A DNA stretch of 64,000 nucleotides from contig NZ_CP129968.2 in the NCBI RefSeq assembly GCF_030503875.2, positions 620,001 to 684,000 of the forward strand, in the 5' to 3' direction. This DNA comes from Marivirga arenosa. GTDB taxonomy: Bacteria; Bacteroidota; Bacteroidia; Cytophagales; Cyclobacteriaceae. How positions within the stretch are numbered: position 1 is the first letter of the stretch; every line of letters starts with the position of its first letter. The translations under genes and the position numbers were made by a program. The notes below the pieces were generated by a model. That model did no database searches. It was not told where the DNA came from and saw nothing but the letters and a program-made list of their open reading frames with translations. This document shows positions 1 through 64,000 of this stretch, one piece after another.

Positions 1-1119
1 AACAGCTAAGGTAAGGATAGCAATTCCAGTAATTAGTGACCAGAAATAAGCATAACCGTATTCCCATCCAAATTCTGGAACATTTTCAAAATTGATTCCA
101 TAAACACCCGCAATAAAAGTCATGGGTATGAAAATAACAGAAAATATTGTGAGGGTTTTCATTACCTGATTTAGTTTATTACTAATCACGGATTGGTATA
201 AATCACCCAAACTCGAGATAAAATCTCGATAGGTTTCTACAGAATCAATTGCTTGAATGGTATGATCATAAACATCACGAATATAAAAGCGTGTTTGCTT
301 ACGAATTAGTTTTATTTCATCTCTTTCAAGTTTGCTGATAACCTCACGAAGAGGCCAAACAGACCGCCTAATATGGATAAGTTCACGCTTCAAGGTGTAG
401 AGCAAATCAAAATCTTTCTTTTGACCTGAAAACATGATGCGTTCTTCAATTTCTTCCAGTATATCTCCGAATTTCTCTAGTACTATAAAATAATGGTCAA
501 CGACTGTATCTACGAGCGCATATAGCAAATAGTCAAGACCTTCTTTTCTGATTCTACCTTTACCTGCCCTCAGTCTATTACGAACTGCTTCAAAAGTATC
601 TCCTTTTCTTTCTTGAAAAGTAATTAACAGATTATCGGTTAGAACAAAGCTGACTTGCTCATTGATAGTTTTGTTTTTCTCCTCATCGAACTGGAGCATT
701 TTCAAGGCAATGAAAAGATAATTTTCGGTATCATCAATCTGCGGTCTTTGTCCTACAGATAAAATATCTTCCATGGTTAGTGGATGGATTCCTAAAGCTT
801 CACAAATAGACCTTACATTATCTACATGATGTAGACCTTCAATATTCAACCAATGAAAATTTCCATCTTTAGGCATATTGATAGCCTCTTCAAGGCTAAG
901 GTTTGTTCTTTCTTCGAGATGTTTTTCGTTGTAGGTGAACAGGTCAATGTTGAATGGGGTGTCTTTCCTAGTTCCTGTATATACAGCACTTCCGGGGGGT
1001 AAACCGGCAATTTTTGAACTTCCGTGGAACATTCCACGAAGGCCGGAATATAAATTAAGCGGCTCCTCAACAAGAAGCCGCTTAGGTAAGTTTATTATTT
1101 TCTTTGCTATCTTATCCAT
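1..1119 (-). CDS. corA: CorA-type magnesium/divalent cation transporter, partial (C-terminus cut by window edge)
   Basis: The frame opens at an ATG at 1119 and stays open for 373 codons to the window edge, so the C-terminal tail is missing. The long cytoplasmic N-domain is rich in charged helices, followed by the first membrane helix ([18 protein letters not shown]) and the start of the second ([14 protein letters not shown]). This matches the CorA fold, a pentameric inner-membrane channel for Mg2+ or Co2+/Ni2+. The family signature YGMNF reads YGINF here (codons GGA ATC AAT near 100-92), so the usual Met of the GMN motif is Ile. The start overlaps the last codons of rho by 8 nt, which suggests translational coupling. 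The alternative is a divergent CorA homologue with another metal preference. Confidence 0.9.
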
Positions 1120-2746
1120 TCATGGAAATCAAGAACTCATTATTATCAACAGTACCTTTCATTTTCGTTAATAAAAGTTCCATTGCTTCACCTGAGTTCA
1201 TGTCTGCCATGAATTTACGTAATATCCATACTCTTTGCAATTCTTCTTTGCTCATCAATAGATCTTCTCTTCTTGTACCAGAAGCAGGAACATCAATAGC
1301 AGGATAAATTCGTTTGTTCGCTAATTTTCTATCTAATACTAATTCCATATTACCAGTACCTTTGAATTCTTCAAAGATCACCTCATCCATTTTGGAACCT
1401 GTTTCAATTAATGCTGTTGCTAAAATGGTTAATGAACCACCATTTTCTAAGTTACGAGCAGCACCAAAGAATCTTTTTGGTTTGTGTAAAGCATTCGCAT
1501 CCACACCACCGGATAATATTTTACCTGATGATGGAACAACAGTATTATAAGCTCTAGCTAAACGCGTGATAGAATCTAATAAGATCACCACATCATGACC
1601 GCATTCCACCATTCTCTTTGCTTTTTCCAATACCATGCTGGCAACCTTTACATGGCGATCAGCTTGCTCATCAAAAGTTGAACTTACAACTTCTGCTTTT
1701 ACAGAACGCGCCATGTCAGTAACCTCTTCCGGACGCTCATCAATTAATAAAATTAATAAGTAAGCTTCAGGGTGGTTTTCTGCCATTGCATTTGCAACCT
1801 CTTTTAGTAATTCAGTTTTACCTGTTTTTGGTTGTGCTACAATCATACCTCTTTGACCTTTACCAATTGGTGCAAATAGGTCAAGGATACGAGTAGAATA
1901 TTTGTTAGGCTTAGTACTTAAGTTGAATTTCTCTTCAGGGAAAAGTGGAGTTAGGTATTCAAAAGGAACCCTATCTCTAATTTCTTCAGTGGTTTTACCG
2001 TTTACAGAAGAAACTCTTAGTAAGGCGAAGTATTTTTCTCCTTCTTTTGGAGGTCTGATTTGACCTTTTACAGTATCACCCGTTTTTAAACCAAATAACT
2101 TAATTTGAGATGGTGACACATAAATATCGTCTGGGCTGGCAAGGTAATTATAGTCTGATGATCTTAAGAAGCCATAGCCATCTTGCATCATTTCTAATAC
2201 CCCTTCATTTTCTATAATGCCATCAAAATCCTTAATGTCGGCTTTTTTAGAACGGTTGTCATTTCTGTCGTTTCGATCATTACGATCGTTTCTGTCATTT
2301 CTTCCGCCTTTTTCCGGTCTGCTTGGTCTGTCGTTTTTATCACTAGAACGTTCGCTTCTTTCAGGGCGAGGGCTTTTTTCTTTAGTAGCAGTTCTAGGTT
2401 TACGTTCTGGCTTTTCTTCAGCTTCAGATTTGTCAGCCACAGGCTTTTCTTCGGCTTTTTTCTCAGTTTTAGCTTCAGGTTTTTCTTCCGCCTTAGCTTC
2501 TGATTTTGTTGCCCTTGGTTTGGCTTCTTTTTTTACAGCTGGAGCAGCTTTAGATTCCGTCTTAGCTTCTGCTTTCTTTTCTTCTTTTTTTGGCAATTCA
2601 CTTTCAGGTAAAAGTGCTTGTTGATCCAAAATTTTGTAAATTAATTCTTTCTTTGGCAATTTCTTGTACTGAGCAACTCCCAGTTTCTCGGCTATTTCTT
2701 TAAGTTCAGAAAGTAGCTTTAAGTTTAATTCTTCAATATTATACAT
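1112..2746 (-). CDS. rho: Transcription termination factor Rho with disordered insertion
   Basis: This 544-residue Rho is about 125 residues longer than the E. coli enzyme. It is a hexameric RNA-dependent ATPase that terminates transcription. An N-terminal Rho_N helical domain (residues 1-45) is followed by a low-complexity Glu/Lys/Ala and Arg/Asn/Asp segment (about 50-168), including an RND repeat tract at 149-165. The cold-shock-like RNA-binding domain lies around 180-250, then the RecA-like motor with Walker A QPKTGKT (305-311) and Walker B VVILLD (386-391). Disordered insertions of this kind are known from Bacteroidota Rho proteins and have been linked to condensate formation in Bacteroides. 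It is transcribed divergently from serS and overlaps the downstream corA-like gene. Confidence 0.97.
2252..2302 (-). repeat. Short tandem repeat encoding RND tripeptides inside rho
   Basis: Inside the disordered segment of rho the codons for Arg-Asn-Asp repeat about five times in a row, giving an imperfect 9-nt tandem repeat with synonymous codon changes (CGA, AGA and CGT for Arg). Such a tract can change length by slippage in whole-codon steps without breaking the frame. Confidence 0.8.
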
Positions 2747-2997
2747 AAAGGGATTTTTACTTGTTCAGGCTTTGAGAACCTGATTTCTTGGTATGATAAA
2801 TTTGATATAATGTTTTGGAAAATTTTGATCGAGACTTATGAACTTAGTCCCGTTTTGTTTTTAGATACTACAATGATATGCTAAGCATTTCTAATTGTCA
2901 AGCAAATTGAGAAATATAAACTAGTTTTTGCCATTAAAGCGGTCTTTCTATTTATAATACCATTAAAAATAGCTTATTTTGCCAAAAATTTTTGAAG

Positions 2998-4272
2998 ATG
3001 TTACAAGTAGCAAATTTGCGTGAAAATAAAGCCAATGCTATAAAAGGCTTGCTTAAAAGAAATATTGATAATGCTGAAACTCTTATTGATGAGGTAATTG
3101 CATTAGACGATAAAAGAAAATCAATTCAGCAAGAATTAGATGCTGTTTTAGCTGAATCAAATCAGATTTCAAAAAGCATTGGTCTTTTAATGAAAGAAGG
3201 GAAGAAAGAAGAGGCAGAAGAAGTGAAGGCGAAAACTGCTGAGTTGAAGCAAAAGAGCAAAAGCCTTCAGGAAGATGCGCAAACTGTAGAGCAGGAATTA
3301 ACCACTAAATTATATCAGCTTCCAAATGTGCCACATCCATCAGTGGTGAAAGGAAAGGGAGAAGATGATAATGAGATTTTATTGGAACATGGTGAGAAGC
3401 CTGATCTTTATGCTGGAAAAAAGCCTCATTGGGATTTAATTAAGGATTATGATATCATCGATTTTGATTTAGGAATAAAAATCACTGGCGCAGGATTCCC
3501 AGTTTACAAAGGAAAAGGTGCTAGAATGCAACGAGCTTTATTAAACTTCTTCCTTGATGAAGCCGAAAAACAAGGCTTTAAGGAAATACAACCACCAGTT
3601 GTAGTAAATGAAGCGTCAGGTATTGGCACGGGGCAATTACCGGATAAGGAAGGGCAAATGTATCATATTGAAGATACTGATCTATATTTAATTCCTACTG
3701 CGGAGGTTCCGGTTACGAATATATTCAGAGATGAAATTATCAATGAAGAAGATTTACCGATTAAACTAACGGCTTATACTCCTTGCTTTAGAAAAGAAGC
3801 AGGTTCTTGGGGAGCTCATGTAAGAGGTTTAAATAGATTGCATCAGTTTGATAAGGTAGAGATTGTTCAGGTGCAACACCCGGATAAATCATATCAAGCA
3901 CTGGAAGAGATGAGCGAGTATATTCAAAGCTTACTCAAGAAATTAGAACTACCGTATCGAGTTTTAAGATTGTGTGGAGGTGATTTAGGATTTACTTCGG
4001 CACTTACTTACGATATGGAAGTTTGGTCAGCTGCTCAAGAAAAATGGTTAGAAGTTAGTTCGGTTTCTAATTTCGAAAATTATCAGTCGAACAGATTAAA
4101 ATTAAGATATAAGGATGCTGATAAGAAAAAGCATTTATTACATACTTTAAATGGTAGTGCTTTAGCTTTCCCTAGAATTTTAGCCGCTATTCTGGAGAAT
4201 AACCAAACAGAAAAAGGGATTAAAGTTCCTGAAGTACTTCAAAAGTATACTGGCTTCGAATGGATTGATTAA
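2998..4272 (+). CDS. serS: Seryl-tRNA synthetase
   Basis: Class II aminoacyl-tRNA synthetase charging tRNA-Ser, 424 residues. The frame can be read from a TTG at 2992, but the ATG at 2998 gives the family-typical start MLQVANLRENK, so I use it. The N-terminal long antiparallel coiled coil (about residues 25-105) binds the tRNA variable arm. In the catalytic core TAEVP, motif 2 (FRKEAGSWGAHVRGLNRLHQF) and motif 3 (LNGSALAFPR) are all visible. The gene is monocistronic and divergent from rho. It is followed by an unusual nested palindrome at 4296-4379. Confidence 0.97.
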   Translation: MLQVANLRENKANAIKGLLKRNIDNAETLIDEVIALDDKRKSIQQELDAVLAESNQISKSIGLLMKEGKKEEAEEVKAKTAELKQKSKSLQEDAQTVEQELTTKLYQLPNVPHPSVVKGKGEDDNEILLEHGEKPDLYAGKKPHWDLIKDYDIIDFDLGIKITGAGFPVYKGKGARMQRALLNFFLDEAEKQGFKEIQPPVVVNEASGIGTGQLPDKEGQMYHIEDTDLYLIPTAEVPVTNIFRDEIINEEDLPIKLTAYTPCFRKEAGSWGAHVRGLNRLHQFDKVEIVQVQHPDKSYQALEEMSEYIQSLLKKLELPYRVLRLCGGDLGFTSALTYDMEVWSAAQEKWLEVSSVSNFENYQSNRLKLRYKDADKKKHLLHTLNGSALAFPRILAAILENNQTEKGIKVPEVLQKYTGFEWID

Positions 4273-4295
4273 GAGTGATTATTCTACATCATGCT

Positions 4296-4379
4296 AAACC
4301 TGTCAGGTTTAAGAATTTAATTACACTTCCTAATTATTAAATTCTTGTATTCATTTACTAAGAAAAACCTGACAGGTTT
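4296..4379. repeat. Nested inverted repeat with two AAACCTG(T/A)CAGGTTT units
   Basis: The unit AAACCTGTCAGGTTT at 4296-4310 and its reverse complement AAACCTGACAGGTTT at 4365-4379 are each nearly self-complementary. Just inside the left unit, AAGAATTTAA (4311-4320) pairs with TTAAATTCTT (4337-4346). The whole block could form a cruciform or act as a terminator after serS, since a T tract follows at 4375-4388. Similar CCTGACAGG units recur between genes in Bacteroidota genomes as far as I recall, so this may be an interspersed repeat. Confidence 0.75.
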
Positions 4380-4496
4380 TTGTTTTTTCACCTGTTTACA
4401 CTTGAGAGTTTTTTCATAAAAGCTCGAATTTCCAAAACTTTCAGGATCCTTATCGTATTAATTAAGGGTATAATACAACTTAAGATATTATTTAAG

Positions 4497-5477
4497 ATGC
4501 AAAAAGTAGATGTATTAATTATTGGTGCAGGGCCAATTGGATTAGCGTGCGGAATCAAAGCAGAATCAGAAGGTTTATCATATTTAATAGTAGACAAAGG
4601 GACATTGGTAAATTCACTTTACAACTATCCCTATGCCATGACATTTTTCAGTACTTCTGATAAACTTGAAATTGGAGGTGTACCTTTTATTTCACATAAT
4701 CCAAAGCCCACCCGAATGGAAGCATTAGAGTATTATCGTAGGGTGGCGAGTTCACATCAATTGAATACATCATTATATAATGAAGTGAAATCAGTTGAAA
4801 AGGTAGCTGATACTTTCAAGGTGGAAACCAAGAAATTCACTATTGAAGCAGAAAACCTAATTGTAGCCACTGGTTTTTACGATTTACCCCATCATTTAGG
4901 AATACCTGGAGAAGATTTGCCTAAAGTTTCTCATTATTATAAAGAAGCGCATCCTTATTTTGATATGAAATTAGCAATAGTGGGCGCGGCTAACTCAGCG
5001 GTTGATGCTGCATTAGAGTGTTATCGAAAAGGGGCGAAGGAAGTGACCATGGTGATTCGGGAAGAAGAAATTCGTAAAACTGTAAAGTATTGGGTGAAAC
5101 CTGATATTGAAAACCGCATTAAGGAGGGCAGTATAAAGGCATATTTCCAAAGTGAAATTACTGAAATAAGAGAGGATGAAATTGATATCAAAACTCCAGA
5201 GGGAAATGTGACCATTGAAAATGATTTCGTTTTAGCCATGACGGGCTATGAACCGAATTATTCTTTCTTAAGCGAAATGGGAGTTAAAAAGAATAAAGAA
5301 GCGCCTTATGCCCCGGTTTACGATCCCAAAAGTATGGAAACCAACGTGGAAGGCATCTATTTAGCTGGAGTAATCTGTGGTGGAATGGAAACCAATAAAT
5401 GGTTCATAGAAAACAGCCGTGTGCATGCGGATATGATCATGAGCAATATCAAAAGTAAAAGGATGATTGAGGGGTGA
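4497..5477 (+). CDS. ypdA: YpdA/Bdr-family putative bacillithiol disulfide reductase
   Basis: FAD-dependent, NADPH-using flavoprotein of the YpdA family, which reduces bacillithiol disulfide in low-GC Gram-positives and some Bacteroidota. The ATG at 4497 gives 326 residues. The longer frame from a TTG at 4380 adds 39 residues that lie over the upstream palindrome and look non-coding. A dinucleotide fold with GAGPIG (residues 10-15) binds FAD, a second with GAANSA (163-168) binds NADPH, and ATGFYD follows the classical ATG motif of this superfamily. No CxxC redox pair is seen, which fits YpdA and argues against thioredoxin reductase. Bacillithiol synthesis genes are not in the window. Confidence 0.88.
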   Translation: MQKVDVLIIGAGPIGLACGIKAESEGLSYLIVDKGTLVNSLYNYPYAMTFFSTSDKLEIGGVPFISHNPKPTRMEALEYYRRVASSHQLNTSLYNEVKSVEKVADTFKVETKKFTIEAENLIVATGFYDLPHHLGIPGEDLPKVSHYYKEAHPYFDMKLAIVGAANSAVDAALECYRKGAKEVTMVIREEEIRKTVKYWVKPDIENRIKEGSIKAYFQSEITEIREDEIDIKTPEGNVTIENDFVLAMTGYEPNYSFLSEMGVKKNKEAPYAPVYDPKSMETNVEGIYLAGVICGGMETNKWFIENSRVHADMIMSNIKSKRMIEG

Positions 5478-5503
5478 TTTGATGTTTTATTAAGTCAGTT
5501 ATT

Positions 5504-6136
5504 TCACCAAATATCAGCCCAGAAGATAATGGCGCTTGTTTCATCATTTATTGCAATACCTTTTGAGTAACCATGTTTCCAATCTTTAGGGGTGTATAAA
5601 CCATTAGGTAATTTTGTTGAATCCATATATATCCCTGGTTTTGCTTCTAATACGTATAAATCGTACCCCTTGAGTCGAGTTGGGTTGCTATTTGTTTCGG
5701 ACCAATCAGTTGAATAGAAGTTCGGAACTGGATATTTATTATGATGACAAGGCTTATCATTATAATCTATCTTCTTAGGGATTCTTTTTGACTTGTCAAT
5801 TTTATACCAATTTGATTTATTTAAATGTTTATCAATTACCAATAGGCAAGAGTCACTAGTTTGGTATTTTGCCACAGCTACGTTTTCAATGCTGTCTTTC
5901 AGTAAATCTAATTCATTTTCTGATTTATAATATTTCAGCCAAACATGAGGGTGTGAATTTGTAGTGTTTTGACTGATTACATTTAAAGAAAATTCAATCG
6001 GAACGGTCTTTGGAAAATGAGAAATAAAATCTTTATGAAAATAATTAATTGCTGTACCGAATATTAATTCTCTTTCACCAAAAGAACATCCATTTAGTAT
6101 TAAAACAAGGAGTATTAAAGATTTTAATATTTTCAT
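5504..6136 (-). CDS. Hypothetical lipoprotein
   Basis: This 210-residue protein has a short hydrophobic signal segment ending in the lipobox LNGC (Cys17), so it is probably a membrane-anchored lipoprotein. The body has no domain I recognise. It is rich in Lys, Asn, Tyr and Trp, with motifs such as HPHVWLKYYKSENEL and NGLYTPKDWKHGYSKG. It is followed on the same strand by nothing until ypdA, which converges on it. The upstream gene at 6161 is also a lipoprotein on the same strand with only 24 nt between, so the pair is probably one operon. Confidence 0.75.
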   Translation of the reverse strand: MKILKSLILLVLILNGCSFGERELIFGTAINYFHKDFISHFPKTVPIEFSLNVISQNTTNSHPHVWLKYYKSENELDLLKDSIENVAVAKYQTSDSCLLVIDKHLNKSNWYKIDKSKRIPKKIDYNDKPCHHNKYPVPNFYSTDWSETNSNPTRLKGYDLYVLEAKPGIYMDSTKLPNGLYTPKDWKHGYSKGIAINDETSAIIFWADIW

Positions 6137-6160
6137 ATATTCCCTTTAGACTATTTAAAA

Positions 6161-6586
6161 TTAAATAGCTTTAAAATTTCTTTCTTTAGCGAATCCAGAA
6201 TCCCAATCATCACCTTCAAACCTTTCTAGAGTCTTTAATTTGTTTTCAGATACTTCTAAAATTTTGATGTAGTAATTCTGTTGGTCTTCTAAATTGTTTT
6301 CGGAGCCCTCAATCTCAATGTTTTTAAACTGTAAGTAAATTTCATTATCATCTGTCCAGTTCCACTCTCCTGTTACTGTCATTTCATTTGCTTTTAAAGA
6401 ATATTGACCGTCTTTATGGAAGCTGTGGTATTCCTGCCACTTTGATTCTCCATCTTTCACTGTTTTGGTTTCCTCAAGCCAGTTAGTGGAAGTTAATAAA
6501 TCAGTTTTCGCTTGTTGGTTAGTTGTATTGCATGATGTTATGACAATGCTGATAATGATGAGTAGTCCGCTTATTTTAGTTTTCAT
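6161..6586 (-). CDS. Small lipoprotein, lipocalin-like beta-rich domain
   Basis: This 141-residue protein has a signal peptide with the lipobox ITSC (Cys19). The mature part reads LLTSTNWLEETKTVKDGESKWQ and contains a W-x(n)-F-x-x-x-G-x-Y and G-x-W-x-W pattern. This resembles the small lipocalin-like lipoproteins common in Bacteroidota, where a strand with GEW closes the barrel. The ligand is unknown. It is the first gene of a probable two-gene operon with the lipoprotein at 5504-6136. The family assignment is by pattern only. Confidence 0.7.
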   Translation of the reverse strand: MKTKISGLLIIISIVITSCNTTNQQAKTDLLTSTNWLEETKTVKDGESKWQEYHSFHKDGQYSLKANEMTVTGEWNWTDDNEIYLQFKNIEIEGSENNLEDQQNYYIKILEVSENKLKTLERFEGDDWDSGFAKERNFKAI

Positions 6587-6867
6587 ATTTTTAGTTTGAA
6601 TTCAATTTAATAAATACTGATTTTCAACTTAGCGATTTATACTCTTTCTACAAACACTTATTAAGTCAATCTTACAGCTCATCTTACTTTCTACCAAGTG
6701 ATTTCTTTAAAATATCTTCAATGTTTCGCATAATAGTCCTAATCTAATTAGGTGGCTATTCAACCCATGATTTTTGATCTGTAAATAAGATTAACCTAAA
6801 ACAACTCACAAAAGCATTTCTAATCTTGATAAGTTTTTCTGTATATTCAAATTAAAATCAGGATGTC

Positions 6868-8472
6868 ATGCAAAAGATACTAATCGCGATACTTTTATTG
6901 GCTTGTGCTAATCTTGCCTTTGCTCAGAAACGTAAGCTTCCACCTAATATTTCTACCTGGAATTATAATGAATACGCACCAAAGTTGACGGCAGATGGTC
7001 GAACTCTCATTTTTCTATCAGATTATACAGACTCAGGTGAACCTGAATTAGTAATTAGCTCTGCTGTAGGTAATAATTGGACTAGCCCCAAAGAGGTGAA
7101 TATTCTGAATGAAGATTTGGTGCCTTTTGGGTCATATAATATATCGTATGATGGCGAGCAACTTTTCTATTCTTCGAAAAAAGGCCCTAAAATTGGAGGT
7201 TATGATATTCTATTTCAGACTAAAGAAGGCAATGGCTGGTCTACCCCCGTTAATCCTGGAAAACCGCTTAATTCTACATTATTGGAAATGGATCCTACCT
7301 TATCGGCTGATGATAAAACAATGTACTTCAGTAGGTGTGAAACCTTAGACCCTGAAGGTGGGAATTGTAGAATTTTTGCTTCAGAGTATTTGGGTAATAA
7401 CTATTGGAAAGAACCACAGGAAATTGAGTTGGACTTGGCCTCATCCTCTTTTGTGAATCCTGTTATTTTACCCGATAATAAAACACTTTATTTTGCTGCT
7501 TTGAACAGCAGTGGTGATTATGACTTTTATATGAGTCGTAAAGAAAATGATAGCTGGAGCAAGCCAGTACCCATGGACTTTATCAATACCGAAGCTCACG
7601 ATCGCTATATGGGCGTTACGGCTTTGGGTAATGTGGCCTATACTCATCAGAAAGATGAGCGTGGATATGATTTGATTATGGTGAAAGTGCCAGAAGAGTT
7701 TCAACCGGCTAAAGTGTATTATTTGGAAGGAACAGTAACTAATTTGCCAGATAAGGCTCTGGTAAGAGCCACCGATCTTGAGACAGGAGATGAATTGGCA
7801 AGGCTAATACTTGATCCTGCTGAGGAAAAGACTTTTGGCATCTATTTACCAGAAGGTCATAAAGTTGATTTTTATATTGAAACCAAAGAATCAGGCTATG
7901 GATACTATAGTGAATTCTTAGATCTTGAAGACTTAAGCAGCTCTAAAAAGGTAGTTAAAGATATCAAATTGCCTATTCTGAAAGCTGGAGAACAATACCC
8001 GATTGGAATTAGCTTTGAAGAGTTTTCAGAAGACTTTGATGCAGGAGCTGAGGAAGAGTTGGCCAGGCTGATTACGCTTATGAAGCAAAATCGTGATTTT
8101 CAATTTAATATTTCAGTATATCAAAAAAGTGTAAGTGAATCGGAGCAATATGTGGATAGTTTGCCCGAAACTCGCTTTGATACAATAATGGTTAAAATAG
8201 AACAGCCGGAAATGGATAGCACTTTAATGAGTGACACCACCAATATTGAAGTTGATAGTTCATCCATTATGCAAGAAAGCAGGGAAGAAATTGTGACCAT
8301 TTACCATAATGATTTAACGCCAAAACGGGCGGAGGCGATCAAAACCTATTTATTAGATAAGGGTGTACCTGAAAGCATGTTTACGGTAAGTGGTGAAGGG
8401 GTTCATCCTGAATTACAATATTCAGAAAAAGAGAAGGTAAGAAATGCGAAGGTAGTTTTGAGTTTGGACTGA
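6868..8472 (+). CDS. Exported PD40 beta-propeller protein with degenerate OmpA-like C-terminus
   Basis: This 534-residue protein has a cleavable signal peptide (cut after AFA in ANLAFAQKRK). Residues about 25-270 hold repeated WD40-like PD40 blades, seen as LTADGRTLIFLSDY, ISYDGEQLFYSS, LSADDKTMYFSR and ILPDNKTLYFAA. A middle Ig-like or carboxypeptidase-regulatory-like segment follows. The C-terminal 140 residues align in outline with an OmpA peptidoglycan-binding domain (LARLITLMKQNRDFQFNISV, then KRAEAIKTYLLDKGVPESMFTVSGEG). The usual Asp of the GHTDN motif is absent and an acidic linker of about 60 residues splits the domain. It is probably periplasmic or outer-membrane associated, with weakened peptidoglycan binding. 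Confidence 0.8.
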   Translation: MQKILIAILLLACANLAFAQKRKLPPNISTWNYNEYAPKLTADGRTLIFLSDYTDSGEPELVISSAVGNNWTSPKEVNILNEDLVPFGSYNISYDGEQLFYSSKKGPKIGGYDILFQTKEGNGWSTPVNPGKPLNSTLLEMDPTLSADDKTMYFSRCETLDPEGGNCRIFASEYLGNNYWKEPQEIELDLASSSFVNPVILPDNKTLYFAALNSSGDYDFYMSRKENDSWSKPVPMDFINTEAHDRYMGVTALGNVAYTHQKDERGYDLIMVKVPEEFQPAKVYYLEGTVTNLPDKALVRATDLETGDELARLILDPAEEKTFGIYLPEGHKVDFYIETKESGYGYYSEFLDLEDLSSSKKVVKDIKLPILKAGEQYPIGISFEEFSEDFDAGAEEELARLITLMKQNRDFQFNISVYQKSVSESEQYVDSLPETRFDTIMVKIEQPEMDSTLMSDTTNIEVDSSSIMQESREEIVTIYHNDLTPKRAEAIKTYLLDKGVPESMFTVSGEGVHPELQYSEKEKVRNAKVVLSLD

Positions 8473-8506
8473 TGATCTAGAATTAACTATAAGAAATTCA
8501 AATTTA

Positions 8507-8536
8507 AACTGGCTCAAGTATGTCTTTGAGCCAGTT
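8507..8536. terminator. Hairpin between convergent genes
   Basis: AACTGGCTCAA (8507-8517) and TTGAGCCAGTT (8526-8536) form a perfect 11-bp stem with an 8-nt loop, placed between the convergent PD40 gene and the S41-like gene. There is no clear T tract on either side, so termination is inferred from position. Confidence 0.55.
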
Positions 8537-8587
8537 GGTAAAATTATCTTATGATTCAATATCCTAAATTCTTTGTCAATATAGTTT

Positions 8588-9910
8588 TTAACTAGGCTGA
8601 TTAAGGATCCAATTTAAAATGGGGTCGTCTCCCTGCATGTATTCAATAAAACTTAATTTGATTTCTTTATTTACAGCTAAGCTTTTTGCAGGAACTCCAT
8701 AGAAATAATTAACCCAGAATGATTTGCCAAAGGTAAATTCATTATCCTTCCAATCATGTTCTGCATCAGAATCATAAATGTTTATACCTGAATTGGGTAA
8801 TTGATAAGAATCATTTTCAGCCCAGAATTTTAAATTATCGCCCACTTCTTCACCCACTATCACAATTTTTTCTTCTGCATAGTATTTAATTTGAGCAGCC
8901 GTAACTAGTCCTGCGGAAAAGGTCTTATTACTTGTAATTAGATATATTTTTTTGTTAGAATCAATAATTTTTGGAGGTTCAGTAGCCAAGTCTACTGGGA
9001 TGATGTAGTTACCACCTGTGAAGTATCTTAAATCCATGATTACATTATAATCAGTTTTTGTTTCTAGTACTTCTAAAAAGTCTTCAATCTTATCTTCAAA
9101 GTCATCTGATTGATTCCAATAACCATTAATACTAAAATAAGCTGATTTAGTAGAGTCAATAAATTTATAAAATACACCCTCTTGCATTTTATCTAAATAA
9201 AGAGGTTTCTGGATGTTGGGATTCAATGCATAATGCCAACCACTATCAGCAGGATCAGGATAAAGATCAGACCAATTTTCATAATACTTTTTCTTCATTT
9301 CTTTAGTTGTGAAAGTGGCTTTCAGGGTGTCTTTATCTTTTAATAAGGTAAGTGTCATACTATTTTTTTCAGATAAGCCAATGCCATTTAGTATTTCAGG
9401 ACTGCATAAATAATTAGAGGCTTTATAGCTTCTCCATCTGTCTATTCCAGAAAGGTAGGGCTTCAATTTTTCTTCAACATCTTCAATAGTTAGGTCATTG
9501 ATTTTTAGAACTTTTGCGCCCAAATAAGGAGTTGATGCACTGTCCGTCTTTACGATATGCATTCCATCTGAAAACTTATAGAACCTCAGAGGTACTTTAG
9601 CCATAAAATGAAGAGGAATTACGGTGTGGCCATTGTTGGCCATGGTAACACATCTGGAAAATTTTAATATCAATTCATTATCATCTAAGGAGTCAACTTG
9701 CTGTTTTAATTGATCTAATATGCTTTGGCATTTATCTAAAGAGTCTTTAGGGAAAGTGTTGGATTCCTGCAAGTAAACATTTTCAAAATAAGCAATATCA
9801 TCGAGCCATTGTTGCTTTCGTGATTTGATTTCTTTTTGCTCGCTGCATCCAATCAGGATAGTTAATAAAATAAATAATAAGCCTAGGTTGTATAGTTTTC
9901 TGATGTCCAT
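8588..9910 (-). CDS. S41-family peptidase-like lipoprotein
   Basis: This 440-residue protein has the lipobox LIGC (Cys22). A PDZ-like segment (LGAKVLKINDLTIEDV, about 130-145) precedes a tail-specific protease-like domain. That domain contains YNVIMDLRYFTGGNY (288-302, the strand with the conserved Asp-Leu-Arg) and TSNKTFSAGLVTAA (326-339), where Ser332 aligns with the catalytic Ser of S41 peptidases. The GEEVGD region (about 355) also fits the family. The Lys partner of the Ser-Lys dyad cannot be placed with certainty, so activity is likely but unproven. The protein should sit in the cell envelope. Its upstream region carries the palindrome cluster at 10095-10230. Confidence 0.8.
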   Translation of the reverse strand: MDIRKLYNLGLLFILLTILIGCSEQKEIKSRKQQWLDDIAYFENVYLQESNTFPKDSLDKCQSILDQLKQQVDSLDDNELILKFSRCVTMANNGHTVIPLHFMAKVPLRFYKFSDGMHIVKTDSASTPYLGAKVLKINDLTIEDVEEKLKPYLSGIDRWRSYKASNYLCSPEILNGIGLSEKNSMTLTLLKDKDTLKATFTTKEMKKKYYENWSDLYPDPADSGWHYALNPNIQKPLYLDKMQEGVFYKFIDSTKSAYFSINGYWNQSDDFEDKIEDFLEVLETKTDYNVIMDLRYFTGGNYIIPVDLATEPPKIIDSNKKIYLITSNKTFSAGLVTAAQIKYYAEEKIVIVGEEVGDNLKFWAENDSYQLPNSGINIYDSDAEHDWKDNEFTFGKSFWVNYFYGVPAKSLAVNKEIKLSFIEYMQGDDPILNWILNQPS

Positions 9911-10358
9911 TAGTTCTATTCTTAAAATGATTGATTAATTCAAAACTCAGACTTTTAATATAAAACTAATAATTTTTATGACTGAACTACAGAATTTAAA
10001 GGCTGTAGTGTAGGGTTCAAGGTATGGAATGATTTATTTAATAAAGTATTTAAGGGCTAAAAGTACTTAAGGACTAGAAAAAGTATGAAAAATTATGCGC
10101 ATATCATTTTTGACTAAAAAAATATGCGTGATCAAAAATTCAAATCACGCATATAAAATTTTCAAACTGCGCATATATGCGTTGTTAAAATACGGTACGC
10201 ATATATGCGTGGTTCAAACACAGTGCGCATAAATGAAGAAACTGTAACAAAGAAAATGTATAGTAATACAAGGACTATCAAGCTAAACCGTAAAGTAAAT
10301 TTAGGATGAGACAGAGAATATATGTCACACGGTACACTTGTTCGCCAGCTGGGGACTA
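9911..10358. other. Gene-free 448-bp region with palindrome cluster
   Basis: No convincing ORF is seen here. The region lies upstream of the S41-like lipoprotein gene and downstream of the dioxygenase-like gene. Its only structure is the run of TGCG-core palindromes at 10095-10230, embedded in AT-rich sequence with repeated TTCAAAC words. Confidence 0.7.
10095..10230. repeat. Cluster of TGCG/CGCA palindromes
   Basis: Listed from left to right, the region holds: ATGCGCAT (10095-10102); an 11-bp inverted repeat ATATGCGTGAT / ATCACGCATAT (10122-10132 and 10144-10154); CGCATATATGCG (10170-10181); ACGCATATATGCGT (10197-10210); and TGCGCA (10224-10229). The centres are spaced about 21-30 bp apart. 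This could be a multi-operator array for the downstream S41-like gene, a decayed tandem repeat, or a folded RNA leader. Confidence 0.8.
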
Positions 10359-10991
10359 TTATTTATAATCAGGAATATTCAGCCCTAAAGTTATGTCTCT
10401 ATGTGCTGTCCAGATACCATTTTTCATTTTCAGTTTTATGATTCCTGACCCACCTCTATTTTTAAGCGCAAGGTTTTTTTCATCGGTTAGTAAAGTATCA
10501 CTTTCGAAAAAGTAACTATCAATGTAATATGGGATGGTATTAGGTTCTTTTACATAAATATGAATGTGTTCAGGCTCTTGAACATTTGGATATGGCGCAG
10601 GCCTAAAGGAGTAAAAAGTAAATTTTCCATCTTTTCCTGTTTTTAACCAAGCTCGATATTGTCCGTGCGTTTCTTCCCAACCAAAAGCTTGATCGCCTGC
10701 CAGATAAATTCCATTCCGATCCGTTTGATATATGTATAGAATCACATTCTCTGCTGGCGTTTTTCCATCCTTTTGAAATACATTTCCAGTTATTTTTAAT
10801 TTAGGCTCATTATTATCAAAGCCTGGTAAGGTATCAGTTGATTTAGGTTGAATATTTAATCTTTGAAAATCTAAGACTGACTCGCAATCCTGACAAGGCC
10901 CTCCTACATTTCTTTCCACATTAGAATTTGATTGTCCTTGGCAAGAGAAGGTAATTGATATCAATAATACTATTCCGAAGTATTTTTTCAT
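10359..10991 (-). CDS. Intradiol ring-cleavage dioxygenase-like lipoprotein
   Basis: This 210-residue protein resembles the beta subunit of protocatechuate 3,4-dioxygenase, a non-heme Fe(III) enzyme fold. The signal segment ends in the lipobox TFSC (Cys17), so it is exported, unlike classical catabolic dioxygenases. The fold marks are present: ILYIYQTDRNGIY, HGQYRAWLKTGKDGKF, RPAPYP and EHIHIYVKEP. The four Fe ligands of the family correspond to Tyr96, Tyr134, His142 and His144, all kept. Exported members of this family are common in Bacteroidota and their substrates are mostly unknown. No aromatic catabolic genes are nearby. Confidence 0.85.
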   Translation of the reverse strand: MKKYFGIVLLISITFSCQGQSNSNVERNVGGPCQDCESVLDFQRLNIQPKSTDTLPGFDNNEPKLKITGNVFQKDGKTPAENVILYIYQTDRNGIYLAGDQAFGWEETHGQYRAWLKTGKDGKFTFYSFRPAPYPNVQEPEHIHIYVKEPNTIPYYIDSYFFESDTLLTDEKNLALKNRGGSGIIKLKMKNGIWTAHRDITLGLNIPDYK

Positions 10992-11168
10992 TTTCGATAT
11001 TTACTTTATGAATGATTCAATATACCAAAAACTAAATTAGTGCTATAGGTTTCGGTTATAGTGGAACTTATAACTTAAATATAGAAAAAATTCAGAATTA
11101 AAGTCATTTAGAAATGTGTTGATGTACATGCGGTAAGTGTGCGCTAAGCGGGCTATTATTTAAATGTT

Positions 11169-11213
11169 TGTAAAGGCACATGCTTTACAAAAGTTAAAGG
11201 TTAGGGTTTACAC
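11169..11213 (+). repeat. IS481 left terminal inverted repeat
   Basis: It begins TGTAAAGGCACATGC and ends GGTTTACAC. It is the inverted counterpart of 12427-12471 with one single-base gap and several mismatches. It includes the transposase stop codon. Confidence 0.8.
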
Positions 11214-12389
11214 TATATTTTGGCTCAGCCTTATTGATTTTTGTTTGTCTCTTAAATGTTTTTCATCAAAGTATCCTAAAAATAAGCTTCTATAGAATAC
11301 CCTCCAAATTCCATTATCCATATCTAGCACTCCCACATATTTTCCCTTTAAAGCTGCTGTCAGATATACCCAGTAATAGGACCGCCATCGCACGGCTCCG
11401 TTTTGCGTTACCTTTAACACTTTCATGTCTGAATCGTAGTCATAAACGAGTATCTTTTCAGGGAAAGGGCGGGTTGAAAAGCTATGTGCAGAAGCTGGGG
11501 TTTCCATCCCTAAAGCTTCGTGTGGACGTACATGATTGTATTCCTTTACAAAGTTGTTTAAGCGTCTTTGCTGTGCCTTCAAATCGTAGGCTGAAGGCTT
11601 TGCACAAGAGGCTTTTAAATCACGGTGCATGCGTTCATGTCTGCCGTTTTGTTCCGGGTGTGCAGGATCAGAAAATACAGGAATTATACCTAATTCAATG
11701 AACCAATAAGAGAGCTGGGTAAAGCGCTGAATGGAAGCTACCGATCCGAACGGACTTCCATTATCAGTATGGATTTGCTTTGGGATCCCATATTGCCTAA
11801 AAACCCTTGTAAACTCTGTTTTAACTGCCTTTAAGTTCTCTTTATAATGTCCTTTGGCTGCAAACAAAAACCTGCTCCTGGAGTCTGCAATTGTCAAGGG
11901 ATGGCAGTATATTTTATTGCCCATTAAAAACTTCCCTTTGTAATCAGCACTCCAAACTTCATTGCATTCCTGAGGATCAAATATGGGGAAAACAGGCTTC
12001 ACTCTCCTGAGCCTTTTTTGAGGCTTCACAAACCCATGCTGGTTAAGGATTTTGTGAACTGTAACCACACTGGGTACATCCTCCTTGCAGCATTCGTTAA
12101 ACAATAATCTCCTAATCTTTTTAGCACCCCAGCGTGCATACTTTTCCTTTATTTGAATGATTTTTTCTTCAATCGCTGCACTGGTTTTGTTGGGATGAGC
12201 CCGAGGTGTTCTCGACTGCTCTACAAGCCCTTCCAGTCCTTCATTTTGGAAGCGATTTATTAACTTATAGGCTGTTGGCCTGGAGATATTAAATGCTTTA
12301 CAAAGTTCGGTGATGCTGTACTTCTGAGTACGCCACTCACAAATAAATTCTACTTTCTGTTCCATAGTTGTTGTTTCTTTCCAAGGCAT
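11208..12389 (-). CDS. IS481-family transposase
   Basis: DDE transposase of 393 residues, apparently intact. The N-terminal helix-turn-helix (YSITELCKAFNISRPTAYKLI, about residues 24-44) and a second winged-helix segment (RWGAKKIRRLL) bind the element ends. The RNase H-like core supplies Asp149 (WSADYKG), Asp209 (HTDNGSPFG) and Glu252 (GRHERMHRDLK). The PEQNGRHERMHRDLK block and the C-terminal RPHEALGMETPAS segment are typical of the IS481 family. The start at 12389 leaves about 38 nt to the right inverted repeat. No frameshift or stop is seen, so the element may still be active. Confidence 0.93.
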   Translation of the reverse strand: MPWKETTTMEQKVEFICEWRTQKYSITELCKAFNISRPTAYKLINRFQNEGLEGLVEQSRTPRAHPNKTSAAIEEKIIQIKEKYARWGAKKIRRLLFNECCKEDVPSVVTVHKILNQHGFVKPQKRLRRVKPVFPIFDPQECNEVWSADYKGKFLMGNKIYCHPLTIADSRSRFLFAAKGHYKENLKAVKTEFTRVFRQYGIPKQIHTDNGSPFGSVASIQRFTQLSYWFIELGIIPVFSDPAHPEQNGRHERMHRDLKASCAKPSAYDLKAQQRRLNNFVKEYNHVRPHEALGMETPASAHSFSTRPFPEKILVYDYDSDMKVLKVTQNGAVRWRSYYWVYLTAALKGKYVGVLDMDNGIWRVFYRSLFLGYFDEKHLRDKQKSIRLSQNIV

Positions 12390-12426
12390 AGCAATCTGAT
12401 TTTTTAATCAAATTACTGCTTAAAAA

Positions 12427-12471
12427 GTGTAAACCATGTCCCTTTAACTTTGTAAACGATGTCTCTTTACC
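12427..12471 (-). repeat. IS481 right terminal inverted repeat
   Basis: On the minus strand it begins GGTAAAGAGACATCG and ends GGTTTACAC, matching the left end in order and spacing. It contains two GTTTAC boxes, as expected for transposase binding at this end. Confidence 0.8.
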
Positions 12472-12483
12472 GTACCAAATTAT

Positions 12484-12615
12484 TACCAACGTTTAGTATA
12501 TGGCAAGTAGGCGATTGCGGGCTTCAAACCTATCAAACCGAGACGAAGTTGGAGCGGGTTACAACCGTTGAATTTACTACTGTCGCGCCTATTTGCTATA
12601 TACATTGTAAGCGGT
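12484..12615 (-). repeat. attC-like site A, downstream of the methyltransferase gene
   Basis: An 18-bp arm GTATATGGCAAGTAGGCG (12496-12513) pairs with CGCCTATTTGCTATATAC (12586-12603) with only two G-T wobbles, separated by about 72 nt. On the minus strand the outer boxes are ACCGCTTAC (R''-like, 12615-12607, 18 nt after the gene) and CGTTGGTAA (R'-like, ending near 12484). The sequence TTACAATGTATATAGCA just inside R'' resembles the corresponding part of site B. The IS481 right end lies 13 nt beyond the R' end. Confidence 0.72.
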
Positions 12616-12632
12616 ATGTTGTTTTTAGTTTT

Positions 12633-13424
12633 TCATTTTTCAGCTTTCAATGAATAAATCATCGGTATCTTATCTTCTAATCCTTTAATTTTAAATTTTT
12701 GGTCATCAACTTTGACAGTGTTTTCAAAGCAATTATAAGGTGAATAATTGTATTCTTTGAAATCCGCAATTTTTAATCCTGTTTTTATAATCGAATTTAT
12801 GACAGTACTCAATCCGTGATTCCAACTAACTGATTCTTCTTTAATCTTGGCATTCCTGTCTGTATAAGTTCCTTCTAATTCTTCAATTATTGGGTTAGAA
12901 TCCTTATAATTAAACTCTATTTTTTTAAAGTCATAACTAAACATCCAAACAATTGGATGAAACTCAACCATTATAAATTTTCCTTTCGGTTTTAGAAAGT
13001 GGTTTATTATTTTCGCCCATTCTTTCATATCTGGCAGCCAGCCAATCACTCCGTAAGATGTGTAAACAATATCAAATTGTTCATCAAGAATCTCAGGAAG
13101 TTTGTAAACGTCAGATTGAATGAATTTTGCATTTGTCTCTAATTGCTCATTAAGTTTTTTTGCTTTTTCAATTGCATTTTCTGAAAAATCAACTCCTGTA
13201 GCTAAAGCTCCATGTCTTGAAAGAGAAATAGTGTCTTGTCCAAAATGACATTGTAAGTGTAAAATTTTTTTGTCTTTAATATCTCCGAGCAATTCAATTT
13301 CAATTGGATTTAACGAATCTTTCCCCTTAATAAAGGAATCAACATCGTAAAAATCAGAATCGTAATGAATTTCTGTTTTTTGATTCCAAAGTCTTTTGTT
13401 TATGTCAATATAATTTAAATCCAT
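12633..13424 (-). CDS. Class I SAM-dependent methyltransferase (cassette gene)
   Basis: This 263-residue protein has the seven-stranded methyltransferase fold. Motif I is ILHLQCHFGQDTISLS (about 54-69), an atypical form in which the usual DxGxGxG is replaced by LQCHFGQD, as in some small-molecule methyltransferase families. TGVDFSENAIEKAKKL (77-92) supplies the acidic residue for the SAM ribose, and FDIVYTSYGVIGWL is motif IV. The substrate cannot be told from the sequence. The gene is flanked by attC-like sites A and B with a leader of about 40 nt after the B crossover point, so it forms a single-gene cassette of about 970 bp. Confidence 0.88.
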   Translation of the reverse strand: MDLNYIDINKRLWNQKTEIHYDSDFYDVDSFIKGKDSLNPIEIELLGDIKDKKILHLQCHFGQDTISLSRHGALATGVDFSENAIEKAKKLNEQLETNAKFIQSDVYKLPEILDEQFDIVYTSYGVIGWLPDMKEWAKIINHFLKPKGKFIMVEFHPIVWMFSYDFKKIEFNYKDSNPIIEELEGTYTDRNAKIKEESVSWNHGLSTVINSIIKTGLKIADFKEYNYSPYNCFENTVKVDDQKFKIKGLEDKIPMIYSLKAEK

Positions 13425-13454
13425 TTAAACGCTGATTTTGTGTTCGTTACAATT

Positions 13455-13576
13455 ACCGCTAACTGCCAGACATGGCACGTGCCTCTGAACTTTTTTAATA
13501 TTCACTAAAGTATCGGTTTTGCATTTCAGTTTCAAGTAAATCAATAGAGGCATGTGCTATATCATTTGTTAGAGGC
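13455..13576 (-). repeat. attC-like site B, downstream of the 13589-14191 lipoprotein gene
   Basis: ATGGCACGTGCCTCT (13472-13486) pairs with AGAGGCATGTGCTAT (13546-13560) with two G-T wobbles. Outer boxes CCGCTAAC (13456-13463) and GTTAGAGG (13568-13575) pair again with one mismatch. This leaves unpaired spacers between the outer and inner stems, the layout of an attC site with R and L boxes. On the minus strand it starts GCCTCTAACAAATG, 13 nt after the gene stop, and ends CAGTTAGCGGT. Confidence 0.75.
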
Positions 13577-13588
13577 TTTTTTTACCAT

Positions 13589-14191
13589 TTATTCGGGTCT
13601 TGAATACACGATTAACTCCTCGACATACAAAAAATCACCCTGAGACTGATTCAGTTTAATAAAGTTCTTAACTGCCGGGGCATACAACCAAATCTCCTCT
13701 TCATCTGCATTATATCCTCTGGAATTAGTGGTTTTACCGGTATATTTTATGGTGTAAGCCATGAATGTTCCGGCTTCTACTGTTTCCTCCTGATACGATA
13801 ACACCTCTGCATTCTGACTTTGACTTCCTGTAGTACCATCCTGGCTTGTCCAATTGTTCTCGTATCTCCATTTTTTACCGACTTGCAATGGCCAGTCATA
13901 CTTAGGAGTTTCGCTTTCATCTGGCTTTACAATTTCGGTGAGAGGAATGGTGTCTTTGCCTATGATCATGCCAAAGCCTTTATCAGAATTCACTATAGTT
14001 CTAGTGTCTATTCCTTCCGAACGAACTTCCCCTTCCGTAGTTACACCCTTATATTTCCAAACCCATTTTTCGCCAACTTGATAATCGGCTAAAGTTGGTT
14101 GTTGTGTGAGGTCAGATTTTTTTGAGGTATCGCAAGCACAAAATATGATCGCGGATAAGAGTGTTAAAAATTCAATTCTCATGTTTTTCAT
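13589..14191 (-). CDS. Hypothetical lipoprotein (last gene of the large cassette)
   Basis: This 200-residue protein has a signal segment with FCAC (Cys20) as a probable lipobox. The mature part is Trp-rich: YQVGEKWVWKYKG, and later WPLQVGKKWRYENNW, a repeated VGxxWxxxY motif. Motifs of this kind occur in exported beta-sandwich proteins, but I do not recognise a named family. The ATG at 14191 and an in-frame ATG at 14182 are both possible starts. attC-like site B begins 13 nt after the stop. The gene is 50 nt downstream of the hydrolase gene and may be cotranscribed with it. Confidence 0.75.
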   Translation of the reverse strand: MKNMRIEFLTLLSAIIFCACDTSKKSDLTQQPTLADYQVGEKWVWKYKGVTTEGEVRSEGIDTRTIVNSDKGFGMIIGKDTIPLTEIVKPDESETPKYDWPLQVGKKWRYENNWTSQDGTTGSQSQNAEVLSYQEETVEAGTFMAYTIKYTGKTTNSRGYNADEEEIWLYAPAVKNFIKLNQSQGDFLYVEELIVYSRPE

Positions 14192-14240
14192 AATTTAATT
14201 TAAAGTTGTTAGGGTTAAATACTGTGTTTTATTAACAGAA

Positions 14241-15203
14241 TCAGCTATCCTGTTGCTTCAACCATTCTAAAATCACCTGGTTGGTCTCTTTTGGTTTCTC
14301 TTGTTGGATCCAATGTCCACAGTCAAGACTTACTTCTTCAACATTGGGAACAAACTGTGACAGTCCTTCAAATTTTGGGATCAGATCTTGTTCGCCATAG
14401 ATCATCAGCGAAGGTTGTGCTATAATGGGGTTAGCATTGGCTAATAAGTGCCAGTTACGATCAAGATTTCGATACCAATTTATACTTCCGGTAAACCCTG
14501 ATGATTCGAAAGCAGAAACGAAAACGGCCAATTCATCCTCACTCATGACAGGCTCACCTTTTGGTTCTTTCGCGCTTGCAAGGTTGATGATGGTCATGCC
14601 TGGTTCTGGTGGCATCTTCGGAATATTCTTTCGAAAAAGATTGTGAAGGAACTGGTGAACGTTTTCATCTAAAATTCTATCGGCCACACCTGGTTGCCTA
14701 TTGAAATGGACGAAGTAATAGTCGCTGCCTAAAAACTCTTCCATCCACTCTATCCAGGGCCTTTCTCCCCGAACTTGGTAGGGTACTGCCAAAGCAATGA
14801 GTTGCTTTACCCGATTTGGATTTAATAAGGTCAACCACCAGGTGACCATGGCGCCCCAATCATGACCAATAAATGTGGCATTCTCATATTCATAATGATC
14901 TAAAAGAGCGACAAGATCATCGGCAAGGTGTTTAATATCATATGCAATAACCTCAGAGAAATGAGATGAGTTACCATAACCTCGTTGGTTTGGAACTATT
15001 ACATGGTATCCTGAATCAACTAAAGCAGAAATCTGGTGACGCCATGAAAATGCATGCTCTGGCCAGCCATGTAATAGAATGATCGGTTTTCCTGCATTTT
15101 GCTGACCCGCCTCAAATACTTCCAACTCTATCCCATTTACCGGAATAATTGTTGGCTGAGGAAATCCGATTGTTTCTAAAATTGAATTCATATTGTTTGT
15201 CAT
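14241..15203 (-). CDS. Alpha/beta hydrolase, epoxide hydrolase-like
   Basis: From the ATG at 15203 the protein has 320 residues. A longer frame begins with a TTG at 15233 but adds only basic residues. The alpha/beta-hydrolase fold is clear: HGWPEHAFSW carries the oxyanion-hole HGWP motif (about 45-48), and GHDWGAMVTWW is the nucleophile elbow with Asp115, typical of epoxide hydrolases and haloalkane dehalogenases. YGEQDLIP holds the acid and CGHWIQQEKP the catalytic His. HGWP together with an Asp nucleophile favours soluble epoxide hydrolase. It lies in a run of minus-strand genes for small-molecule chemistry inside the large cassette. Its base composition looks richer in G and C than flanking core genes. 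Confidence 0.88.
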   Translation of the reverse strand: MTNNMNSILETIGFPQPTIIPVNGIELEVFEAGQQNAGKPIILLHGWPEHAFSWRHQISALVDSGYHVIVPNQRGYGNSSHFSEVIAYDIKHLADDLVALLDHYEYENATFIGHDWGAMVTWWLTLLNPNRVKQLIALAVPYQVRGERPWIEWMEEFLGSDYYFVHFNRQPGVADRILDENVHQFLHNLFRKNIPKMPPEPGMTIINLASAKEPKGEPVMSEDELAVFVSAFESSGFTGSINWYRNLDRNWHLLANANPIIAQPSLMIYGEQDLIPKFEGLSQFVPNVEEVSLDCGHWIQQEKPKETNQVILEWLKQQDS

Positions 15204-15287
15204 TTCTCTTTTTCGTTTAATGTGAATTACCAATAATCATTTGCTGAAAATTGAATTGTGGATTATCATCTTTGATTAACCAAAAGT

Positions 15288-16793
15288 CTATTGTCTCACG
15301 GCCTTTTGGCCATAGAGCGAAAATGAATTGAAATTATCCTCTTGGAGAAAGGAAACTTCAATACCCGTATTGGGGTGGACAAAATCTAGTTCGTCACCAA
15401 TCACGTGAACAAGCTTATACTCATCACCATTAGGAAAATTGAGTGCTATGAGCTTCTCTTTTTCATCATATCTCATATTAAGGTTGATTTGATCGTTCCA
15501 TTTAAACTCTCCCATCAGCGTTTTTAAAATTTCGGTATCAATCTCCTTGCGATGAAGCTGATTTTGTTCGAATTGTTTCCAGCCGTATACCTGCGCAGCA
15601 GACAGTAGGATTTCATTACCCAGATTACCTCCGTTATCAGAGTTGATTAAGTAAACCAGTCCATTTCCAGTTGTCAGACTAATGGTCATAGCCGTTCTAT
15701 ACCCAGCATTTCCTCCATAATGAGTGATGGCAAGATCATCATCGGTTCGGTTGACTATAAACCCATAAATATGGCCTTCTCTTTCGTCTCTTATCATCGA
15801 TTTTACGTCTGATTGTGAGAATATCGATGGTTTGCCTTGATAGGCATTATAAATTTCCGTCATAAACTTTGCCAAATCCCTGGCATTGCTCCAAAGCCCT
15901 GCTGCTGCCTGCTCCGGATGGTTCCGCCAGCCACCTTCCAACGGTTCTCCTGATTGGGTGTGTCCTTTGGCCACCCGGTCGGAGTATGATGCAGGTAATG
16001 GTTGAGTGAATTCCGAGTTTTTCATGTTAGCCGGATTCAGAATCCACTTTTTCATGATTTCAGAGAAATCTGTACCGTAGATATCTTGTAGCGCTAATTC
16101 CGCCAACGTATACCCCCCTCCTGAATAGACCAGAGTTTGATTTGGAGACCAAACCACTTCAATGGCCGCGGAATTAACTCCATCGTTTCCCATTAGAATA
16201 TCTACATCAGATGGCATATCAATATTCCTATTATATCCCTGGTAACCACCCCCATTTATCCCTGAAGTGTGGGAAAATAGATTACGAAATGTCACCGGGT
16301 TATCGATAGTTTGTTTACCCTTTGGGAGTTGGAAACTCCTCAGATAATCCCTTATGTTTTTGTCCAAATCAATTTCCCCGGCAGCATGCATACGCAAGGC
16401 CGCCATAAATGTAACAGGCTTCGATAGAGATGCTGCTTGAAATATGCTTATGCAATCCAGTCTTTGATTTCCTGCTAATTCTGCATTCTGATAAGTCTCC
16501 GACCATTCGATCTGACCTTCCTTAATGACCGCAAGAGACATTGCCGGTATGATGTATTCTGACATTTTATCAGATATGGAGCTCAGAGTCTCAGTTTCAC
16601 CGATAAACTTCACTTTACCACGCATGCCATTTTCCAACTGAGTCTTTAAATCAGCTGCATACGCTGGATTTAAACAACCTTCTGCAGCTGTTTCTGCCTT
16701 CTCAGTATCAGTTGGCTTAATTGAGCATGAACCCAAGAGGATGAGCAAGAAAAAGTAAAGGAATTGCGTATTCATATTTGTATTAATTTTCAT
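15288..16793 (-). CDS. Serine hydrolase, class C beta-lactamase/PBP-like lipoprotein
   Basis: This 501-residue protein has the lipobox LLGSC (Cys23). The beta-lactamase fold has the SxxK motif at SLSK (Ser122, Lys125) in the context FQAASLSKPVTF. A YSG motif (VYSGGGYTLAEL) stands where class C enzymes have Tyr-x-Asn, and HYGGNAGY replaces the KTG triad. This pattern is usual for the esterase/D-aminopeptidase branch rather than for true antibiotic-degrading AmpC. A C-terminal beta-rich extension (about 410-501) resembles the lipocalin-like tail of such hydrolases. I would not call it a resistance gene. It is 55 nt upstream of the epoxide hydrolase-like gene. Confidence 0.87.
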   Translation of the reverse strand: MKINTNMNTQFLYFFLLILLGSCSIKPTDTEKAETAAEGCLNPAYAADLKTQLENGMRGKVKFIGETETLSSISDKMSEYIIPAMSLAVIKEGQIEWSETYQNAELAGNQRLDCISIFQAASLSKPVTFMAALRMHAAGEIDLDKNIRDYLRSFQLPKGKQTIDNPVTFRNLFSHTSGINGGGYQGYNRNIDMPSDVDILMGNDGVNSAAIEVVWSPNQTLVYSGGGYTLAELALQDIYGTDFSEIMKKWILNPANMKNSEFTQPLPASYSDRVAKGHTQSGEPLEGGWRNHPEQAAAGLWSNARDLAKFMTEIYNAYQGKPSIFSQSDVKSMIRDEREGHIYGFIVNRTDDDLAITHYGGNAGYRTAMTISLTTGNGLVYLINSDNGGNLGNEILLSAAQVYGWKQFEQNQLHRKEIDTEILKTLMGEFKWNDQINLNMRYDEKEKLIALNFPNGDEYKLVHVIGDELDFVHPNTGIEVSFLQEDNFNSFSLYGQKAVRQ

Positions 16794-16806
16794 TGTCTGT
16801 ATTTTG

Positions 16807-17484
16807 TTATGCGTAATGATTCTCGAGACTTACTCCTTTTGCCAAAAGCCAAATACCAAATGTCAATTCGAAGAAGGCTCCTGGAGCCATCACTATCATA
16901 AGAACTTTAATAGGAAATTCAGGTAATAGTATTTGCAAAGTAAAACCTAAGAATACAGTGACATATGTAAATGCTCCCCAATAGCCAAGCCATTTTGGAA
17001 TGTAGGCGGCAGATAGTAGTAACGATATGAAAATAAAGGCACCAATACTCATTAATATGAGGTGAAGATTCGAGCCCATACCGTAAATATTAAAAAATAC
17101 AGATGCTAGTGAATGAAGACTGTCTTTATTTAACTGATAGTTATCTGCGTTCTTTAATATAACAAGAGGGGCTAAATAAATGAGCACGATCACAAAACCC
17201 ATAACCGCCTCTGCTGTTCTGAAAATAAAGCCTAGTTTAGCGCGATTTTTATTAATAGATTTTGTGAGTAGATACAGTGCAACAGCCATCCACATGACAA
17301 GTGCATACATGGTTACATCTAACATCACACCTATTCGAAATTGAAATTCAGATGTCACCAGCGCTTCAGGATTATGTAAGCCGGGTTTTACCAGGAAATT
17401 ATTGACAGCGCCAATGAGTGTAGTCACCAAATACGTGAATCCTACTATTTTGGCTTGCTCCTGTACTTTGGTTTCCATATTCAT
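16807..17484 (-). CDS. DUF4386-family integral membrane protein
   Basis: From the ATG at 17484 the protein has 225 residues. The longer frame from 17586 is rejected because it would read through most of the small ORF at 17499-17675 and adds a basic non-family tail. About six hydrophobic segments are seen, including IVGFTYLVTTLIGAVNNFLV, GVMLDVTMYALVMWMAVALYLLT, AVMGFVIVLIYLAPLVIL and ILMSIGAFIFISLLLSAAY. This order and the phrase IPKWLGYWGAFTYV fit DUF4386, a family of unknown function often found next to regulators and hydrolases. It is 14 nt upstream of the serine hydrolase gene, so probably cotranscribed. Confidence 0.82.
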   Translation of the reverse strand: MNMETKVQEQAKIVGFTYLVTTLIGAVNNFLVKPGLHNPEALVTSEFQFRIGVMLDVTMYALVMWMAVALYLLTKSINKNRAKLGFIFRTAEAVMGFVIVLIYLAPLVILKNADNYQLNKDSLHSLASVFFNIYGMGSNLHLILMSIGAFIFISLLLSAAYIPKWLGYWGAFTYVTVFLGFTLQILLPEFPIKVLMIVMAPGAFFELTFGIWLLAKGVSLENHYA

Positions 17485-17498
17485 TTCAATCAAAATTT

Positions 17499-17675
17499 TT
17501 AGTTTTCGTTTTCCTTGTTTTGAGATGATTCTTTTTTTCTTGTGTAGTCGATCGCCACACCGATGGCCAATCCTAGGCCTATCCATAATCCAATGTTGTC
17601 CTGAGCGATTCCTATAATTACTCCCAAAAGGACTCCTAGAGCCATTCCCGTGATATTGCTAATTCTTTCATTCAT
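17499..17675 (-). CDS. Small Gly-zipper membrane protein, 58 residues
   Basis: An ATG at 17675 opens a 58-codon frame ending at a TAA at 17499-17501. The peptide starts MNERISNITGMALGVLLGVI and continues with a second hydrophobic run (NIGLWIGLGLAIGVAID), then a basic and polar tail (YTRKKESSQNKENEN). Two short Gly-rich membrane segments with regular Gly spacing resemble small glycine-zipper proteins. The frame fits exactly between the dehydrogenase stop-proximal region and the DUF4386 start, with 14 nt to the next start and 11 nt from the previous stop. That tight spacing supports it being a real operon member. Confidence 0.72.
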   Translation of the reverse strand: MNERISNITGMALGVLLGVIIGIAQDNIGLWIGLGLAIGVAIDYTRKKESSQNKENEN

Positions 17676-17686
17676 GATTTTTAGTT

Positions 17687-18661
17687 TTAAGATGTAACAA
17701 TTACAACATTACCTCTCTTATGACCTGAATCAATATAGCGATGTGCTTCGGCCACTTTCTCTAATGGAAACTGGCGGTCAATGACCGTCTTTAGCCTTCC
17801 CTCTTTGTAGATATCCAACACTTCTGAAAGCAGGTAGCGTAGTTTTTCTTCCTTGTTGGCACCCGTTGCTTCAAACTTGGCTTTCTTCTGACCAAAAAGT
17901 GATGTTTTAATCATCTGTAGAAGCAAAGAAAATTTCAGAACAGGGGATAAATACACACCCTTTTCTGAAAGGATAGCTTTGCACGCTGAAAAGGAGCTTT
18001 TCCCAATCGTGTCGTATACGTAATCGTATTTTCTGTCACCCTTTGTGAAATCTTTCTGTTGATAGTCAATCACCTCATCAGCACCCAGTGACCTCACTAA
18101 TCCAGTGTTTCGGCCACTACAAACTGCTGTGACTTGTGCTCCCATGAACTTAGCTATTTGAATGGCAGATGTACCTAGTGCACCAGAGGCTCCATTGATC
18201 AATACTTTCTGGCCGGGCTTCACTTTAGCAATTTCTTTCAAGAAATTAAAGGAGGTTAAATGTCCATCGCAGAAGTTGGCAGCCTCAGAAAAATCCAAAT
18301 TTTCTGGCATAGGAAGAATGACACCATCCTCCGATATTGTCAGGTATTCTGCATTTGAACTGAATCCAAAAGCTGTTTCCCCAAATACGCGATCACCGAT
18401 TTCAAAGTCTGTAACGTCTTTGCCCACCTGCTCCACGACTCCCGAAAAACCGGTTCCCGGAATGGCTTTCTTGGGTTTTGTTAGACCCACAAACAGCCTC
18501 GCGATATAAGGTTTTCCTGTACGCATCATGGCATCCGCTGTGGTGGCGGAGGCTGTCATGACCTTCACCAAAACTTCATTGGCTTTGGGAACTGGTCTTT
18601 TTACTTCTTGTAACTGGAGTACCTCAGGCGATCCGTACCCTGTTGCTACTGTTGCTTTCAT
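17687..18661 (-). CDS. MDR-family NAD(P)-dependent alcohol dehydrogenase / quinone oxidoreductase-like
   Basis: Medium-chain dehydrogenase/reductase of 324 residues. The N-terminal GroES-like domain (about 1-125) includes KVMTASATTADAMMRTG and the loop DFEIGDRVFGE. The Rossmann domain has VLINGASGALGTSAIQIAKFMGAQV (about 146-170), with the AxxGxxG cofactor loop, and LGADEVIDY. The Cys/His zinc ligands of classical alcohol dehydrogenases are missing, which points to the zinc-free zeta-crystallin/quinone reductase branch using NADPH. Its context with the hydrolases and an AraC-type regulator suggests detoxification of a small organic compound, which is inference. It is 11 nt upstream of the small membrane protein gene. 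Confidence 0.9.
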   Translation of the reverse strand: MKATVATGYGSPEVLQLQEVKRPVPKANEVLVKVMTASATTADAMMRTGKPYIARLFVGLTKPKKAIPGTGFSGVVEQVGKDVTDFEIGDRVFGETAFGFSSNAEYLTISEDGVILPMPENLDFSEAANFCDGHLTSFNFLKEIAKVKPGQKVLINGASGALGTSAIQIAKFMGAQVTAVCSGRNTGLVRSLGADEVIDYQQKDFTKGDRKYDYVYDTIGKSSFSACKAILSEKGVYLSPVLKFSLLLQMIKTSLFGQKKAKFEATGANKEEKLRYLLSEVLDIYKEGRLKTVIDRQFPLEKVAEAHRYIDSGHKRGNVVIVTS

Positions 18662-18778
18662 TTTCTGTGTTATGGCTTAGTTTTTTAATTCATAACAAAA
18701 AAAGGAAGAAGTGAAAGGGTATTTGTTCGGTATACTAAGAAGTGGTTCGGAATTATAATTTAGAACTAAAAAATCTGA

Positions 18779-20557
18779 TTACGCCTGACTTTTCAGAAAT
18801 TCTTTTGGCGTCATACCCACTTCTTTTTTAAATACCGTATTGAAAACTGTTTTAGAATTGAAGCCACTTTCGTAGGCTAGCCCGATCAACGAAATATGTG
18901 AATTGTCTGGATCAAGAACGAGTTGCTTGAAGTACTCAATACGCTCATTATTAATAAACTCGTTGAAGTTTTTGCCAATGGATTCATTCAATAACCATGA
19001 AAGCTGATTGGGGTGAATATCTACCTGCTCGGCTAGAGAACGTAAAGTAAGTGAAGGGTTGAGGTACGGTCGCTCTGATTTCACATAAGCTTGTATTTTC
19101 TTCACCTGTTCTCTTGTGATGGTTTGATCAGGGTTTCTGGTTTTTTTTTCTTTTGGTTTTTCTACGATTTTCGGATAAACCCTATCATGAAATTCTTGAT
19201 ATCTTGGGTGTGATTGAATGGGTTCTCCCAATGGATCACTAAAGGCAAGAAGCAGGATTGAAGAGGCACTTTCGAAAAGCTTCTCTAAAATAGCAAATGC
19301 TTCGTCATATCGACCCAGATTGGCATAGGTAAGGAAAAGGTAGGAATGAGCATGGTGGGCTTCTGGTTCCTGAGCATACTTCTCCAGCTTTTGTAAATGT
19401 GTTGTACTTTTTCCATCCATCGCATCGATCAGGGCAAGGAGGCCCAGTCTTTCATCCGGGGTGAAGGCCTGCTGAGGAACATCATCTATTGTTTGGCGAG
19501 CTGCTCTGAGTTGACCTTCTCGAATAAGGATATAGATACTGACGATAATTGCCGGAAGGTTTTTGTCATTTGATTCCAGCAATTCCTGTAAAATTTCTTT
19601 GGCTTTGTCATATTCACCCACTCGATAATAATAATTGGCCTCATAGAATTTGGTCTCAGGATTAAGTGGGTCTGAGGATTTGGCAAAAAGTATATGCTTC
19701 CGGGCCTTATTAAAATGACCATGAAGCGTGTGAAGAAAGGAAACAAATTGATGTGCTTCTGAGTAGGTGGGTTTGGCAGTTAATGACCTCATGCCATATT
19801 GCATGGCTGCAGCAAAATCTGCTTCGGTAAAGAATGACTGCATACCCAGCATGTAATTAAGTCCTGCATGGTCTGGGTCAAGCTTTTTCGCTAAGGCTAA
19901 AGCTGTTATGCTTTTTTGCCAGGCTTCTTCACGTGGGGCAAAACCAGCCACAGCCATAAAACTGTAGCTATCAGCTATTCCGAGATAGCCCTCTATGAGT
20001 TCTTTATCTAGTTCTACGGATTTTTCAAAGTGCTCAATGGCTAGGTTAGCATCCTCAGGATTCCACTTGTAGAAATGATGACGTCCTTTTAATAGATGCT
20101 CGTATGATGAAACGCTCTTTGTAGGGCTGTTCACTACCTGGTTTGAGATGTTCAAATGGCCATGTTGCTCACGAATTTTATCAGCAATGAGCAAGCTGAT
20201 TTCATCTTGAGTTTCAAAAAGGTTCTCTAGCTTTCGATCCCAGGTCTCTGACCAGAAATGTGTGTCCTGTTCGACATCTATTAGCTTAGCACGAACTCGA
20301 ATTTTACCATCATGAATCTGTGCACTACCCTCTAAAAGTATTGCCACACCTAGCTGCGCGGCAATTTCCTCAAGAGAAGCTTTGTGGTTTTTGAAAAAGA
20401 AACTGGATGTGCGAGAGATGACTTTCAAGCCATCGATTTTGGCCAGGGCATTGATGATTTCCTCTGTTATACCATCACAGATGAATTCACTGCTACCATC
20501 AATACTGAGGTCACTAAAAGGGAGGATTGCTATGGATTTTTTAGTGTTCACTTTCAA
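18779..20557 (-). CDS. TolB-like / TPR / AraC-type transcriptional regulator
   Basis: This 592-residue one-polypeptide regulator has three parts. Residues about 5-130 form the TolB-N/FlgO-like domain often seen in CadC-like and adenylate-cyclase-linked regulators (SIAILPFSDLS, GITEEIINALAKIDGLKVISR, HFWSETWDRKLENLFETQDEI). Residues about 150-450 are TPR-like helical pairs (HLLKGRHHFYKWNPEDANLAIEHF and later copies). The C-terminal 100 residues are an AraC two-HTH domain (LRSLAEQVDIHPNQLSWLLNE and SLIGLAYESGFNSKTVFNTVFKKEVGMTPKEF). Start is a TTG at 20557 or a GTG at 20551, only about 25-32 nt from the attC-like C crossover. It probably controls the genes downstream in the same cassette. Confidence 0.88.
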   Translation of the reverse strand: MKVNTKKSIAILPFSDLSIDGSSEFICDGITEEIINALAKIDGLKVISRTSSFFFKNHKASLEEIAAQLGVAILLEGSAQIHDGKIRVRAKLIDVEQDTHFWSETWDRKLENLFETQDEISLLIADKIREQHGHLNISNQVVNSPTKSVSSYEHLLKGRHHFYKWNPEDANLAIEHFEKSVELDKELIEGYLGIADSYSFMAVAGFAPREEAWQKSITALALAKKLDPDHAGLNYMLGMQSFFTEADFAAAMQYGMRSLTAKPTYSEAHQFVSFLHTLHGHFNKARKHILFAKSSDPLNPETKFYEANYYYRVGEYDKAKEILQELLESNDKNLPAIIVSIYILIREGQLRAARQTIDDVPQQAFTPDERLGLLALIDAMDGKSTTHLQKLEKYAQEPEAHHAHSYLFLTYANLGRYDEAFAILEKLFESASSILLLAFSDPLGEPIQSHPRYQEFHDRVYPKIVEKPKEKKTRNPDQTITREQVKKIQAYVKSERPYLNPSLTLRSLAEQVDIHPNQLSWLLNESIGKNFNEFINNERIEYFKQLVLDPDNSHISLIGLAYESGFNSKTVFNTVFKKEVGMTPKEFLKSQA

Positions 20558-20574
20558 TTGAGTTGTTGATAATT

Positions 20575-20740
20575 GCCTCTAACGACTAGCTATGATGAGT
20601 GGGGATTAGAATGCACTAACCTTTCCAGTTCCTCAAAGCCACGCCTTGATTTAAATTTAAAATTTGTGGCGGAATTTCCAATTCCAACCAAACTTTCCTG
20701 ACAGATGAAACCCCATTCATTCATAGCATTTGTTATGCAC
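20575..20740 (-). repeat. attC-like site C, overlapping the stop of the 329-residue cassette gene
   Basis: GCTATGATGAGTGGGG (20589-20604) pairs with CCCCATTCATTCATAGC (20711-20727) with one extrahelical base and one G-T wobble. Extrahelical bases are a hallmark of attC sites. On the minus strand the outer boxes are GTGCATAAC (20740-20732, containing the gene's TAA stop) and CGTTAGAGGC (ending near 20575). The start GTGCATAACAAATG matches GCCTCTAACAAATG of site B over AACAAATG. Confidence 0.75.
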
Positions 20741-21722
20741 TTAGTTCTATTAATTTAAGATTGGTTTTATCTCTTCTAGTTTGTATCCAAGGAATTGGTT
20801 GCAAATGCAAAGTATCAGGCTCAACCAGGTTGTCAATAAATGCACTTTGATTGATGTCTGTAGTGATAATTGGAAACTTAAAGTTATCTGCGTTTATCAT
20901 CAGAACTAAGTTGTAATCGCCAAAAGTAATAGGTACTGTAGTCTCATCAACAACCTCTCCGTGTATACTCAAAAATGCTTTAGATTCTGTTCCATCATAC
21001 ATCAAAAACTTACAATCGTGTAGCAACGCCAAAATACATACGATTATACATTCCATCGATTTCTCTATTTCCTTAATGCTGAGATTAAAACCTGATAGCT
21101 TGTTTATTCTATTTAGAGCGTTTTTTAGATCGTTTCTTAAGGCATCACTTGTCACTACACCTTTTGGAGTTATCGTTCCTCGTAAGAATTTCAAGATATC
21201 CTCCAAGAGTTGGAACTTTCTACCTGTTATTGACGCCTTTAGTTCGTAAACACCATTCTTTTTTTGATAAGAGTTATTAATTAAGTTTTGTATCTCTTTT
21301 CGTTTGAGCTTGTAATATTTGATAAATAGTGATTCGTCAATATCTTCTAAGCTATTTCTTACAAAAAGATCAAAATCAGTCTTATTAATCTTCCTTGGAT
21401 TTATATAGTCCAGAATTTTGTCGGAAAAATAGCTTTCTGGTTTGTCTGCATTATTATCAAATTCCTTTTTTTCGGCTAATTCACGAGCCCCAAGTCTAGC
21501 CATTTTCATTCTAGCATATCTGGAATCAATAGCTTTGTGACAAATCCCTTGGTTTCTTTCAGGATGTGCGATTGAGTCGGCAACTTCTCTTAAGAATGTT
21601 TGCTCGCGAATAAATTCTCTAATATCAATTAATAGCATTTTAACATCGTATTCGTCAAACGATTCCAGTCGAACTTTTTCAAAGAATCGATTTAGAGATG
21701 TTTTTAACTTGATATTGTCCAT
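20733..21722 (-). CDS. Unrecognised cassette-encoded protein, 329 residues
   Basis: I do not recognise a family. The frame is open from a GTG at 21758, but the ATG at 21722 lies just inside the cassette boundary and gives a protein of 329 residues, so I use it. The N-terminal half is helical and charged, with a REVADSIAHPERNQGICHK segment (about 45-63) that vaguely recalls the helical IAHPxR motifs of some abortive-infection or HEPN-like proteins. The C-terminal part looks beta-rich (FLSIHGEVVDETTVPITFGDYNLVLMINAD). No signal peptide or membrane segment is seen, so it is probably cytoplasmic. Its stop codon lies inside the R''-like box of attC-like site C. Confidence 0.65.
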   Translation of the reverse strand: MDNIKLKTSLNRFFEKVRLESFDEYDVKMLLIDIREFIREQTFLREVADSIAHPERNQGICHKAIDSRYARMKMARLGARELAEKKEFDNNADKPESYFSDKILDYINPRKINKTDFDLFVRNSLEDIDESLFIKYYKLKRKEIQNLINNSYQKKNGVYELKASITGRKFQLLEDILKFLRGTITPKGVVTSDALRNDLKNALNRINKLSGFNLSIKEIEKSMECIIVCILALLHDCKFLMYDGTESKAFLSIHGEVVDETTVPITFGDYNLVLMINADNFKFPIITTDINQSAFIDNLVEPDTLHLQPIPWIQTRRDKTNLKLIELSA

Positions 21723-21733
21723 TGAAGGTGATT

Positions 21734-21769
21734 GTGCACAACAACTGAATATAGTCACCCCCTGGTGAC
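21734..21769 (-). other. Candidate upstream boundary of the cassette cluster
   Basis: The minus-strand word GTTGTGCAC (21742-21734) matches the reverse complement of the R''-like box of site C at 8 of 9 positions, as expected for the start of that cassette. Next to it lies a 6-bp hairpin GTCACC / GGTGAC (21754-21759 and 21764-21769). I could not find a full attC partner arm further upstream, so this may be a secondary insertion site or a degenerate site. Confidence 0.45.
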
Positions 21770-21871
21770 GATATATCTTTTATATCATTCATCACAACTC
21801 AAAAAATAATAGAAATAGGTTTTGGTTGTATATGAACTGATGCTATAAATATAATTAAATTCCTGGCGATT

Positions 21872-21909
21872 AAAAAAGGCTTGAGATGTATCGTTTCTCA
21901 AGCCTTTTT
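21872..21909 (-). terminator. Intrinsic terminator downstream of the S1/P1 nuclease gene
   Basis: A perfect stem, GGCTTGAGA (21878-21886) with TCTCAAGCC (21896-21904), is extended by A-T pairs on both sides. This gives a U tract on either strand. It directly follows the nuclease stop at 21932. Confidence 0.88.
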
Positions 21910-21931
21910 AAGTGTTGTGATTTGATTTTTA

Positions 21932-22702
21932 TCAACCGTAAATTTCATTTAGCAAACCTGCTAATCGGATGCCGGCTTTCATTAATTGTTCTTGAACTCC
22001 ATCCCAATTTTTGTACATATACTCATAACCTAAGTACATGTCTTCAGGTAATGCATATACTTGGTCTCTCATTCCCATGGCTTCTTTATACCAATCATCA
22101 ATAGTAGCGCTTTGCAATGCTTCTACTTCTTCTTTTGTAGTGATGTTTACGGCTTCCGCTAATTCAGTATAGCTAAAAGCTTTTGAATCAATCATTTCAC
22201 TATCCCACACTCGGTGTAAATTTGAATTTTTACCAAACCACTTTAGCTTCACAGCATTGCCCCCTATATCTTCACCTGTTCCCACGTGCAATGGTTGATG
22301 AATATCGCCTACTAAGTGAATCAACATTTTCAGTTGGTTCTGCTCTTCCTGTGCACTTAAATTCCCTGCTTTGAGGTTTTTAACGATCTCTTTTATTTTC
22401 ATAATCGCATCGCCATCAGGATTTTTTTCTGTCTCCTCATAAGTCAAGCCATTTGGAATAGTTACATAATGCCAAGGCTTCATAAAATCATATTTATCCT
22501 CAGACTTAATATTGTCCATCCATACGCTGGCTACCGCCATGGATTGACGATTCAGGATGTCATTCACCCTTTTTGATGCTTTCTTTTTTAGGTAAAAAGA
22601 AGCAACTTCACCCACTACTCTATGACCTGTTTGTCCCCAGGCTAAAGCTTGTGATATTGAAAAAATGCTTAAAATAAATACGCTAATAATTCTAATTTTC
22701 AT
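21932..22702 (-). CDS. S1/P1-type zinc-dependent nuclease, secreted
   Basis: This 256-residue protein has a signal peptide cut after QALA, giving a mature N-terminal Trp (WGQTGHR). In this family the N-terminal Trp itself is a zinc ligand. Other ligands are visible: His of GHR, Asp of WMDNIK, His of PWHYV, the LIHLVGDIHQPLHVG block with two His and an Asp, and HRVWDSEMID. These enzymes use three zinc ions to cut single-stranded DNA or RNA and 3'-nucleotides, usually outside the cytoplasm for nutrient scavenging. It is monocistronic with its own terminator and marks the return to core sequence after the cassette block. Confidence 0.93.
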   Translation of the reverse strand: MKIRIISVFILSIFSISQALAWGQTGHRVVGEVASFYLKKKASKRVNDILNRQSMAVASVWMDNIKSEDKYDFMKPWHYVTIPNGLTYEETEKNPDGDAIMKIKEIVKNLKAGNLSAQEEQNQLKMLIHLVGDIHQPLHVGTGEDIGGNAVKLKWFGKNSNLHRVWDSEMIDSKAFSYTELAEAVNITTKEEVEALQSATIDDWYKEAMGMRDQVYALPEDMYLGYEYMYKNWDGVQEQLMKAGIRLAGLLNEIYG

Positions 22703-22780
22703 ATGATTTCAATTTCTATTTGCTCGTAATTAAACCGATCTAAATTTGTGCAAATATAATCTTTTAGTGTTTCCAAAAGG

Positions 22781-24805
22781 TTATTTTTTGTCTTTGAGTT
22801 TCTGAAGTTCCTGCCATTCGTCTCGCAACCGGGCAGCTTCCATGAAATCAAGATCCTTAGCCGCTTTTTCCATTTTCTTTTTAGTAGCGGTAATCATTTT
22901 ATTTAAAGCTTCTTTATCCATGTATTGAACCACCGGATCGGCCGCCACTGAAGTTTCTTCAGCACCTGCATAATATTTGTCCTGAGAAGTTTTCTTAGAA
23001 TCCACTGCAACGGTTTGTCCTAAAATACTTTCTCTTGATTTAAATACCGTTTTAGGAGTGATGCCATGCTCTTCATTATAGGCTTTTTGAATAACCCTTC
23101 TTCTGTTGGTTTCATCAATGGCTTGCTGCATGGAATCCGTCATTTTATCAGCATACATGATTACTTTACCTTTTTCATTTCTTGCCGCACGACCAATGGT
23201 CTGAACTAATGATCTTTGATTTCTTAAAAAACCTTCTTTATCAGCATCCAATATCGCTACTAATGAAACTTCTGGTAAATCTAATCCTTCACGAAGGAGG
23301 TTAACGCCTACTAAAACGTCAAACTCGCCTAGTCTTAAATCTCTTAAGATTTCAACTCTATCTAAAGTGTCAACTTCTGAATGGATGTAGCGGGATTTAA
23401 TGCCCGCTCTTCCTAGGAATTTATGCAGTTCCTCCGCCATTCTTTTGGTTAGGGTAGTGCATAATACTCTTTCATTCAATTTTACTCTTTCATCAATTTC
23501 CTCTAATAAGTCATCAATTTGATTTCCACTAGGGCGCACATCGATTTCAGGATCTAGTAATCCTGTTGGCCTGATGACTTGTTCCACCACAGCCCCTTCA
23601 GTTTGTCTTAACTCATATTCAGCTGGGGTAGCACTCACAAAAACTGTTTGTCCCATCAGGTTCTCAAACTCATCAAATTTTAGAGGACGGTTGTCCATTG
23701 CTGAAGGTAATCGATAACCATAATCAACCAAATTAATTTTTCTTGCACGATCCCCGCCATACATAGCCCTAACTTGCGGCACCGTAACATGGCTCTCATC
23801 AATCACCATCATATAATCATCTGGGAAATAATCTAACAGGCAGAAAGGCCTTGACCCAGGTGTTCTTCTATCAAAGTAGCGAGAGTAGTTCTCCACTCCA
23901 GAGCAATAGCCTAGTTCCCGCATCATTTCAATATCAAATTCAGTTCTTTCTTGAAGTCTTTTGGCTTCCAGGAATCTACCATCGCGCTCAAAGAATTTTA
24001 TTTGAGCTACCATATCATCCTGAATTTCCTTTATCGCTTGATTTAGAACATCTTTTCCAGTTACGAATAAGTTAGCTGGGAATATGCTAATCATGCGCTC
24101 ATCCGAAATCTTTTTACCCGTTTCAGGATCAATTCGTTGGATCGATTCGATTTCATCTCCCCAGAACATTATGCGATACGCGAAATCAGCATAGGCTACA
24201 AATATATCTACTGTATCACCTTTTACTCTAAATGTTCCTCGCTTGAATTCAGCGGTTGTTCTGTTGTATAAAATATCCACAAAAGCAAAAAGCAGTTGGT
24301 TTCGGGCTACTTTATCACCTTGCTGTAGTCGGATAATATTTTTACCAAATTCATCTGGATTCCCAATACCATAAATGCAGGATACGGAAGCGACTACAAT
24401 TACATCTCTTCTACCTGAAAGCAAAGCTGAGGTAGCACTCAGTCTTAACTTTTCAATTTCCTCATTAATGGATAAATCCTTTTCAATATAGAGGTTACTA
24501 GAAGGAATAAAGGCTTCCGGCTGATAGTAATCATAATAGGAAATAAAGTATTCAACCGCATTCTCAGGGAAGAACTGTTTAAATTCTCCATATAGCTGGG
24601 CGGCTAAGGTCTTATTATGACTAAGTATTAAAGTGGGCTTTTGTGTTCTTTCAATAAGGTTGGCTATACTAAATGTCTTTCCAGAACCGGTAACTCCCAA
24701 AAGAATTTGATTCTGTTCCCCTTCTTCGATGCCTTTTTGAAGTTCAGCTATTGCTTTAGGCTGATCTCCAGTCGGCTTATAATCACTGATGATTTTAAAA
24801 TCCAT
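22781..24805 (-). CDS. uvrB: Excinuclease ABC subunit B
   Basis: This 674-residue protein has the standard length for UvrB, the damage-verifying helicase-like subunit of nucleotide excision repair. Helicase motifs are clear: GVTGSGKTFSIAN (Walker A, about 39-51), the YYDYYQPEAFIPSSNLYIEKD beta-hairpin region that clamps DNA, VIDESHVTVPQV (motif II), ATPAEYEL and the QTIGRAARNEKGKVIMYAD block. The C-terminal UVR motif (KMEKAAKDLDFMEAARLRDEW) that contacts UvrC is complete. It is a single gene with an unremarkable start. Confidence 0.98.
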   Translation of the reverse strand: MDFKIISDYKPTGDQPKAIAELQKGIEEGEQNQILLGVTGSGKTFSIANLIERTQKPTLILSHNKTLAAQLYGEFKQFFPENAVEYFISYYDYYQPEAFIPSSNLYIEKDLSINEEIEKLRLSATSALLSGRRDVIVVASVSCIYGIGNPDEFGKNIIRLQQGDKVARNQLLFAFVDILYNRTTAEFKRGTFRVKGDTVDIFVAYADFAYRIMFWGDEIESIQRIDPETGKKISDERMISIFPANLFVTGKDVLNQAIKEIQDDMVAQIKFFERDGRFLEAKRLQERTEFDIEMMRELGYCSGVENYSRYFDRRTPGSRPFCLLDYFPDDYMMVIDESHVTVPQVRAMYGGDRARKINLVDYGYRLPSAMDNRPLKFDEFENLMGQTVFVSATPAEYELRQTEGAVVEQVIRPTGLLDPEIDVRPSGNQIDDLLEEIDERVKLNERVLCTTLTKRMAEELHKFLGRAGIKSRYIHSEVDTLDRVEILRDLRLGEFDVLVGVNLLREGLDLPEVSLVAILDADKEGFLRNQRSLVQTIGRAARNEKGKVIMYADKMTDSMQQAIDETNRRRVIQKAYNEEHGITPKTVFKSRESILGQTVAVDSKKTSQDKYYAGAEETSVAADPVVQYMDKEALNKMITATKKKMEKAAKDLDFMEAARLRDEWQELQKLKDKK

Positions 24806-25026
24806 ACAAACAACAAACGTAAAGACTGGAAAATGTTTGAGAACAAATATACTATGATTTCACTAGTAGCAACTGATTTATGCAATTCAATTCTGTAAAT
24901 CAGGACTTTAATGAATGAAGTATGTAACAAGCATTACAGACAGAGGCTTCAAAATCATATTTAAACCCTATAGCTAATCTTTCAATTATCGCAGACGTAC
25001 AATAAAGTGAATCAAAAGAAAAACGT

Positions 25027-25416
25027 ATGAATTACTATAACTCTACTATGATTAAAGGTAAAAATTTTAAGCAGGTAAGAGAGGAAGTTGAGGCTGCTTT
25101 AAAGGAAGAAGGTTTTGGGATATTAACTGAAATTGACTTTAAAGCTACAATGAAAAAGAAGTTAGATAAAGAATATTTACCACACCTTATTTTAGGTGCT
25201 TGTAATCCCGGTTATGCTGACAAAGTGGTTTCATTAGAACCGCATGTAAGTACTTTATTGCCTTGCAATGTAACCGTAAGAGAATTAGAAAATGGTGATG
25301 TGGAGGTTAGTGCTATTGATCCTTCTGCAGCTATGTCAGTCGTAGAGAATGAGGAACTGGTTCAATATGCTGAAGAAGTAAATAATATGCTGAAAAAAGC
25401 TATCAATAGCTTATAA
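25027..25416 (+). CDS. DUF302-domain protein
   Basis: This 129-residue cytoplasmic protein matches the DUF302 family by its pattern: KNFKQVREEVEAALKEEGFGILTEIDFKATMKKKL, then HLILGACNPGYADKVV, LLPCNVTVRE and DVEVSAIDP. The fold is a small alpha/beta homodimer. The ligand or reaction is not known, although some members sit near sulfur or metal genes. It has no partner in an operon here, being flanked by uvrB on the other side and a convergent CNNM-type gene, with a shared terminator at 25424-25454. Confidence 0.88.
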   Translation: MNYYNSTMIKGKNFKQVREEVEAALKEEGFGILTEIDFKATMKKKLDKEYLPHLILGACNPGYADKVVSLEPHVSTLLPCNVTVRELENGDVEVSAIDPSAAMSVVENEELVQYAEEVNNMLKKAINSL

Positions 25417-25423
25417 TAAAAAT

Positions 25424-25454
25424 TTAAGAAAGGGAGGATTTCTCCTTTTCTTAA
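25424..25454. terminator. Bidirectional terminator
   Basis: TTAAGAAAGGGAG (25424-25436) pairs with CTCCTTTTCTTAA (25442-25454) with one G-T wobble and a 5-nt loop. The A/T-rich arms give U tracts on both strands between two convergent genes. Confidence 0.8.
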
Positions 25455-25455
25455 C

Positions 25456-26418
25456 TTAATCAAATTCATCCTCTATATCCCCTACAATAGTTTCTACTAA
25501 ATTTTCTAAGGTAATCATCCCAACCACTGCATCATTTGACTTAACAAAAGAAATGTGAAATCTATTTTCATTCATACTTTTCAATAAGTTTATGATAGGG
25601 GTATTCTCATCAATAAATATAATTGGCCTGATAAATTCGGTCAGTCTGGATTCTTCTTTTTCATTTAATGCAATTTCTTTGAAGTTTATATAGCCATATA
25701 CATCCTCAATTGAATTCGTTCTGCTTATAGGATATCGCGTATGTTTGTGCTCAGCTGCCAATTGATAATATTGATCAAAACTGATATTTTCTCTAAAATA
25801 AATGATCTCTTCTGCTGGGAGCATAATTTCTCTTACAGGTCTTTTTTTAAGAGTGGAGGTGTTGATGATGATACTTTCCTGATTGGTGTCAATCACCTTT
25901 TCCATTTTTGCCATTTTGGTAATGGTTCGGATATCATCTAAGCTGTAGGGGGTGCTTTTTTTCTTATTACCTACCAAAAGCCGAGTGAAAGCTTGAGTCA
26001 CCACAATTAATGGATGCAATACCTTGATGATAAATTTTAAAGGCAAGGCCATTTTTTTAGAGATCGCATTTGACTTGTTTACGCCTATCACCTTTGGGAT
26101 AATTTCAGTACCGAATAGAATCACTACAGTGAAGATGATGGAAAATACCCAGATGTATTTATCTCCATAAATTTTATCAAAAGCACTTCCTGCAATGGTA
26201 GCGCCTCCGGTGTGAGCAATAGTGTTTAAGATTAAAATAGCTGAAATAGGGCGATCAATGTTCGATTTTAGCTTATGCATAATCTCAGCATATCGCATTC
26301 CCTTCTGCTTGTCTGTTTCAATCTTAACCTTATCAAGGCTTAGAAGGACTGCTTCTGCCATGGAACACAAAAAGGAGACAAAAACAGCTACAAAGGTGCT
26401 TAGTATAAAAATAAGCAT
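25456..26418 (-). CDS. CNNM/CorC-type transporter protein (DUF21 plus CBS domains)
   Basis: This 320-residue protein has an N-terminal DUF21 membrane domain of about four hydrophobic segments (FILSTFVAVFVSFLCSMAEAVLLSL and following). A pair of CBS domains follows (about 190-320; REIMLPAEEIIYFRENISFDQYYQL and ISFVKSNDAVVGMITLENLVETIVG). Proteins of this family are linked to Mg2+/Co2+ efflux or regulation. The C-terminal CorC_HlyC domain seen in the neighbouring GldE is missing, so this is the short form. It follows gldE on the same strand with a 30-nt gap, in the place where gldD is found in Flavobacterium. Confidence 0.87.
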   Translation of the reverse strand: MLIFILSTFVAVFVSFLCSMAEAVLLSLDKVKIETDKQKGMRYAEIMHKLKSNIDRPISAILILNTIAHTGGATIAGSAFDKIYGDKYIWVFSIIFTVVILFGTEIIPKVIGVNKSNAISKKMALPLKFIIKVLHPLIVVTQAFTRLLVGNKKKSTPYSLDDIRTITKMAKMEKVIDTNQESIIINTSTLKKRPVREIMLPAEEIIYFRENISFDQYYQLAAEHKHTRYPISRTNSIEDVYGYINFKEIALNEKEESRLTEFIRPIIFIDENTPIINLLKSMNENRFHISFVKSNDAVVGMITLENLVETIVGDIEDEFD

Positions 26419-26448
26419 GATTTATTCTTTTGATTTCAGAATTAACTA

Positions 26449-27771
26449 CTAGTTCTTAGTAAATACTCTAACTCGTTTAATTCTTTTTTGATCTACTGCT
26501 ACTACGGTGAAGGTGAAATTTTTGTATTTAATTTTTTCCCCTGTTCGTGGTAATTTGCTGTTTAGCTCAAGTAATAAGCCTCCAAGGGACTCGCTTTCAC
26601 CTTTCACTTCATCAAATACGTTTACTTCCTCATTTATTATTTTACAGAAGTCATTTAATGAGGTTCTTCCTTCAAAAATGTAGGTATAATCGTCTAATTT
26701 ATTGTAGGCTACATCAACATCTTCATCAAACTCATCATTAATTTCACCGACTATCTCTTCAATTACATCCTCAAGTGTGATTAATCCAGAGGTGCCGCCA
26801 TATTCATCTACAACTATGGCCATATGCACTCTTTTCTCTTGGAAATCTTTCAACAGGCTATCAACCTTTTTCGATTCTGGTACGAAAAAGCCAGGTCTTA
26901 AAAGCTTTTGCCATTCAAAGTCTTCTTCTTTTTCTATATAAGGCAGTAAATCTTTAACATATAGGATGCCTTCAATTTTGTCTATCGTATCGCAATAAAC
27001 TGGGATTCTACTAAAACCGCTTTTATTGATTTGATCCATCAACTTGTGGTAATCATCTTCAATATCAAAAGCCGTAATGTCTAATCGAGAACGCATAACC
27101 TGTCTTACGGATAAGGTTCCGAAGTTTACAATCCCTTTTAAAATTCCTTTTTCCTCTTCTGTGGTATCTTTATCAGCCGTAATTTCTAGTGCATGATGAA
27201 GTTCATCTAAAGAAACACTAAATCCTTTTTGCTCAACTCTCTTTTCTATGATATTACTAATGCTCATCAAAGAGATAGATAATGGACTGAATATCTTCGC
27301 TGAGAAATTCAAAGCTAAGGACATGCGAGTCGCAAAACTTAAGTTGTTTTGATTTGCATAAACCTTTGGCACAATTTCACCATAAAATACAATCAGAAAA
27401 GTAATGATGGCCGTTAGAGAAACAACTAATAAACCTTCTGTTTCTTTTGTTCCTACTATTTCCCAAGTAACATAGGTTGAAAGGGTGACGATGGCTACAT
27501 TTATAAAATTGTTGAGAATTAATATAGTAGCTAAAAGTCGCTTAGGGTTTTTAAGTAATTCAAGTATAGTTTGCTGTTTGGGTGATGAGCTAACTTTACA
27601 TTTAGCCAAATCTTCATGCGATAATGAGAAAAAGGCCACCTCAGAGCCAGAAACAAGTGCAGACATTAAAAGTAAAAACATCATCAATAAAATATTGATG
27701 ATGTAAAACCAATGATTGCCACTTTCGGCTAAGCTCGTTAATATAAGTATACTAGGGAAAGGGTCTTCCAA
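26449..27771 (-). CDS. gldE: GldE-type gliding motility-associated CNNM/CorC protein
   Basis: This 440-residue protein has DUF21 with several membrane helices (IINILLMMFLLLMSALVSGSEVAFFSLS and on), a CBS pair (RQVMRSRLDITAFD and VHMAIVVDEYGGTSGLITLEDVIEEIVGEI), and a C-terminal CorC_HlyC domain with the pattern LNDFCKIINEEVNVFDEVKGESESLGGLLLEL. The order mutY-ssb-gldE is the arrangement known from Flavobacterium, which supports the name. The start is a TTG at 27771, giving MEDPFPSIL, the beginning typical of GldE, while the next in-frame ATG would lose the first membrane segment. GldE is linked to the gliding/type IX secretion machinery of the phylum. Confidence 0.88.
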   Translation of the reverse strand: MEDPFPSILILTSLAESGNHWFYIINILLMMFLLLMSALVSGSEVAFFSLSHEDLAKCKVSSSPKQQTILELLKNPKRLLATILILNNFINVAIVTLSTYVTWEIVGTKETEGLLVVSLTAIITFLIVFYGEIVPKVYANQNNLSFATRMSLALNFSAKIFSPLSISLMSISNIIEKRVEQKGFSVSLDELHHALEITADKDTTEEEKGILKGIVNFGTLSVRQVMRSRLDITAFDIEDDYHKLMDQINKSGFSRIPVYCDTIDKIEGILYVKDLLPYIEKEEDFEWQKLLRPGFFVPESKKVDSLLKDFQEKRVHMAIVVDEYGGTSGLITLEDVIEEIVGEINDEFDEDVDVAYNKLDDYTYIFEGRTSLNDFCKIINEEVNVFDEVKGESESLGGLLLELNSKLPRTGEKIKYKNFTFTVVAVDQKRIKRVRVFTKN

Positions 27772-27789
27772 TTTTGTCTCTTAATTTAA

Positions 27790-28242
27790 TTAAAATGGTA
27801 AATCGTCCATTTCACTATTAGTATCAGGTGTTTGACTAGCCGCAGGTGCTGCTGCTTGGCTCTGTCCCTGATTTCCTTCATAGCCTGAAGACTGACCACC
27901 GCCATCACTTTTCTTGTTTCCAAGCATGGTCATCTGATCACCTACTACTTCCGTAGTGTAACGAGTAACGCCATCTTTTTCCCAAGATCTTGTTCTCAAT
28001 TTACCTTCTATATATACGCTGTCACCTTTTTTCAAATATTTTTCGGCAACTTCTGCCAAACCTCTCCATAATACAATATTATGCCATTCGGTTTGATCTA
28101 CTCTTTCGCCAGAGTTTCTATCTTTATATGATTCAGTAGTAGCGATTGAAAAATTTGCAACGGCAGCACCGTTATCTAAATGTCTTACTTCTGGGTCTTT
28201 TCCCAAATTGCCAATCAAAATGACTTTGTTTACTCCTGCCAT
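27790..28242 (-). CDS. ssb: Single-stranded DNA-binding protein
   Basis: The ATG at 28242 gives [20 protein letters not shown], the standard Bacteroidota SSB start. The frame extends 27 codons further upstream, but those residues are not SSB-like. The protein has 150 residues: an OB-fold (about 1-108) with [22 protein letters not shown] and [15 protein letters not shown], then a Gly/Gln/Ser-rich linker, and the acidic tip EMDDLPF that recruits other replication and repair proteins. It lies between mutY and gldE on the same strand, 18 nt before gldE. Confidence 0.96.
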
Positions 28243-28346
28243 AAATTCATAAAGTTTAGGTTCAAAATTACTGTTAATAGTTGAGCTATGTTGCTTAGAA
28301 ATGGAAAAAAATTTCTTGAGCAATAAAACTTCAATTATAAATTTAC

Positions 28347-29393
28347 CTAAATATTTCTACTAGACAAATAATTCTCAATCAATCTAGGCTTAGGTAATTC
28401 CTCAATTTCATCCTGTGTATAATACACCAAATCATTATCATGTAGCGTATTATCAGTTTTTTTGTTTAGCTCTATAAATACTGCCTCTAATTTTTGATGA
28501 CTTAATATATGTTGATACGCATCTGAGATTTCAATTATCTCAACATCCTGATGTAAATTTTGAATTTTCGATATGATGTCGTTCATATCTAAAGCCTTTT
28601 CAGTTTCAATTAATTCAAAATCAAATAATCCTTGCCAAATATCCTGTGGACCTCTTTTCTTCATGGCAATTTTATTCTCATTTTGCCATATCAAGTAGTA
28701 CAGATATCTACGTTTTACCTTTATTTTTTTCTTTTTAACAGGAAGTTCTGCTTGTTTATTATTGATTCTTGCCTCACAGCCTTCGGCTATTGGGCATTCA
28801 CTGCAGTTAGGGCTTTTAGGAGAACAGACGGTGGCTCCTAATTCCATCATGGCTTGATTATAATCAGCGGGCTGCTTTTCAGGAATTAAGTCTTCACTAA
28901 CTTCAAAAAACTTTTTAAACGTTTTAGGTTGCGCAATATCATCCGTGATGTTAAAATAACGCGCTAAAACTCTAAAAACATTGCCATCCACTACAGGGGT
29001 AGCCTCTCCAAATGCAAAGGATGCAATTGCAGCGGCAGTGTACTTACCAACCCCTTTAAGTTTTAATAATTCACTGTAGGTATTTGGAAATTGACCTCCA
29101 TACTGCTCTACCACCATTTTTGCACAAGCATGTAAGTTCCGTGCTCTAGAATAATATCCTAATCCCTGCCAAAGCCTCATTACCTCATCTTCTGGCGCAT
29201 TTGCTAAATCAAATACATTAGGGTATTTCGCAATGAATTTTTCATAATAAGGTAGACCTTGAATTACCCGAGTTTGCTGCAAAATAATTTCCGATAACCA
29301 AATTTTATAGGGGTCAGAAGTGTTCCTCCAGGGCAGATCTCTTTTATGGTTTTGATACCAATTAATTATAAGATTTGAAAAGCTTTCAGTCAT
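28347..29393 (-). CDS. mutY: A/G-specific adenine glycosylase
   Basis: This 348-residue protein from the ATG at 29393 (eight extra upstream codons rejected) removes adenine opposite 8-oxoguanine. The helix-hairpin-helix motif [21 protein letters not shown] is followed by the catalytic Asp in [13 protein letters not shown]. An upstream [12 protein letters not shown] supplies the catalytic Glu. Four Cys in the C-x6-C-x2-C-x5-C pattern ([17 protein letters not shown]) bind the [4Fe-4S] cluster. The C-terminal NUDIX-like domain ([29 protein letters not shown]) recognises 8-oxoG. It is the first gene of the mutY-ssb-gldE block. Confidence 0.96.
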
Positions 29394-29563
29394 GAGAATG
29401 CAAATATGGACAAACAAATGTTAAAATCTAAAGATTTTATATTCTGTTCAATTCAATTCTTATTTCCGTAAAATATTGAATGTTAAAAGGTTAAATGTTA
29501 GAATATGTGCTTAAGCTTACATATCTTTAAAAGATTTTACTTTTAAATTCAAAAATGTAAGTT

Positions 29564-29571
29564 TACCTTTG
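29564..29571 (+). promoter_or_regulatory. Candidate -7 element of the HU gene promoter
   Basis: TACCTTTG fits the Bacteroidota TAnnTTTG -7 box. A T-rich stretch sits about 19 nt upstream (29541-29544, TTTT in place of TTTG). It overlaps the alternative TTG start at 29569, which argues that translation starts downstream. Confidence 0.5.
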
Positions 29572-29625
29572 CAGACCCAAATTGAAAGGGAGAAATTTTT
29601 TAACAATTTTAAAATACAAGGAAGC

Positions 29626-29925
29626 GTGACTAAAGCAGACGTTATATCAGAAATTTCTGAAAAAACAGGTATAGACAAAGCAGATGTAACCGCTACAGTA
29701 GAAGCATTTTTCTCTGTTGTGAAGGATTCAATGGCTGAAGGTGAGAATATCTATGTGAGAGGTTTTGGAAGTTTTGTTAATAAAAAGAGAGCTAAGAAAA
29801 TTGCTCGTAACATTTCCAAAAACACTGCTATTGTCATCGATGAGCATTTTGTGCCAAGTTTCAAACCATCAAAGGTTTTTGTTGAGAAGATCAAAAGCTC
29901 AAATAAAGTAACTGAAGAGGTATAA
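29626..29925 (+). CDS. HU-family DNA-binding protein
   Basis: From the GTG at 29626 the protein has 99 residues and begins MTKADVISEISEKTGI, the exact shape of HU/IHF starts. A purine-rich AAGGAAG precedes the GTG. The longer frame from a TTG at 29569 begins inside the promoter box and adds 19 non-family residues. The body shows the HU helical base (KADVTATVEAFFSVVKDSM), the GENIYVRGFGSFVNKKRAKK beta-arm entry and the C-terminal FKPSKVFVEKIK. It binds and bends DNA as a dimer and is a nucleoid protein. A TPR protein gene follows after 8 nt. Confidence 0.93.
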   Translation: MTKADVISEISEKTGIDKADVTATVEAFFSVVKDSMAEGENIYVRGFGSFVNKKRAKKIARNISKNTAIVIDEHFVPSFKPSKVFVEKIKSSNKVTEEV

Positions 29926-29933
29926 GCTATTCA

Positions 29934-30770
29934 ATGTTGAAGTCCAGAATCATATTATTAGTAGTTGCAATTACATTAGTAGTGGTGATATTTACTCTGC
30001 CTAAAGTAGTGGTGGATAATGAGAATGAAAGTATTGAATCTGGTACTCAAACTTCTGAAGAAAATACAGCAGAAACATTAGATTCTAGTCCTTCTTCGTC
30101 AGAACCATTAACGGATTCGCATTCAGGAACTATTCCTGCTGAATTTAGGAATACAATCTCCAGATTAAGAAATAGTTATTTGAAGGCTGAAAGTCAGGAA
30201 AATAGTGTTATCTTTGCAGATTCTTTAGCTGCTATATTCACAGATCTTAATAGATTCGATAGTGCAGCTAAATATATTGAGTTATCTAGACAGGATAACG
30301 AAGTAATAGGAAATGCCTATTATGAAGCTTTTAGTTTTGCAGCTGATGTTGATAAAGCAAATCGTTTAGCATTAAAGACAAGAGAGTATCTTCAAAAGGT
30401 ATTAGAAGAATCTCCAGATAACAATAGTGCTAAAATAAAGATTGCTATGACTTACGTTTCATCAGATAATCCGATGAGGGGTATTTCTATGCTGTTAGAG
30501 GTTATAGAAGAAGAACCTAATAATGAAGAAGCATTATTTAACTTGGGGATTTTATCTGTTCAATCAGGTCAATATGACAAAGCAATTGATAGGTTTGAGA
30601 CACTTTTAAGTCAAAATCCTGACAATATGCAAGCTAAATTTTATATGGCATTGAGTTTGATGAATAGCGGTCAGAAAGCAAAAGCTAAAGAGCTATTTAC
30701 GGAAATTAAAAATACAAGTAATGATGAACAGTTGTTGGCAGCTGTTGAGAGTTACTTAAATGGATTATAA
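29934..30770 (+). CDS. Membrane-anchored TPR protein
   Basis: This 278-residue protein has one N-terminal hydrophobic helix (IILLVVAITLVVVIFTLP, uncleaved anchor likely), a Ser/Glu-rich linker (about 25-65) and a C-terminal array of TPR-like helical pairs (AKIKIAMTYVSSDNPMRGISMLLEVIEEEPNNEEALFNLGILSVQSGQYDKAIDRFETLLSQNPDNMQAKFYMALSLMNSGQKAKAKELF is the clearest part, read in sections). It is probably exposed to the periplasm and used for protein contact. It is 8 nt after the HU gene and likely cotranscribed, an arrangement that recurs in related genomes as far as I recall. Confidence 0.82.
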   Translation: MLKSRIILLVVAITLVVVIFTLPKVVVDNENESIESGTQTSEENTAETLDSSPSSSEPLTDSHSGTIPAEFRNTISRLRNSYLKAESQENSVIFADSLAAIFTDLNRFDSAAKYIELSRQDNEVIGNAYYEAFSFAADVDKANRLALKTREYLQKVLEESPDNNSAKIKIAMTYVSSDNPMRGISMLLEVIEEEPNNEEALFNLGILSVQSGQYDKAIDRFETLLSQNPDNMQAKFYMALSLMNSGQKAKAKELFTEIKNTSNDEQLLAAVESYLNGL

Positions 30771-30800
30771 TATTATTGTTTAACAAAAAATTTTAAAGTT

Positions 30801-30893
30801 ATGCCTTGCGGTAAAAAAAGAAAAAGACATAAGATTTCAACTCATAAGAGAAAGAAAAGACTAAGAAAAAACAGACACAAGAATAAGAAGTAA
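30801..30893 (+). CDS. Ribosomal protein bL38 (AURKAIP1/COX24-domain protein), 30 residues
   Basis: This tiny frame runs from the ATG at 30801 to a TAA at 30891-30893. It encodes a highly basic peptide: MPCGKKRKRHKISTHKRKKR, then LRKNRHKNKK. The pattern matches the AURKAIP1/COX24 domain proteins of Bacteroidota, which have been seen as the large-subunit protein bL38 in the Flavobacterium ribosome and relate to mitochondrial mS38. It lies between the TPR gene and the RNase G/E gene. Its stop codon lies within the left arm of the hairpin at 30882-30911, so ribosomes would run into the structure as they terminate. Confidence 0.88.
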   Translation: MPCGKKRKRHKISTHKRKKRLRKNRHKNKK

Positions 30894-30911
30894 TTTGCAT
30901 TACTTCTTATT
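30882..30911 (+). promoter_or_regulatory. 13-bp hairpin covering the bL38 stop codon
   Basis: AATAAGAAGTAAT (30882-30894) and ATTACTTCTTATT (30899-30911) pair perfectly around a TTGC loop. The stem begins in the last codons of the bL38 gene. It is not followed directly by a U tract and precedes a second, true terminator hairpin by 1 nt. Confidence 0.75.
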
Positions 30912-30937
30912 GTCTTGTTAACACAAGACATTTTTTT
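30912..30937 (+). terminator. Intrinsic terminator after the bL38 gene
   Basis: GTCTTGT (30912-30918) and ACAAGAC (30923-30929) form a 7-bp stem with a TAAC loop, followed by a seven-T tract (30931-30937). Confidence 0.83.
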
Positions 30938-30963
30938 AGTTTTTCACTTAAACTTATGGAGCT

Positions 30964-32517
30964 TTGAGCAATGAATTAATTATTAATTCAACTCAAAATG
31001 GCAGTCGTATTGCCCTTCTTAATGATAGGAATCTGATTGAGATTCATTATGACAATAAAGAAGAGCAATTTAGTGTGGGTGATATTTATCTGGGCAACGT
31101 TCGCAAAGTTATGCAGGGGCTTAATGCTGCGTTTGTGGATGTTGGATATGAAAAAGATGCATTTCTTCATTATCATGATCTAGGACCCAAAGTAAACTCA
31201 CTTTTAAAATATACTAAATTTGCCACTACTCGTAATAACACCTCCTATAAATTAGGTAAATTTAAGTTAGAGCCTGAGATAGATAAATTAGGAAAGATAT
31301 CTCAGGTTTTATCTAAAAATAAGCAGGTGTTGGTTCAGGTTATTAAAGAACCTATCTCTACGAAAGGGCCAAGACTATCATGCGAGTTGTCGCTAGCAGG
31401 AAGGTATTTGGTATTAGTACCATTTGCTAATGGAATAAGCATATCTAAAAAGATATCAACGAGTGAGGAACGTAAAAGACTCACTAGATTAATTTCTTCA
31501 ATTAAGCCAGAAAATTTTGGCGTAATAATCCGTACTGTAGCTGAAGGAAAGGAAGTAGCTGAACTCGATACTGATCTAAGGAATTTATTAGAAACCTGGG
31601 AAAAAGGAGTTAAGAAACTTAAAACTGCCAAACCAAAAGATAAAATCATTGGTGAAGTAGGAAGAGCGTCCTCTATTCTCAGAGATATGATGAATGAGAC
31701 CTTTGATAGCATCCATGTTGATGATGAGGAAACATTCAAAGAGATTCAATCCTACATTCAGAAAATTGATCCTAGCAAGGAGAAAATTCTGAAGCTTTAT
31801 TCAGGACGCAATAAGATTTTTGAACATTTCGGTATTGAAAGGCAACTAAAATCCTTATTTGGTCAATCGGTTAATATCAAAGGTGGTGGCTATTTAATTA
31901 TTGAGCATACTGAGGCACTGCATGTTGTTGATGTAAACAGTGGGAATAAATCAAATAGTGAAGAAAGTCAAGAAGATACTGCATTAAATACAAACTTAGA
32001 GGCAGCTAAGGAAGTAGCTCGACAGCTACGTTTGAGAGATATGGGTGGAATTATTGTGGTGGATTTCATTGATATGAAGAATCCTGACAATAAAAAACTT
32101 CTTTTTAAGAAAATGAAGGAGTTTATGGAGACTGATCGCTCAAAACATACTGTTTTGCCTTTATCTAAATTTGGTTTAATGCAAATTACTCGTCAAAGAG
32201 TAAGGCCCGAACTTAATATTGTTACTAAGGAAGTATGTCCTACTTGTAATGGCACAGGAAAAATTACAGCTTCGATCTTAGTATCGGATAAGATTGAGCA
32301 AGATTTAGATTATTTATTAACCAAGCAAAATGAAAAATCTTTAAGCCTAGCTATACATCCTTTTCTGTATTCATATTATACAAAAGGGCTCATTTCATTA
32401 CGTGTAAAATGGTTCTTTAAATATGGTAAATGGATTAAACTTATTCAGGATAGTTCTTTAGCATTAACAGAATATCATTTTATGAATGCAAATGAGGAGA
32501 TAATAGAGATGGGATAA
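30964..32517 (+). CDS. Ribonuclease G/E family endoribonuclease
   Basis: This 517-residue protein has the catalytic half of RNase E/G and lacks the long RNase E scaffold tail. The S1 RNA-binding domain lies at about 35-130 (IYLGNVRKVMQGLNAAFVDVGYEKDAFLHYHDLG). The core has ISTKGPRLSCELSLAGRYLVL, GGGYLIIEHTEALHVVDVNSG with the Mg2+-binding Asp, and RDMGGIIVVDFIDM with the second. CPTCNGTGK is the zinc-link Cys pair. The start is a TTG at 30964 giving MSNELIINSTQNGSR, as no suitable in-frame ATG lies upstream. It probably takes part in rRNA maturation and mRNA decay. Confidence 0.93.
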   Translation: MSNELIINSTQNGSRIALLNDRNLIEIHYDNKEEQFSVGDIYLGNVRKVMQGLNAAFVDVGYEKDAFLHYHDLGPKVNSLLKYTKFATTRNNTSYKLGKFKLEPEIDKLGKISQVLSKNKQVLVQVIKEPISTKGPRLSCELSLAGRYLVLVPFANGISISKKISTSEERKRLTRLISSIKPENFGVIIRTVAEGKEVAELDTDLRNLLETWEKGVKKLKTAKPKDKIIGEVGRASSILRDMMNETFDSIHVDDEETFKEIQSYIQKIDPSKEKILKLYSGRNKIFEHFGIERQLKSLFGQSVNIKGGGYLIIEHTEALHVVDVNSGNKSNSEESQEDTALNTNLEAAKEVARQLRLRDMGGIIVVDFIDMKNPDNKKLLFKKMKEFMETDRSKHTVLPLSKFGLMQITRQRVRPELNIVTKEVCPTCNGTGKITASILVSDKIEQDLDYLLTKQNEKSLSLAIHPFLYSYYTKGLISLRVKWFFKYGKWIKLIQDSSLALTEYHFMNANEEIIEMG

Positions 32518-32540
32518 CGAATAAAATATTGCATTATACT

Positions 32541-32579
32541 AATAGCCCGCACAAATATTTTTGTGTGGGCTATTTTTTT
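32541..32579 (+). terminator. Intrinsic terminator after the RNase G/E gene
   Basis: AATAGCCCGCACAA (32541-32554) pairs with TTGTGTGGGCTATT (32561-32574) with one G-T wobble, and seven Ts follow within 32573-32579. Confidence 0.9.
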
Positions 32580-32671
32580 AATATTACATCAAACTGAATA
32601 CAGCAATAGCCTAAGATTTTTTTGCATAATAAAATTATGTCTAAATTTAAGTTGTATTGGATATTTTGTAT

Positions 32672-34921
32672 ATGGCTTTTTTTTCCGGCTGGTCTTTTAA
32701 GAATTGTAAAAAACTAAGTTTTTTAATTGTTCTTATATTTTTTCGCCTTTCTATTCTCAGTTCTTTTGCATCAGCGCAATCGCTAGATTCGGCAAATTTC
32801 AAACTAAGTGATTCACTAATTTTCAATGATTTTGATGGTTCTAATTATAGAGCTAGCTCATATAATTATATGTCTGCAATTGATGAAGACGGGATAGTTT
32901 ATTTTGGAAATGAAAATGGATTATTAGAATTTGATGGTACACATTGGCAATTATATAAGACCCCAAGTTTCACGCCTATCACTTTTCTAAAAATAGTAGA
33001 AGATAAAATATATACATTCGGAAAAAATAAGTTCGGCTATTTTCAAAGAGATAAATCTGGATATATGAGCTATCATTCATTAAATGAAAGGATGCCAGAC
33101 AATAAGGAAATACCTTATATTTCTAATGTAGTTCAATTTGAGGGAGATACTTATTTTAGTACTGATAGTTCTCTCATAAAATGGGACGGGGAAGTATTGA
33201 ATAGACTGAATATGGGGGCTAATTTGACGATGTACGAATTTGAGGATAAAGTATTACTTTCCTTTGCAGGTGATAATGGCGGATTGGCTTTTTTAAAAAA
33301 TGATACAGCTTCTTTAATTAATTCTGATTTTAAATTTAGTAATGATTATGCCTGGGAGTTTTTAAGACAAAATGATAGCAACTGGCTTATTTTTACTTCC
33401 GAAAATGGTATCTATAATTTTAATCCTGATACATATGAAACCTCGGAGTTTCAGGGCGAAATAAATAATTTTTATAAAAAGGATAGTACCTTTCTTTATT
33501 CTGCCGAAAGAGTGTCTGATTCTCTTTTTATAACGTCCAGCTGGGATGATGGATTACAACTATTTAATGCAAATGGAGATATTATTAAAAGACTTGATGA
33601 TAAGTCTGGCATTTTGTGGAAATATAATACCCATTCAACATTAGATAATAGAGGAAACCTTTGGTTAAGTACTGGTTTTGGTGTGCAGTATCTCGAATTT
33701 TATAATCCCGATAAAAAATCGAATTTTAAACCAGAAGCTAAGGTTAGATTCATTAAAGCTGGCGATAGCTCATTATTTGTCCGAGATTCAAGCCATATTT
33801 TATCCGTTTCTGTTGATAAATCGAATTCATTAGACTTTTATTTTTCAGTGCCTGGATTATTCACCAAGGATTTGAAATTCTCCTATTATCTTGAAGATTT
33901 CGAAAAGGATTGGTCCGATTGGACAACCAATTCTCGAAAGGAATATACCAACTTACCAGGGGGAACCTATACCTTCCATTTAAGAGCTAAACACGCTACT
34001 CAGGAAAATATAGATATTAAACCCTTTAGTTTTAAATTAAAAATTCCAAAAGCTTGGTATGAATATCCAATCAGCTATGTTGCGGTTGGTGCTTTACTAG
34101 CCTTATTAATTTTTGGTTTAGTAAGATATAGAACACATCGCCTAAGCATCACAAATAAAAAATTAGAGCAACTTGTAAATGAACGTACATCTGAAATTGA
34201 ATCACAAAAAGAGCAACTTCGTGCCGCCAATGAAGAACTTAAAACTATTAATAATGAGTTAGATAATTTCGTTTATCGTTCTTCTCATGATTTAGTTGCC
34301 CCTTTGAAATCTTTGAGAGGACTTATTACAATAGCAGGCATGACCGATAATGTGGATGAAATAAGAGAATATTTCAGACTCATGAATATCAGTATTAATA
34401 AGCTGGAGGAATTTATTAGAAGCATTATGGATTTTTCAACTAATACTAAAAAGCCTCTTGAAATGAAGGAGATCAGCATGGATACTATTTTGGATAGTAT
34501 AGTAGAAGATTTGAAATTTTATGAAAATGCTGAGAAAGTTGAATTGATTAGAGCTTATGACTCTGATTTTAAAATCAAGACTGATGCAAAAAGACTAAAT
34601 ATTGTATTAAGCAACTTAGTTACCAATGCATTAAAATATCATGATTTCAAGCAGGATGATGCTCCATATATAAAAGTAACTGCTAAGAAGAAGGACAATA
34701 ACTACATCTTAGAAGTTGAGGATAATGGTTCTGGTATACCTAAAGAGCATCAAAGGAAAATATTTGATATGTTTTACAGAGCGCATGAGGGTATTGAAGG
34801 CTCTGGTTTAGGTTTATACATTGTAATGGATACTTTAAATGTTTTAAAAGGTAAAATCGACTTAAAATCTAAAACAAGAGTAGGAACCACCTTTAGAATT
34901 GTATTACCACTTATTGATTAG
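32672..34921 (+). CDS. Sensor histidine kinase with propeller-like sensor, Y_Y_Y domain and HisKA/HATPase
   Basis: From the ATG at 32672 the protein has 749 residues. A signal peptide or N-terminal helix precedes a periplasmic sensor with propeller-like blades (GIVYFGNENGLLEFDGTHWQLY and GNLWLSTGFGVQYL) and a Y_Y_Y domain (FEKDWSDWTTNSRKEYTNLPGGTYTF). A membrane helix (ISYVAVGALLALLIFGLV), a coiled coil and a HisKA domain follow, with the phospho-acceptor in RSSHDLVAPLKSL. The HATPase domain has NALKYHD, VEDNGSGIPKEH and GSGLGLYI. There is no receiver domain and no response regulator next to it. Its 3' end overlaps the convergent gene at 34911 by 11 nt. Confidence 0.9.
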   Translation: MAFFSGWSFKNCKKLSFLIVLIFFRLSILSSFASAQSLDSANFKLSDSLIFNDFDGSNYRASSYNYMSAIDEDGIVYFGNENGLLEFDGTHWQLYKTPSFTPITFLKIVEDKIYTFGKNKFGYFQRDKSGYMSYHSLNERMPDNKEIPYISNVVQFEGDTYFSTDSSLIKWDGEVLNRLNMGANLTMYEFEDKVLLSFAGDNGGLAFLKNDTASLINSDFKFSNDYAWEFLRQNDSNWLIFTSENGIYNFNPDTYETSEFQGEINNFYKKDSTFLYSAERVSDSLFITSSWDDGLQLFNANGDIIKRLDDKSGILWKYNTHSTLDNRGNLWLSTGFGVQYLEFYNPDKKSNFKPEAKVRFIKAGDSSLFVRDSSHILSVSVDKSNSLDFYFSVPGLFTKDLKFSYYLEDFEKDWSDWTTNSRKEYTNLPGGTYTFHLRAKHATQENIDIKPFSFKLKIPKAWYEYPISYVAVGALLALLIFGLVRYRTHRLSITNKKLEQLVNERTSEIESQKEQLRAANEELKTINNELDNFVYRSSHDLVAPLKSLRGLITIAGMTDNVDEIREYFRLMNISINKLEEFIRSIMDFSTNTKKPLEMKEISMDTILDSIVEDLKFYENAEKVELIRAYDSDFKIKTDAKRLNIVLSNLVTNALKYHDFKQDDAPYIKVTAKKKDNNYILEVEDNGSGIPKEHQRKIFDMFYRAHEGIEGSGLGLYIVMDTLNVLKGKIDLKSKTRVGTTFRIVLPLID

Positions 34922-36458
34922 ATTGACCGTCAATTTCTTCATCTAAATCAAGTAAATTTTTAAGATTAAAAATCACCTTGTCTAATTCTTTTGCGCATGT
35001 TTTAAGATGCTTAAGAACTGTTGGATCAATTTTCCCATCTTTTGACAACTCCATTACGTTTATTAAACCCAATACATTGGCAACCGGTGCTCTTAATTTA
35101 TGTGAGTTATAGTAGGTGAATTCTGCTATTTGCCTATTTCGTTCATTTAATTTTTTTGTCCTCTCTATTACCCGGCTTTCCAAAGTAGAATTTAACTTGT
35201 TCAATTCACTGTTTACTTTAGCAAGAGCCAATGATTTGGACGATAGTTTTTTCTGTTTATCTTCAATTTCTTCTTTCTGTTTCTTTAATAATATATGTGC
35301 CTCCCTTAATTGGTTTCGATTATTTCTTAAGTAGATGATCAAAATAATTGATACTATTAAGATTAGACTAATGAAAATAATCATTTGAGTTCTGAATTCA
35401 ATTTCATTCGCTAATTCAGCCTGCTCTAGGGCTAACCTATAGCTTTCATTTTCTTTTTCAGCCAAATTATATTGAATACTTAGTTCGTTGATTTCAGCTC
35501 TTGACTCTGCATTATAAATTGAGTCCTTAATTTTAAGATATTTATCAAAGTAATATACAAGCGAGTCTTTAGTACCAATTATTTCTTTTAAATCAATTTT
35601 TGTTTGATATATTCTTAAAAGAAGGTCTAATGTGTTAATAGTTAGAGCTTCCCTTTCAGCTATTTCTAAATATTGATTAGCCAGTTGAGATTTTCCTGTG
35701 ATAATGTATACATTAGCCAGTTCAATTTCACTCTCAATCATACCTCTTTTATAATCAGAATCTGCCCAATAAGTTCTACTTTTTTCCAAGTAATAAATTG
35801 ATGAATCAATGGAGTTAAGCTCCCTATTAATAATTCCTTTGTATAAATGAATAAATCCTAAAGTTCTACTTTTAGCATCAGGCTTATTTAGTACTCTATT
35901 TAAGTAATAGTTTGCGCTATCATAATTTTCTTTGAGCATAAATAACTGACCTAAATTGACCAGTATTAATTCAGGAGATAAAGAATCATTTTCTTTTACT
36001 TTATCTAAGGCTTCACTAATAAATTTAGCTGATTGAGAATAGTCTTTTTGTTTTTTGTAGGTCTCACCTATATTATTAAGCATTTTAATAACTTCGGTTG
36101 TGTTGTTTTGTGCTTCGAATAGTGAGAGTGCTTCAAAGTAAGCTTTTAATGCGGCATCATAAATTCCTTGAAGCCAATAAAAAGCTGCTTTTCTTTTTAG
36201 AGTGTAAGCTAAGGCTTTTTTATCATCACTATTTCTTAATTGAGACTCTAAATTATTGATTAAGTAAAGAGCTTCAGAGGGTGAGCTTTGATATAAATCA
36301 TTAATTTCATCAAGATATAAGTCTATACTATCGCCTGTTTCATAAGCGATTAGATTTATATCATTTTCTTCATAGCTATTATTTTGTAAAGCCTTTAGAT
36401 CAGTTACAAACAATAGAGGGAATAAAGCTAATAATACGTATTTATAATGATGCTTCAT
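34911..36458 (-). CDS. TPR sensor protein ending in a lone HisKA-like (DHp) helix pair, no ATPase domain
   Basis: This 515-residue protein has a signal peptide (cut near ALQ), then about six TPR-like repeats (about 60-330; FSQSAKFISEALDKV-type helices, NLGQLFMLKENYDSANYYLNRVL). A membrane helix (MIIFISLILIVSIILIIYL) and a long coiled coil (about 385-440) follow. It ends with YYNSHKLRAPVANVLGLINVM, which aligns with a histidine-kinase H box with His in NSHKLRAP. The protein stops about 60 residues later, so the catalytic ATPase domain is absent. Such short forms recur in Bacteroidota. It could be a phosphotransfer or dimerisation partner of the kinase encoded tail to tail with it, which is inference. 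Confidence 0.82.
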   Translation of the reverse strand: MKHHYKYVLLALFPLLFVTDLKALQNNSYEENDINLIAYETGDSIDLYLDEINDLYQSSPSEALYLINNLESQLRNSDDKKALAYTLKRKAAFYWLQGIYDAALKAYFEALSLFEAQNNTTEVIKMLNNIGETYKKQKDYSQSAKFISEALDKVKENDSLSPELILVNLGQLFMLKENYDSANYYLNRVLNKPDAKSRTLGFIHLYKGIINRELNSIDSSIYYLEKSRTYWADSDYKRGMIESEIELANVYIITGKSQLANQYLEIAEREALTINTLDLLLRIYQTKIDLKEIIGTKDSLVYYFDKYLKIKDSIYNAESRAEINELSIQYNLAEKENESYRLALEQAELANEIEFRTQMIIFISLILIVSIILIIYLRNNRNQLREAHILLKKQKEEIEDKQKKLSSKSLALAKVNSELNKLNSTLESRVIERTKKLNERNRQIAEFTYYNSHKLRAPVANVLGLINVMELSKDGKIDPTVLKHLKTCAKELDKVIFNLKNLLDLDEEIDGQSNQ

Positions 36459-36515
36459 ATTCGAAAAACATCATTAATATAGTTAAAATTATTACGTATT
36501 TTATCCTAAACCAGA

Positions 36516-37544
36516 CTAATTTTTTAAAACTAAGTCCTTTAAGGTTAGTACCCAATCCTTGTCATCGTTAAGGCTTTCAACCAAATCCCATCTTTCCCCA
36601 CCAGCTTCTTCAAATTCTTCTTTAAATTCTTCACCTACTTCAATGGTAGTTTCTAAGCAATCAGCCACGAATGCAGGTGAGTAAGCTAAAACCGATTTTT
36701 TACCTTCTTTAGCAAGATCTTTCAAAACATCATCGGTGTAAGGCTTAATCCAAGGATCATTCCCCAATCGACTTTGGAAGGTTACAGTATAATCATCTTC
36801 TGATAAATTCAATTCTTTTGCGATCAATCTTGAGGTTTGAAAACACTGAGCTCTATAACAGAATCGGTTTTTATCATGATAAGCATTACAGCAGCTGCCT
36901 AATTTACAATAATTATCAACAGAGCCTTTCCTGATTTGTCTCTCAGGCAATCCATGGTAACTGAATATAACATGGTCATATTGATGTTTATCAAGATGTC
37001 TTTTTCCAATTTTAGCGAAGGTTTTATAGAAACCAGGTTCTTCCACAAAAGTACTTATGAAATTGATTTGAGGGATGATTTGCCATTTTTGTACTATTTC
37101 CATCACCTTATCGTGAACAGAACCACTCGTTGCAGATGCATATTGAGGGAATAATGGTATTACAATAATTTTGGCTACTTTTTGATTCCTTAATTCCTCC
37201 AAAGCACTTTTAATACTTGGGGATTGATATCGCATTCCTAATGCCACTACATAATTATCGTCTAATTCTTCTTGAAGCATTTTAGCAACATCTTCGCCAT
37301 AAAATTTCAATGGAGATCCTCTTTCAACCCAGAGCTTTCTATATTCTTTAGCCGATTTTGGCGCTCTGAAAGGTGCAATAATCAGATTTACTAGCATCCA
37401 TCTGAATATAAAAGGGAAATCAATCACCCTTTTATCCATTAAAAATTCTCTTAAATATTTCCTTACATCTCCTGTTTTGGTAGAATCTGGCGTACCCAAA
37501 TTAACTAACAAAACTCCTGTTTTGCCTTGATTTGCTTTGTTCAT
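36516..37544 (-). CDS. hemH: Ferrochelatase
   Basis: This 342-residue enzyme inserts Fe2+ into protoporphyrin IX in the last step of protoheme synthesis. The family marks are GVLLVNLGTPDSTKTGDVRKYLREFLMDKRVID at the N-terminus, the FSYHGLPERQI motif with the conserved catalytic His (about 195), and later TFQSRLGNDPWIKPYTDDV and AYSPAFVADCLETTIEVGEEF with the conserved Glu pair. Four Cys cluster in CKLGSCCNAYHDKNRFCYRAQC, hinting at a bound metal cluster as in some bacterial ferrochelatases. It is a single gene with no other heme gene nearby. Confidence 0.96.
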   Translation of the reverse strand: MNKANQGKTGVLLVNLGTPDSTKTGDVRKYLREFLMDKRVIDFPFIFRWMLVNLIIAPFRAPKSAKEYRKLWVERGSPLKFYGEDVAKMLQEELDDNYVVALGMRYQSPSIKSALEELRNQKVAKIIVIPLFPQYASATSGSVHDKVMEIVQKWQIIPQINFISTFVEEPGFYKTFAKIGKRHLDKHQYDHVIFSYHGLPERQIRKGSVDNYCKLGSCCNAYHDKNRFCYRAQCFQTSRLIAKELNLSEDDYTVTFQSRLGNDPWIKPYTDDVLKDLAKEGKKSVLAYSPAFVADCLETTIEVGEEFKEEFEEAGGERWDLVESLNDDKDWVLTLKDLVLKN

Positions 37545-37610
37545 ATTGCGGTTAATAACCTAAATGGAAATTATATGTTTCCTGAAATTTCAGTTTTTTG
37601 ACTGGAAATA

Positions 37611-39836
37611 TTAAAGTCCTAAATCTTTCTTTTGTTTTTCTAAAGAAGCTTTTAATTCTTGCTCTGTCTTCTTAAGCTTATTTAACAAAGTGTTTCTAAG
37701 TTCTTCTTGATATGATTTTAGGTCTTCGATATTTCTATTTTCAGATTTTTCAATATCTGAATTGATATTTTCAAGTTGCTTTAGTAGCTCTTCTTTTTCT
37801 TTTATGAGTTCATTCGATTTCTCAACAATATCGGTGACATCTACAATAAATTTAAAAACTTTTACGGGTTCACCATTCGTGTTTCTTACATCTGAATATG
37901 CTCCTTTAAGATATTTCTTTTTGCCTGTTTTTGTATATCGTTCAAAAACCCCAGTAACTAATTTTCCATTTGAAATATCCTCTCTAAACTTTTTATACTC
38001 TTCACTTTTAGCATATTCAGGACTAACGAAAATTTGATGGTGTTTACCCTCTAATTCATCCATTTCGTATTCCATCAAGTTTAGGAATGTTCTATCAGCT
38101 GAAACGATATGTCCCGAAGGTTTGAATTCAATAAATGCCAACCCACTTTTCTCAATAGACTGCATCCTTTCATTACTTTCGCCTTGAGAACGCTCCATTT
38201 CCTCCTGAGTGGCTTGAAGCTCTTCCATATTTTGGCGCATCTCCTCTTCTTGAGATCGCATCTGTTCAGTCATTTCTTGAGACTCAGCCAATAATTTATT
38301 GGTTCGCTCATTAATTTTTACTGATTGTACAGATGATGCAATATTTTCACCCACATCTTCAATGAATTTTCTTTCGTTTTCATTGAATTCCGTAAATGTT
38401 CCTAATTCAATAACTCCATATACTTTTTCATTGGCAATTAATGGAACTATGAAAATACTTTTAGGAGTAGCGTTGCCAAGCCCAGAAGTAATATTAATAT
38501 AATCCTTAGGCAGCTCTTTTAAGTAAATTGATTGTTTCTCTAAATATACTTGTCCTACAAGTCCTTGACCTGGTTCTATGGTTTTCTCTAAGAATTTTTT
38601 TCTATCATATGCATAAGTGGCAGTAAGCTGAAGCCTAGGATTATCTTCATCACTATCATCTACAATAAAAATGCTTCCTTGGTTAGCTTCTAGGTAATTT
38701 ACCATAAATGTGATAACATGATCACTTAATTCACTAATATTATTGTTGAATTTCCTTAAGATATCACCAAATTCAGCAGTGCCTTTATTGGTCCAGTTTC
38801 TAACTCTTGCTTCTTCAGATACATTCTTCAAGCTTTCTCTCATTTCAGCTAAAGATGTGCCTATATCGCCTTTATTATTAAAAACTGATATGTTACTATC
38901 AAAACTACCTTTGCCTACTTCTAAAGCAAAGTTTTTCACATTTGATAAGTTTTCCGATAATATGTGAATTTCTTCTAAGATAATATCAAGCTCATCATTG
39001 GTGTGTGCTTTCGTTTCAGGAATATTACCTTCACTGAGAATCTTCACTTCACTTTGAAGCGCATCAATACTGTTTTTAATTTGGTTTCTAGCGTATCTGA
39101 AAAGTATCAAACACAGAATAATGGATATTAATACTATAATCAATTCAGAAATTAAAAATCTATCTCTAGCAGAATAAATTTCATCAGCAATATCTAAAGC
39201 TTCTTGCTCTAAATTAACATAGAGCTGACTGGAAAGATCATCGAATTCATCGCTTAAAGGCTTTACATTTTCAGAAAACAATTGAGCATTCTGATTTCCT
39301 TCTGAACTTTGATTACTTAATTCACCATCTATCCAAGTTTGAAGGTCATTGGTTCCATAAATAGTATCACCTGCTAAGTTAGGATAGTCACTTATATAAA
39401 TATTGGTGGTGCCAGAACTAAAGCTTGCATTATTAATAGCTTCTTCTTGCTTGTTTTTTATTCGGTTAGCTAATCGGTTTATTTTTTCATAGAGAATAAT
39501 ATTTTCGGGGTTTGACCAATTTGTTACTAAAGAATCTAAGCTATCTTTCGCTGCTTTAACTTCTTTATTCCATATTTTATTGAGCTCTTGTTTGGTGGTT
39601 TCACTCCCGCTTAATAAGTAATTTTGAAATGAAATATTAGAATTGCGGATTCCGCTCTTATAGGCATCAACATATAATCTTGAAGGTTGCTTATTCTCTA
39701 GAACATCAGTTCCTTTTTCTAAAATTCCGGAAATTTGTGAAAGCGTAATTAAAACAACAATTACAATAAGTAAGGCCATGCTACCATAGCCAATAATCAT
39801 TTTACTTTTGATGGAATTGAAATTTATTTTCTTCAT
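37611..39836 (-). CDS. Membrane sensor with 4-helix-bundle, HAMP-like, GAF and PAS domains, no output domain
   Basis: This 741-residue protein has a first membrane helix (MIIGYGSMALLIVIVVLITLS), a periplasmic helical-bundle sensor (about 40-215), a second helix (LIIVLISIILCLILF) and a HAMP-like coiled segment (about 245-310). A GAF domain follows (about 355-500; NYLEANQGSIFIVDDSDEDNPRLQL and PGQGLVGQVYLEKQSIYL). After a long coiled coil comes a PAS domain (about 555-670; FIEFKPSGHIVSADRTFLNLMEY), and a C-terminal coiled coil. There is no kinase, cyclase, EAL or MCP signalling tip. It probably passes signals by protein contact, as similar Bacteroidota proteins do. Confidence 0.83.
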   Translation of the reverse strand: MKKINFNSIKSKMIIGYGSMALLIVIVVLITLSQISGILEKGTDVLENKQPSRLYVDAYKSGIRNSNISFQNYLLSGSETTKQELNKIWNKEVKAAKDSLDSLVTNWSNPENIILYEKINRLANRIKNKQEEAINNASFSSGTTNIYISDYPNLAGDTIYGTNDLQTWIDGELSNQSSEGNQNAQLFSENVKPLSDEFDDLSSQLYVNLEQEALDIADEIYSARDRFLISELIIVLISIILCLILFRYARNQIKNSIDALQSEVKILSEGNIPETKAHTNDELDIILEEIHILSENLSNVKNFALEVGKGSFDSNISVFNNKGDIGTSLAEMRESLKNVSEEARVRNWTNKGTAEFGDILRKFNNNISELSDHVITFMVNYLEANQGSIFIVDDSDEDNPRLQLTATYAYDRKKFLEKTIEPGQGLVGQVYLEKQSIYLKELPKDYINITSGLGNATPKSIFIVPLIANEKVYGVIELGTFTEFNENERKFIEDVGENIASSVQSVKINERTNKLLAESQEMTEQMRSQEEEMRQNMEELQATQEEMERSQGESNERMQSIEKSGLAFIEFKPSGHIVSADRTFLNLMEYEMDELEGKHHQIFVSPEYAKSEEYKKFREDISNGKLVTGVFERYTKTGKKKYLKGAYSDVRNTNGEPVKVFKFIVDVTDIVEKSNELIKEKEELLKQLENINSDIEKSENRNIEDLKSYQEELRNTLLNKLKKTEQELKASLEKQKKDLGL

Positions 39837-39949
39837 GGGAATGCGCTCAATTTTCAGAAGGTCAATTTATCCTTTCTAAAGCTAATTAAAAAGCTTCAAA
39901 CATAAATTTTGAGCAATTGGTTAGCATCACATATAAAATTCAATACTAA

Positions 39950-41377
39950 ATGGCTAAAAAGTATCAAAAATCATTAATCTGGTTCAGGAGAAACTTAAGA
40001 CTTGCCGATAATGAAGCTTTATCGGAGGGAATTAATAATTCGGACAATTATCTTCTGCTTTACATATTTGACGAAAAAGAATGGCAGAATAATCCTTTAA
40101 ACAGTAGAAGATCTTCCGATATCAAACTTAATTTTCAATGGGAAGCAGTTAATAATTTAGCTCAAAATATAAAATCAAAAGGCGGTGAAATTCTGATTCA
40201 AAAAGGAAAGCCTGAAGAAATAATCAAAAGGCTTTTTGAGGAGCATGACTTTGATGCACTTTTTGCTCCAAAAGAATCTGGAACAGAAGAAAAACAAGTA
40301 GAAAGTACTATTGAGGATCTGTTTTTAAAGCAAAAGGCAGTAGTCAATTTTTATGCTCAATCTACTCTTTTTCATGAAGAAGATATTCCATGGCCGATTG
40401 GTAAACTGCCAGATATTTTTACTCAGTTTAGAAAAGAAAACGAAAAGCAAACCAAAGTAAGGGAGCTATTTGAAACACCAGAAGATTTTAAAAGCTCTAT
40501 CCAAGTTGAAGTGGATTTTAATTTTGAAGAATTAGAGATTAATCCAGTTCAATTTAATTTAAAGTCTGCTCTTGATTTTAAAGGCGGAGAAGACCAAGGA
40601 TGGGAAAGACTTCAACAATATTTCTGGCAAAATGACCAATTAAAAGAATATAAACACACCAGGAATGGACTAATTGGAGAGAGTTACTCATCAAAATTTT
40701 CCCCATGGTTGGCTTTAGGGTGCATTTCTCCAAGATCAATATATTTTGAGGTTAAACGCTATGAGAAGGAGCGGAAGAAAAACCAATCTACTTACTGGCT
40801 AGTATTTGAATTAATCTGGCGAGATTATTTCCATTTTGTATTGAAAAAGTTTGGGGATGACTTATTTAAGAAAGGTGGAATTAAAAAACTAGACTCCAAA
40901 TGGAAATGGGATTTGGAACTTTTCAATAAATGGAAAAATGGTGAAACGGGTGTTCCTTTTATTGATGCTAATATGCGAGAACTTAATGCATCAGGTTTTA
41001 TGAGCAATAGAGGAAGACAGATTGTGGCCAGTTTCTTAGTGAAAGATTTGGGCTTAGACTGGCGAATGGGGGCATGGTTTTTCGAGCATCAACTAATTGA
41101 TTATGATGTTGCAAGTAATTGGGGTAATTGGGCCTATGTTGCAGGAGTAGGAAACGACCCTCGAGAAAATCGATATTTCAATATATTAAGTCAGGCAAAA
41201 AAATATGATGCTAAAGGCGAATATATTAGACATTGGATTCCTGAATTAAACCAGATTGAAGGCTTTAATATCCATAAACCATCATTACTAAAAGAGGAGG
41301 AAATGATAGGTGAGGGTCTTGATATTCCCGAAATTTATATGAAACCAATAGTAGATATGAGGAAATGGGAGTATTAA
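39950..41377 (+). CDS. DASH-family cryptochrome
   Basis: This 475-residue flavoprotein of the photolyase/cryptochrome family has an N-terminal photolyase domain (about 1-130; SLIWFRRNLRLADNEAL) and a C-terminal FAD domain (about 200-475). In the FAD domain GESYSSKFSPWLALGCISPRSIY, LIWRDYFHF, NANMRELNASGFMSNRGRQ-like text and GNWAYVAGVGNDPRENRYFN are visible. The last block, with NWAYVAGVGND, and the RHWIPEL end are diagnostic of Cry-DASH. These proteins bind FAD and often MTHF and repair pyrimidine dimers in single-stranded DNA. It stands alone between a sensor gene and tpiA with no carotenoid or anti-sigma genes nearby. Confidence 0.93.
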   Translation: MAKKYQKSLIWFRRNLRLADNEALSEGINNSDNYLLLYIFDEKEWQNNPLNSRRSSDIKLNFQWEAVNNLAQNIKSKGGEILIQKGKPEEIIKRLFEEHDFDALFAPKESGTEEKQVESTIEDLFLKQKAVVNFYAQSTLFHEEDIPWPIGKLPDIFTQFRKENEKQTKVRELFETPEDFKSSIQVEVDFNFEELEINPVQFNLKSALDFKGGEDQGWERLQQYFWQNDQLKEYKHTRNGLIGESYSSKFSPWLALGCISPRSIYFEVKRYEKERKKNQSTYWLVFELIWRDYFHFVLKKFGDDLFKKGGIKKLDSKWKWDLELFNKWKNGETGVPFIDANMRELNASGFMSNRGRQIVASFLVKDLGLDWRMGAWFFEHQLIDYDVASNWGNWAYVAGVGNDPRENRYFNILSQAKKYDAKGEYIRHWIPELNQIEGFNIHKPSLLKEEEMIGEGLDIPEIYMKPIVDMRKWEY

Positions 41378-41453
41378 ATATTTTAACTTGATCCTATTTA
41401 TTACCTAACTGCTACTTAAACTGCTATCGCTTAGCTTTATGCTTAAAACTTCT

Positions 41454-41461
41454 TATTTTTG
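41454..41461 (+). promoter_or_regulatory. Candidate -7 element upstream of tpiA
   Basis: TATTTTTG fits TAnnTTTG and lies 33 nt before the tpiA ATG. No clean TTTG is seen 19 nt upstream, so the call rests on one box. Confidence 0.4.
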
Positions 41462-41493
41462 TTTTTTAGCTGAACCAAAATAATCAGAACAAA

Positions 41494-42255
41494 ATGAGAC
41501 AAAAAATAGTAGCAGGAAACTGGAAAATGAATAAGACTTTATCAGAAGCTCAATCTTTAACTTCTGAAATTGCAAATATGGTTGAAGATGAAGCTCCATC
41601 TGATGTAAAAGTTATTATTGCACCGCCATTTCCATTTATATATGCTGTTCAAAACTTAATTCCTGAAATGGGTAAAATAGTTTTAGCAGGTCAAAATTGT
41701 CATCAAGAAGATTCAGGTGCATTTACTGGAGAAGTTTCAGCTCCAATGTTAAAATCTTTGGGTGCTCAATATGTTATTTTGGGTCACAGCGAAAGAAGAG
41801 AACAATTCTCTGAAACAGATGAAGAACTAGCTCAGAAAACTAATAATGCCCTTAAAAATGATTTAAAAGTTATTTTTTGTTGTGGGGAGCCTTTGGATAT
41901 CAGAGAAGCTGATACTCAGAATGACTATGTTACAAAGCAACTAACCAATAGCTTATTTCATCTTTCAGAAGAGCAATTTAAAAATATTGTAATTGCTTAT
42001 GAACCCATTTGGGCAATTGGGACTGGCAAAACAGCATCATCAGAGCAAGCTCAGAATATGCATAGAACTATCAGAGACCATATTGCATCAAAATTTGGAC
42101 AAGCTTTAGCAGACGAGACTTCAATTTTATATGGTGGCAGTTGTAAGCCAGATAATGCTCAAGAATTATTCTCTCAAGCCGATGTTGATGGAGGATTGAT
42201 TGGCGGAGCATCTCTAAAATCAAGAGACTTTACAGATATTATTAAATCATTTTAA
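41494..42255 (+). CDS. tpiA: Triosephosphate isomerase
   Basis: This 253-residue glycolytic enzyme interconverts dihydroxyacetone phosphate and glyceraldehyde 3-phosphate. The start MRQKIVAGNWKMNKT holds the Asn/Lys pair of the active site, ILGHSERREQF holds the electrophile His, VIAYEPIWAIGTGKTAS is the catalytic Glu loop (loop 6), and LYGGSCKPDN/GGLIGGASL form the phosphate-binding end. Its length is normal for the family. It is followed by prmA after 25 nt and the 1604-residue gene, in an apparent three-gene operon. Confidence 0.98.
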   Translation: MRQKIVAGNWKMNKTLSEAQSLTSEIANMVEDEAPSDVKVIIAPPFPFIYAVQNLIPEMGKIVLAGQNCHQEDSGAFTGEVSAPMLKSLGAQYVILGHSERREQFSETDEELAQKTNNALKNDLKVIFCCGEPLDIREADTQNDYVTKQLTNSLFHLSEEQFKNIVIAYEPIWAIGTGKTASSEQAQNMHRTIRDHIASKFGQALADETSILYGGSCKPDNAQELFSQADVDGGLIGGASLKSRDFTDIIKSF

Positions 42256-42280
42256 GAATTAATACAGGCCATAATATTAA

Positions 42281-43126
42281 ATGAGTTACATTTCATTGGA
42301 TGTGAGTTGCCAAGAAGATTTCATAGAAGTTTTCATGGCGGAATTAGCTGAAATTGGTTTTTCTACTTTTCAAGAAAAGGAAGATGCTACTGGTTTAATG
42401 GCCTATTCTGAAGAAAATCAAATTATAGAAGCTTCTCAAATTGAGGAGCTTTTTGCAAAGTATAAAGAGTTTACGCAAGCTTCATATCAGCTAGGTAGTG
42501 TTGAAAAAGAAAACTGGAATGAAGACTGGGAAAAGAATTATGAACCTATCGAAGTAGAAGGAAAAATTTTGGTTCGTGCTAGTTTTCATCCTCCTAAAGA
42601 GGGTTTTCCTTTTGAAATAATTGTAACGCCTAAAATGTCTTTTGGAACCGGGCATCATGAGACGACCTACCAAATGCTTAATTTAATGTATGAGATGGAT
42701 CTAAAGGATTCAAATATATTAGATGCGGGTTGTGGTACTGGAATATTAGCCATTTTTGGAGGTTTAAAGGAAGCTAAGCATTTAGATGCTTATGATATTG
42801 ATGAATGGGCAGTTGATAATACAAAAGAGAATTTTTCGTTCAATTCTATTGATGAAAATAGCTATAATATTTGGCAAGGTGAGGTGGAAAGCATACCAAA
42901 TCAGCAATACGACCTAATCCTTGCAAATATTAACAAAAACATATTACTAGAAGATATACAATATCTTCAGAAACATCTAAGCGATGAAGCTTATCTCATG
43001 TTAAGTGGGTTTTATGAGAAAGATGTTAAAGATATTTTAAATGAATGCGACAAATATTCATTAAATCTTGTTAAACAATCATCTAGGAATAAATGGTCAG
43101 CATTATTACTTAAGAAAAACGCATGA
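42281..43126 (+). CDS. prmA: Ribosomal protein L11 methyltransferase
   Basis: This 281-residue SAM-dependent enzyme trimethylates ribosomal protein L11. It has an N-terminal substrate-recognition domain (about 1-100; CQEDFIEVFMAELAEIGFSTFQEKED). The methyltransferase domain has PKMSFGTGHHETTYQML, ILDAGCGTGILAIFG (motif I) and LILANINKNILLED (the NPxY-like NIN motif of PrmA). Its stop overlaps the start of the 1604-residue gene in an ATGA arrangement, which indicates translational coupling. Confidence 0.95.
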   Translation: MSYISLDVSCQEDFIEVFMAELAEIGFSTFQEKEDATGLMAYSEENQIIEASQIEELFAKYKEFTQASYQLGSVEKENWNEDWEKNYEPIEVEGKILVRASFHPPKEGFPFEIIVTPKMSFGTGHHETTYQMLNLMYEMDLKDSNILDAGCGTGILAIFGGLKEAKHLDAYDIDEWAVDNTKENFSFNSIDENSYNIWQGEVESIPNQQYDLILANINKNILLEDIQYLQKHLSDEAYLMLSGFYEKDVKDILNECDKYSLNLVKQSSRNKWSALLLKKNA

Positions 43127-46100
43127 AGTCTCTTTTGATTTGCATATTGGTTCTATTTAGTTTCACATTCTCCTATGCACAGGATGATGAGAATACCGAT
43201 GTAGTAAGTACGCCAAATTTTTTGCAAACTGTTCAGCTTGATTTGTCAGAATTAAAATCTGAAAAAGGAGAAAGCGTTTCCTTGTTTTTCCAAAACTATT
43301 GGAACAAACCTAACTTCTTTACTAAAGCAAATAAGGATTTAATTCAAGAGATCTATAATCGAATGCGAGAGGATAATCTTTCAGTAAAAGATTTCCGATT
43401 ACCTTTTATCAGCACCCTTTCTGGCGCTTCGTCAAATCTTAAGGATCCAGCAAAAGCAATAAACTCCTTTCTTGAAATAGCAGAAAAAGCTTATGATGAA
43501 CTTGATAATAATCAGTTTAAAATAATATTAAATAAGGCTGAGCAGATACTAGAAAAGAAGGCAATTTATTACAGCCGATATTATCAAGTGGCTTTTAATG
43601 GAGGCAGTGTTAGTTTTGAATGGGATAAAGAACCTGAACAAATTCCTGTGGAAGAAACCCCAGTAGAAGAAGCAAAAGAAACTTCAAGCGAATGGGGTTC
43701 AGAATCAAATGATGATTGGGGGAGTAGTGAGGATGCATGGGGGAGCAGTGATAGCTCTTGGGGAGATGATAGCTGGGGAAGTGAAAATAATGAAACAGCA
43801 AATAATTCAACCAGCACAGAAGAAGATGAAGGTATCGATTTAACAGCTTTTGCTGAACCCATGCCCATACTAGAAGGTCCTGTTGTGAAATTAAAAAATA
43901 TTAATCTTAGATTTTTTAATACGGTTGATTCCATAAAAATTAATGGAGTAACGGGGAGTTTAGAATTGATAGGGAACACTTTTGTTGCTGAAACTGGAAC
44001 TTTAACATGGGAACATTTAGGAAAAGATCCTAAAGAACTCAATGCTGAATTCTCAGATTTTACTTTTGAAGTGAATGAAAAAGAATTTTCAGCTGAGCAG
44101 GTTACGCTTAATTACCCTGAAATATTGAGTGAACCGGTTAAAGGATTAATTGACTTTAAGGTTGAAAATAATAGTAATGGAGAAGTAAATTATCCATTCT
44201 TCCAGTCTTATAAATCAGGCTATGATTTAAACTTTGTGAAAAAAGAAGGGCTGTATCTTAAAGGTGGAATTACGGTAAAAGGTACTACTTTAACTACAGC
44301 GGCAAATAATAAAAACTTAGGAAGTTTGGAACTTCAAGGTGCTGCTGTTAAAAAATTCAGGGCAGAATCAAGAGAATTTATTTACAAGGATAGTAGTTTT
44401 TCATCCGATATAAGTAGCGTTTCAATTTACCAAAGAAAGGATTCTATTTACCATCCTGGTTTAACTTTTAGTTATGATATCAATAATAACTCAATTAATT
44501 TATTAAAAAAGAAAGGAGACTTTAAAAATACTCCATTCTACGCAAGTTATTTTAATATGGACTTTACAGCTGATAAATTGACTTGGGATATGGATACCAC
44601 TATTCTTGATATATCAATTTTAATTGCAGGAAATCGAGTACCTGCACTATTCGAATCAGCTGAGTATTATAATGAATACCGATATAGTAGCCTTTCAGGT
44701 TTATATAGATTTCATGCCTTACAAGTAACTGTAAACTACAGTAGAGAAATTAGGTCAAATGATTTCTACTTAAATGAAATGGCTGATTATACGAAGATAG
44801 AAGAAAAGAAATTAAGATCAGGAATGAAGCTACTAATGCAAAATGGCTTCATTAAGTTTGATATTATAAGTGGTAAGATAGAGGTTCTGGATAAGGCATA
44901 CCATTATGTTGATTCCAGGTGGGGAAGAAAGGACTATGACAATATCCAGATTACATCTGTTGCATCAGGTTTGCCCAACGGAAAACTGAATTTAGACAAA
45001 GGGACTTTAGATATTGTTGGAGTTGAAGAATTCATTATCAATGATAAACTTGGTGTAAGTGTTGAGCCAGATAGTGGGAAAGTTGTGTTGAGGAAAAATA
45101 GAGATATTCAATTTGATGGAATTGTTTACGCTGGAAATTACCAATATATAGGGGAAGAGTTTAGAATGGATTATGATAGTTTCCTTATTTCGATGCCTCA
45201 AATCGATAATATTAAATTTAATTTAGCTACTGATGACGACAATAAAAGATCGAATAAGGAGCAAATTCAAAACCAATTAGTAGAAACTGCAGGTGTACTA
45301 TATATTAATGAGCCCAATAATAAGTCAGCTCAAAAAGAATATCCGAAGTATCCAGTATTTAATGCTACAAAAGGAGCTACGGTTTATTTCTTAGGAGAAG
45401 AAATTCTTAATGGAGTGTATGATCAAAGCCTTTATTTCATAATTCCTCCTTTTGAAATTGACTCAGTAAGTAGTAGTGACCCTAATTCTATTGCCTTTGA
45501 TGGTGTATTCCACTCAGGAGATATTTTTCCAGAGTTTGAAGAAAAGTTAAGAGTAATGCCTGATAAATCATTAGGTTTTGATCACCCCTTACCAGATGAG
45601 GGGATTGATCTTTTGGATGGTGAAGCTACATTCTATGGTAAGATTAGACTCGATAATCAAGGCTTAAGAGGGGGAGATAGAATTGAATATCTCAGTTCAT
45701 CCATACGATCTGAGAACTTTACTTTCTTTAAGGATTCAATTACAGCTGTGGGAACTTATGCCACAATTGATCCAGGCGATTGGGAAGGAGTATCTTTTCC
45801 TCAATTAGAGATCGCAAATTTTGATATGCGATGGTTAACCGCCAAGGATAGTTTATATATGACAAATCGATCTGATCCTTTTAAAATGTATAATGAAACA
45901 GCTTCTCTGGAAGGCCGGACTATTATCTCCAAAAAAGGTCTTTTCGGTGAGGGAGATATGACCACAAGAGGTTCTAATACAAGCTCAAAAGAATACAGCT
46001 TTAAAGAGGATGGGTTCTCTGCACGACATGCAGCCTTTAGAATTGAATCAACTGATACAATACCAGCCCTTTCTTCAGATGATGTTAGATTAGACTTCGA

Positions 46101-47937
46101 TTTTGAAGCTAATACTGCAACTATCAATCCTGAAATTGAAGGGGATGCGGCTTTAGATTTCCCTTATGCAAGCTACAAAACCTCAATTCCATCAGCATTG
46201 TGGAAGCTAGATGAAAAAGTGGTGGAAATGACCAAGCCTGCTGATATTAATATTAGAAATTCATATTTCTATTCAACCAACCCAGATCAAGATTCATTGG
46301 TGTTTAATGCAACTAAAGCAGTTTATGATATTGAAAGTCAAGCTTTAAATGTTTCAGGAATTCCTTATATAACTGTAGCGGATGCAAACATAACACCAAG
46401 TGGAGGCGAAGTAATTATTGGGGAAAATGGAGAAATCAACAAATTATATAATGCTACTTTAGAATTGGACACTCTAACAGGATACCATAACCTTTATGAT
46501 GCTGAAATTGAAATTGCTTCAAGAAATAAGTTTTCTGGAAATGCAACTTATAGATATGTAAATTCAGTAGGAGATACATTTTCTATTAAGATGGGCGAGT
46601 TTAGCTTAGAACCCATTCCTGATGCTTCCAAAAATGACAAGCAATTAAGAACTGTTTCTTCAGGTGTGGTTCGTAAAGAGGATAGATTGTTGATGAGCCC
46701 AGGCATGTTTTTCAAAGGAGATGTAACCATGTATGCAGATAAACCTGCATTGGAATTAAAAGGCTATATACAACCTGATCTAAGAGATATTCCTAATTAT
46801 GATACTTGGATAGCTTATACCAGCGATGGTAGTGCAAAAGAAGTAGTCATTGATTTTGATAATAGTACTACTGAAATGGGTGAACCACTTCAAGCTGGTA
46901 TTCATTTCGATAATGTCAGCAATCAGTTGTATGCTACTTTTATGACTGAAAAAAGAGACTTTACTGATGCTGATTTCTTTAAACCTTCTGGTTTATTAAC
47001 CTATAATGCAAATGGAAATCAATTCGTAATTGAAAGTAAAGGTAGAAAGTCAGGAACATCCTATGCCGGTAAATATTTTGCCTATAATGAAGAGGATCAA
47101 AAGTTGGAATTTGAAGGGCCATTCAAGTTCATGAATAGTAGAAAGGAAGCCGAGTTTAATTCAGCGGGTTCAGGATCAGGAGATTTATTAAATCAAGAAT
47201 TTATTTTTAATTTGATGATGACTGTTGAGTTCGACTTGCCAAATGGGTTTACTCAAATCATCGGAAATGATATGATAGAAGTGATCCAACGTTTAGGTCT
47301 GCCAGAGTCAACAAAGGATTTAGATAGACTGCTTCCAAAATTAGCAGAAATAGCTGGTAACTCCGCTGCTAAGAGATATGAGGAATACATTTTTAATGAA
47401 TACATTCCATTACATGCCTTATCTTCAAATTTAACCAAAACGCTAGTCTTGAATAATTTGGATATGAAATGGTCAGACATGGAGCAAGCTTGGTATAGTG
47501 TAGGAAAAATTGGTTTTTCAAACACTGGTGCTCAGGATATAAATGCTAATGTTGATGGATTTGTAGAAATTCAAAAGAAAGAAATGGGCTCTGCTATTAA
47601 ATTATTTTTACAAGTTTCGCCATCATGTTGGTATTTCTTCCACTATGAACAAGATAGACTCATATTCTTCTCTTCCAATGCTGGCGCAAATGATTTAATA
47701 ACTAAAAAATCGAAAGCTGATAAAGCAAAATTTGGAGAGTTTGTATTCTTAACCGGTGATAAATCAGAAGTGATTAGTTTTATAGAAGAATATAGAAGAA
47801 AATATTTCGATATTGATGCTCCTTATTACTTAGAGATGGCGAGTGAAGCAAGTAGTGGAGCAGCGGCACCAGTAAATAGTAACCCAACTCCAACTCAGGA
47901 GCCAACTCCTGCTGAGGATGATGACGATGGATTTTAA
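43123..47937 (+). CDS. Very large exported protein of unknown function, 1604 residues
   Basis: No family is recognised. The protein has a signal peptide (MKSLLICILVLFSFTFSYAQ), a helical N-domain (about 25-175) and an acidic Ser/Trp/Gly/Asp tract (about 187-235) with repeated SSxxxWG words. A very long beta-strand-rich body follows, with many short repeated turns such as GxLELxG, FNATKAVYDIES and YNLPNG-type segments. A Pro/Thr/Glu tail (about 1585-1604) ends it. The long beta-rich body recalls proteins of outer-membrane assembly or LptD/OstA-like repeats, but this is only an impression. It begins within the prmA stop (ATGA overlap), so it is coexpressed with tpiA and prmA. Confidence 0.85.
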   Translation: MKSLLICILVLFSFTFSYAQDDENTDVVSTPNFLQTVQLDLSELKSEKGESVSLFFQNYWNKPNFFTKANKDLIQEIYNRMREDNLSVKDFRLPFISTLSGASSNLKDPAKAINSFLEIAEKAYDELDNNQFKIILNKAEQILEKKAIYYSRYYQVAFNGGSVSFEWDKEPEQIPVEETPVEEAKETSSEWGSESNDDWGSSEDAWGSSDSSWGDDSWGSENNETANNSTSTEEDEGIDLTAFAEPMPILEGPVVKLKNINLRFFNTVDSIKINGVTGSLELIGNTFVAETGTLTWEHLGKDPKELNAEFSDFTFEVNEKEFSAEQVTLNYPEILSEPVKGLIDFKVENNSNGEVNYPFFQSYKSGYDLNFVKKEGLYLKGGITVKGTTLTTAANNKNLGSLELQGAAVKKFRAESREFIYKDSSFSSDISSVSIYQRKDSIYHPGLTFSYDINNNSINLLKKKGDFKNTPFYASYFNMDFTADKLTWDMDTTILDISILIAGNRVPALFESAEYYNEYRYSSLSGLYRFHALQVTVNYSREIRSNDFYLNEMADYTKIEEKKLRSGMKLLMQNGFIKFDIISGKIEVLDKAYHYVDSRWGRKDYDNIQITSVASGLPNGKLNLDKGTLDIVGVEEFIINDKLGVSVEPDSGKVVLRKNRDIQFDGIVYAGNYQYIGEEFRMDYDSFLISMPQIDNIKFNLATDDDNKRSNKEQIQNQLVETAGVLYINEPNNKSAQKEYPKYPVFNATKGATVYFLGEEILNGVYDQSLYFIIPPFEIDSVSSSDPNSIAFDGVFHSGDIFPEFEEKLRVMPDKSLGFDHPLPDEGIDLLDGEATFYGKIRLDNQGLRGGDRIEYLSSSIRSENFTFFKDSITAVGTYATIDPGDWEGVSFPQLEIANFDMRWLTAKDSLYMTNRSDPFKMYNETASLEGRTIISKKGLFGEGDMTTRGSNTSSKEYSFKEDGFSARHAAFRIESTDTIPALSSDDVRLDFDFEANTATINPEIEGDAALDFPYASYKTSIPSALWKLDEKVVEMTKPADINIRNSYFYSTNPDQDSLVFNATKAVYDIESQALNVSGIPYITVADANITPSGGEVIIGENGEINKLYNATLELDTLTGYHNLYDAEIEIASRNKFSGNATYRYVNSVGDTFSIKMGEFSLEPIPDASKNDKQLRTVSSGVVRKEDRLLMSPGMFFKGDVTMYADKPALELKGYIQPDLRDIPNYDTWIAYTSDGSAKEVVIDFDNSTTEMGEPLQAGIHFDNVSNQLYATFMTEKRDFTDADFFKPSGLLTYNANGNQFVIESKGRKSGTSYAGKYFAYNEEDQKLEFEGPFKFMNSRKEAEFNSAGSGSGDLLNQEFIFNLMMTVEFDLPNGFTQIIGNDMIEVIQRLGLPESTKDLDRLLPKLAEIAGNSAAKRYEEYIFNEYIPLHALSSNLTKTLVLNNLDMKWSDMEQAWYSVGKIGFSNTGAQDINANVDGFVEIQKKEMGSAIKLFLQVSPSCWYFFHYEQDRLIFFSSNAGANDLITKKSKADKAKFGEFVFLTGDKSEVISFIEEYRRKYFDIDAPYYLEMASEASSGAAAPVNSNPTPTQEPTPAEDDDDGF
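43681..43827 (+). repeat. Low-complexity W/G/S/D tract in the 1604-residue protein
   Basis: The DNA repeats TGGGG(A/G)A and GATAGC-like words. The residues form imperfect SSxxxWG(S/D) units around five Trp-Gly pairs, followed by a Glu/Asn/Thr linker. It is a disordered hinge between the N-domain and the beta-rich body. Confidence 0.75.
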
Positions 47938-47965
47938 TTGAATATTTGGATATAAATTTTAATAA

Positions 47966-49348
47966 ATGATTACGAAAGAGGAAACAGGAAAATACTTACA
48001 ACAGAACAAACAAAGATTTTTAGACGAGCTATTTGAATTGCTTAGAATTCCTAGTGTAAGTGCAGATCCTAAATTTAAAGCAGATGTAAAAAAGGCTGCT
48101 GAATTTATGAAAGCTAAGTTTGAGGAAGCGGGGGCTGAAAATGTGGAAGTTTGTGAAACGAAGGGGCATCCAATTGTATATGCGGATAAGATTATAGACC
48201 CTAACTTACCTACTGTTTTAGTATATGGTCATTATGATGTTCAACCTGCCGATCCTTATGAATTATGGGAATCAGAGCCTTTCAACCCCGTAATTAAAAA
48301 TGATAAAATTGTAGCTAGAGGTTCGGCTGATGATAAAGGTCAAATGTACATCCATGTGAAAGCATTTGAAATGATGATGAAGAATGGTGGTGTACCTTGC
48401 AATATCAAATTTATGATTGAAGGTGAGGAGGAAGTTGGTTCTGAAAACCTTGAGGTATTCATAAAAGAAAATAAAGAGAAGCTAAAAGCTGATGTAATTG
48501 TTATTTCGGACACTTCAATGATTGCTAATGATCATCCGTCAATGGCAGTTAGTTTGAAAGGATTAAGCTATTTGGAAGTTGAAGTCACAGGGCCTAATAG
48601 AGATTTACATTCAGGTGTTTACGGAGGTGCAGTTGCCAATCCAATCAATGTATTATGCAGAATGATTGCCTCCCTTCAAGATGAGAATAAAAGAGTAACT
48701 ATTCCTGGCTTTTATGACAAAGTATTAGAACTTACTGCTGAGGAAAGAGCTAAAATGAATGAGGCCCCATTTGATTTAGAGGACTTTAAAAAGGATTTAA
48801 ATATTGAGGATGTAGAAGGTGAAAAATCTTATAATACTTTAGAGAGAATGGGAATCCGTCCTACTTTAGATGTAAATGGAATTTGGGGAGGATATACAGG
48901 AGAAGGTGCAAAAACAGTATTACCCTCAAAAGCAAATGCTAAAATTTCAATGCGTTTAGTTCCGGATCAAAATCATTATGAAATATCAGAATTATTCCAG
49001 AAACATTTTGAAAGCATTGCTCCAAAAAGTGTGAAGGTAAAAGTAAAACCTCATCATGGAGGTATGCCATATGTTACCCCAACGGATACCGATTCTTATA
49101 AAGCAGCAGAGAAAGCGTTTGAAAAGGTTTGGGGTAAAATGCCAATTCCTACTCGTGAGGGAGGTAGTATTCCAATCGTATCTTTATTTAAGGATATATT
49201 AGGCTTAGATAGTATCTTAATGGGATTCGGTTTGAATTCTGATGCAATACATTCACCTAATGAAAGTTTTGGAGTTGAGAATTACCTTAAAGGAATTGAA
49301 ACTGTAGCTTTGTTCCATCAATATTTTTCAGAATTAGATAGAAAATAA
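47966..49348 (+). CDS. M20-family metallodipeptidase
   Basis: This 460-residue protein resembles the CNDP/PepV-type dipeptidases with two active-site metals. The metal and catalytic motifs are VLVYGHYDVQPADPYELWESEPF (His, Asp), ARGSADDKGQMYIHVKAFE (Asp bridging both metals), IEGEEEVGSENL (catalytic Glu and metal Glu) and VISDTSM (Asp). A dimerisation or lid domain lies in the middle (about 195-340; YLEVEVTGPNRDLHSGVYGG). No signal peptide is seen, so it is cytoplasmic and breaks down dipeptides. It follows the 1604-residue gene after 28 nt and has a terminator after it. Confidence 0.93.
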   Translation: MITKEETGKYLQQNKQRFLDELFELLRIPSVSADPKFKADVKKAAEFMKAKFEEAGAENVEVCETKGHPIVYADKIIDPNLPTVLVYGHYDVQPADPYELWESEPFNPVIKNDKIVARGSADDKGQMYIHVKAFEMMMKNGGVPCNIKFMIEGEEEVGSENLEVFIKENKEKLKADVIVISDTSMIANDHPSMAVSLKGLSYLEVEVTGPNRDLHSGVYGGAVANPINVLCRMIASLQDENKRVTIPGFYDKVLELTAEERAKMNEAPFDLEDFKKDLNIEDVEGEKSYNTLERMGIRPTLDVNGIWGGYTGEGAKTVLPSKANAKISMRLVPDQNHYEISELFQKHFESIAPKSVKVKVKPHHGGMPYVTPTDTDSYKAAEKAFEKVWGKMPIPTREGGSIPIVSLFKDILGLDSILMGFGLNSDAIHSPNESFGVENYLKGIETVALFHQYFSELDRK

Positions 49349-49375
49349 GTATTTGAAAAAATACTAATTGGTAGT

Positions 49376-49401
49376 GCCTGCTTTTAAAGCGGGCTTTTTT
49401 T
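49376..49401. terminator. Terminator between the dipeptidase and the exchanger gene
   Basis: GCCTGC (49376-49381) pairs with GCGGGC (49389-49394) with one G-T wobble, followed by seven Ts (49395-49401). The T tract reaches into the stop codon of the convergent gene. Confidence 0.82.
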
Positions 49402-50440
49402 ATTTAATCACTATTGAAGTAATGCCTATGGTTTCGAATATCATCCAGATCACGAATAGAACGTAAAGGCCTAATAATACCATCCCCTCCCATTTAACTA
49501 AGGCTAAGTTAGTTCTTAAGAAAATGAACATTATAATGGTAATTATTGCTAGGAATAGCATTAAAGGTGCAGCTACTGTAAAATTAACTATTGCAGAACC
49601 AGCTATTAATACCCCCACTGGAACTGCGACTAGCAAATCAAAAATATTGCTCCCTAATACATTACCCAAGCTAATTGATCCTTTAAATTTCTTTGCAATT
49701 TTAATGCTTACCACTGCATCAGGAATGCTGGTTGCGCCAGCTACAATTGTAATACCCCAAATGAAATCAGGAGTATTAAAGAAATTGCCTAAGAAAATTG
49801 CACCACTAACTAAGCCTTCCACACTGGCTACAATTAATACTAAGCTAATAATAAGTTTAATCCAGTCCTTTCGGATATTTGTAATTTCCCTATCAACACC
49901 AAGAACAGCTCTTTTTCCATGATCCCTTCTATAATCACGAGTTTCCATTCCCTGAATGAAAATGTATAATATATAAAAGAAAATTGGAAGGCAGGCAATC
50001 CATCTAGTCATATTCCCTTCCATATTTCCTGCTGTTATATTTACTGGATAGTATATATAGGCTAAAGCAAATGAAATGAATAATACAAAAACTGAAATTA
50101 TGTAATATTGGGTGTCTTTGTATATCAAGCTAAGATCTGCGGGCATTCTTTTCACCATCACGGCTGAAATTCCTGGAATTACAAGAATGTTAAAAATCGC
50201 TGAACCTACTATAGCGGATACTCCTAAATCGAATTTACCATGAAGTAATGTTGATAAAATTGTAGCTGCTAATTCAGGGAAACTTGACCCTACGGCCGTT
50301 ATAATTGTACCTTGAATAAGTGGAGGTAAATGATAATAATCAGAAAGTTTTTCAGACGATTCTTCTAGGAGACTACCGCCTTTCCATACCGCCCATGTGG
50401 AAATTGAAATTATTCCAATATAAAGTAATAGTTCTCCCAT
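49400..50440 (-). CDS. Calcium/sodium exchanger-family antiporter (YrbG-like)
   Basis: From the ATG at 50440 the protein has 346 residues. A TTG four codons upstream is less likely. The two alpha repeats of the cation/Ca2+ exchanger superfamily are clear: ITAVGSSFPELAATILSTL (about 48-66) and GATSIPDAVVSIKIAKKFKG (about 235-255), each followed by a GxxxGSxIFNxL-type half (VSAIVGSAIFNILVIPG and LGNVLGSNIFDLLVAVP). About ten membrane helices are predicted. It probably exports Ca2+ in exchange for Na+ or H+. It is monocistronic and convergent with the dipeptidase gene. Confidence 0.92.
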   Translation of the reverse strand: MGELLLYIGIISISTWAVWKGGSLLEESSEKLSDYYHLPPLIQGTIITAVGSSFPELAATILSTLLHGKFDLGVSAIVGSAIFNILVIPGISAVMVKRMPADLSLIYKDTQYYIISVFVLFISFALAYIYYPVNITAGNMEGNMTRWIACLPIFFYILYIFIQGMETRDYRRDHGKRAVLGVDREITNIRKDWIKLIISLVLIVASVEGLVSGAIFLGNFFNTPDFIWGITIVAGATSIPDAVVSIKIAKKFKGSISLGNVLGSNIFDLLVAVPVGVLIAGSAIVNFTVAAPLMLFLAIITIIMFIFLRTNLALVKWEGMVLLGLYVLFVIWMIFETIGITSIVIK

Positions 50441-50554
50441 ATCTCCTGTCAAATATGAGCAAATTCAAATTCTAAAACAACACTGTACTTTAAATTCAGA
50501 TTAAAAATATGTACTGACGGTTATATTTAATATCACTCTGTATATATTCCCAAA

Positions 50555-51967
50555 TTAATTCTGATTAACTCTTACAAATAAGTTGTTACTAATTTGTGTA
50601 TAGTTATTACTATCAATGTTAAGTCTATTCTGAATTGAAACGAAATACCCAGATTGATCAATAATGATTTCAGGTTGATTTGATTTAATATCATTATACA
50701 GAGTTATCATCCTTTCTTTTTCATTCATATCACTTAAAATTTGCTCACTTAATTCAGGATGATAAAAGCGTGTGGATATTGATTTAGCATTCATATAAAG
50801 GCTTGTTTTTCCGCCAATAATCATAGCATCTTTATCAAGAGTTGCTCTAGCATATATAGAATTTTGAGCTTTTAATTTGTTAAAATCACCTGACTCATGC
50901 AGTGATGTGTTTTCAAAAAACAATGCATAGTTTATAGAAATTAATAAAATGCTAAAAGTTATGGTAAAGATTTCTGCTCTAACTTTTCTTTTAAATTGTA
51001 GTATTAAATGAATAGTAAAAAATGCGAAAGAAGGAACGAATAATAATAATTCAAACGGAGCCTGCTGCTCTGAAATCCACCACCCTCCAAATGCAGCTAA
51101 AAACATAATAAACATCACTTGCTGCACTCTTAATTGGTAATTTGTAAATCGAGTGGCACTAAAAGTTTTATATAGCGCAAATAGAAAAACAATTGAAGGT
51201 AATGCTGCAATAATAAGGATTGATTGCAGGTTTATAACTGGCTGTATGGAACTAAAGAGGTTGAATTTTATCCATTGTGATAACAATTCATCTAATCCTC
51301 CCTGCCAGTAAAAATAAATGAATACTAGCATAAAAGGGAAAAGAAAGCCATAAAGAAATAATAGATATCTTCGAATCACTAAACTTGTAAGTAAAGCGAA
51401 TGATAAGATTGTTGCAATTAAAAATACAACTGAAGGCAGATAAAAAAGCACTGCTATTCCCATAAAAAAACCCGTTTTTAAGATGGTGGAATCCTTCAGT
51501 TTATTTTCAATACGTAAATAGATATTATCTAAAACTAATAATATAAAAGTTAGACTTATTAAAGCTGGCGATAAAGTGAAAAAGTCATAGAATACCAACA
51601 TTATTAAAGCATAAATTAATGCGGGTATATAAGAGTTTTCATTATATGCTTTATTTCGAAGCATAATATTATTAAATAATGAAAACTGATAGGTAACCAA
51701 TAAAATGGAAAGTATTTGTAATAAAAGAATTGACCTACCCCCGATAGAACTTATTAGCATATACATCCAGGCAGCAAGTGGTGCGATCGGGCTTACAAGG
51801 TCTTTATATAAAACTTTTCCAGTGCTTAAACTTTCTCCAATCATTAGCCAATTGATTTCATATACCAATGGCTCAGACCCAATAAGATAAGGCAGTCGTA
51901 TTAAAAATACTGCTAAAAAAAGAATCAGTAAGCGGTAAGGGTCGTTTATACGGAAAAATCCTAACAA
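50555..51967 (-). CDS. Polytopic membrane protein of unknown function, GT-C-like topology
   Basis: This 470-residue protein has about ten to twelve hydrophobic segments. It begins LGFFRINDPYRLLILFLAVFLIRLPYLIG, followed by a luminal or periplasmic loop YKDLVSPIAPLAAWMYMLIS and many helices. This architecture resembles GT-C glycosyltransferase-like membrane proteins or the DUF6427-type proteins near rbfA in related genomes, but no catalytic Asp motif of a known family is convincing. The start is a TTG at 51967. It is divergent from rbfA, with about 100 nt between. Its position next to rbfA is typical for the phylum. Confidence 0.72.
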   Translation of the reverse strand: MLGFFRINDPYRLLILFLAVFLIRLPYLIGSEPLVYEINWLMIGESLSTGKVLYKDLVSPIAPLAAWMYMLISSIGGRSILLLQILSILLVTYQFSLFNNIMLRNKAYNENSYIPALIYALIMLVFYDFFTLSPALISLTFILLVLDNIYLRIENKLKDSTILKTGFFMGIAVLFYLPSVVFLIATILSFALLTSLVIRRYLLFLYGFLFPFMLVFIYFYWQGGLDELLSQWIKFNLFSSIQPVINLQSILIIAALPSIVFLFALYKTFSATRFTNYQLRVQQVMFIMFLAAFGGWWISEQQAPFELLLFVPSFAFFTIHLILQFKRKVRAEIFTITFSILLISINYALFFENTSLHESGDFNKLKAQNSIYARATLDKDAMIIGGKTSLYMNAKSISTRFYHPELSEQILSDMNEKERMITLYNDIKSNQPEIIIDQSGYFVSIQNRLNIDSNNYTQISNNLFVRVNQN

Positions 51968-52066
51968 TTCTATTGGGTTTTGTTTGATGTTCGATTGCTA
52001 AATTAGGCGATTAAGCACAAATTGTATAAAATATCATGCATATTTGTAAAGAAATTAAAGAATAAT

Positions 52067-52456
52067 ATGGCCTCAGGTTCAAGACAGAAAAAATATTCCA
52101 GTTTATTACAGAAAGATTTAAGCGAGATATTCCAAAAACAAATGGCAAATGCTTTTGGTAAAGCCTTTATCACCATAACAGATGTGGAAGTTTCTCCAGA
52201 CTTAAGCTTTGCTAAAATTTATTTGAGTTTGATGCTTTCTGATAAGCCTAGTGAAACTTTAGAATTAATACAAGCTAAGAAAAGTGAGATTCGAAAACAC
52301 CTAGGGAATAGAATTGGGAAGCAAGTACGAATCATTCCTGAATTAGCCTTTTTCATGGATGATACACTAGAAAGAGCGAATAGAATTGATGATATATTAT
52401 CTAAATTGGATATCCCGCCTGCTGATGAAGAGGACGAAGATGACCAAGATAATTAA
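52067..52456 (+). CDS. rbfA: Ribosome-binding factor A
   Basis: This 129-residue protein, with its start at the ATG at 52067 (MASGSRQKKY), helps late maturation of the 30S subunit and 16S rRNA 5' end. The KH-like fold is clear: SSLLQKDLSEIFQKQMANAFGKAFITITDVEVSPDLSFAKIYLSLM, then IRKHLGNRIGKQVRIIPELAFFMDDTLERANRIDDIL. The tail is acidic (ADEEDEDDQDN). The frame can be extended 15 codons upstream, but those residues are not family-like. It is followed by a LolC/E-type permease gene, an order common in Bacteroidota. Confidence 0.95.
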   Translation: MASGSRQKKYSSLLQKDLSEIFQKQMANAFGKAFITITDVEVSPDLSFAKIYLSLMLSDKPSETLELIQAKKSEIRKHLGNRIGKQVRIIPELAFFMDDTLERANRIDDILSKLDIPPADEEDEDDQDN

Positions 52457-52474
52457 TGAATCAAAAATAGTATT

Positions 52475-53701
52475 TTGAAGAATATTTCATTTTTTATAGC
52501 AAGACGTTATTTCCTATCTAAAAAGAAAAAAGGATTTATTAATGTGCTTTCTATTATTGCTATGGTAGGAGTGGCAATAGGAACTGCTGCATTGGTTATT
52601 GTTTTATCCGTTTTTAACGGTCTTGAAGACTTAATTCGATCATTATACAGTTCTTTTGATGCAGATATAAAAATTAGCCTGAAAGAAGGGAAGTTTTTTG
52701 AATATGATGAGGAATTAAAAACTCAAATTCAAAATATTGAAGGCCTTGCCACGATAGTTGAAGTGGTAGAAGACAATGTATTAGTACGTTATAATGATGG
52801 AGAGTCAGTAGTGAGAATGAAAGGAGTATCTCCTGACTTTGAGAAAAATGCTGAATTAAGAAATCATATTACAGAAGGTCAACTTAAACTCACCGAAAAA
52901 GAACAGAATTTTGCTGTGGTGGGTCAAGGTATTCGATATGATCTATCGATAAATTCAAGAAATAATTTTCTGGCATTACAGTTTTATTATCCTAAAAATA
53001 TTAGTCCTGGTAGATCCAATCCATCCAGTATGTATAATTCCGGAATACTAATGCCTGCAGGTGTTTTTGCAATTGAAAAACAGTATGATGAAAAATACAT
53101 ATTTGTTCCGTTACGGTTCGCACGAAATTTAATAGGAAAAGATAATGAGTGTACGTCTTTAGAAATCGAATTAGAGGATGGAGTCTCCGTCAGTGAAATT
53201 CAAAACATACTAAAGAGAAAATTAGGGGACAGCTTTGATATAATGAATTCAGATGAGCAACATGCTTCTCTACTTAAAGCCATCAAAATTGAGAAATTAT
53301 TTATCTATCTAACTTTCAGTTTTATACTAGCCGTAGCTTCGTTTAATATTTTCTTTGCTTTAACAATGTTAGCTTTAGATAAAAAAAGAGACATAAGTAT
53401 TTTGTTTGCGATGGGTACACCTATAAAAACCATCAGGAATATTTTCTTAAAAGAAGGGGCTATAATATCCCTGTCAGGAGCATTAACAGGAGGGTTATTT
53501 GGGTTTATCATTTGCCTACTACAACAGGAATATGGATTGATATCCATGAATATGGCGTCAGCAGTGCAGGAGGCTTATCCAGTAAAAATGATAGCCACAG
53601 ATTTTATTTTTACGATGTTGAGTATTGCAATTATTACAATTTTAGCTTCATTCAAACCAGCCCAAGTAGCTGCGAAGTCAGTAGAAATACAGCGTTTGTA
53701 G
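52475..53701 (+). CDS. LolC/LolE-type ABC transporter permease
   Basis: This 408-residue protein has the MacB/FtsX-type layout. One N-terminal helix (INVLSIIAMVGVAIGTAALVIVLSVF) is followed by a large periplasmic domain (about 50-265) and three C-terminal helices (FSFILAVASFNIFFALTMLALD, AIISLSGALTGGLFGFIICLL and IFTMLSIAIITILASF). The KKRDISILFAMGTPIKTIRNIFLKEG loop is the typical coupling helix region with the ATPase. It probably extracts lipoproteins from the inner membrane. The start is a TTG at 52475 giving MKNISFFIARRYF, the usual beginning. No ATPase gene is adjacent. Confidence 0.9.
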   Translation: MKNISFFIARRYFLSKKKKGFINVLSIIAMVGVAIGTAALVIVLSVFNGLEDLIRSLYSSFDADIKISLKEGKFFEYDEELKTQIQNIEGLATIVEVVEDNVLVRYNDGESVVRMKGVSPDFEKNAELRNHITEGQLKLTEKEQNFAVVGQGIRYDLSINSRNNFLALQFYYPKNISPGRSNPSSMYNSGILMPAGVFAIEKQYDEKYIFVPLRFARNLIGKDNECTSLEIELEDGVSVSEIQNILKRKLGDSFDIMNSDEQHASLLKAIKIEKLFIYLTFSFILAVASFNIFFALTMLALDKKRDISILFAMGTPIKTIRNIFLKEGAIISLSGALTGGLFGFIICLLQQEYGLISMNMASAVQEAYPVKMIATDFIFTMLSIAIITILASFKPAQVAAKSVEIQRL

Positions 53702-53806
53702 TAATTTATTGTAAAAATCATTATTTGTTCCATCCTATTTTATTAAATTTCAATTCTGATTTTACTAAAAAGCTAACGTTAATTGTTTGATTGATAAGTT
53801 TTATTC

Positions 53807-56737
53807 ATGGAGGTATACACCACACAACCTTTTCAACTAATCTATTCATTATTCGAGCACGAGTATTTGGGCTATACTTTTGAGTCTTTTGTCGTGCAAA
53901 AAAATTCAAGGGGAGAGTTAACCTTTTCTCATCAAAATATTTCCTCGAAAAATGCTAGAGAGTTTGCAAAAGGATTAGATGATGTTGATTATGAGTTGAT
54001 AAAGCTGATGGATGAAATGCAGCAGGATGTGGTGGTTAGGAAGTTTGCGAAGAAGAAAATGAAACCTGTTGAATTCTTTGATAAAAACTATAATATTGAT
54101 GGTGGCAATGAACTAGTGAAAAATGAGATTGAGCGCTATATGGAAAAGAGGCGTTCGGAAATTCTCAGTCGTATTAAAGGCAAAATGCTTTTTGAAATGG
54201 GAAATGATGGAGAACCCGCATGGCGCCAGATTGAAATAATGGAAGAAAAGGCAACCATACTTTTCCACTTTGTAAAAAATGAAGACAATACGCATTACTT
54301 TCCTACCATAAAGCATGCAGGTGAAAAACTTGAGTTTCAATATAAAGGAGCTTATCTCATTTGTAATGAACCCGCATGGTTAATAGTAGATCAAAAATTA
54401 TATTCTTTTGAGAAAAACCCTGATGGTAAAAAAATAAAGCCTTTCCTAAATAAAAAATTTATAGCTATTCCACAGAAAGTGGAAGAAACGTATTTCAAAA
54501 AATTTGTAGCTCCTTTAGTTGCTTCTTTTGATGTATTCGCAAGAGGCTTCAAGATTAAGACATATAGAGAAGAACCTTTTCCAATTTTAAAGATTTCTGA
54601 ATTAACCGCTAGTTCTGGTAAAAGCATTGATCTGTTTAATGATGATAAGTCCGGAAACAACGAAGAGGGTAAGTTATTATTAGAACTTAAATTTAAATAT
54701 GGTGACCATATTTTTTCACTCGGAAAGAATGAGCAAGTTTCTGTTAAAGTTGAAAAGGAAGATGGACAATTTGTATTCAAACGATTAGTTCGAAATATTC
54801 TGAAAGAAAAGAGCTTGAGAGATGCCATGGTGAGCAGAGGTCTTGATATTTTAAAAGGCAAATTAACAGCCCCTAAAACACAGGCTTTCAGCTGGATTTC
54901 TAAAAATGTTGATTGGCTAGAAGAAAATGAAGTTGAAATTCAACAAGAAAAACAGAATTCTGATAAGAATTACTTTGTAGGTAAATCATCCATCTCTATT
55001 GATATTTCAGAAGGGATTGATTGGTTTGATATCAATGCTGTAGTAATGTTTGGAGAGTATGAAATTCCATTCAAAGAACTCCGTAAACATATATTGAATA
55101 ACCAAACTGAATTCCAGCTGCCTAATAACCAAACGGCTGTTATTCCATCGCACTGGTTTGAAGACTACTCTGAATTATTCAGCTTCATGGAAAATGGAGA
55201 AGATGATAGAATGAAAATGAGAAAGCATCATCTATCATTGGTTAATGAAATGGATAAGAGTAATCTAGCGAAAGTTCAGATGGATCGTAAACTAGCAAAG
55301 CTGAAGGATTTCACTCAGATTGATGACCATCCTATGCCAGAGGATTTTTCTGGTGAACTGCGTCCTTATCAAAAGGAAGGATTTAATTGGCTGCAGTTTT
55401 TGAATCAATATAATTTTGGAGGTTGTTTAGCGGATGATATGGGGCTGGGTAAAACAGTTCAGACTTTAGCAATGCTGCAATCTGAAAAGGAAAATGGCAG
55501 AACTAATGCTAACTTACTCATAATGCCAACCTCACTCATATATAATTGGCAATCGGAAGCAGAAAAGTTTACTCCTGACCTTAAAATATTTGTTTATACG
55601 GGTACCAATAGAATTAAAGACAGTAAACAATTTGAAGATTATGACCTTATTTTAACGTCTTACGGAATCACTAGATTAGATATTGATATCCTTTCTGAAT
55701 TCCTTTTCAATTATATTATTCTTGATGAATCTCAGGCTATTAAAAATCCTGATTCACATATTGCCAAAGCAGTTAAGAAGCTGAAGTCTAGAAGAAAATT
55801 AGTACTTACAGGTACTCCTGTTGAAAACAGTACTATGGATTTATGGTCTCAAATGTCATTCGTTAATCCGGGACTTCTGGGGAATAAAAAATTCTTCAAA
55901 GATGAGTTTGTAACGCCAATTGAGAAAAAGCGTGATGAGCATAAATCTCAAAAACTAGCGACTCTAATAAAGCCTTTCATTCTCCGAAGACATAAGTCGC
56001 AAGTAGCAACTGAATTACCTGATAAAATTGAAAATATTCATTATTCAGGTATGACTACCATGCAGGAAGAAAAGTATGAAGAAGTAAAAAATTACTTCAG
56101 AGATATGATCTTGGATGAGATAGAGAAGAAAGGAATTAGAAGTTCTCAAATGATTCTTTTACAAGGGTTAACTCAGTTGCGTCAAATTGCAAACCACCCT
56201 AAACTTACCGATGCTGAGTATCAAGGGGATTCTGGTAAAATGGAGGATGTAACCCACATGTTAAGCTCCATTATATCAAAAGGACATAAAATATTAGTGT
56301 TTAGTCAGTTTGTAAAGCATTTGGCCTTATTTAAAGATTATTTAGAACGTAGTCATATTAAATACGCTTATTTAGACGGTACTACTAAGGATAGGCAAAA
56401 ACAAGTAAAGTTATTCCAAGAAAGTGATGACATTCCTGTATTCTTAATTTCTTTGAAGGCGGGTGGACTAGGATTAAATTTAACAGCTGCTGATTATGTG
56501 TTTTTATTAGATCCTTGGTGGAATCCTGCTATTGAGCAGCAAGCTGTGGATAGAGCGCATAGAATAGGCCAAAAACAGCAGGTTTTTACCTATAAATTCA
56601 TCACAAAAAATTCAGTAGAAGAAAAAATTCTTGCCTTACAACAAAAGAAGCTAACATTAGCTAGAGATTTAATTAGTACAGAAGAGAGCTTTATGAAAAG
56701 CTTAAGTAAAGAAGATATTGAAGGGATCTTGTCTTAA
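53807..56737 (+). CDS. SNF2-family helicase
   Basis: This 976-residue DNA translocase has a large N-terminal domain of unknown role (about 1-510) and the Swi2/Snf2 ATPase core. The core contains ADDMGLGKTVQTLAML (Walker A, about 543), LILTSYGITR, ILDESQAIKNP (DExx as DESQ), LTGTPVENSTMDLWSQMSFVNPG, VFSQFVKHLALFKDYL, SLKAGGLGLNLTAADYVFLLDPWWNPA and QAVDRAHRIGQKQQVFTYKFI. The chain ends soon after the helicase core. It is probably involved in transcription or chromatin-like remodelling as in the RapA/HepA branch. The radA gene follows after 9 nt. Confidence 0.93.
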   Translation: MEVYTTQPFQLIYSLFEHEYLGYTFESFVVQKNSRGELTFSHQNISSKNAREFAKGLDDVDYELIKLMDEMQQDVVVRKFAKKKMKPVEFFDKNYNIDGGNELVKNEIERYMEKRRSEILSRIKGKMLFEMGNDGEPAWRQIEIMEEKATILFHFVKNEDNTHYFPTIKHAGEKLEFQYKGAYLICNEPAWLIVDQKLYSFEKNPDGKKIKPFLNKKFIAIPQKVEETYFKKFVAPLVASFDVFARGFKIKTYREEPFPILKISELTASSGKSIDLFNDDKSGNNEEGKLLLELKFKYGDHIFSLGKNEQVSVKVEKEDGQFVFKRLVRNILKEKSLRDAMVSRGLDILKGKLTAPKTQAFSWISKNVDWLEENEVEIQQEKQNSDKNYFVGKSSISIDISEGIDWFDINAVVMFGEYEIPFKELRKHILNNQTEFQLPNNQTAVIPSHWFEDYSELFSFMENGEDDRMKMRKHHLSLVNEMDKSNLAKVQMDRKLAKLKDFTQIDDHPMPEDFSGELRPYQKEGFNWLQFLNQYNFGGCLADDMGLGKTVQTLAMLQSEKENGRTNANLLIMPTSLIYNWQSEAEKFTPDLKIFVYTGTNRIKDSKQFEDYDLILTSYGITRLDIDILSEFLFNYIILDESQAIKNPDSHIAKAVKKLKSRRKLVLTGTPVENSTMDLWSQMSFVNPGLLGNKKFFKDEFVTPIEKKRDEHKSQKLATLIKPFILRRHKSQVATELPDKIENIHYSGMTTMQEEKYEEVKNYFRDMILDEIEKKGIRSSQMILLQGLTQLRQIANHPKLTDAEYQGDSGKMEDVTHMLSSIISKGHKILVFSQFVKHLALFKDYLERSHIKYAYLDGTTKDRQKQVKLFQESDDIPVFLISLKAGGLGLNLTAADYVFLLDPWWNPAIEQQAVDRAHRIGQKQQVFTYKFITKNSVEEKILALQQKKLTLARDLISTEESFMKSLSKEDIEGILS

Positions 56738-56746
56738 AATCAAAAT

Positions 56747-58111
56747 ATGGCTAAAGTAAAATCAGCATATTTCTGTCAGGAATGTGGTCATGAATCACCA
56801 AAGTGGGTAGGTAAATGTCCTTCTTGCGGAAAATGGAATACATTTGTGGAGGAGGTTATCAGCAAAGACAAATCCTCAAGTGGATATCAGCCTTCAAAAA
56901 AAAGAGCTAATAAACCTATTCCTATTAAAGAGGTAGAAAGTACACAGGAGGCCAGAATAGAAGTTGAAGATAGAGAATTAAGCCGAGTGCTAGGAGGAGG
57001 AATCGTTCCTGGATCTCTTGTACTAATCGGTGGGGAGCCTGGTATTGGTAAATCTACATTAATGCTTCAAATTGCCTTGCAGTTAACCAATTTGAAAGTA
57101 TTATATGTAAGTGGTGAAGAAAGTGCTCAGCAAATTAAAATGAGGGCTGACAGAATGGAAAATAAATCTGATAACTGTTTCATTTTAACCGAAACTCATA
57201 CCGCAGATATATTTAGAGAGATTGAAGAACTCAATCCTGATTTATTAGTAATAGATTCAATCCAAACTTTACATTCACCTAAGATAGAATCGGCAGCAGG
57301 AAGTGTAGGTCAGGTCAAAGAATGTACGGCTGAATTAATGCGTTTCGCTAAGGAAAATAAAATACCAGTATTTCTTATAGGCCATATCACTAAAGATGGA
57401 GCAATTGCTGGTCCTAAAGTTTTAGAGCATATGGTGGATGCAGTTTTGCAGTTTGAAGGGGATCGACATTTGACTTACAGAATCCTCAGAACTACAAAAA
57501 ACCGATTTGGCTCAACCAATGAATTAGGAATTTATGAGATGCAACAATATGGTTTGCGTCAAGTGAGCAATCCATCCGAAATATTAATCTCTCAAAAAGA
57601 TAAAGACAGTAGCGGAACAGCTATCGGAGCCACTTTAGAAGGAAACAGGCCATTGCTAATTGAAATACAAGCCTTAGTTAGCCCAGCTACATACGGTACT
57701 CCTCAAAGATCAGCTACCGGTTATGATAGTAAGAGAATGAATATGCTTTTGGCCGTATTAGAAAAAAGAGGAGGCTTTAGATTGGGGATTCAGGATGTTT
57801 TTTTAAATATGGCAGGAGGGGTAAGAGTGGAAGACCCAGCTATTGATTTAGCGGTTTGCATGGCGATTGTTTCATCTTTGGAAGAAATTCCTTTGTCATC
57901 TAAAACTTGTTTTGCTGCTGAAGTAGGATTGAGTGGGGAAATACGAGCAGTAAACAGAATTGAAAACAGAATAGCAGAAGCTGAAAAGTTAGGGTTTGAT
58001 GAAATTATAGTTTCAAAATTTAGTATGAAAGGTGTAGATACATCCCGCTATAAAATTGAAATTAAAACTTTTAGCCAACTAAGAGAGGTAGTGAGTTATT
58101 TATTTGGATAA
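56747..58111 (+). CDS. radA: DNA repair protein RadA
   Basis: This 454-residue protein has an N-terminal Cys4 zinc finger (CQECGHESPKWVGKCPSCGKW), a RecA-like ATPase with GGEPGIGKSTLMLQIA (Walker A), and the RadA KNRFG motif (TTKNRFGSTNELGIYEM). A C-terminal Lon protease-like domain follows (about 270-454; VFLNMAGGVRVEDPAIDLAVCMAI) without the catalytic Ser. It speeds branch migration and homologous recombination repair. It shares its strand and a 9-nt spacer with the SNF2 gene. Confidence 0.97.
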   Translation: MAKVKSAYFCQECGHESPKWVGKCPSCGKWNTFVEEVISKDKSSSGYQPSKKRANKPIPIKEVESTQEARIEVEDRELSRVLGGGIVPGSLVLIGGEPGIGKSTLMLQIALQLTNLKVLYVSGEESAQQIKMRADRMENKSDNCFILTETHTADIFREIEELNPDLLVIDSIQTLHSPKIESAAGSVGQVKECTAELMRFAKENKIPVFLIGHITKDGAIAGPKVLEHMVDAVLQFEGDRHLTYRILRTTKNRFGSTNELGIYEMQQYGLRQVSNPSEILISQKDKDSSGTAIGATLEGNRPLLIEIQALVSPATYGTPQRSATGYDSKRMNMLLAVLEKRGGFRLGIQDVFLNMAGGVRVEDPAIDLAVCMAIVSSLEEIPLSSKTCFAAEVGLSGEIRAVNRIENRIAEAEKLGFDEIIVSKFSMKGVDTSRYKIEIKTFSQLREVVSYLFG

Positions 58112-58422
58112 TAGTATAAAGCTTTGGAAATAAATAATATTGAATCTAATTATTGATTTTATGAAACTCTGTTTTTTGAAGTTCAATATCAGAAATATAA
58201 AATGATCCCTCTTCAAAATGCATGGTCGTTTTTTATAGAATTAAATCAATCATTTGTTATGGGAGCGTAATTAATAAGCTCCAATGAAAAGAGCAGATTC
58301 CTACCTAAAGGATTTCACATATTCTAAAATAATTTTACGTTTTTTTTCCACTCCGAAGAAATCAGAGTAGCCAGTAATATTTTTGAATCATAAATCTAGT
58401 ATTCATAAAATAGTTTAAAAAG
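58112..58422. other. Gene-free 311-bp stretch
   Basis: I see no ORF, RNA gene or strong terminator here. The only local structure is a weak ACTC / GAGT pairing around 58351-58369. It probably holds the promoter of the small gene at 58423. Confidence 0.5.
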
Positions 58423-58695
58423 ATGGCTAATGACAATCAAAAATGGCTAGTGAGTGAATCGAATCCTAGACCAGATAATTATGTAGCAATATTTTGTGTG
58501 ACCAAAGCGAGTAAAATTAAAAGATTAGGATGTTCTGTTTATCCAAATGTAAATGAAGCATTAAAAAGAGCTAAATATCTTCAAGTTAAACATAAGACCA
58601 AAAACATTAGGATTTTCTATCCCAATAGTGTGAGTATTATTATTAAAAAAGGGAGGGAGATCAATAATGAAAAACTAGAAGTAGCTTCAAACTAA
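58423..58695 (+). CDS. Small hypothetical protein
   Basis: This 90-residue, basic, probably cytoplasmic protein is not assigned to a family. The pattern NYVAIFCVTKASKIKRLGCSVYPNVNEALKRAKYLQVKHKTKNIRIFYPNS suggests a beta-alpha-beta unit, a little like DUF2188-type proteins. The codon use is normal for the region and the ATG at 58423 is preceded by an A-rich spacer. Confidence 0.6.
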   Translation: MANDNQKWLVSESNPRPDNYVAIFCVTKASKIKRLGCSVYPNVNEALKRAKYLQVKHKTKNIRIFYPNSVSIIIKKGREINNEKLEVASN

Positions 58696-58841
58696 TAATA
58701 GAAATATTTTACAGTGATAATCTCTATAAAACAATCACCAGCAACCTTGAATAGATTTTATTCGTTTGGAAGCTGGCTGTTTTATGTTAGAATTTATAAT
58801 TCAATAGTTCGATATATAATTAACCTTTATTAACATATAAA

Positions 58842-59453
58842 ATGAAAAAGACCAATTTAATGATTTTAATAGTAGGCTTTATTTTTTTAAACCACCAGCT
58901 AAAAGCGCAAGAAAGTGAAAAGCCTAAAACTCTGATGGATAGTGAATCAATTAATACAGAAGCCATCGGTTTTTTTGTTGCACCTTCCTTTGGATTTACC
59001 CAAATGGACGGTAGCACGACTTCTTTGCTTAATTTAAGAAGTGGTGTAACTTATAAAGATGTATCAATAGGTGCTTATTTCAGTACGTCATTGAATGAAA
59101 TAAATCCTGAGAGTGAGACTTTGCCCAATATTTATATGGATTATTGGACAGCAGGAGGATTTGTAGAATACACCCTTCTTTCTAAAAATATATTTCATTT
59201 GACCTTTCCCTTATACTTAGGTTATGGAGAAGTTCAAATGGATAATGAAGATGGAGATCCTGGTTTAGGAGAAGCTAATTTCTTTCAAGTTGAGCCTTCT
59301 GCACTACTTGAGGTGAACCTTCATCCAAATATCAGATTTAATTTAGGAGCTGGCTATCGATTTGTTGGGGAGATGAACTATCGAAATTTTAATCAGACAG
59401 ATATGAGCGGTTTTACAGCCTATCTTGGTTTTAAATTTGGGCTCTTTAAATAA
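58842..59453 (+). CDS. Exported outer-membrane beta-barrel-like protein
   Basis: This 203-residue protein has a signal peptide (MKKTNLMILIVGFIFLNHQLKAQ). The mature part is made of alternating strands ending in aromatic residues, such as FFVAPSFGFTQMDG, LRSGVTYKDVSIGAYFST, HLTFPLYLGYGEVQMD, IRFNLGAGYRFVGEMNY and FTAYLGFKFGLF. A C-terminal Phe/Leu pattern and the repeated GxGY suggest an 8-stranded barrel like those of small outer-membrane proteins. The role is unknown. Confidence 0.75.
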   Translation: MKKTNLMILIVGFIFLNHQLKAQESEKPKTLMDSESINTEAIGFFVAPSFGFTQMDGSTTSLLNLRSGVTYKDVSIGAYFSTSLNEINPESETLPNIYMDYWTAGGFVEYTLLSKNIFHLTFPLYLGYGEVQMDNEDGDPGLGEANFFQVEPSALLEVNLHPNIRFNLGAGYRFVGEMNYRNFNQTDMSGFTAYLGFKFGLFK

Positions 59454-59491
59454 GAAATAAAAAATTTCAAAATCAGCTGAATATTAAGAAA

Positions 59492-59535
59492 GACATTCGA
59501 TTTCGCTCTAATTGAAATCGAATGTCCTTTTTTTT
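59492..59535 (+). terminator. Intrinsic terminator after the beta-barrel gene
   Basis: GACATTCGATTTC (59492-59504) and GAAATCGAATGTC (59514-59526) pair perfectly over 13 bp with a 9-nt loop. Eight Ts (59528-59535) follow, reaching the stop codon of the convergent HTH gene. Confidence 0.92.
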
Positions 59536-59797
59536 AAATTAAATTATTTAGCTTTTGATTATTTTTAAAGCCTATGTGGAGTTTGCCCTCCTTTTCATAA
59601 ATATATGATCGCCTATTATGACAATAGCGAATAGGTGCTAATAAAACACTTCTCATTACTTCAATATATTCATAAAGGGTACTCGGAGATATTTCTAATC
59701 GGTCTGCCAATTCTTGTGGCTGTCCTGTTGCTTTCAAACGAATAAGCTGGTCAATCCTTTGTAGCTTATCCACCATTTTAGGAAATAGTTTACTCAT
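59534..59797 (-). CDS. Small helix-turn-helix protein
   Basis: From the ATG at 59797 the protein has 87 residues. The frame continues to 59860 but the added residues are not HTH-like. The core is KLQRIDQLIRLKATGQPQELADRLEISPSTLYEYIEVMRS, an HTH_11/DeoR-type winged helix, with a short C-terminal part containing KEGKLHIGFK. It is probably a DNA-binding protein. A small exported peptide gene lies directly upstream on the same strand (stop at 59857). Confidence 0.72.
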   Translation of the reverse strand: MSKLFPKMVDKLQRIDQLIRLKATGQPQELADRLEISPSTLYEYIEVMRSVLLAPIRYCHNRRSYIYEKEGKLHIGFKNNQKLNNLI

Positions 59798-59856
59798 TGG
59801 TCTATGATTTTTAAAATGTAACTTTTGAAAAAAATTCAGTGAAACATTCTTGCATT

Positions 59857-60126
59857 TCAAATCAGAAGACGCGAGTGAAATAAAAATATTTTTTGAACTA
59901 TTTTTATAGGAATGAATGATGTTTTTTGAATATTGAATAGAAACTTGGGGAGTTCTATGGGAAGAACATCATCATCAATATTCTTAAAAACTAGTCTGTT
60001 TGGAAGTCTATGACTTTGAGAAAAATATTCAATTCTTTCAACTTCATTCTTTTCAAAAGCTTCTATTTGCTTCGAATCAAAAGGTAAAAGCACGATGAAG
60101 GATAGAAAGAATAACAGATTTTTCAT
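59857..60126 (-). CDS. Small exported hypothetical peptide
   Basis: This 89-residue protein has a signal peptide (MKNLLFFLSFIVLLPFDSKQIEAF). The mature part is Lys/Phe/Ile-rich with no known domain. It ends about 60 nt before the HTH start used here. It may be a precursor peptide, but no cleavage leader motif (GG) is seen. Confidence 0.55.
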   Translation of the reverse strand: MKNLLFFLSFIVLLPFDSKQIEAFEKNEVERIEYFSQSHRLPNRLVFKNIDDDVLPIELPKFLFNIQKTSFIPIKIVQKIFLFHSRLLI

Positions 60127-60368
60127 TTTTTAAATATTTCCTAAAAAACGCATGTGCTGACGAATGGTTTATGAAATTATTTAAAAAAATATCTTTCTTC
60201 ATATTGAAAGGTCATGGAATAAGCTCACTATATTTCAATATTTACTTTGCTATACCTGCCGATTCAGAATGATATCTTTTCTGTTTTGACCTCGCACATT
60301 CCTTTCTTTGCTACACTTCTAAATTTTCCCATCTGAAATAATTTTCTGATATTTAAACTCAATCTGAA

Positions 60369-60983
60369 ATGCAATCTGTAATGCAAGAATTTTTTAATGA
60401 GCTTGGATTTTCAAATGAGATATTTGCTTTTGTCTTATTTCCCATCTTAATATTTTTTGCGAGAGTCGCAGATGTTTCAATTGGAACAATGCGGGTAATT
60501 CTTGTAATGCAAGGAAAAAAAGGTATTGCCCCATTATTAGGATTTTTTGAATCCTTTATTTGGCTTTTAGCAATAGGTCAAATCTTTCAACATATTGATA
60601 ATCCGATTAGCTATATTTCATATGCCTCAGGCTATGCATTTGGAACATTTGTGGGGATAATTTTAGAGGAGAAAATGGCAATCGGTAGAGTTGTGGTTCG
60701 GATTATTACTGCTTTACCTGCTAATGACTTACTGCACTATTTAGAAACAAAAAATCATAGATACTCTAATATTGATGCCATGGGAAATGATGGTAAAGTA
60801 AATGTTATATTTACTGTAGTAAAAAGGAATACTTTGAAAGAACTAATACCAAAAATAAAAGAATATAATCCTAAGGCATTTTTTACTATAGAAGGGGTTA
60901 AAAAGGTAAGCGATGAAGAATTTTCTTATAAAGAAAATAAAGGTATTGTATTAGGTAAAATGCTAGATATAAGAAGTAAATAA
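60369..60983 (+). CDS. DUF2179/UPF0316-type membrane protein
   Basis: This 204-residue protein has three hydrophobic segments (IFAFVLFPILIFFARVADVSIG, GFFESFIWLLAIGQIFQHI and AIGRVVVRIITALP). A soluble C-terminal DUF2179 domain follows (about 120-190; NIDAMGNDGKVNVIFTVVKRNTLKELIPKIKEYNPKAFFTIEGV). The FARVADVSIGTMRVI start and the GxxEEKM turn fit UPF0316. Function is not established. The soluble domain is shared with PII-like ligand-binding folds. ATG at 60369 or 60381 could be used. Confidence 0.85.
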   Translation: MQSVMQEFFNELGFSNEIFAFVLFPILIFFARVADVSIGTMRVILVMQGKKGIAPLLGFFESFIWLLAIGQIFQHIDNPISYISYASGYAFGTFVGIILEEKMAIGRVVVRIITALPANDLLHYLETKNHRYSNIDAMGNDGKVNVIFTVVKRNTLKELIPKIKEYNPKAFFTIEGVKKVSDEEFSYKENKGIVLGKMLDIRSK

Positions 60984-61130
60984 TGTATTATGCCACATTA
61001 ATTTAAATTAAAGGCTAGCTTTTTGCATACTCAGCTGCATTGTGCTAATTTTAATATAATTTTGCTTTGTTATGCGTTAGAATGGCATAATTTTAGCTGA
61101 ATTGATAATTCAATAGAATTTAAAATCCTT

Positions 61131-61535
61131 ATGAAAGGAATTACTATAAAATTATTCTTGATATTTCTGCTTTTGAGCTTTTTTACTCAAAATGGGTTTA
61201 GCCAAAATGAATCTTTATTTGCAGAGGTTCGCTCGGCTCTCAAAGCAGGGAGTTCAAAGGAATTATCACAATATTTCAATGATAATATTGAATTAAATAT
61301 AAATGGAGAATCAGGGAATTATAGTAACGTTCATGCAGAAATTTATTTAAAGGAATTTTTCAAAAATCACGAGCCAGTTAGCTTTGAATATGCTCATCAA
61401 GGGAGTTCTAATGAAGGTTTAAAGTATGCCATTGGAAATTATGTATATTCTGGAGGTACTTATCTTGTGCTTATTAGAGCTAAAAAGATAAACGGAAAAG
61501 AGAAAATATATATTATAGATTTTTCAGAGGATTAA
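61131..61535 (+). CDS. DUF4783 family exported protein, copy 1
   Basis: This 134-residue protein has a signal peptide (MKGITIKLFLIFLLLSFFTQNGFSQ). The mature part begins NESLFAEVRSALKAGSSKELSQYFNDNIEL, followed by HAEIYLKEFFKNHEP and a C-terminal YLVLIRAKKINGKEKIYIIDF. The cone-like alpha+beta outline fits DUF4783, a Bacteroidota family with an NTF2-like shape. It is repeated by a second copy 215 nt downstream. A TAATTTTG box at 61057-61064 may be its promoter. Confidence 0.83.
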   Translation: MKGITIKLFLIFLLLSFFTQNGFSQNESLFAEVRSALKAGSSKELSQYFNDNIELNINGESGNYSNVHAEIYLKEFFKNHEPVSFEYAHQGSSNEGLKYAIGNYVYSGGTYLVLIRAKKINGKEKIYIIDFSED

Positions 61536-61749
61536 ATAATCTTTAATTCAGTTTATCCTCATTAGTTTTATAGATCATTATTCTTCCTATCACAATTAAA
61601 TTCTTTTTAATTAACCCCATCAAGATATCCAATTTGAATTACTCGGTAATAGAGGTGAAAGCTTAATTGTATTACCGTAAATTAAATTCCATTTTGTAAT
61701 TCATGGCGTAATTATTGCTAATCAATCATCTAAATTATCATAGATTTTA

Positions 61750-62154
61750 ATGAGAGGAATAAGTATTAAACTTTTCTTTTTTCTGGTATTATTAGGCTTA
61801 GATTATAGCAATTCTTATGGCCAAAATGAGTCCTTACTTGCAGAGGTTCGTCTTGCACTAAAAGCAGGTAGCGCTAAGGAGCTTTCTCAATATTTCCATG
61901 ATAATGTAGAAGTTAACATAAAGGATGAATCAGGGAATTATAGTAGAATCCATGCTGAGATTTATTTAAAAGAATTTTTTAAAAATATTGAACCTATCAG
62001 CTTTGAATATGTACTCCAAAGAAGCACAGATAATGGTTTAAAATATGCAATTGGAAATTACACATATTCAGAAGGTAAATATCTTGTGCTTATTAGAGCT
62101 AAAATAATCAATGGTAAAGAGAAAATTTATATTATTGATTTCTCAGAAGATTAA
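61750..62154 (+). CDS. DUF4783 family exported protein, copy 2
   Basis: This 134-residue paralogue of the upstream gene is of the same length and has no gaps between the two. I count 36 differences over the 134 positions (about 73% identity), and the C-terminal IDFSED end is identical. The signal peptide is the most diverged part (about half of the differences lie in the first 35 residues). It has its own start and intergenic spacer, so the pair is a tandem gene duplication that has diverged for some time. Confidence 0.83.
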   Translation: MRGISIKLFFFLVLLGLDYSNSYGQNESLLAEVRLALKAGSAKELSQYFHDNVEVNIKDESGNYSRIHAEIYLKEFFKNIEPISFEYVLQRSTDNGLKYAIGNYTYSEGKYLVLIRAKIINGKEKIYIIDFSED

Positions 62155-62155
62155 G

Positions 62156-62176
62156 TTAAGCTTATTTCCAGCTTAA
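62156..62176. terminator. Weak hairpin between convergent genes
   Basis: TTAAGCT (62156-62162) pairs with AGCTTAA (62170-62176) around a 7-nt loop, between the DUF4783 copy 2 gene and the convergent PspC-like gene. Confidence 0.35.
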
Positions 62177-62362
62177 TTTCTCTTCTGGCATTACAAACCA
62201 TAATATGATATAAACTAGTATACCTGGAAAAGCCGCGCTTAAAATAGATATTAAAACATAAAGTAACCTTACTTTTCCTGCATCCCATCCAAAATATTTT
62301 GCAATTCCTCCGCATACACCTGCAAATACTCTTTCTCTTGTTCTTTCTAAATTCTTAGTCAT
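62162..62362 (-). CDS. PspC-domain small membrane protein
   Basis: This 66-residue protein shows the PspC domain in full: NLERTRERVFAGVCGGIAKYFGWDAGKVRLLYVLISILSAAFPGILVYIILWFVMPEE. The GVCGGIAKYFGWD motif and the membrane segment with ILWFVMP are diagnostic. In proteobacteria PspC senses cell-envelope stress. Free-standing short forms are common in Bacteroidota and their partner is unknown. Confidence 0.92.
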   Translation of the reverse strand: MTKNLERTRERVFAGVCGGIAKYFGWDAGKVRLLYVLISILSAAFPGILVYIILWFVMPEEKLSWK

Positions 62363-62457
62363 AATTGTTGCTCGTTTTATTTAATAAAACGCAATATAAA
62401 TGCCAAAACCTAAAATATGCATTTATTTAGAATTAAGGCTTATTGCGTAATTCTGTA

Positions 62458-62473
62458 TGTTCGAATTCGAACA
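62458..62473. promoter_or_regulatory. Perfect 16-bp palindrome upstream of the acyltransferase gene
   Basis: TGTTCGAATTCGAACA is self-complementary over its full length. It lies just upstream of a candidate promoter box at 62508-62515, where a repressor or activator dimer could bind. Confidence 0.55.
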
Positions 62474-62507
62474 CATAATTTCTATATTGAACACTATTTA
62501 ATTTCAT

Positions 62508-62515
62508 TATATTTG
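62508..62515 (+). promoter_or_regulatory. Candidate -7 element of the acyltransferase gene
   Basis: TATATTTG fits TAnnTTTG. A partial -33 box (TTG at 62487-62489) lies 18 nt upstream. The box lies 25 nt before the ATG at 62540, which supports that start. Confidence 0.5.
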
Positions 62516-62539
62516 TGGCTTTATTTTAAGCTCAGCTCA

Positions 62540-63847
62540 ATGTATAAAATAATTAGATCATTAATTTATTCATTTATCCGCGTTTTTTTAAACGTCAGTT
62601 TATCTTTTTCATATAGAAATATAATTGTAACGGGATATGAAAAAGTTAAAAAGCGAAAGCCAGTATTGTTCGTAAGTAACCATCAAAATACTTTTATGGA
62701 TGGTTTAGTGCTAGTAAAAGTAGCTAAAAATATAAATCCTAACATATTAGTAAGAGCTGATATTTTCCAATCAAAATGGGCTGCAATCGCATTAGATATA
62801 ATCAGACTTATTCCTATTTATCGTAAAAAAGATAAAGTAGGAAGTGTAGCTCAAAATTCAGAAATATTTAAAAAATGTATTGACCTATTTAAAGAAGGTA
62901 AACCAATTTTAATATTTCCTGAAGGGAATCATGATATAAAAAGGTTTTTAAGACCTATAAAAAAAGGCGCTGCTCGTTTAGCATTTCAAGCAGAGGAAGA
63001 AAATGACTTTAATTTAAAACTAACAGCAGCACCATTTGGGCTAGAATACGAAAATCATCCTCAGAGATGGTATGATTTACACGTTCATTTTGCTGAGCCG
63101 TTTTTAATAGATGATTACGGGGAACTTTATAATAAGAACCCTCTTGAAGCACAATCTCAATTTACAAATAGAATTAGGGAGGAGATTTCTGCTGAAATGG
63201 TGGATATCAAATGGAAAGAGGAATATGAATTTATGGAAGATGTTAGGCAACTTATTAAGCCATATGCTGTAGATTGGGCTAAAAATAAAAAATCAATTGT
63301 TCATGCGGAAACGGAAGTGATAAATCATATTGCAGGTCAATTAAAAGAGGATGAACCCAAGACAAATAGTTTGAAAGAGAAGCTTTCTGCTTATTTCAGA
63401 GATGTTCAAAAAGCAGGTTTAAGCTATGACTATAATATTAAAAAAATTGGCCTATTTCAATCTATCATAAAATCCATTGGAGTAGTAATTGGTGCCCCAT
63501 TTTGGTTATTAGCAAAGCTTATCAATTTTATTCCAGAATACATTATTGAAAGAAAGGTTATAGATAATGTTAAAGATATAACTTGGCATATTTCATTGAG
63601 AGCAGGAATTTCTATCTTTCTATATCCAATATTTTATTTGATTATATTTTTAATATTAGGCTTTAGTATTGATTGGTTAATTGCGGGAATAGCTGTGTTT
63701 AGCCTTCCTTTAATTTCTGTAGTAATGTATGAGACAGAATACCATTTCAAAAGGCTAAAAAGTGCTTTTATTTTATCAAAGAATAAATCAATAAATCAGC
63801 AAGAGTCAGAATTAGTTAATGAATTTAAAAAGCTGGCACTTGACTAA
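62540..63847 (+). CDS. PlsC-type acyltransferase
   Basis: From the ATG at 62540 the protein has 435 residues. A longer frame from 62417 would pass through the promoter box and the palindrome. It begins MYKIIRSLIYSFIRVFLN, followed by the PlsC domain with FVSNHQNTFMDG (NHx4D acyl-transfer motif), IRLIPIYRKKD and LIFPEGNHDIKRFLR (the FPEG motif). The long C-terminal part has two or more membrane segments (SIGVVIGAPFWLLAKLI and ISIFLYPIFYLIIFLILGFSIDWLIAGIAVF). It probably acylates lysophosphatidate or a related lipid. The stop overlaps the convergent partial symporter gene by 4 nt. Confidence 0.9.
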   Translation: MYKIIRSLIYSFIRVFLNVSLSFSYRNIIVTGYEKVKKRKPVLFVSNHQNTFMDGLVLVKVAKNINPNILVRADIFQSKWAAIALDIIRLIPIYRKKDKVGSVAQNSEIFKKCIDLFKEGKPILIFPEGNHDIKRFLRPIKKGAARLAFQAEEENDFNLKLTAAPFGLEYENHPQRWYDLHVHFAEPFLIDDYGELYNKNPLEAQSQFTNRIREEISAEMVDIKWKEEYEFMEDVRQLIKPYAVDWAKNKKSIVHAETEVINHIAGQLKEDEPKTNSLKEKLSAYFRDVQKAGLSYDYNIKKIGLFQSIIKSIGVVIGAPFWLLAKLINFIPEYIIERKVIDNVKDITWHISLRAGISIFLYPIFYLIIFLILGFSIDWLIAGIAVFSLPLISVVMYETEYHFKRLKSAFILSKNKSINQQESELVNEFKKLALD

Positions 63848-64000
63848 TTAATATAAGGAGCTAAAAATATGCCGGCAAGTACAAGAATAATAATTGCAAA
63901 TAGATTCAATATTATTCCCGCTCGTACCATTTGTTTGATGTTGATATAACCACTGGAAAATACAATGGCATTAGGTGGAGTACTTATTGGCATCATAAAA
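63844..64000 (-). CDS. SLC13/DASS-type sodium-coupled symporter, partial (C-terminus only)
   Basis: The frame on the minus strand enters at the right edge and ends in TAG at 63846-63844. It reads MMPISTPPNAIVFSSGYINI (where TPPNAIVF is the diagnostic C-terminal loop of the DASS family), then a final helix (AGIILNLFAIIILVLAGIFLAP). These carriers import di- or tricarboxylates or sulfate with Na+. Only about 51 codons are inside the window. It overlaps the acyltransferase stop by 4 nt, tail to tail. Confidence 0.85.
   Translation of the reverse strand, partial: FMMPISTPPNAIVFSSGYINIKQMVRAGIILNLFAIIILVLAGIFLAPYIN

Follow-up and report, generated by a model that had tools for sequence, protein, structure and literature searches.

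The cluster of cassettes described here is with high confidence best explained as the head of a Bacteroidia integron that has lost its integrase gene and has kept its attI and three cassettes. It lies in the window, that is, the whole 64,000-nucleotide stretch analysed (C1:620001-684000 of the 4.05-Mb genome of Marivirga arenosa). A broader proposition is considered probable, namely that the Bacteroidia have a widespread integron type of their own, whose recombinase lacks the extra domain of IntI and whose attC sites mostly carry A·C oppositions instead of bulges.

All genes of the cluster (12633-21758) are on the minus strand. Read along that strand, an inverted repeat and the box GTTGTGCAC are followed by a 329-aa gene, site C, a six-gene block of 7 kb, site B, a methyltransferase gene, site A, and an IS481-like element. 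The features are as follows.

21763-21863, minus strand: leader of about 105 bp, common to other integrase-less heads
21740-21778, minus strand: putative attI-type site, with the inverted repeat ATATATCGTCACC..GGTGACTATAT, then TTCAGTT^G, and the GTT crossover at 21742
21742-21734, minus strand: start box GTTGTGCAC
20736-21722, minus strand: cassette 1 gene, 329 aa, its ATG 11 bases behind the start box
20575-20740, minus strand: attC site C, with R'' GTGCATAAC at 20740-20732 and R' end GTTAGAGGC at 20583-20575
13589-20557, minus strand: cassette 2, six genes, 7 kb, its start box matching its own R'' at 6/6
13455-13576, minus strand: attC site B, with R'' GCCTCTAAC at 13576-13568 and R' end GTTAGCGGT at 13463-13455
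12636-13424, minus strand: cassette 3 gene, a 263-aa SAM methyltransferase (Methyltransf_25, 3.9e-14)
12482-12616, minus strand: attC site A, with R'' ACCGCTTAC at 12616-12608 and R' end GTTGGT at 12490-12485
11208-12389, minus strand: IS481-like transposase gene, whose element (11165-12480) abuts the end of site A

The three cassettes measure 1.2, 7.1 and 1.0 kb. The gene of cassette 1 has its stop codon inside the R'' of site C, and its product matches nothing in Pfam (E ≤ 0.5) or NCBIfam (E ≤ 0.001). Cassette 2 encodes an AraC/TPR regulator, a zinc ADH, a DUF4386 protein, a serine beta-lactamase-like hydrolase, an alpha/beta hydrolase, and a 200-aa protein without a match. None of the nine other genus genomes searched contains the block in full, and it is missing from G039, a genome of the same species. 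Given that homologues of its pieces (69-81%) are scattered over four genus genomes and elsewhere in its own genome, cassette 2 may have been assembled from several sources. The IS481-like element is probably a later insertion, outside the array. An element with 72% identity over 1.3 kb occupies the same position in G006, a genome of another species (L143, oriented; beside the site at 12973-13092), such that it stands directly behind an A-family attC in both genomes, and short matches to its ends occur near a site in G005. The element may target attC ends.

The first-pass annotation had recognised three attC-like palindromes on the minus strand through reciprocal matches, in which the box behind the R' crossover of one site is complementary to the R'' box of the next. 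All sites and boxes were recovered, and the matches hold both in the window and across other arrays. Scored over the six bases outside the GTT/AAC core, with at least 5/6 counted as a match, the pairing is 6/6 from C to B, 6/6 from B to A (where the mismatch falls within the core), and 5/6 from the start box to C (8/9 over the full length). Given that only 0.39% of 4569 non-adjacent box pairs from 13 genus arrays reach 6/6 and 3.3% reach at least 5/6, the three matches together are far beyond chance, even considering that the sites were chosen with the boxes known.

In the 13 genus arrays, the window included, the rule holds for 23/55 adjacent pairs, against 1/55 reversed neighbours and 1/68 same-site pairs. 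A second set comprised 80 named Bacteroidia loci selected solely by their integrase, one of which (L253) is also among the 13. There, the rule holds for 74/103 adjacent pairs, and for 67/73 where the sites are less than 1.5 kb apart, while the controls yielded 4/103 (reversed), 11/147 (same-site), and 4.4% of 21506 (non-adjacent). The reciprocal-box test is a genuine property of the site family.

The palindromes of A, B and C are not, by themselves, beyond chance. In an arm scan of the window (+ reading), B ranks first with 18.7, C third with 18.3, and A scores 14.7, whereas resampled sequence amounting to three windows yielded scores of up to 18.7, 17.7 and 17.5. The support for the window sites hence comes from the boxes and from relatives. 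For site A, blastn matches (E ≤ 0.01) were obtained in 14 of 39 genomes, its own included, and the 18 aligned sequences of its family present 20 consensus pairs, 13 of them with compensatory changes. The covariance model R1 was built from this family, A itself included. Site C, which is absent from the training set, obtained 22.9 bits (E 0.031) under R1; its type recurs in L131, an array of the own genome, and in arrays from three other species (L136, L141, L145). R1 reported nothing at site B at E ≤ 5, and this site is recognised by its palindrome, both of its box matches, and an A·C signature read from the sequence.

At E ≤ 1, R1 finds sites in 10/10 genus genomes, 6-28 in each and 15 in the own genome, many of them in one-direction series; at E ≤ 0.06, 62 of 63 matches in the fetched stretches and the window lie on the strand of their array. 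These site counts are lower bounds, as the sites that escape the model include site B, the attC in the G039 counterpart described below, and an attC type of about 310 bp. The latter (ACATAAAACCAATTT ... GGTTTTATGTAGGC) was observed in the own-genome array, at positions 3544-3872, 5556-5884, 8071-8400, 12318-12646, 16325-16636, 18042-18381 and 19963-20278 of L131 and L132 joined. The pattern GTTAGMGGT was also considered as a site marker and rejected, its genome-wide frequency being no higher than that of the reversed control.

When the 63 sites are aligned, 93.1% of cells pair (66.7 when shuffled), and there are 304 double-change cells against 93 shuffled and 18-41 in slid versions, in an alignment that was fitted to R1 and is thus biased towards the structure. 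Two other measures are not clear of the shuffles: double-change pairs (15 against 13.3) and further pair types (39 against 39.5). G-U pairing is limited to eight cells once the outermost pair is set aside, and this scarcity suggests a DNA hairpin is better suited than an RNA. It also bears on the possibility that the palindromes are REP-like repeats, terminators or structured RNAs instead of recombination sites. Intergenic palindromes are common, and the equal arm scores of resampled sequence agree with such a reading, yet an Rfam scan of the window returned no match at gathering score, and for the family the reading is refuted by the neighbour box rule and by exact duplicate cassettes bounded at GTT. 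Its probability is considered negligible.

The sites of this family, which have R'' ..AAC and R' GTT.. around a long imperfect palindrome, differ in their stems from the canonical attC. The stems mostly hold two A·C oppositions, to which the 5' arm contributes the A and the 3' arm the C: among the 63 sites, column 25 is A in 55 and column 277 is C in 50, and column 30 is A in 62 and column 268 is C in 59. In the folds obtained for 56 of these sites, A·C 1x1 loops average 0.98 per site; 19 sites have at least two 1x1 loops and no 5' bulge, and 13 have a 5' bulge. In comparison, where the box rule was used to find canonical attC sites next to IntI in sister classes, most of these sites have one arm with two or three single-nucleotide bulges. 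As the canonical set is small (16 entries, some being one site read on both strands and two folding poorly), the contrast is suggestive. Work on the IntI4-attC structure reportedly indicates the extra domain reads bulged attC bases, and stems with A·C oppositions would be an attractive match for an integrase without this bulge-reading domain.

With regard to the head of the cluster, the stretch before the first box is 91.3% identical over 46 bp to the stretch just behind the integrase stop codon in G005, from a sister species, and 85.1% over 47 bp to that of G006. By position and sequence likeness, the array thus appears to be headed by an attI-type site whose crossover is the first box (21742). 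This makes it most likely that the window was once a complete integron, integrase included, and that it has lost the integrase gene while keeping its attI. The leader of about 105 bp presents 77-80% identity to three heads that retain a C-terminal stub of the integrase. It is found in integrase-less heads of G000 (C1, at about 1697.8 kb), at two places in G039 (L135), and in L161, the syntenic stretch of G039, with no blast match upstream of the intact integrases compared; it may be a candidate cassette promoter Pc, or the mark of one old deletion that has since spread. In other integrase-less heads (G000, G039), the last integrase codons (..NPLD stop or a variant) are followed by an attI of the own-genome type.

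The same locus in G039 has flanks 96.3-98.6% identical to those of the window, and its content differs from window position 21747 to 10203. There, a degraded form of the window's repeat stands before an integrase stub and an attI of the own-genome type, and one 393-aa cassette comes next, ahead of other genes. The box of this cassette matches its R'' at 9/9, and its attC is recognised by arms and boxes; R1 at E ≤ 1 found no site on the nine syntenic stretches L161-L169. The first-pass annotation had held that palindromes fixed in all relatives, with no exchange of cassettes, would speak against its reading; instead, this locus of the same species holds a different cassette.

Evidence of cassette movement is comparative, and comprises this same-species locus with other content and a number of duplicate cassettes. 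The intact integron of the own genome contains a cassette of about 860 bp three times (99.7-100% identical), one copy being directly at attI. In G039, four places (the L133/L134 array and L173) carry a 484-bp cassette whose copies are 100% identical from GTT to GTT and stand between unrelated flanks. Two species share a 694-bp cassette at 99.9% identity. In the comparison of these last two cassettes, L253, being the same place as G039a, was left out of the count.

Integron integrases are distinguished by the extra domain of IntI, which is held essential for integron function. The window contains no integrase, as the first-pass annotation had said: none was listed there when the own genome was searched with TIGR02249 (E ≤ 10) or with the atypical integrase as query (E ≤ 1e-20). 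That annotation also proposed looking for an integrase elsewhere in the genome. An integron-type integrase does exist at C1:248838-249971, about 380 kb from the window and with an array of its own, but it is atypical: it lacks the extra domain, and although it is the best TIGR02249 match in the genome, it matches in two pieces and under the cut-off. An intact canonical IntI in the own genome was therefore rejected. Against NF040815, the same protein obtains 224 bits, the cut-off being 220, and some relatives already carry the NCBI name 'site-specific tyrosine recombinase/integron integrase'.

The integrase of the related arrays is a tyrosine recombinase of about 378 aa without the IntI domain of about 42 residues in 45/45 cases; the distance from the box-I Arg to HxLR is 89 residues, against 131 in 21/21 IntI. 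In a quick tree with Xer outgroups only and long branches, from which no sister relation to IntI is drawn, the 45 integrases form one branch with support 83. When a structure predicted from 64 sequences (pLDDT 83.5; a model from 11 sequences was poor, with pLDDT 67.5) was submitted to Foldseek, IntI4 (2a3v) came first, with the same E-value as the archaeal Xer 4a8e. R1 sites on the same strand follow nine of the 11 full-length genus integrases, and for the remaining two the contig ends within 400 bp; attI-like repeats were seen by eye behind all 11.

These arrays bear on whether the cassettes are moved by XerC/XerD, as in Xer-dependent elements, with the atypical integrase merely a neighbour. 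The genus genomes do encode XerC/XerD-like proteins, which are related to the integrase. Nevertheless, the arrays lie downstream of the atypical integrase and on its strand, with the attI-like repeat close behind it, and the sites end in GTT with cassette-specific boxes, no dif-like core being noticed by eye. This explanation is considered quite unlikely.

Upstream of the integrase, a divergent 124-aa gene with a treble-clef-like product and a weak DUF2116 match was observed (L131 1367-1741), and the palindrome AACGTTTAWTAAACGTTT lies between this gene and the integrase (1741-1839). The region is also present at most of the nine genus integrons compared. The palindrome is perhaps an operator; as a LexA box it was rejected, since it differs by eye from both Bacteroidetes SOS motifs given in passages of PMC8565304 (CTAA-N5-TTAG and GGA-N5-TCC).

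Relatives of the recombinase (E ≤ 1e-60) occur in 196 of 395 sampled genomes of the class, a count of relatives and not of arrays, whereas canonical IntI at the same threshold occurs in 1/395. The IntI cut-off is passed in 105/395 genomes of the phylum and, among the matches listed, in only that one genome of the same class. Of the fetched members, 11 of 15 in the close clade are followed by R1 sites (61/62 matches on the integrase strand), as are 11 of 20 in the wider family (21/22 matches on that strand); of 13 members without such sites, six have less than 1 kb of contig left.

The 80 named loci, the best 80 of 568, come from Aquimarina, Maribacter, Winogradskyella, Arenibacter, Fulvivirga and others. 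A site is present in 45 of the 58 with at least 500 bp downstream. The 326 kb downstream of the integrases contain 146 sites in total, against 5 in the 702 kb upstream, which all belong to a single locus; 151 of the 153 sites in these loci are on the integrase strand. The remaining 22/80 end less than 500 bp from the integrase, perhaps due to assemblies breaking at repeats. Integrons as such are known from Bacteroidota, according to a passage of PMC8618304. In a literature search confined to open PMC papers, no description of integrons such as these was found, nor are any described in the passages of PMC9024848, PMC8138268 and PMC2426708 that were considered.

The near absence of canonical IntI from the class weighs against another explanation of the window, in which it is a CALIN whose cassettes were inserted at chance targets by a canonical IntI, either formerly present or in another organism. 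A passage of PMC9668308 reports CALINs to be more numerous than integrons in Bacteria, and the window is without an integrase. Yet site types A and C are also present in arrays headed by the atypical integrase, and the first box lies at an attI-type site of that integrase (21740-21778), which weakens the explanation further; we regard it as very unlikely. The CALIN label of the first-pass annotation is thus appropriate in that the window has at least two attC sites bounding cassettes and no integrase nearby, and incomplete in that, unlike a CALIN, the window keeps an attI at its head and its sites are those of an integrase family that scores below the IntI cut-off. CALINs are delimited with less than 4 kb between sites by default in IntegronFinder. 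Under this rule, A and B would be grouped and C left out, because B and C are 7 kb apart.

Under the preferred reading, an integron that lost its integrase gene, the system would operate as follows. A tyrosine recombinase of about 378 aa without the extra domain of IntI, encoded upstream of the cassettes and in their direction, would join circular cassettes between their attC and an attI located some 45 bp past the stop codon of its gene; cleavage would adjoin GTT, and attC would probably act as a folded single strand. Direct support exists for the sites, the attI-like repeats, the box rule, the covariation and the adjacency of integrase and array, as well as for the exact GTT-to-GTT duplicates and the differing contents of one locus within a species. 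The position of the recombinase, the attI, the box rule and the exact duplicates suggest a recombinase of this type performs the cassette reaction, presumably through the single-strand mechanism. The window cassettes may still be movable in trans. That the intact integrase of the own genome could act in trans on the window's attI is unsure, given that its own attI is of a different type.

As in canonical integrons, an attI lies beside the integrase gene, the cassettes are in tandem and in one direction, the attC sites are palindromic with R''/R' carrying AAC/GTT, the cassette boundary is at GTT, and the C-terminus of the integrase is similar (NPLD-like here, SPLD-like in IntI). Unlike in canonical integrons, the integrase has an additional N-terminal part of about 100 residues besides lacking the extra domain, and its gene is in the cassette direction, with attI behind its 3' end. 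The reverse-oriented chromosomal integrons of the Treponema denticola type share this gene direction, but their integrase has the extra domain. The XerA-like recombinases of NF040815 share the catalytic core; that name, however, stems from a XerA family model, and we found no report linking these proteins to cassette arrays.

If the Bacteroidia do have their own integron type, it would escape IntI searches that require the extra domain, and the recombination of cassettes at folded sites either predates this domain or arose without it. If the recombinase works as proposed, the extra domain would be dispensable for cassette capture, and the prevalence of integrons in Bacteroidia would be undercounted. 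The natural pairing of an insertion-less integrase with attC of the mismatch type would then allow a direct test of how the strand and orientation of attC are read. Separately, four copies spaced 7746 bp apart, each with two tyrosine recombinase matches, were observed in G000 at C1:2557946-2582612.
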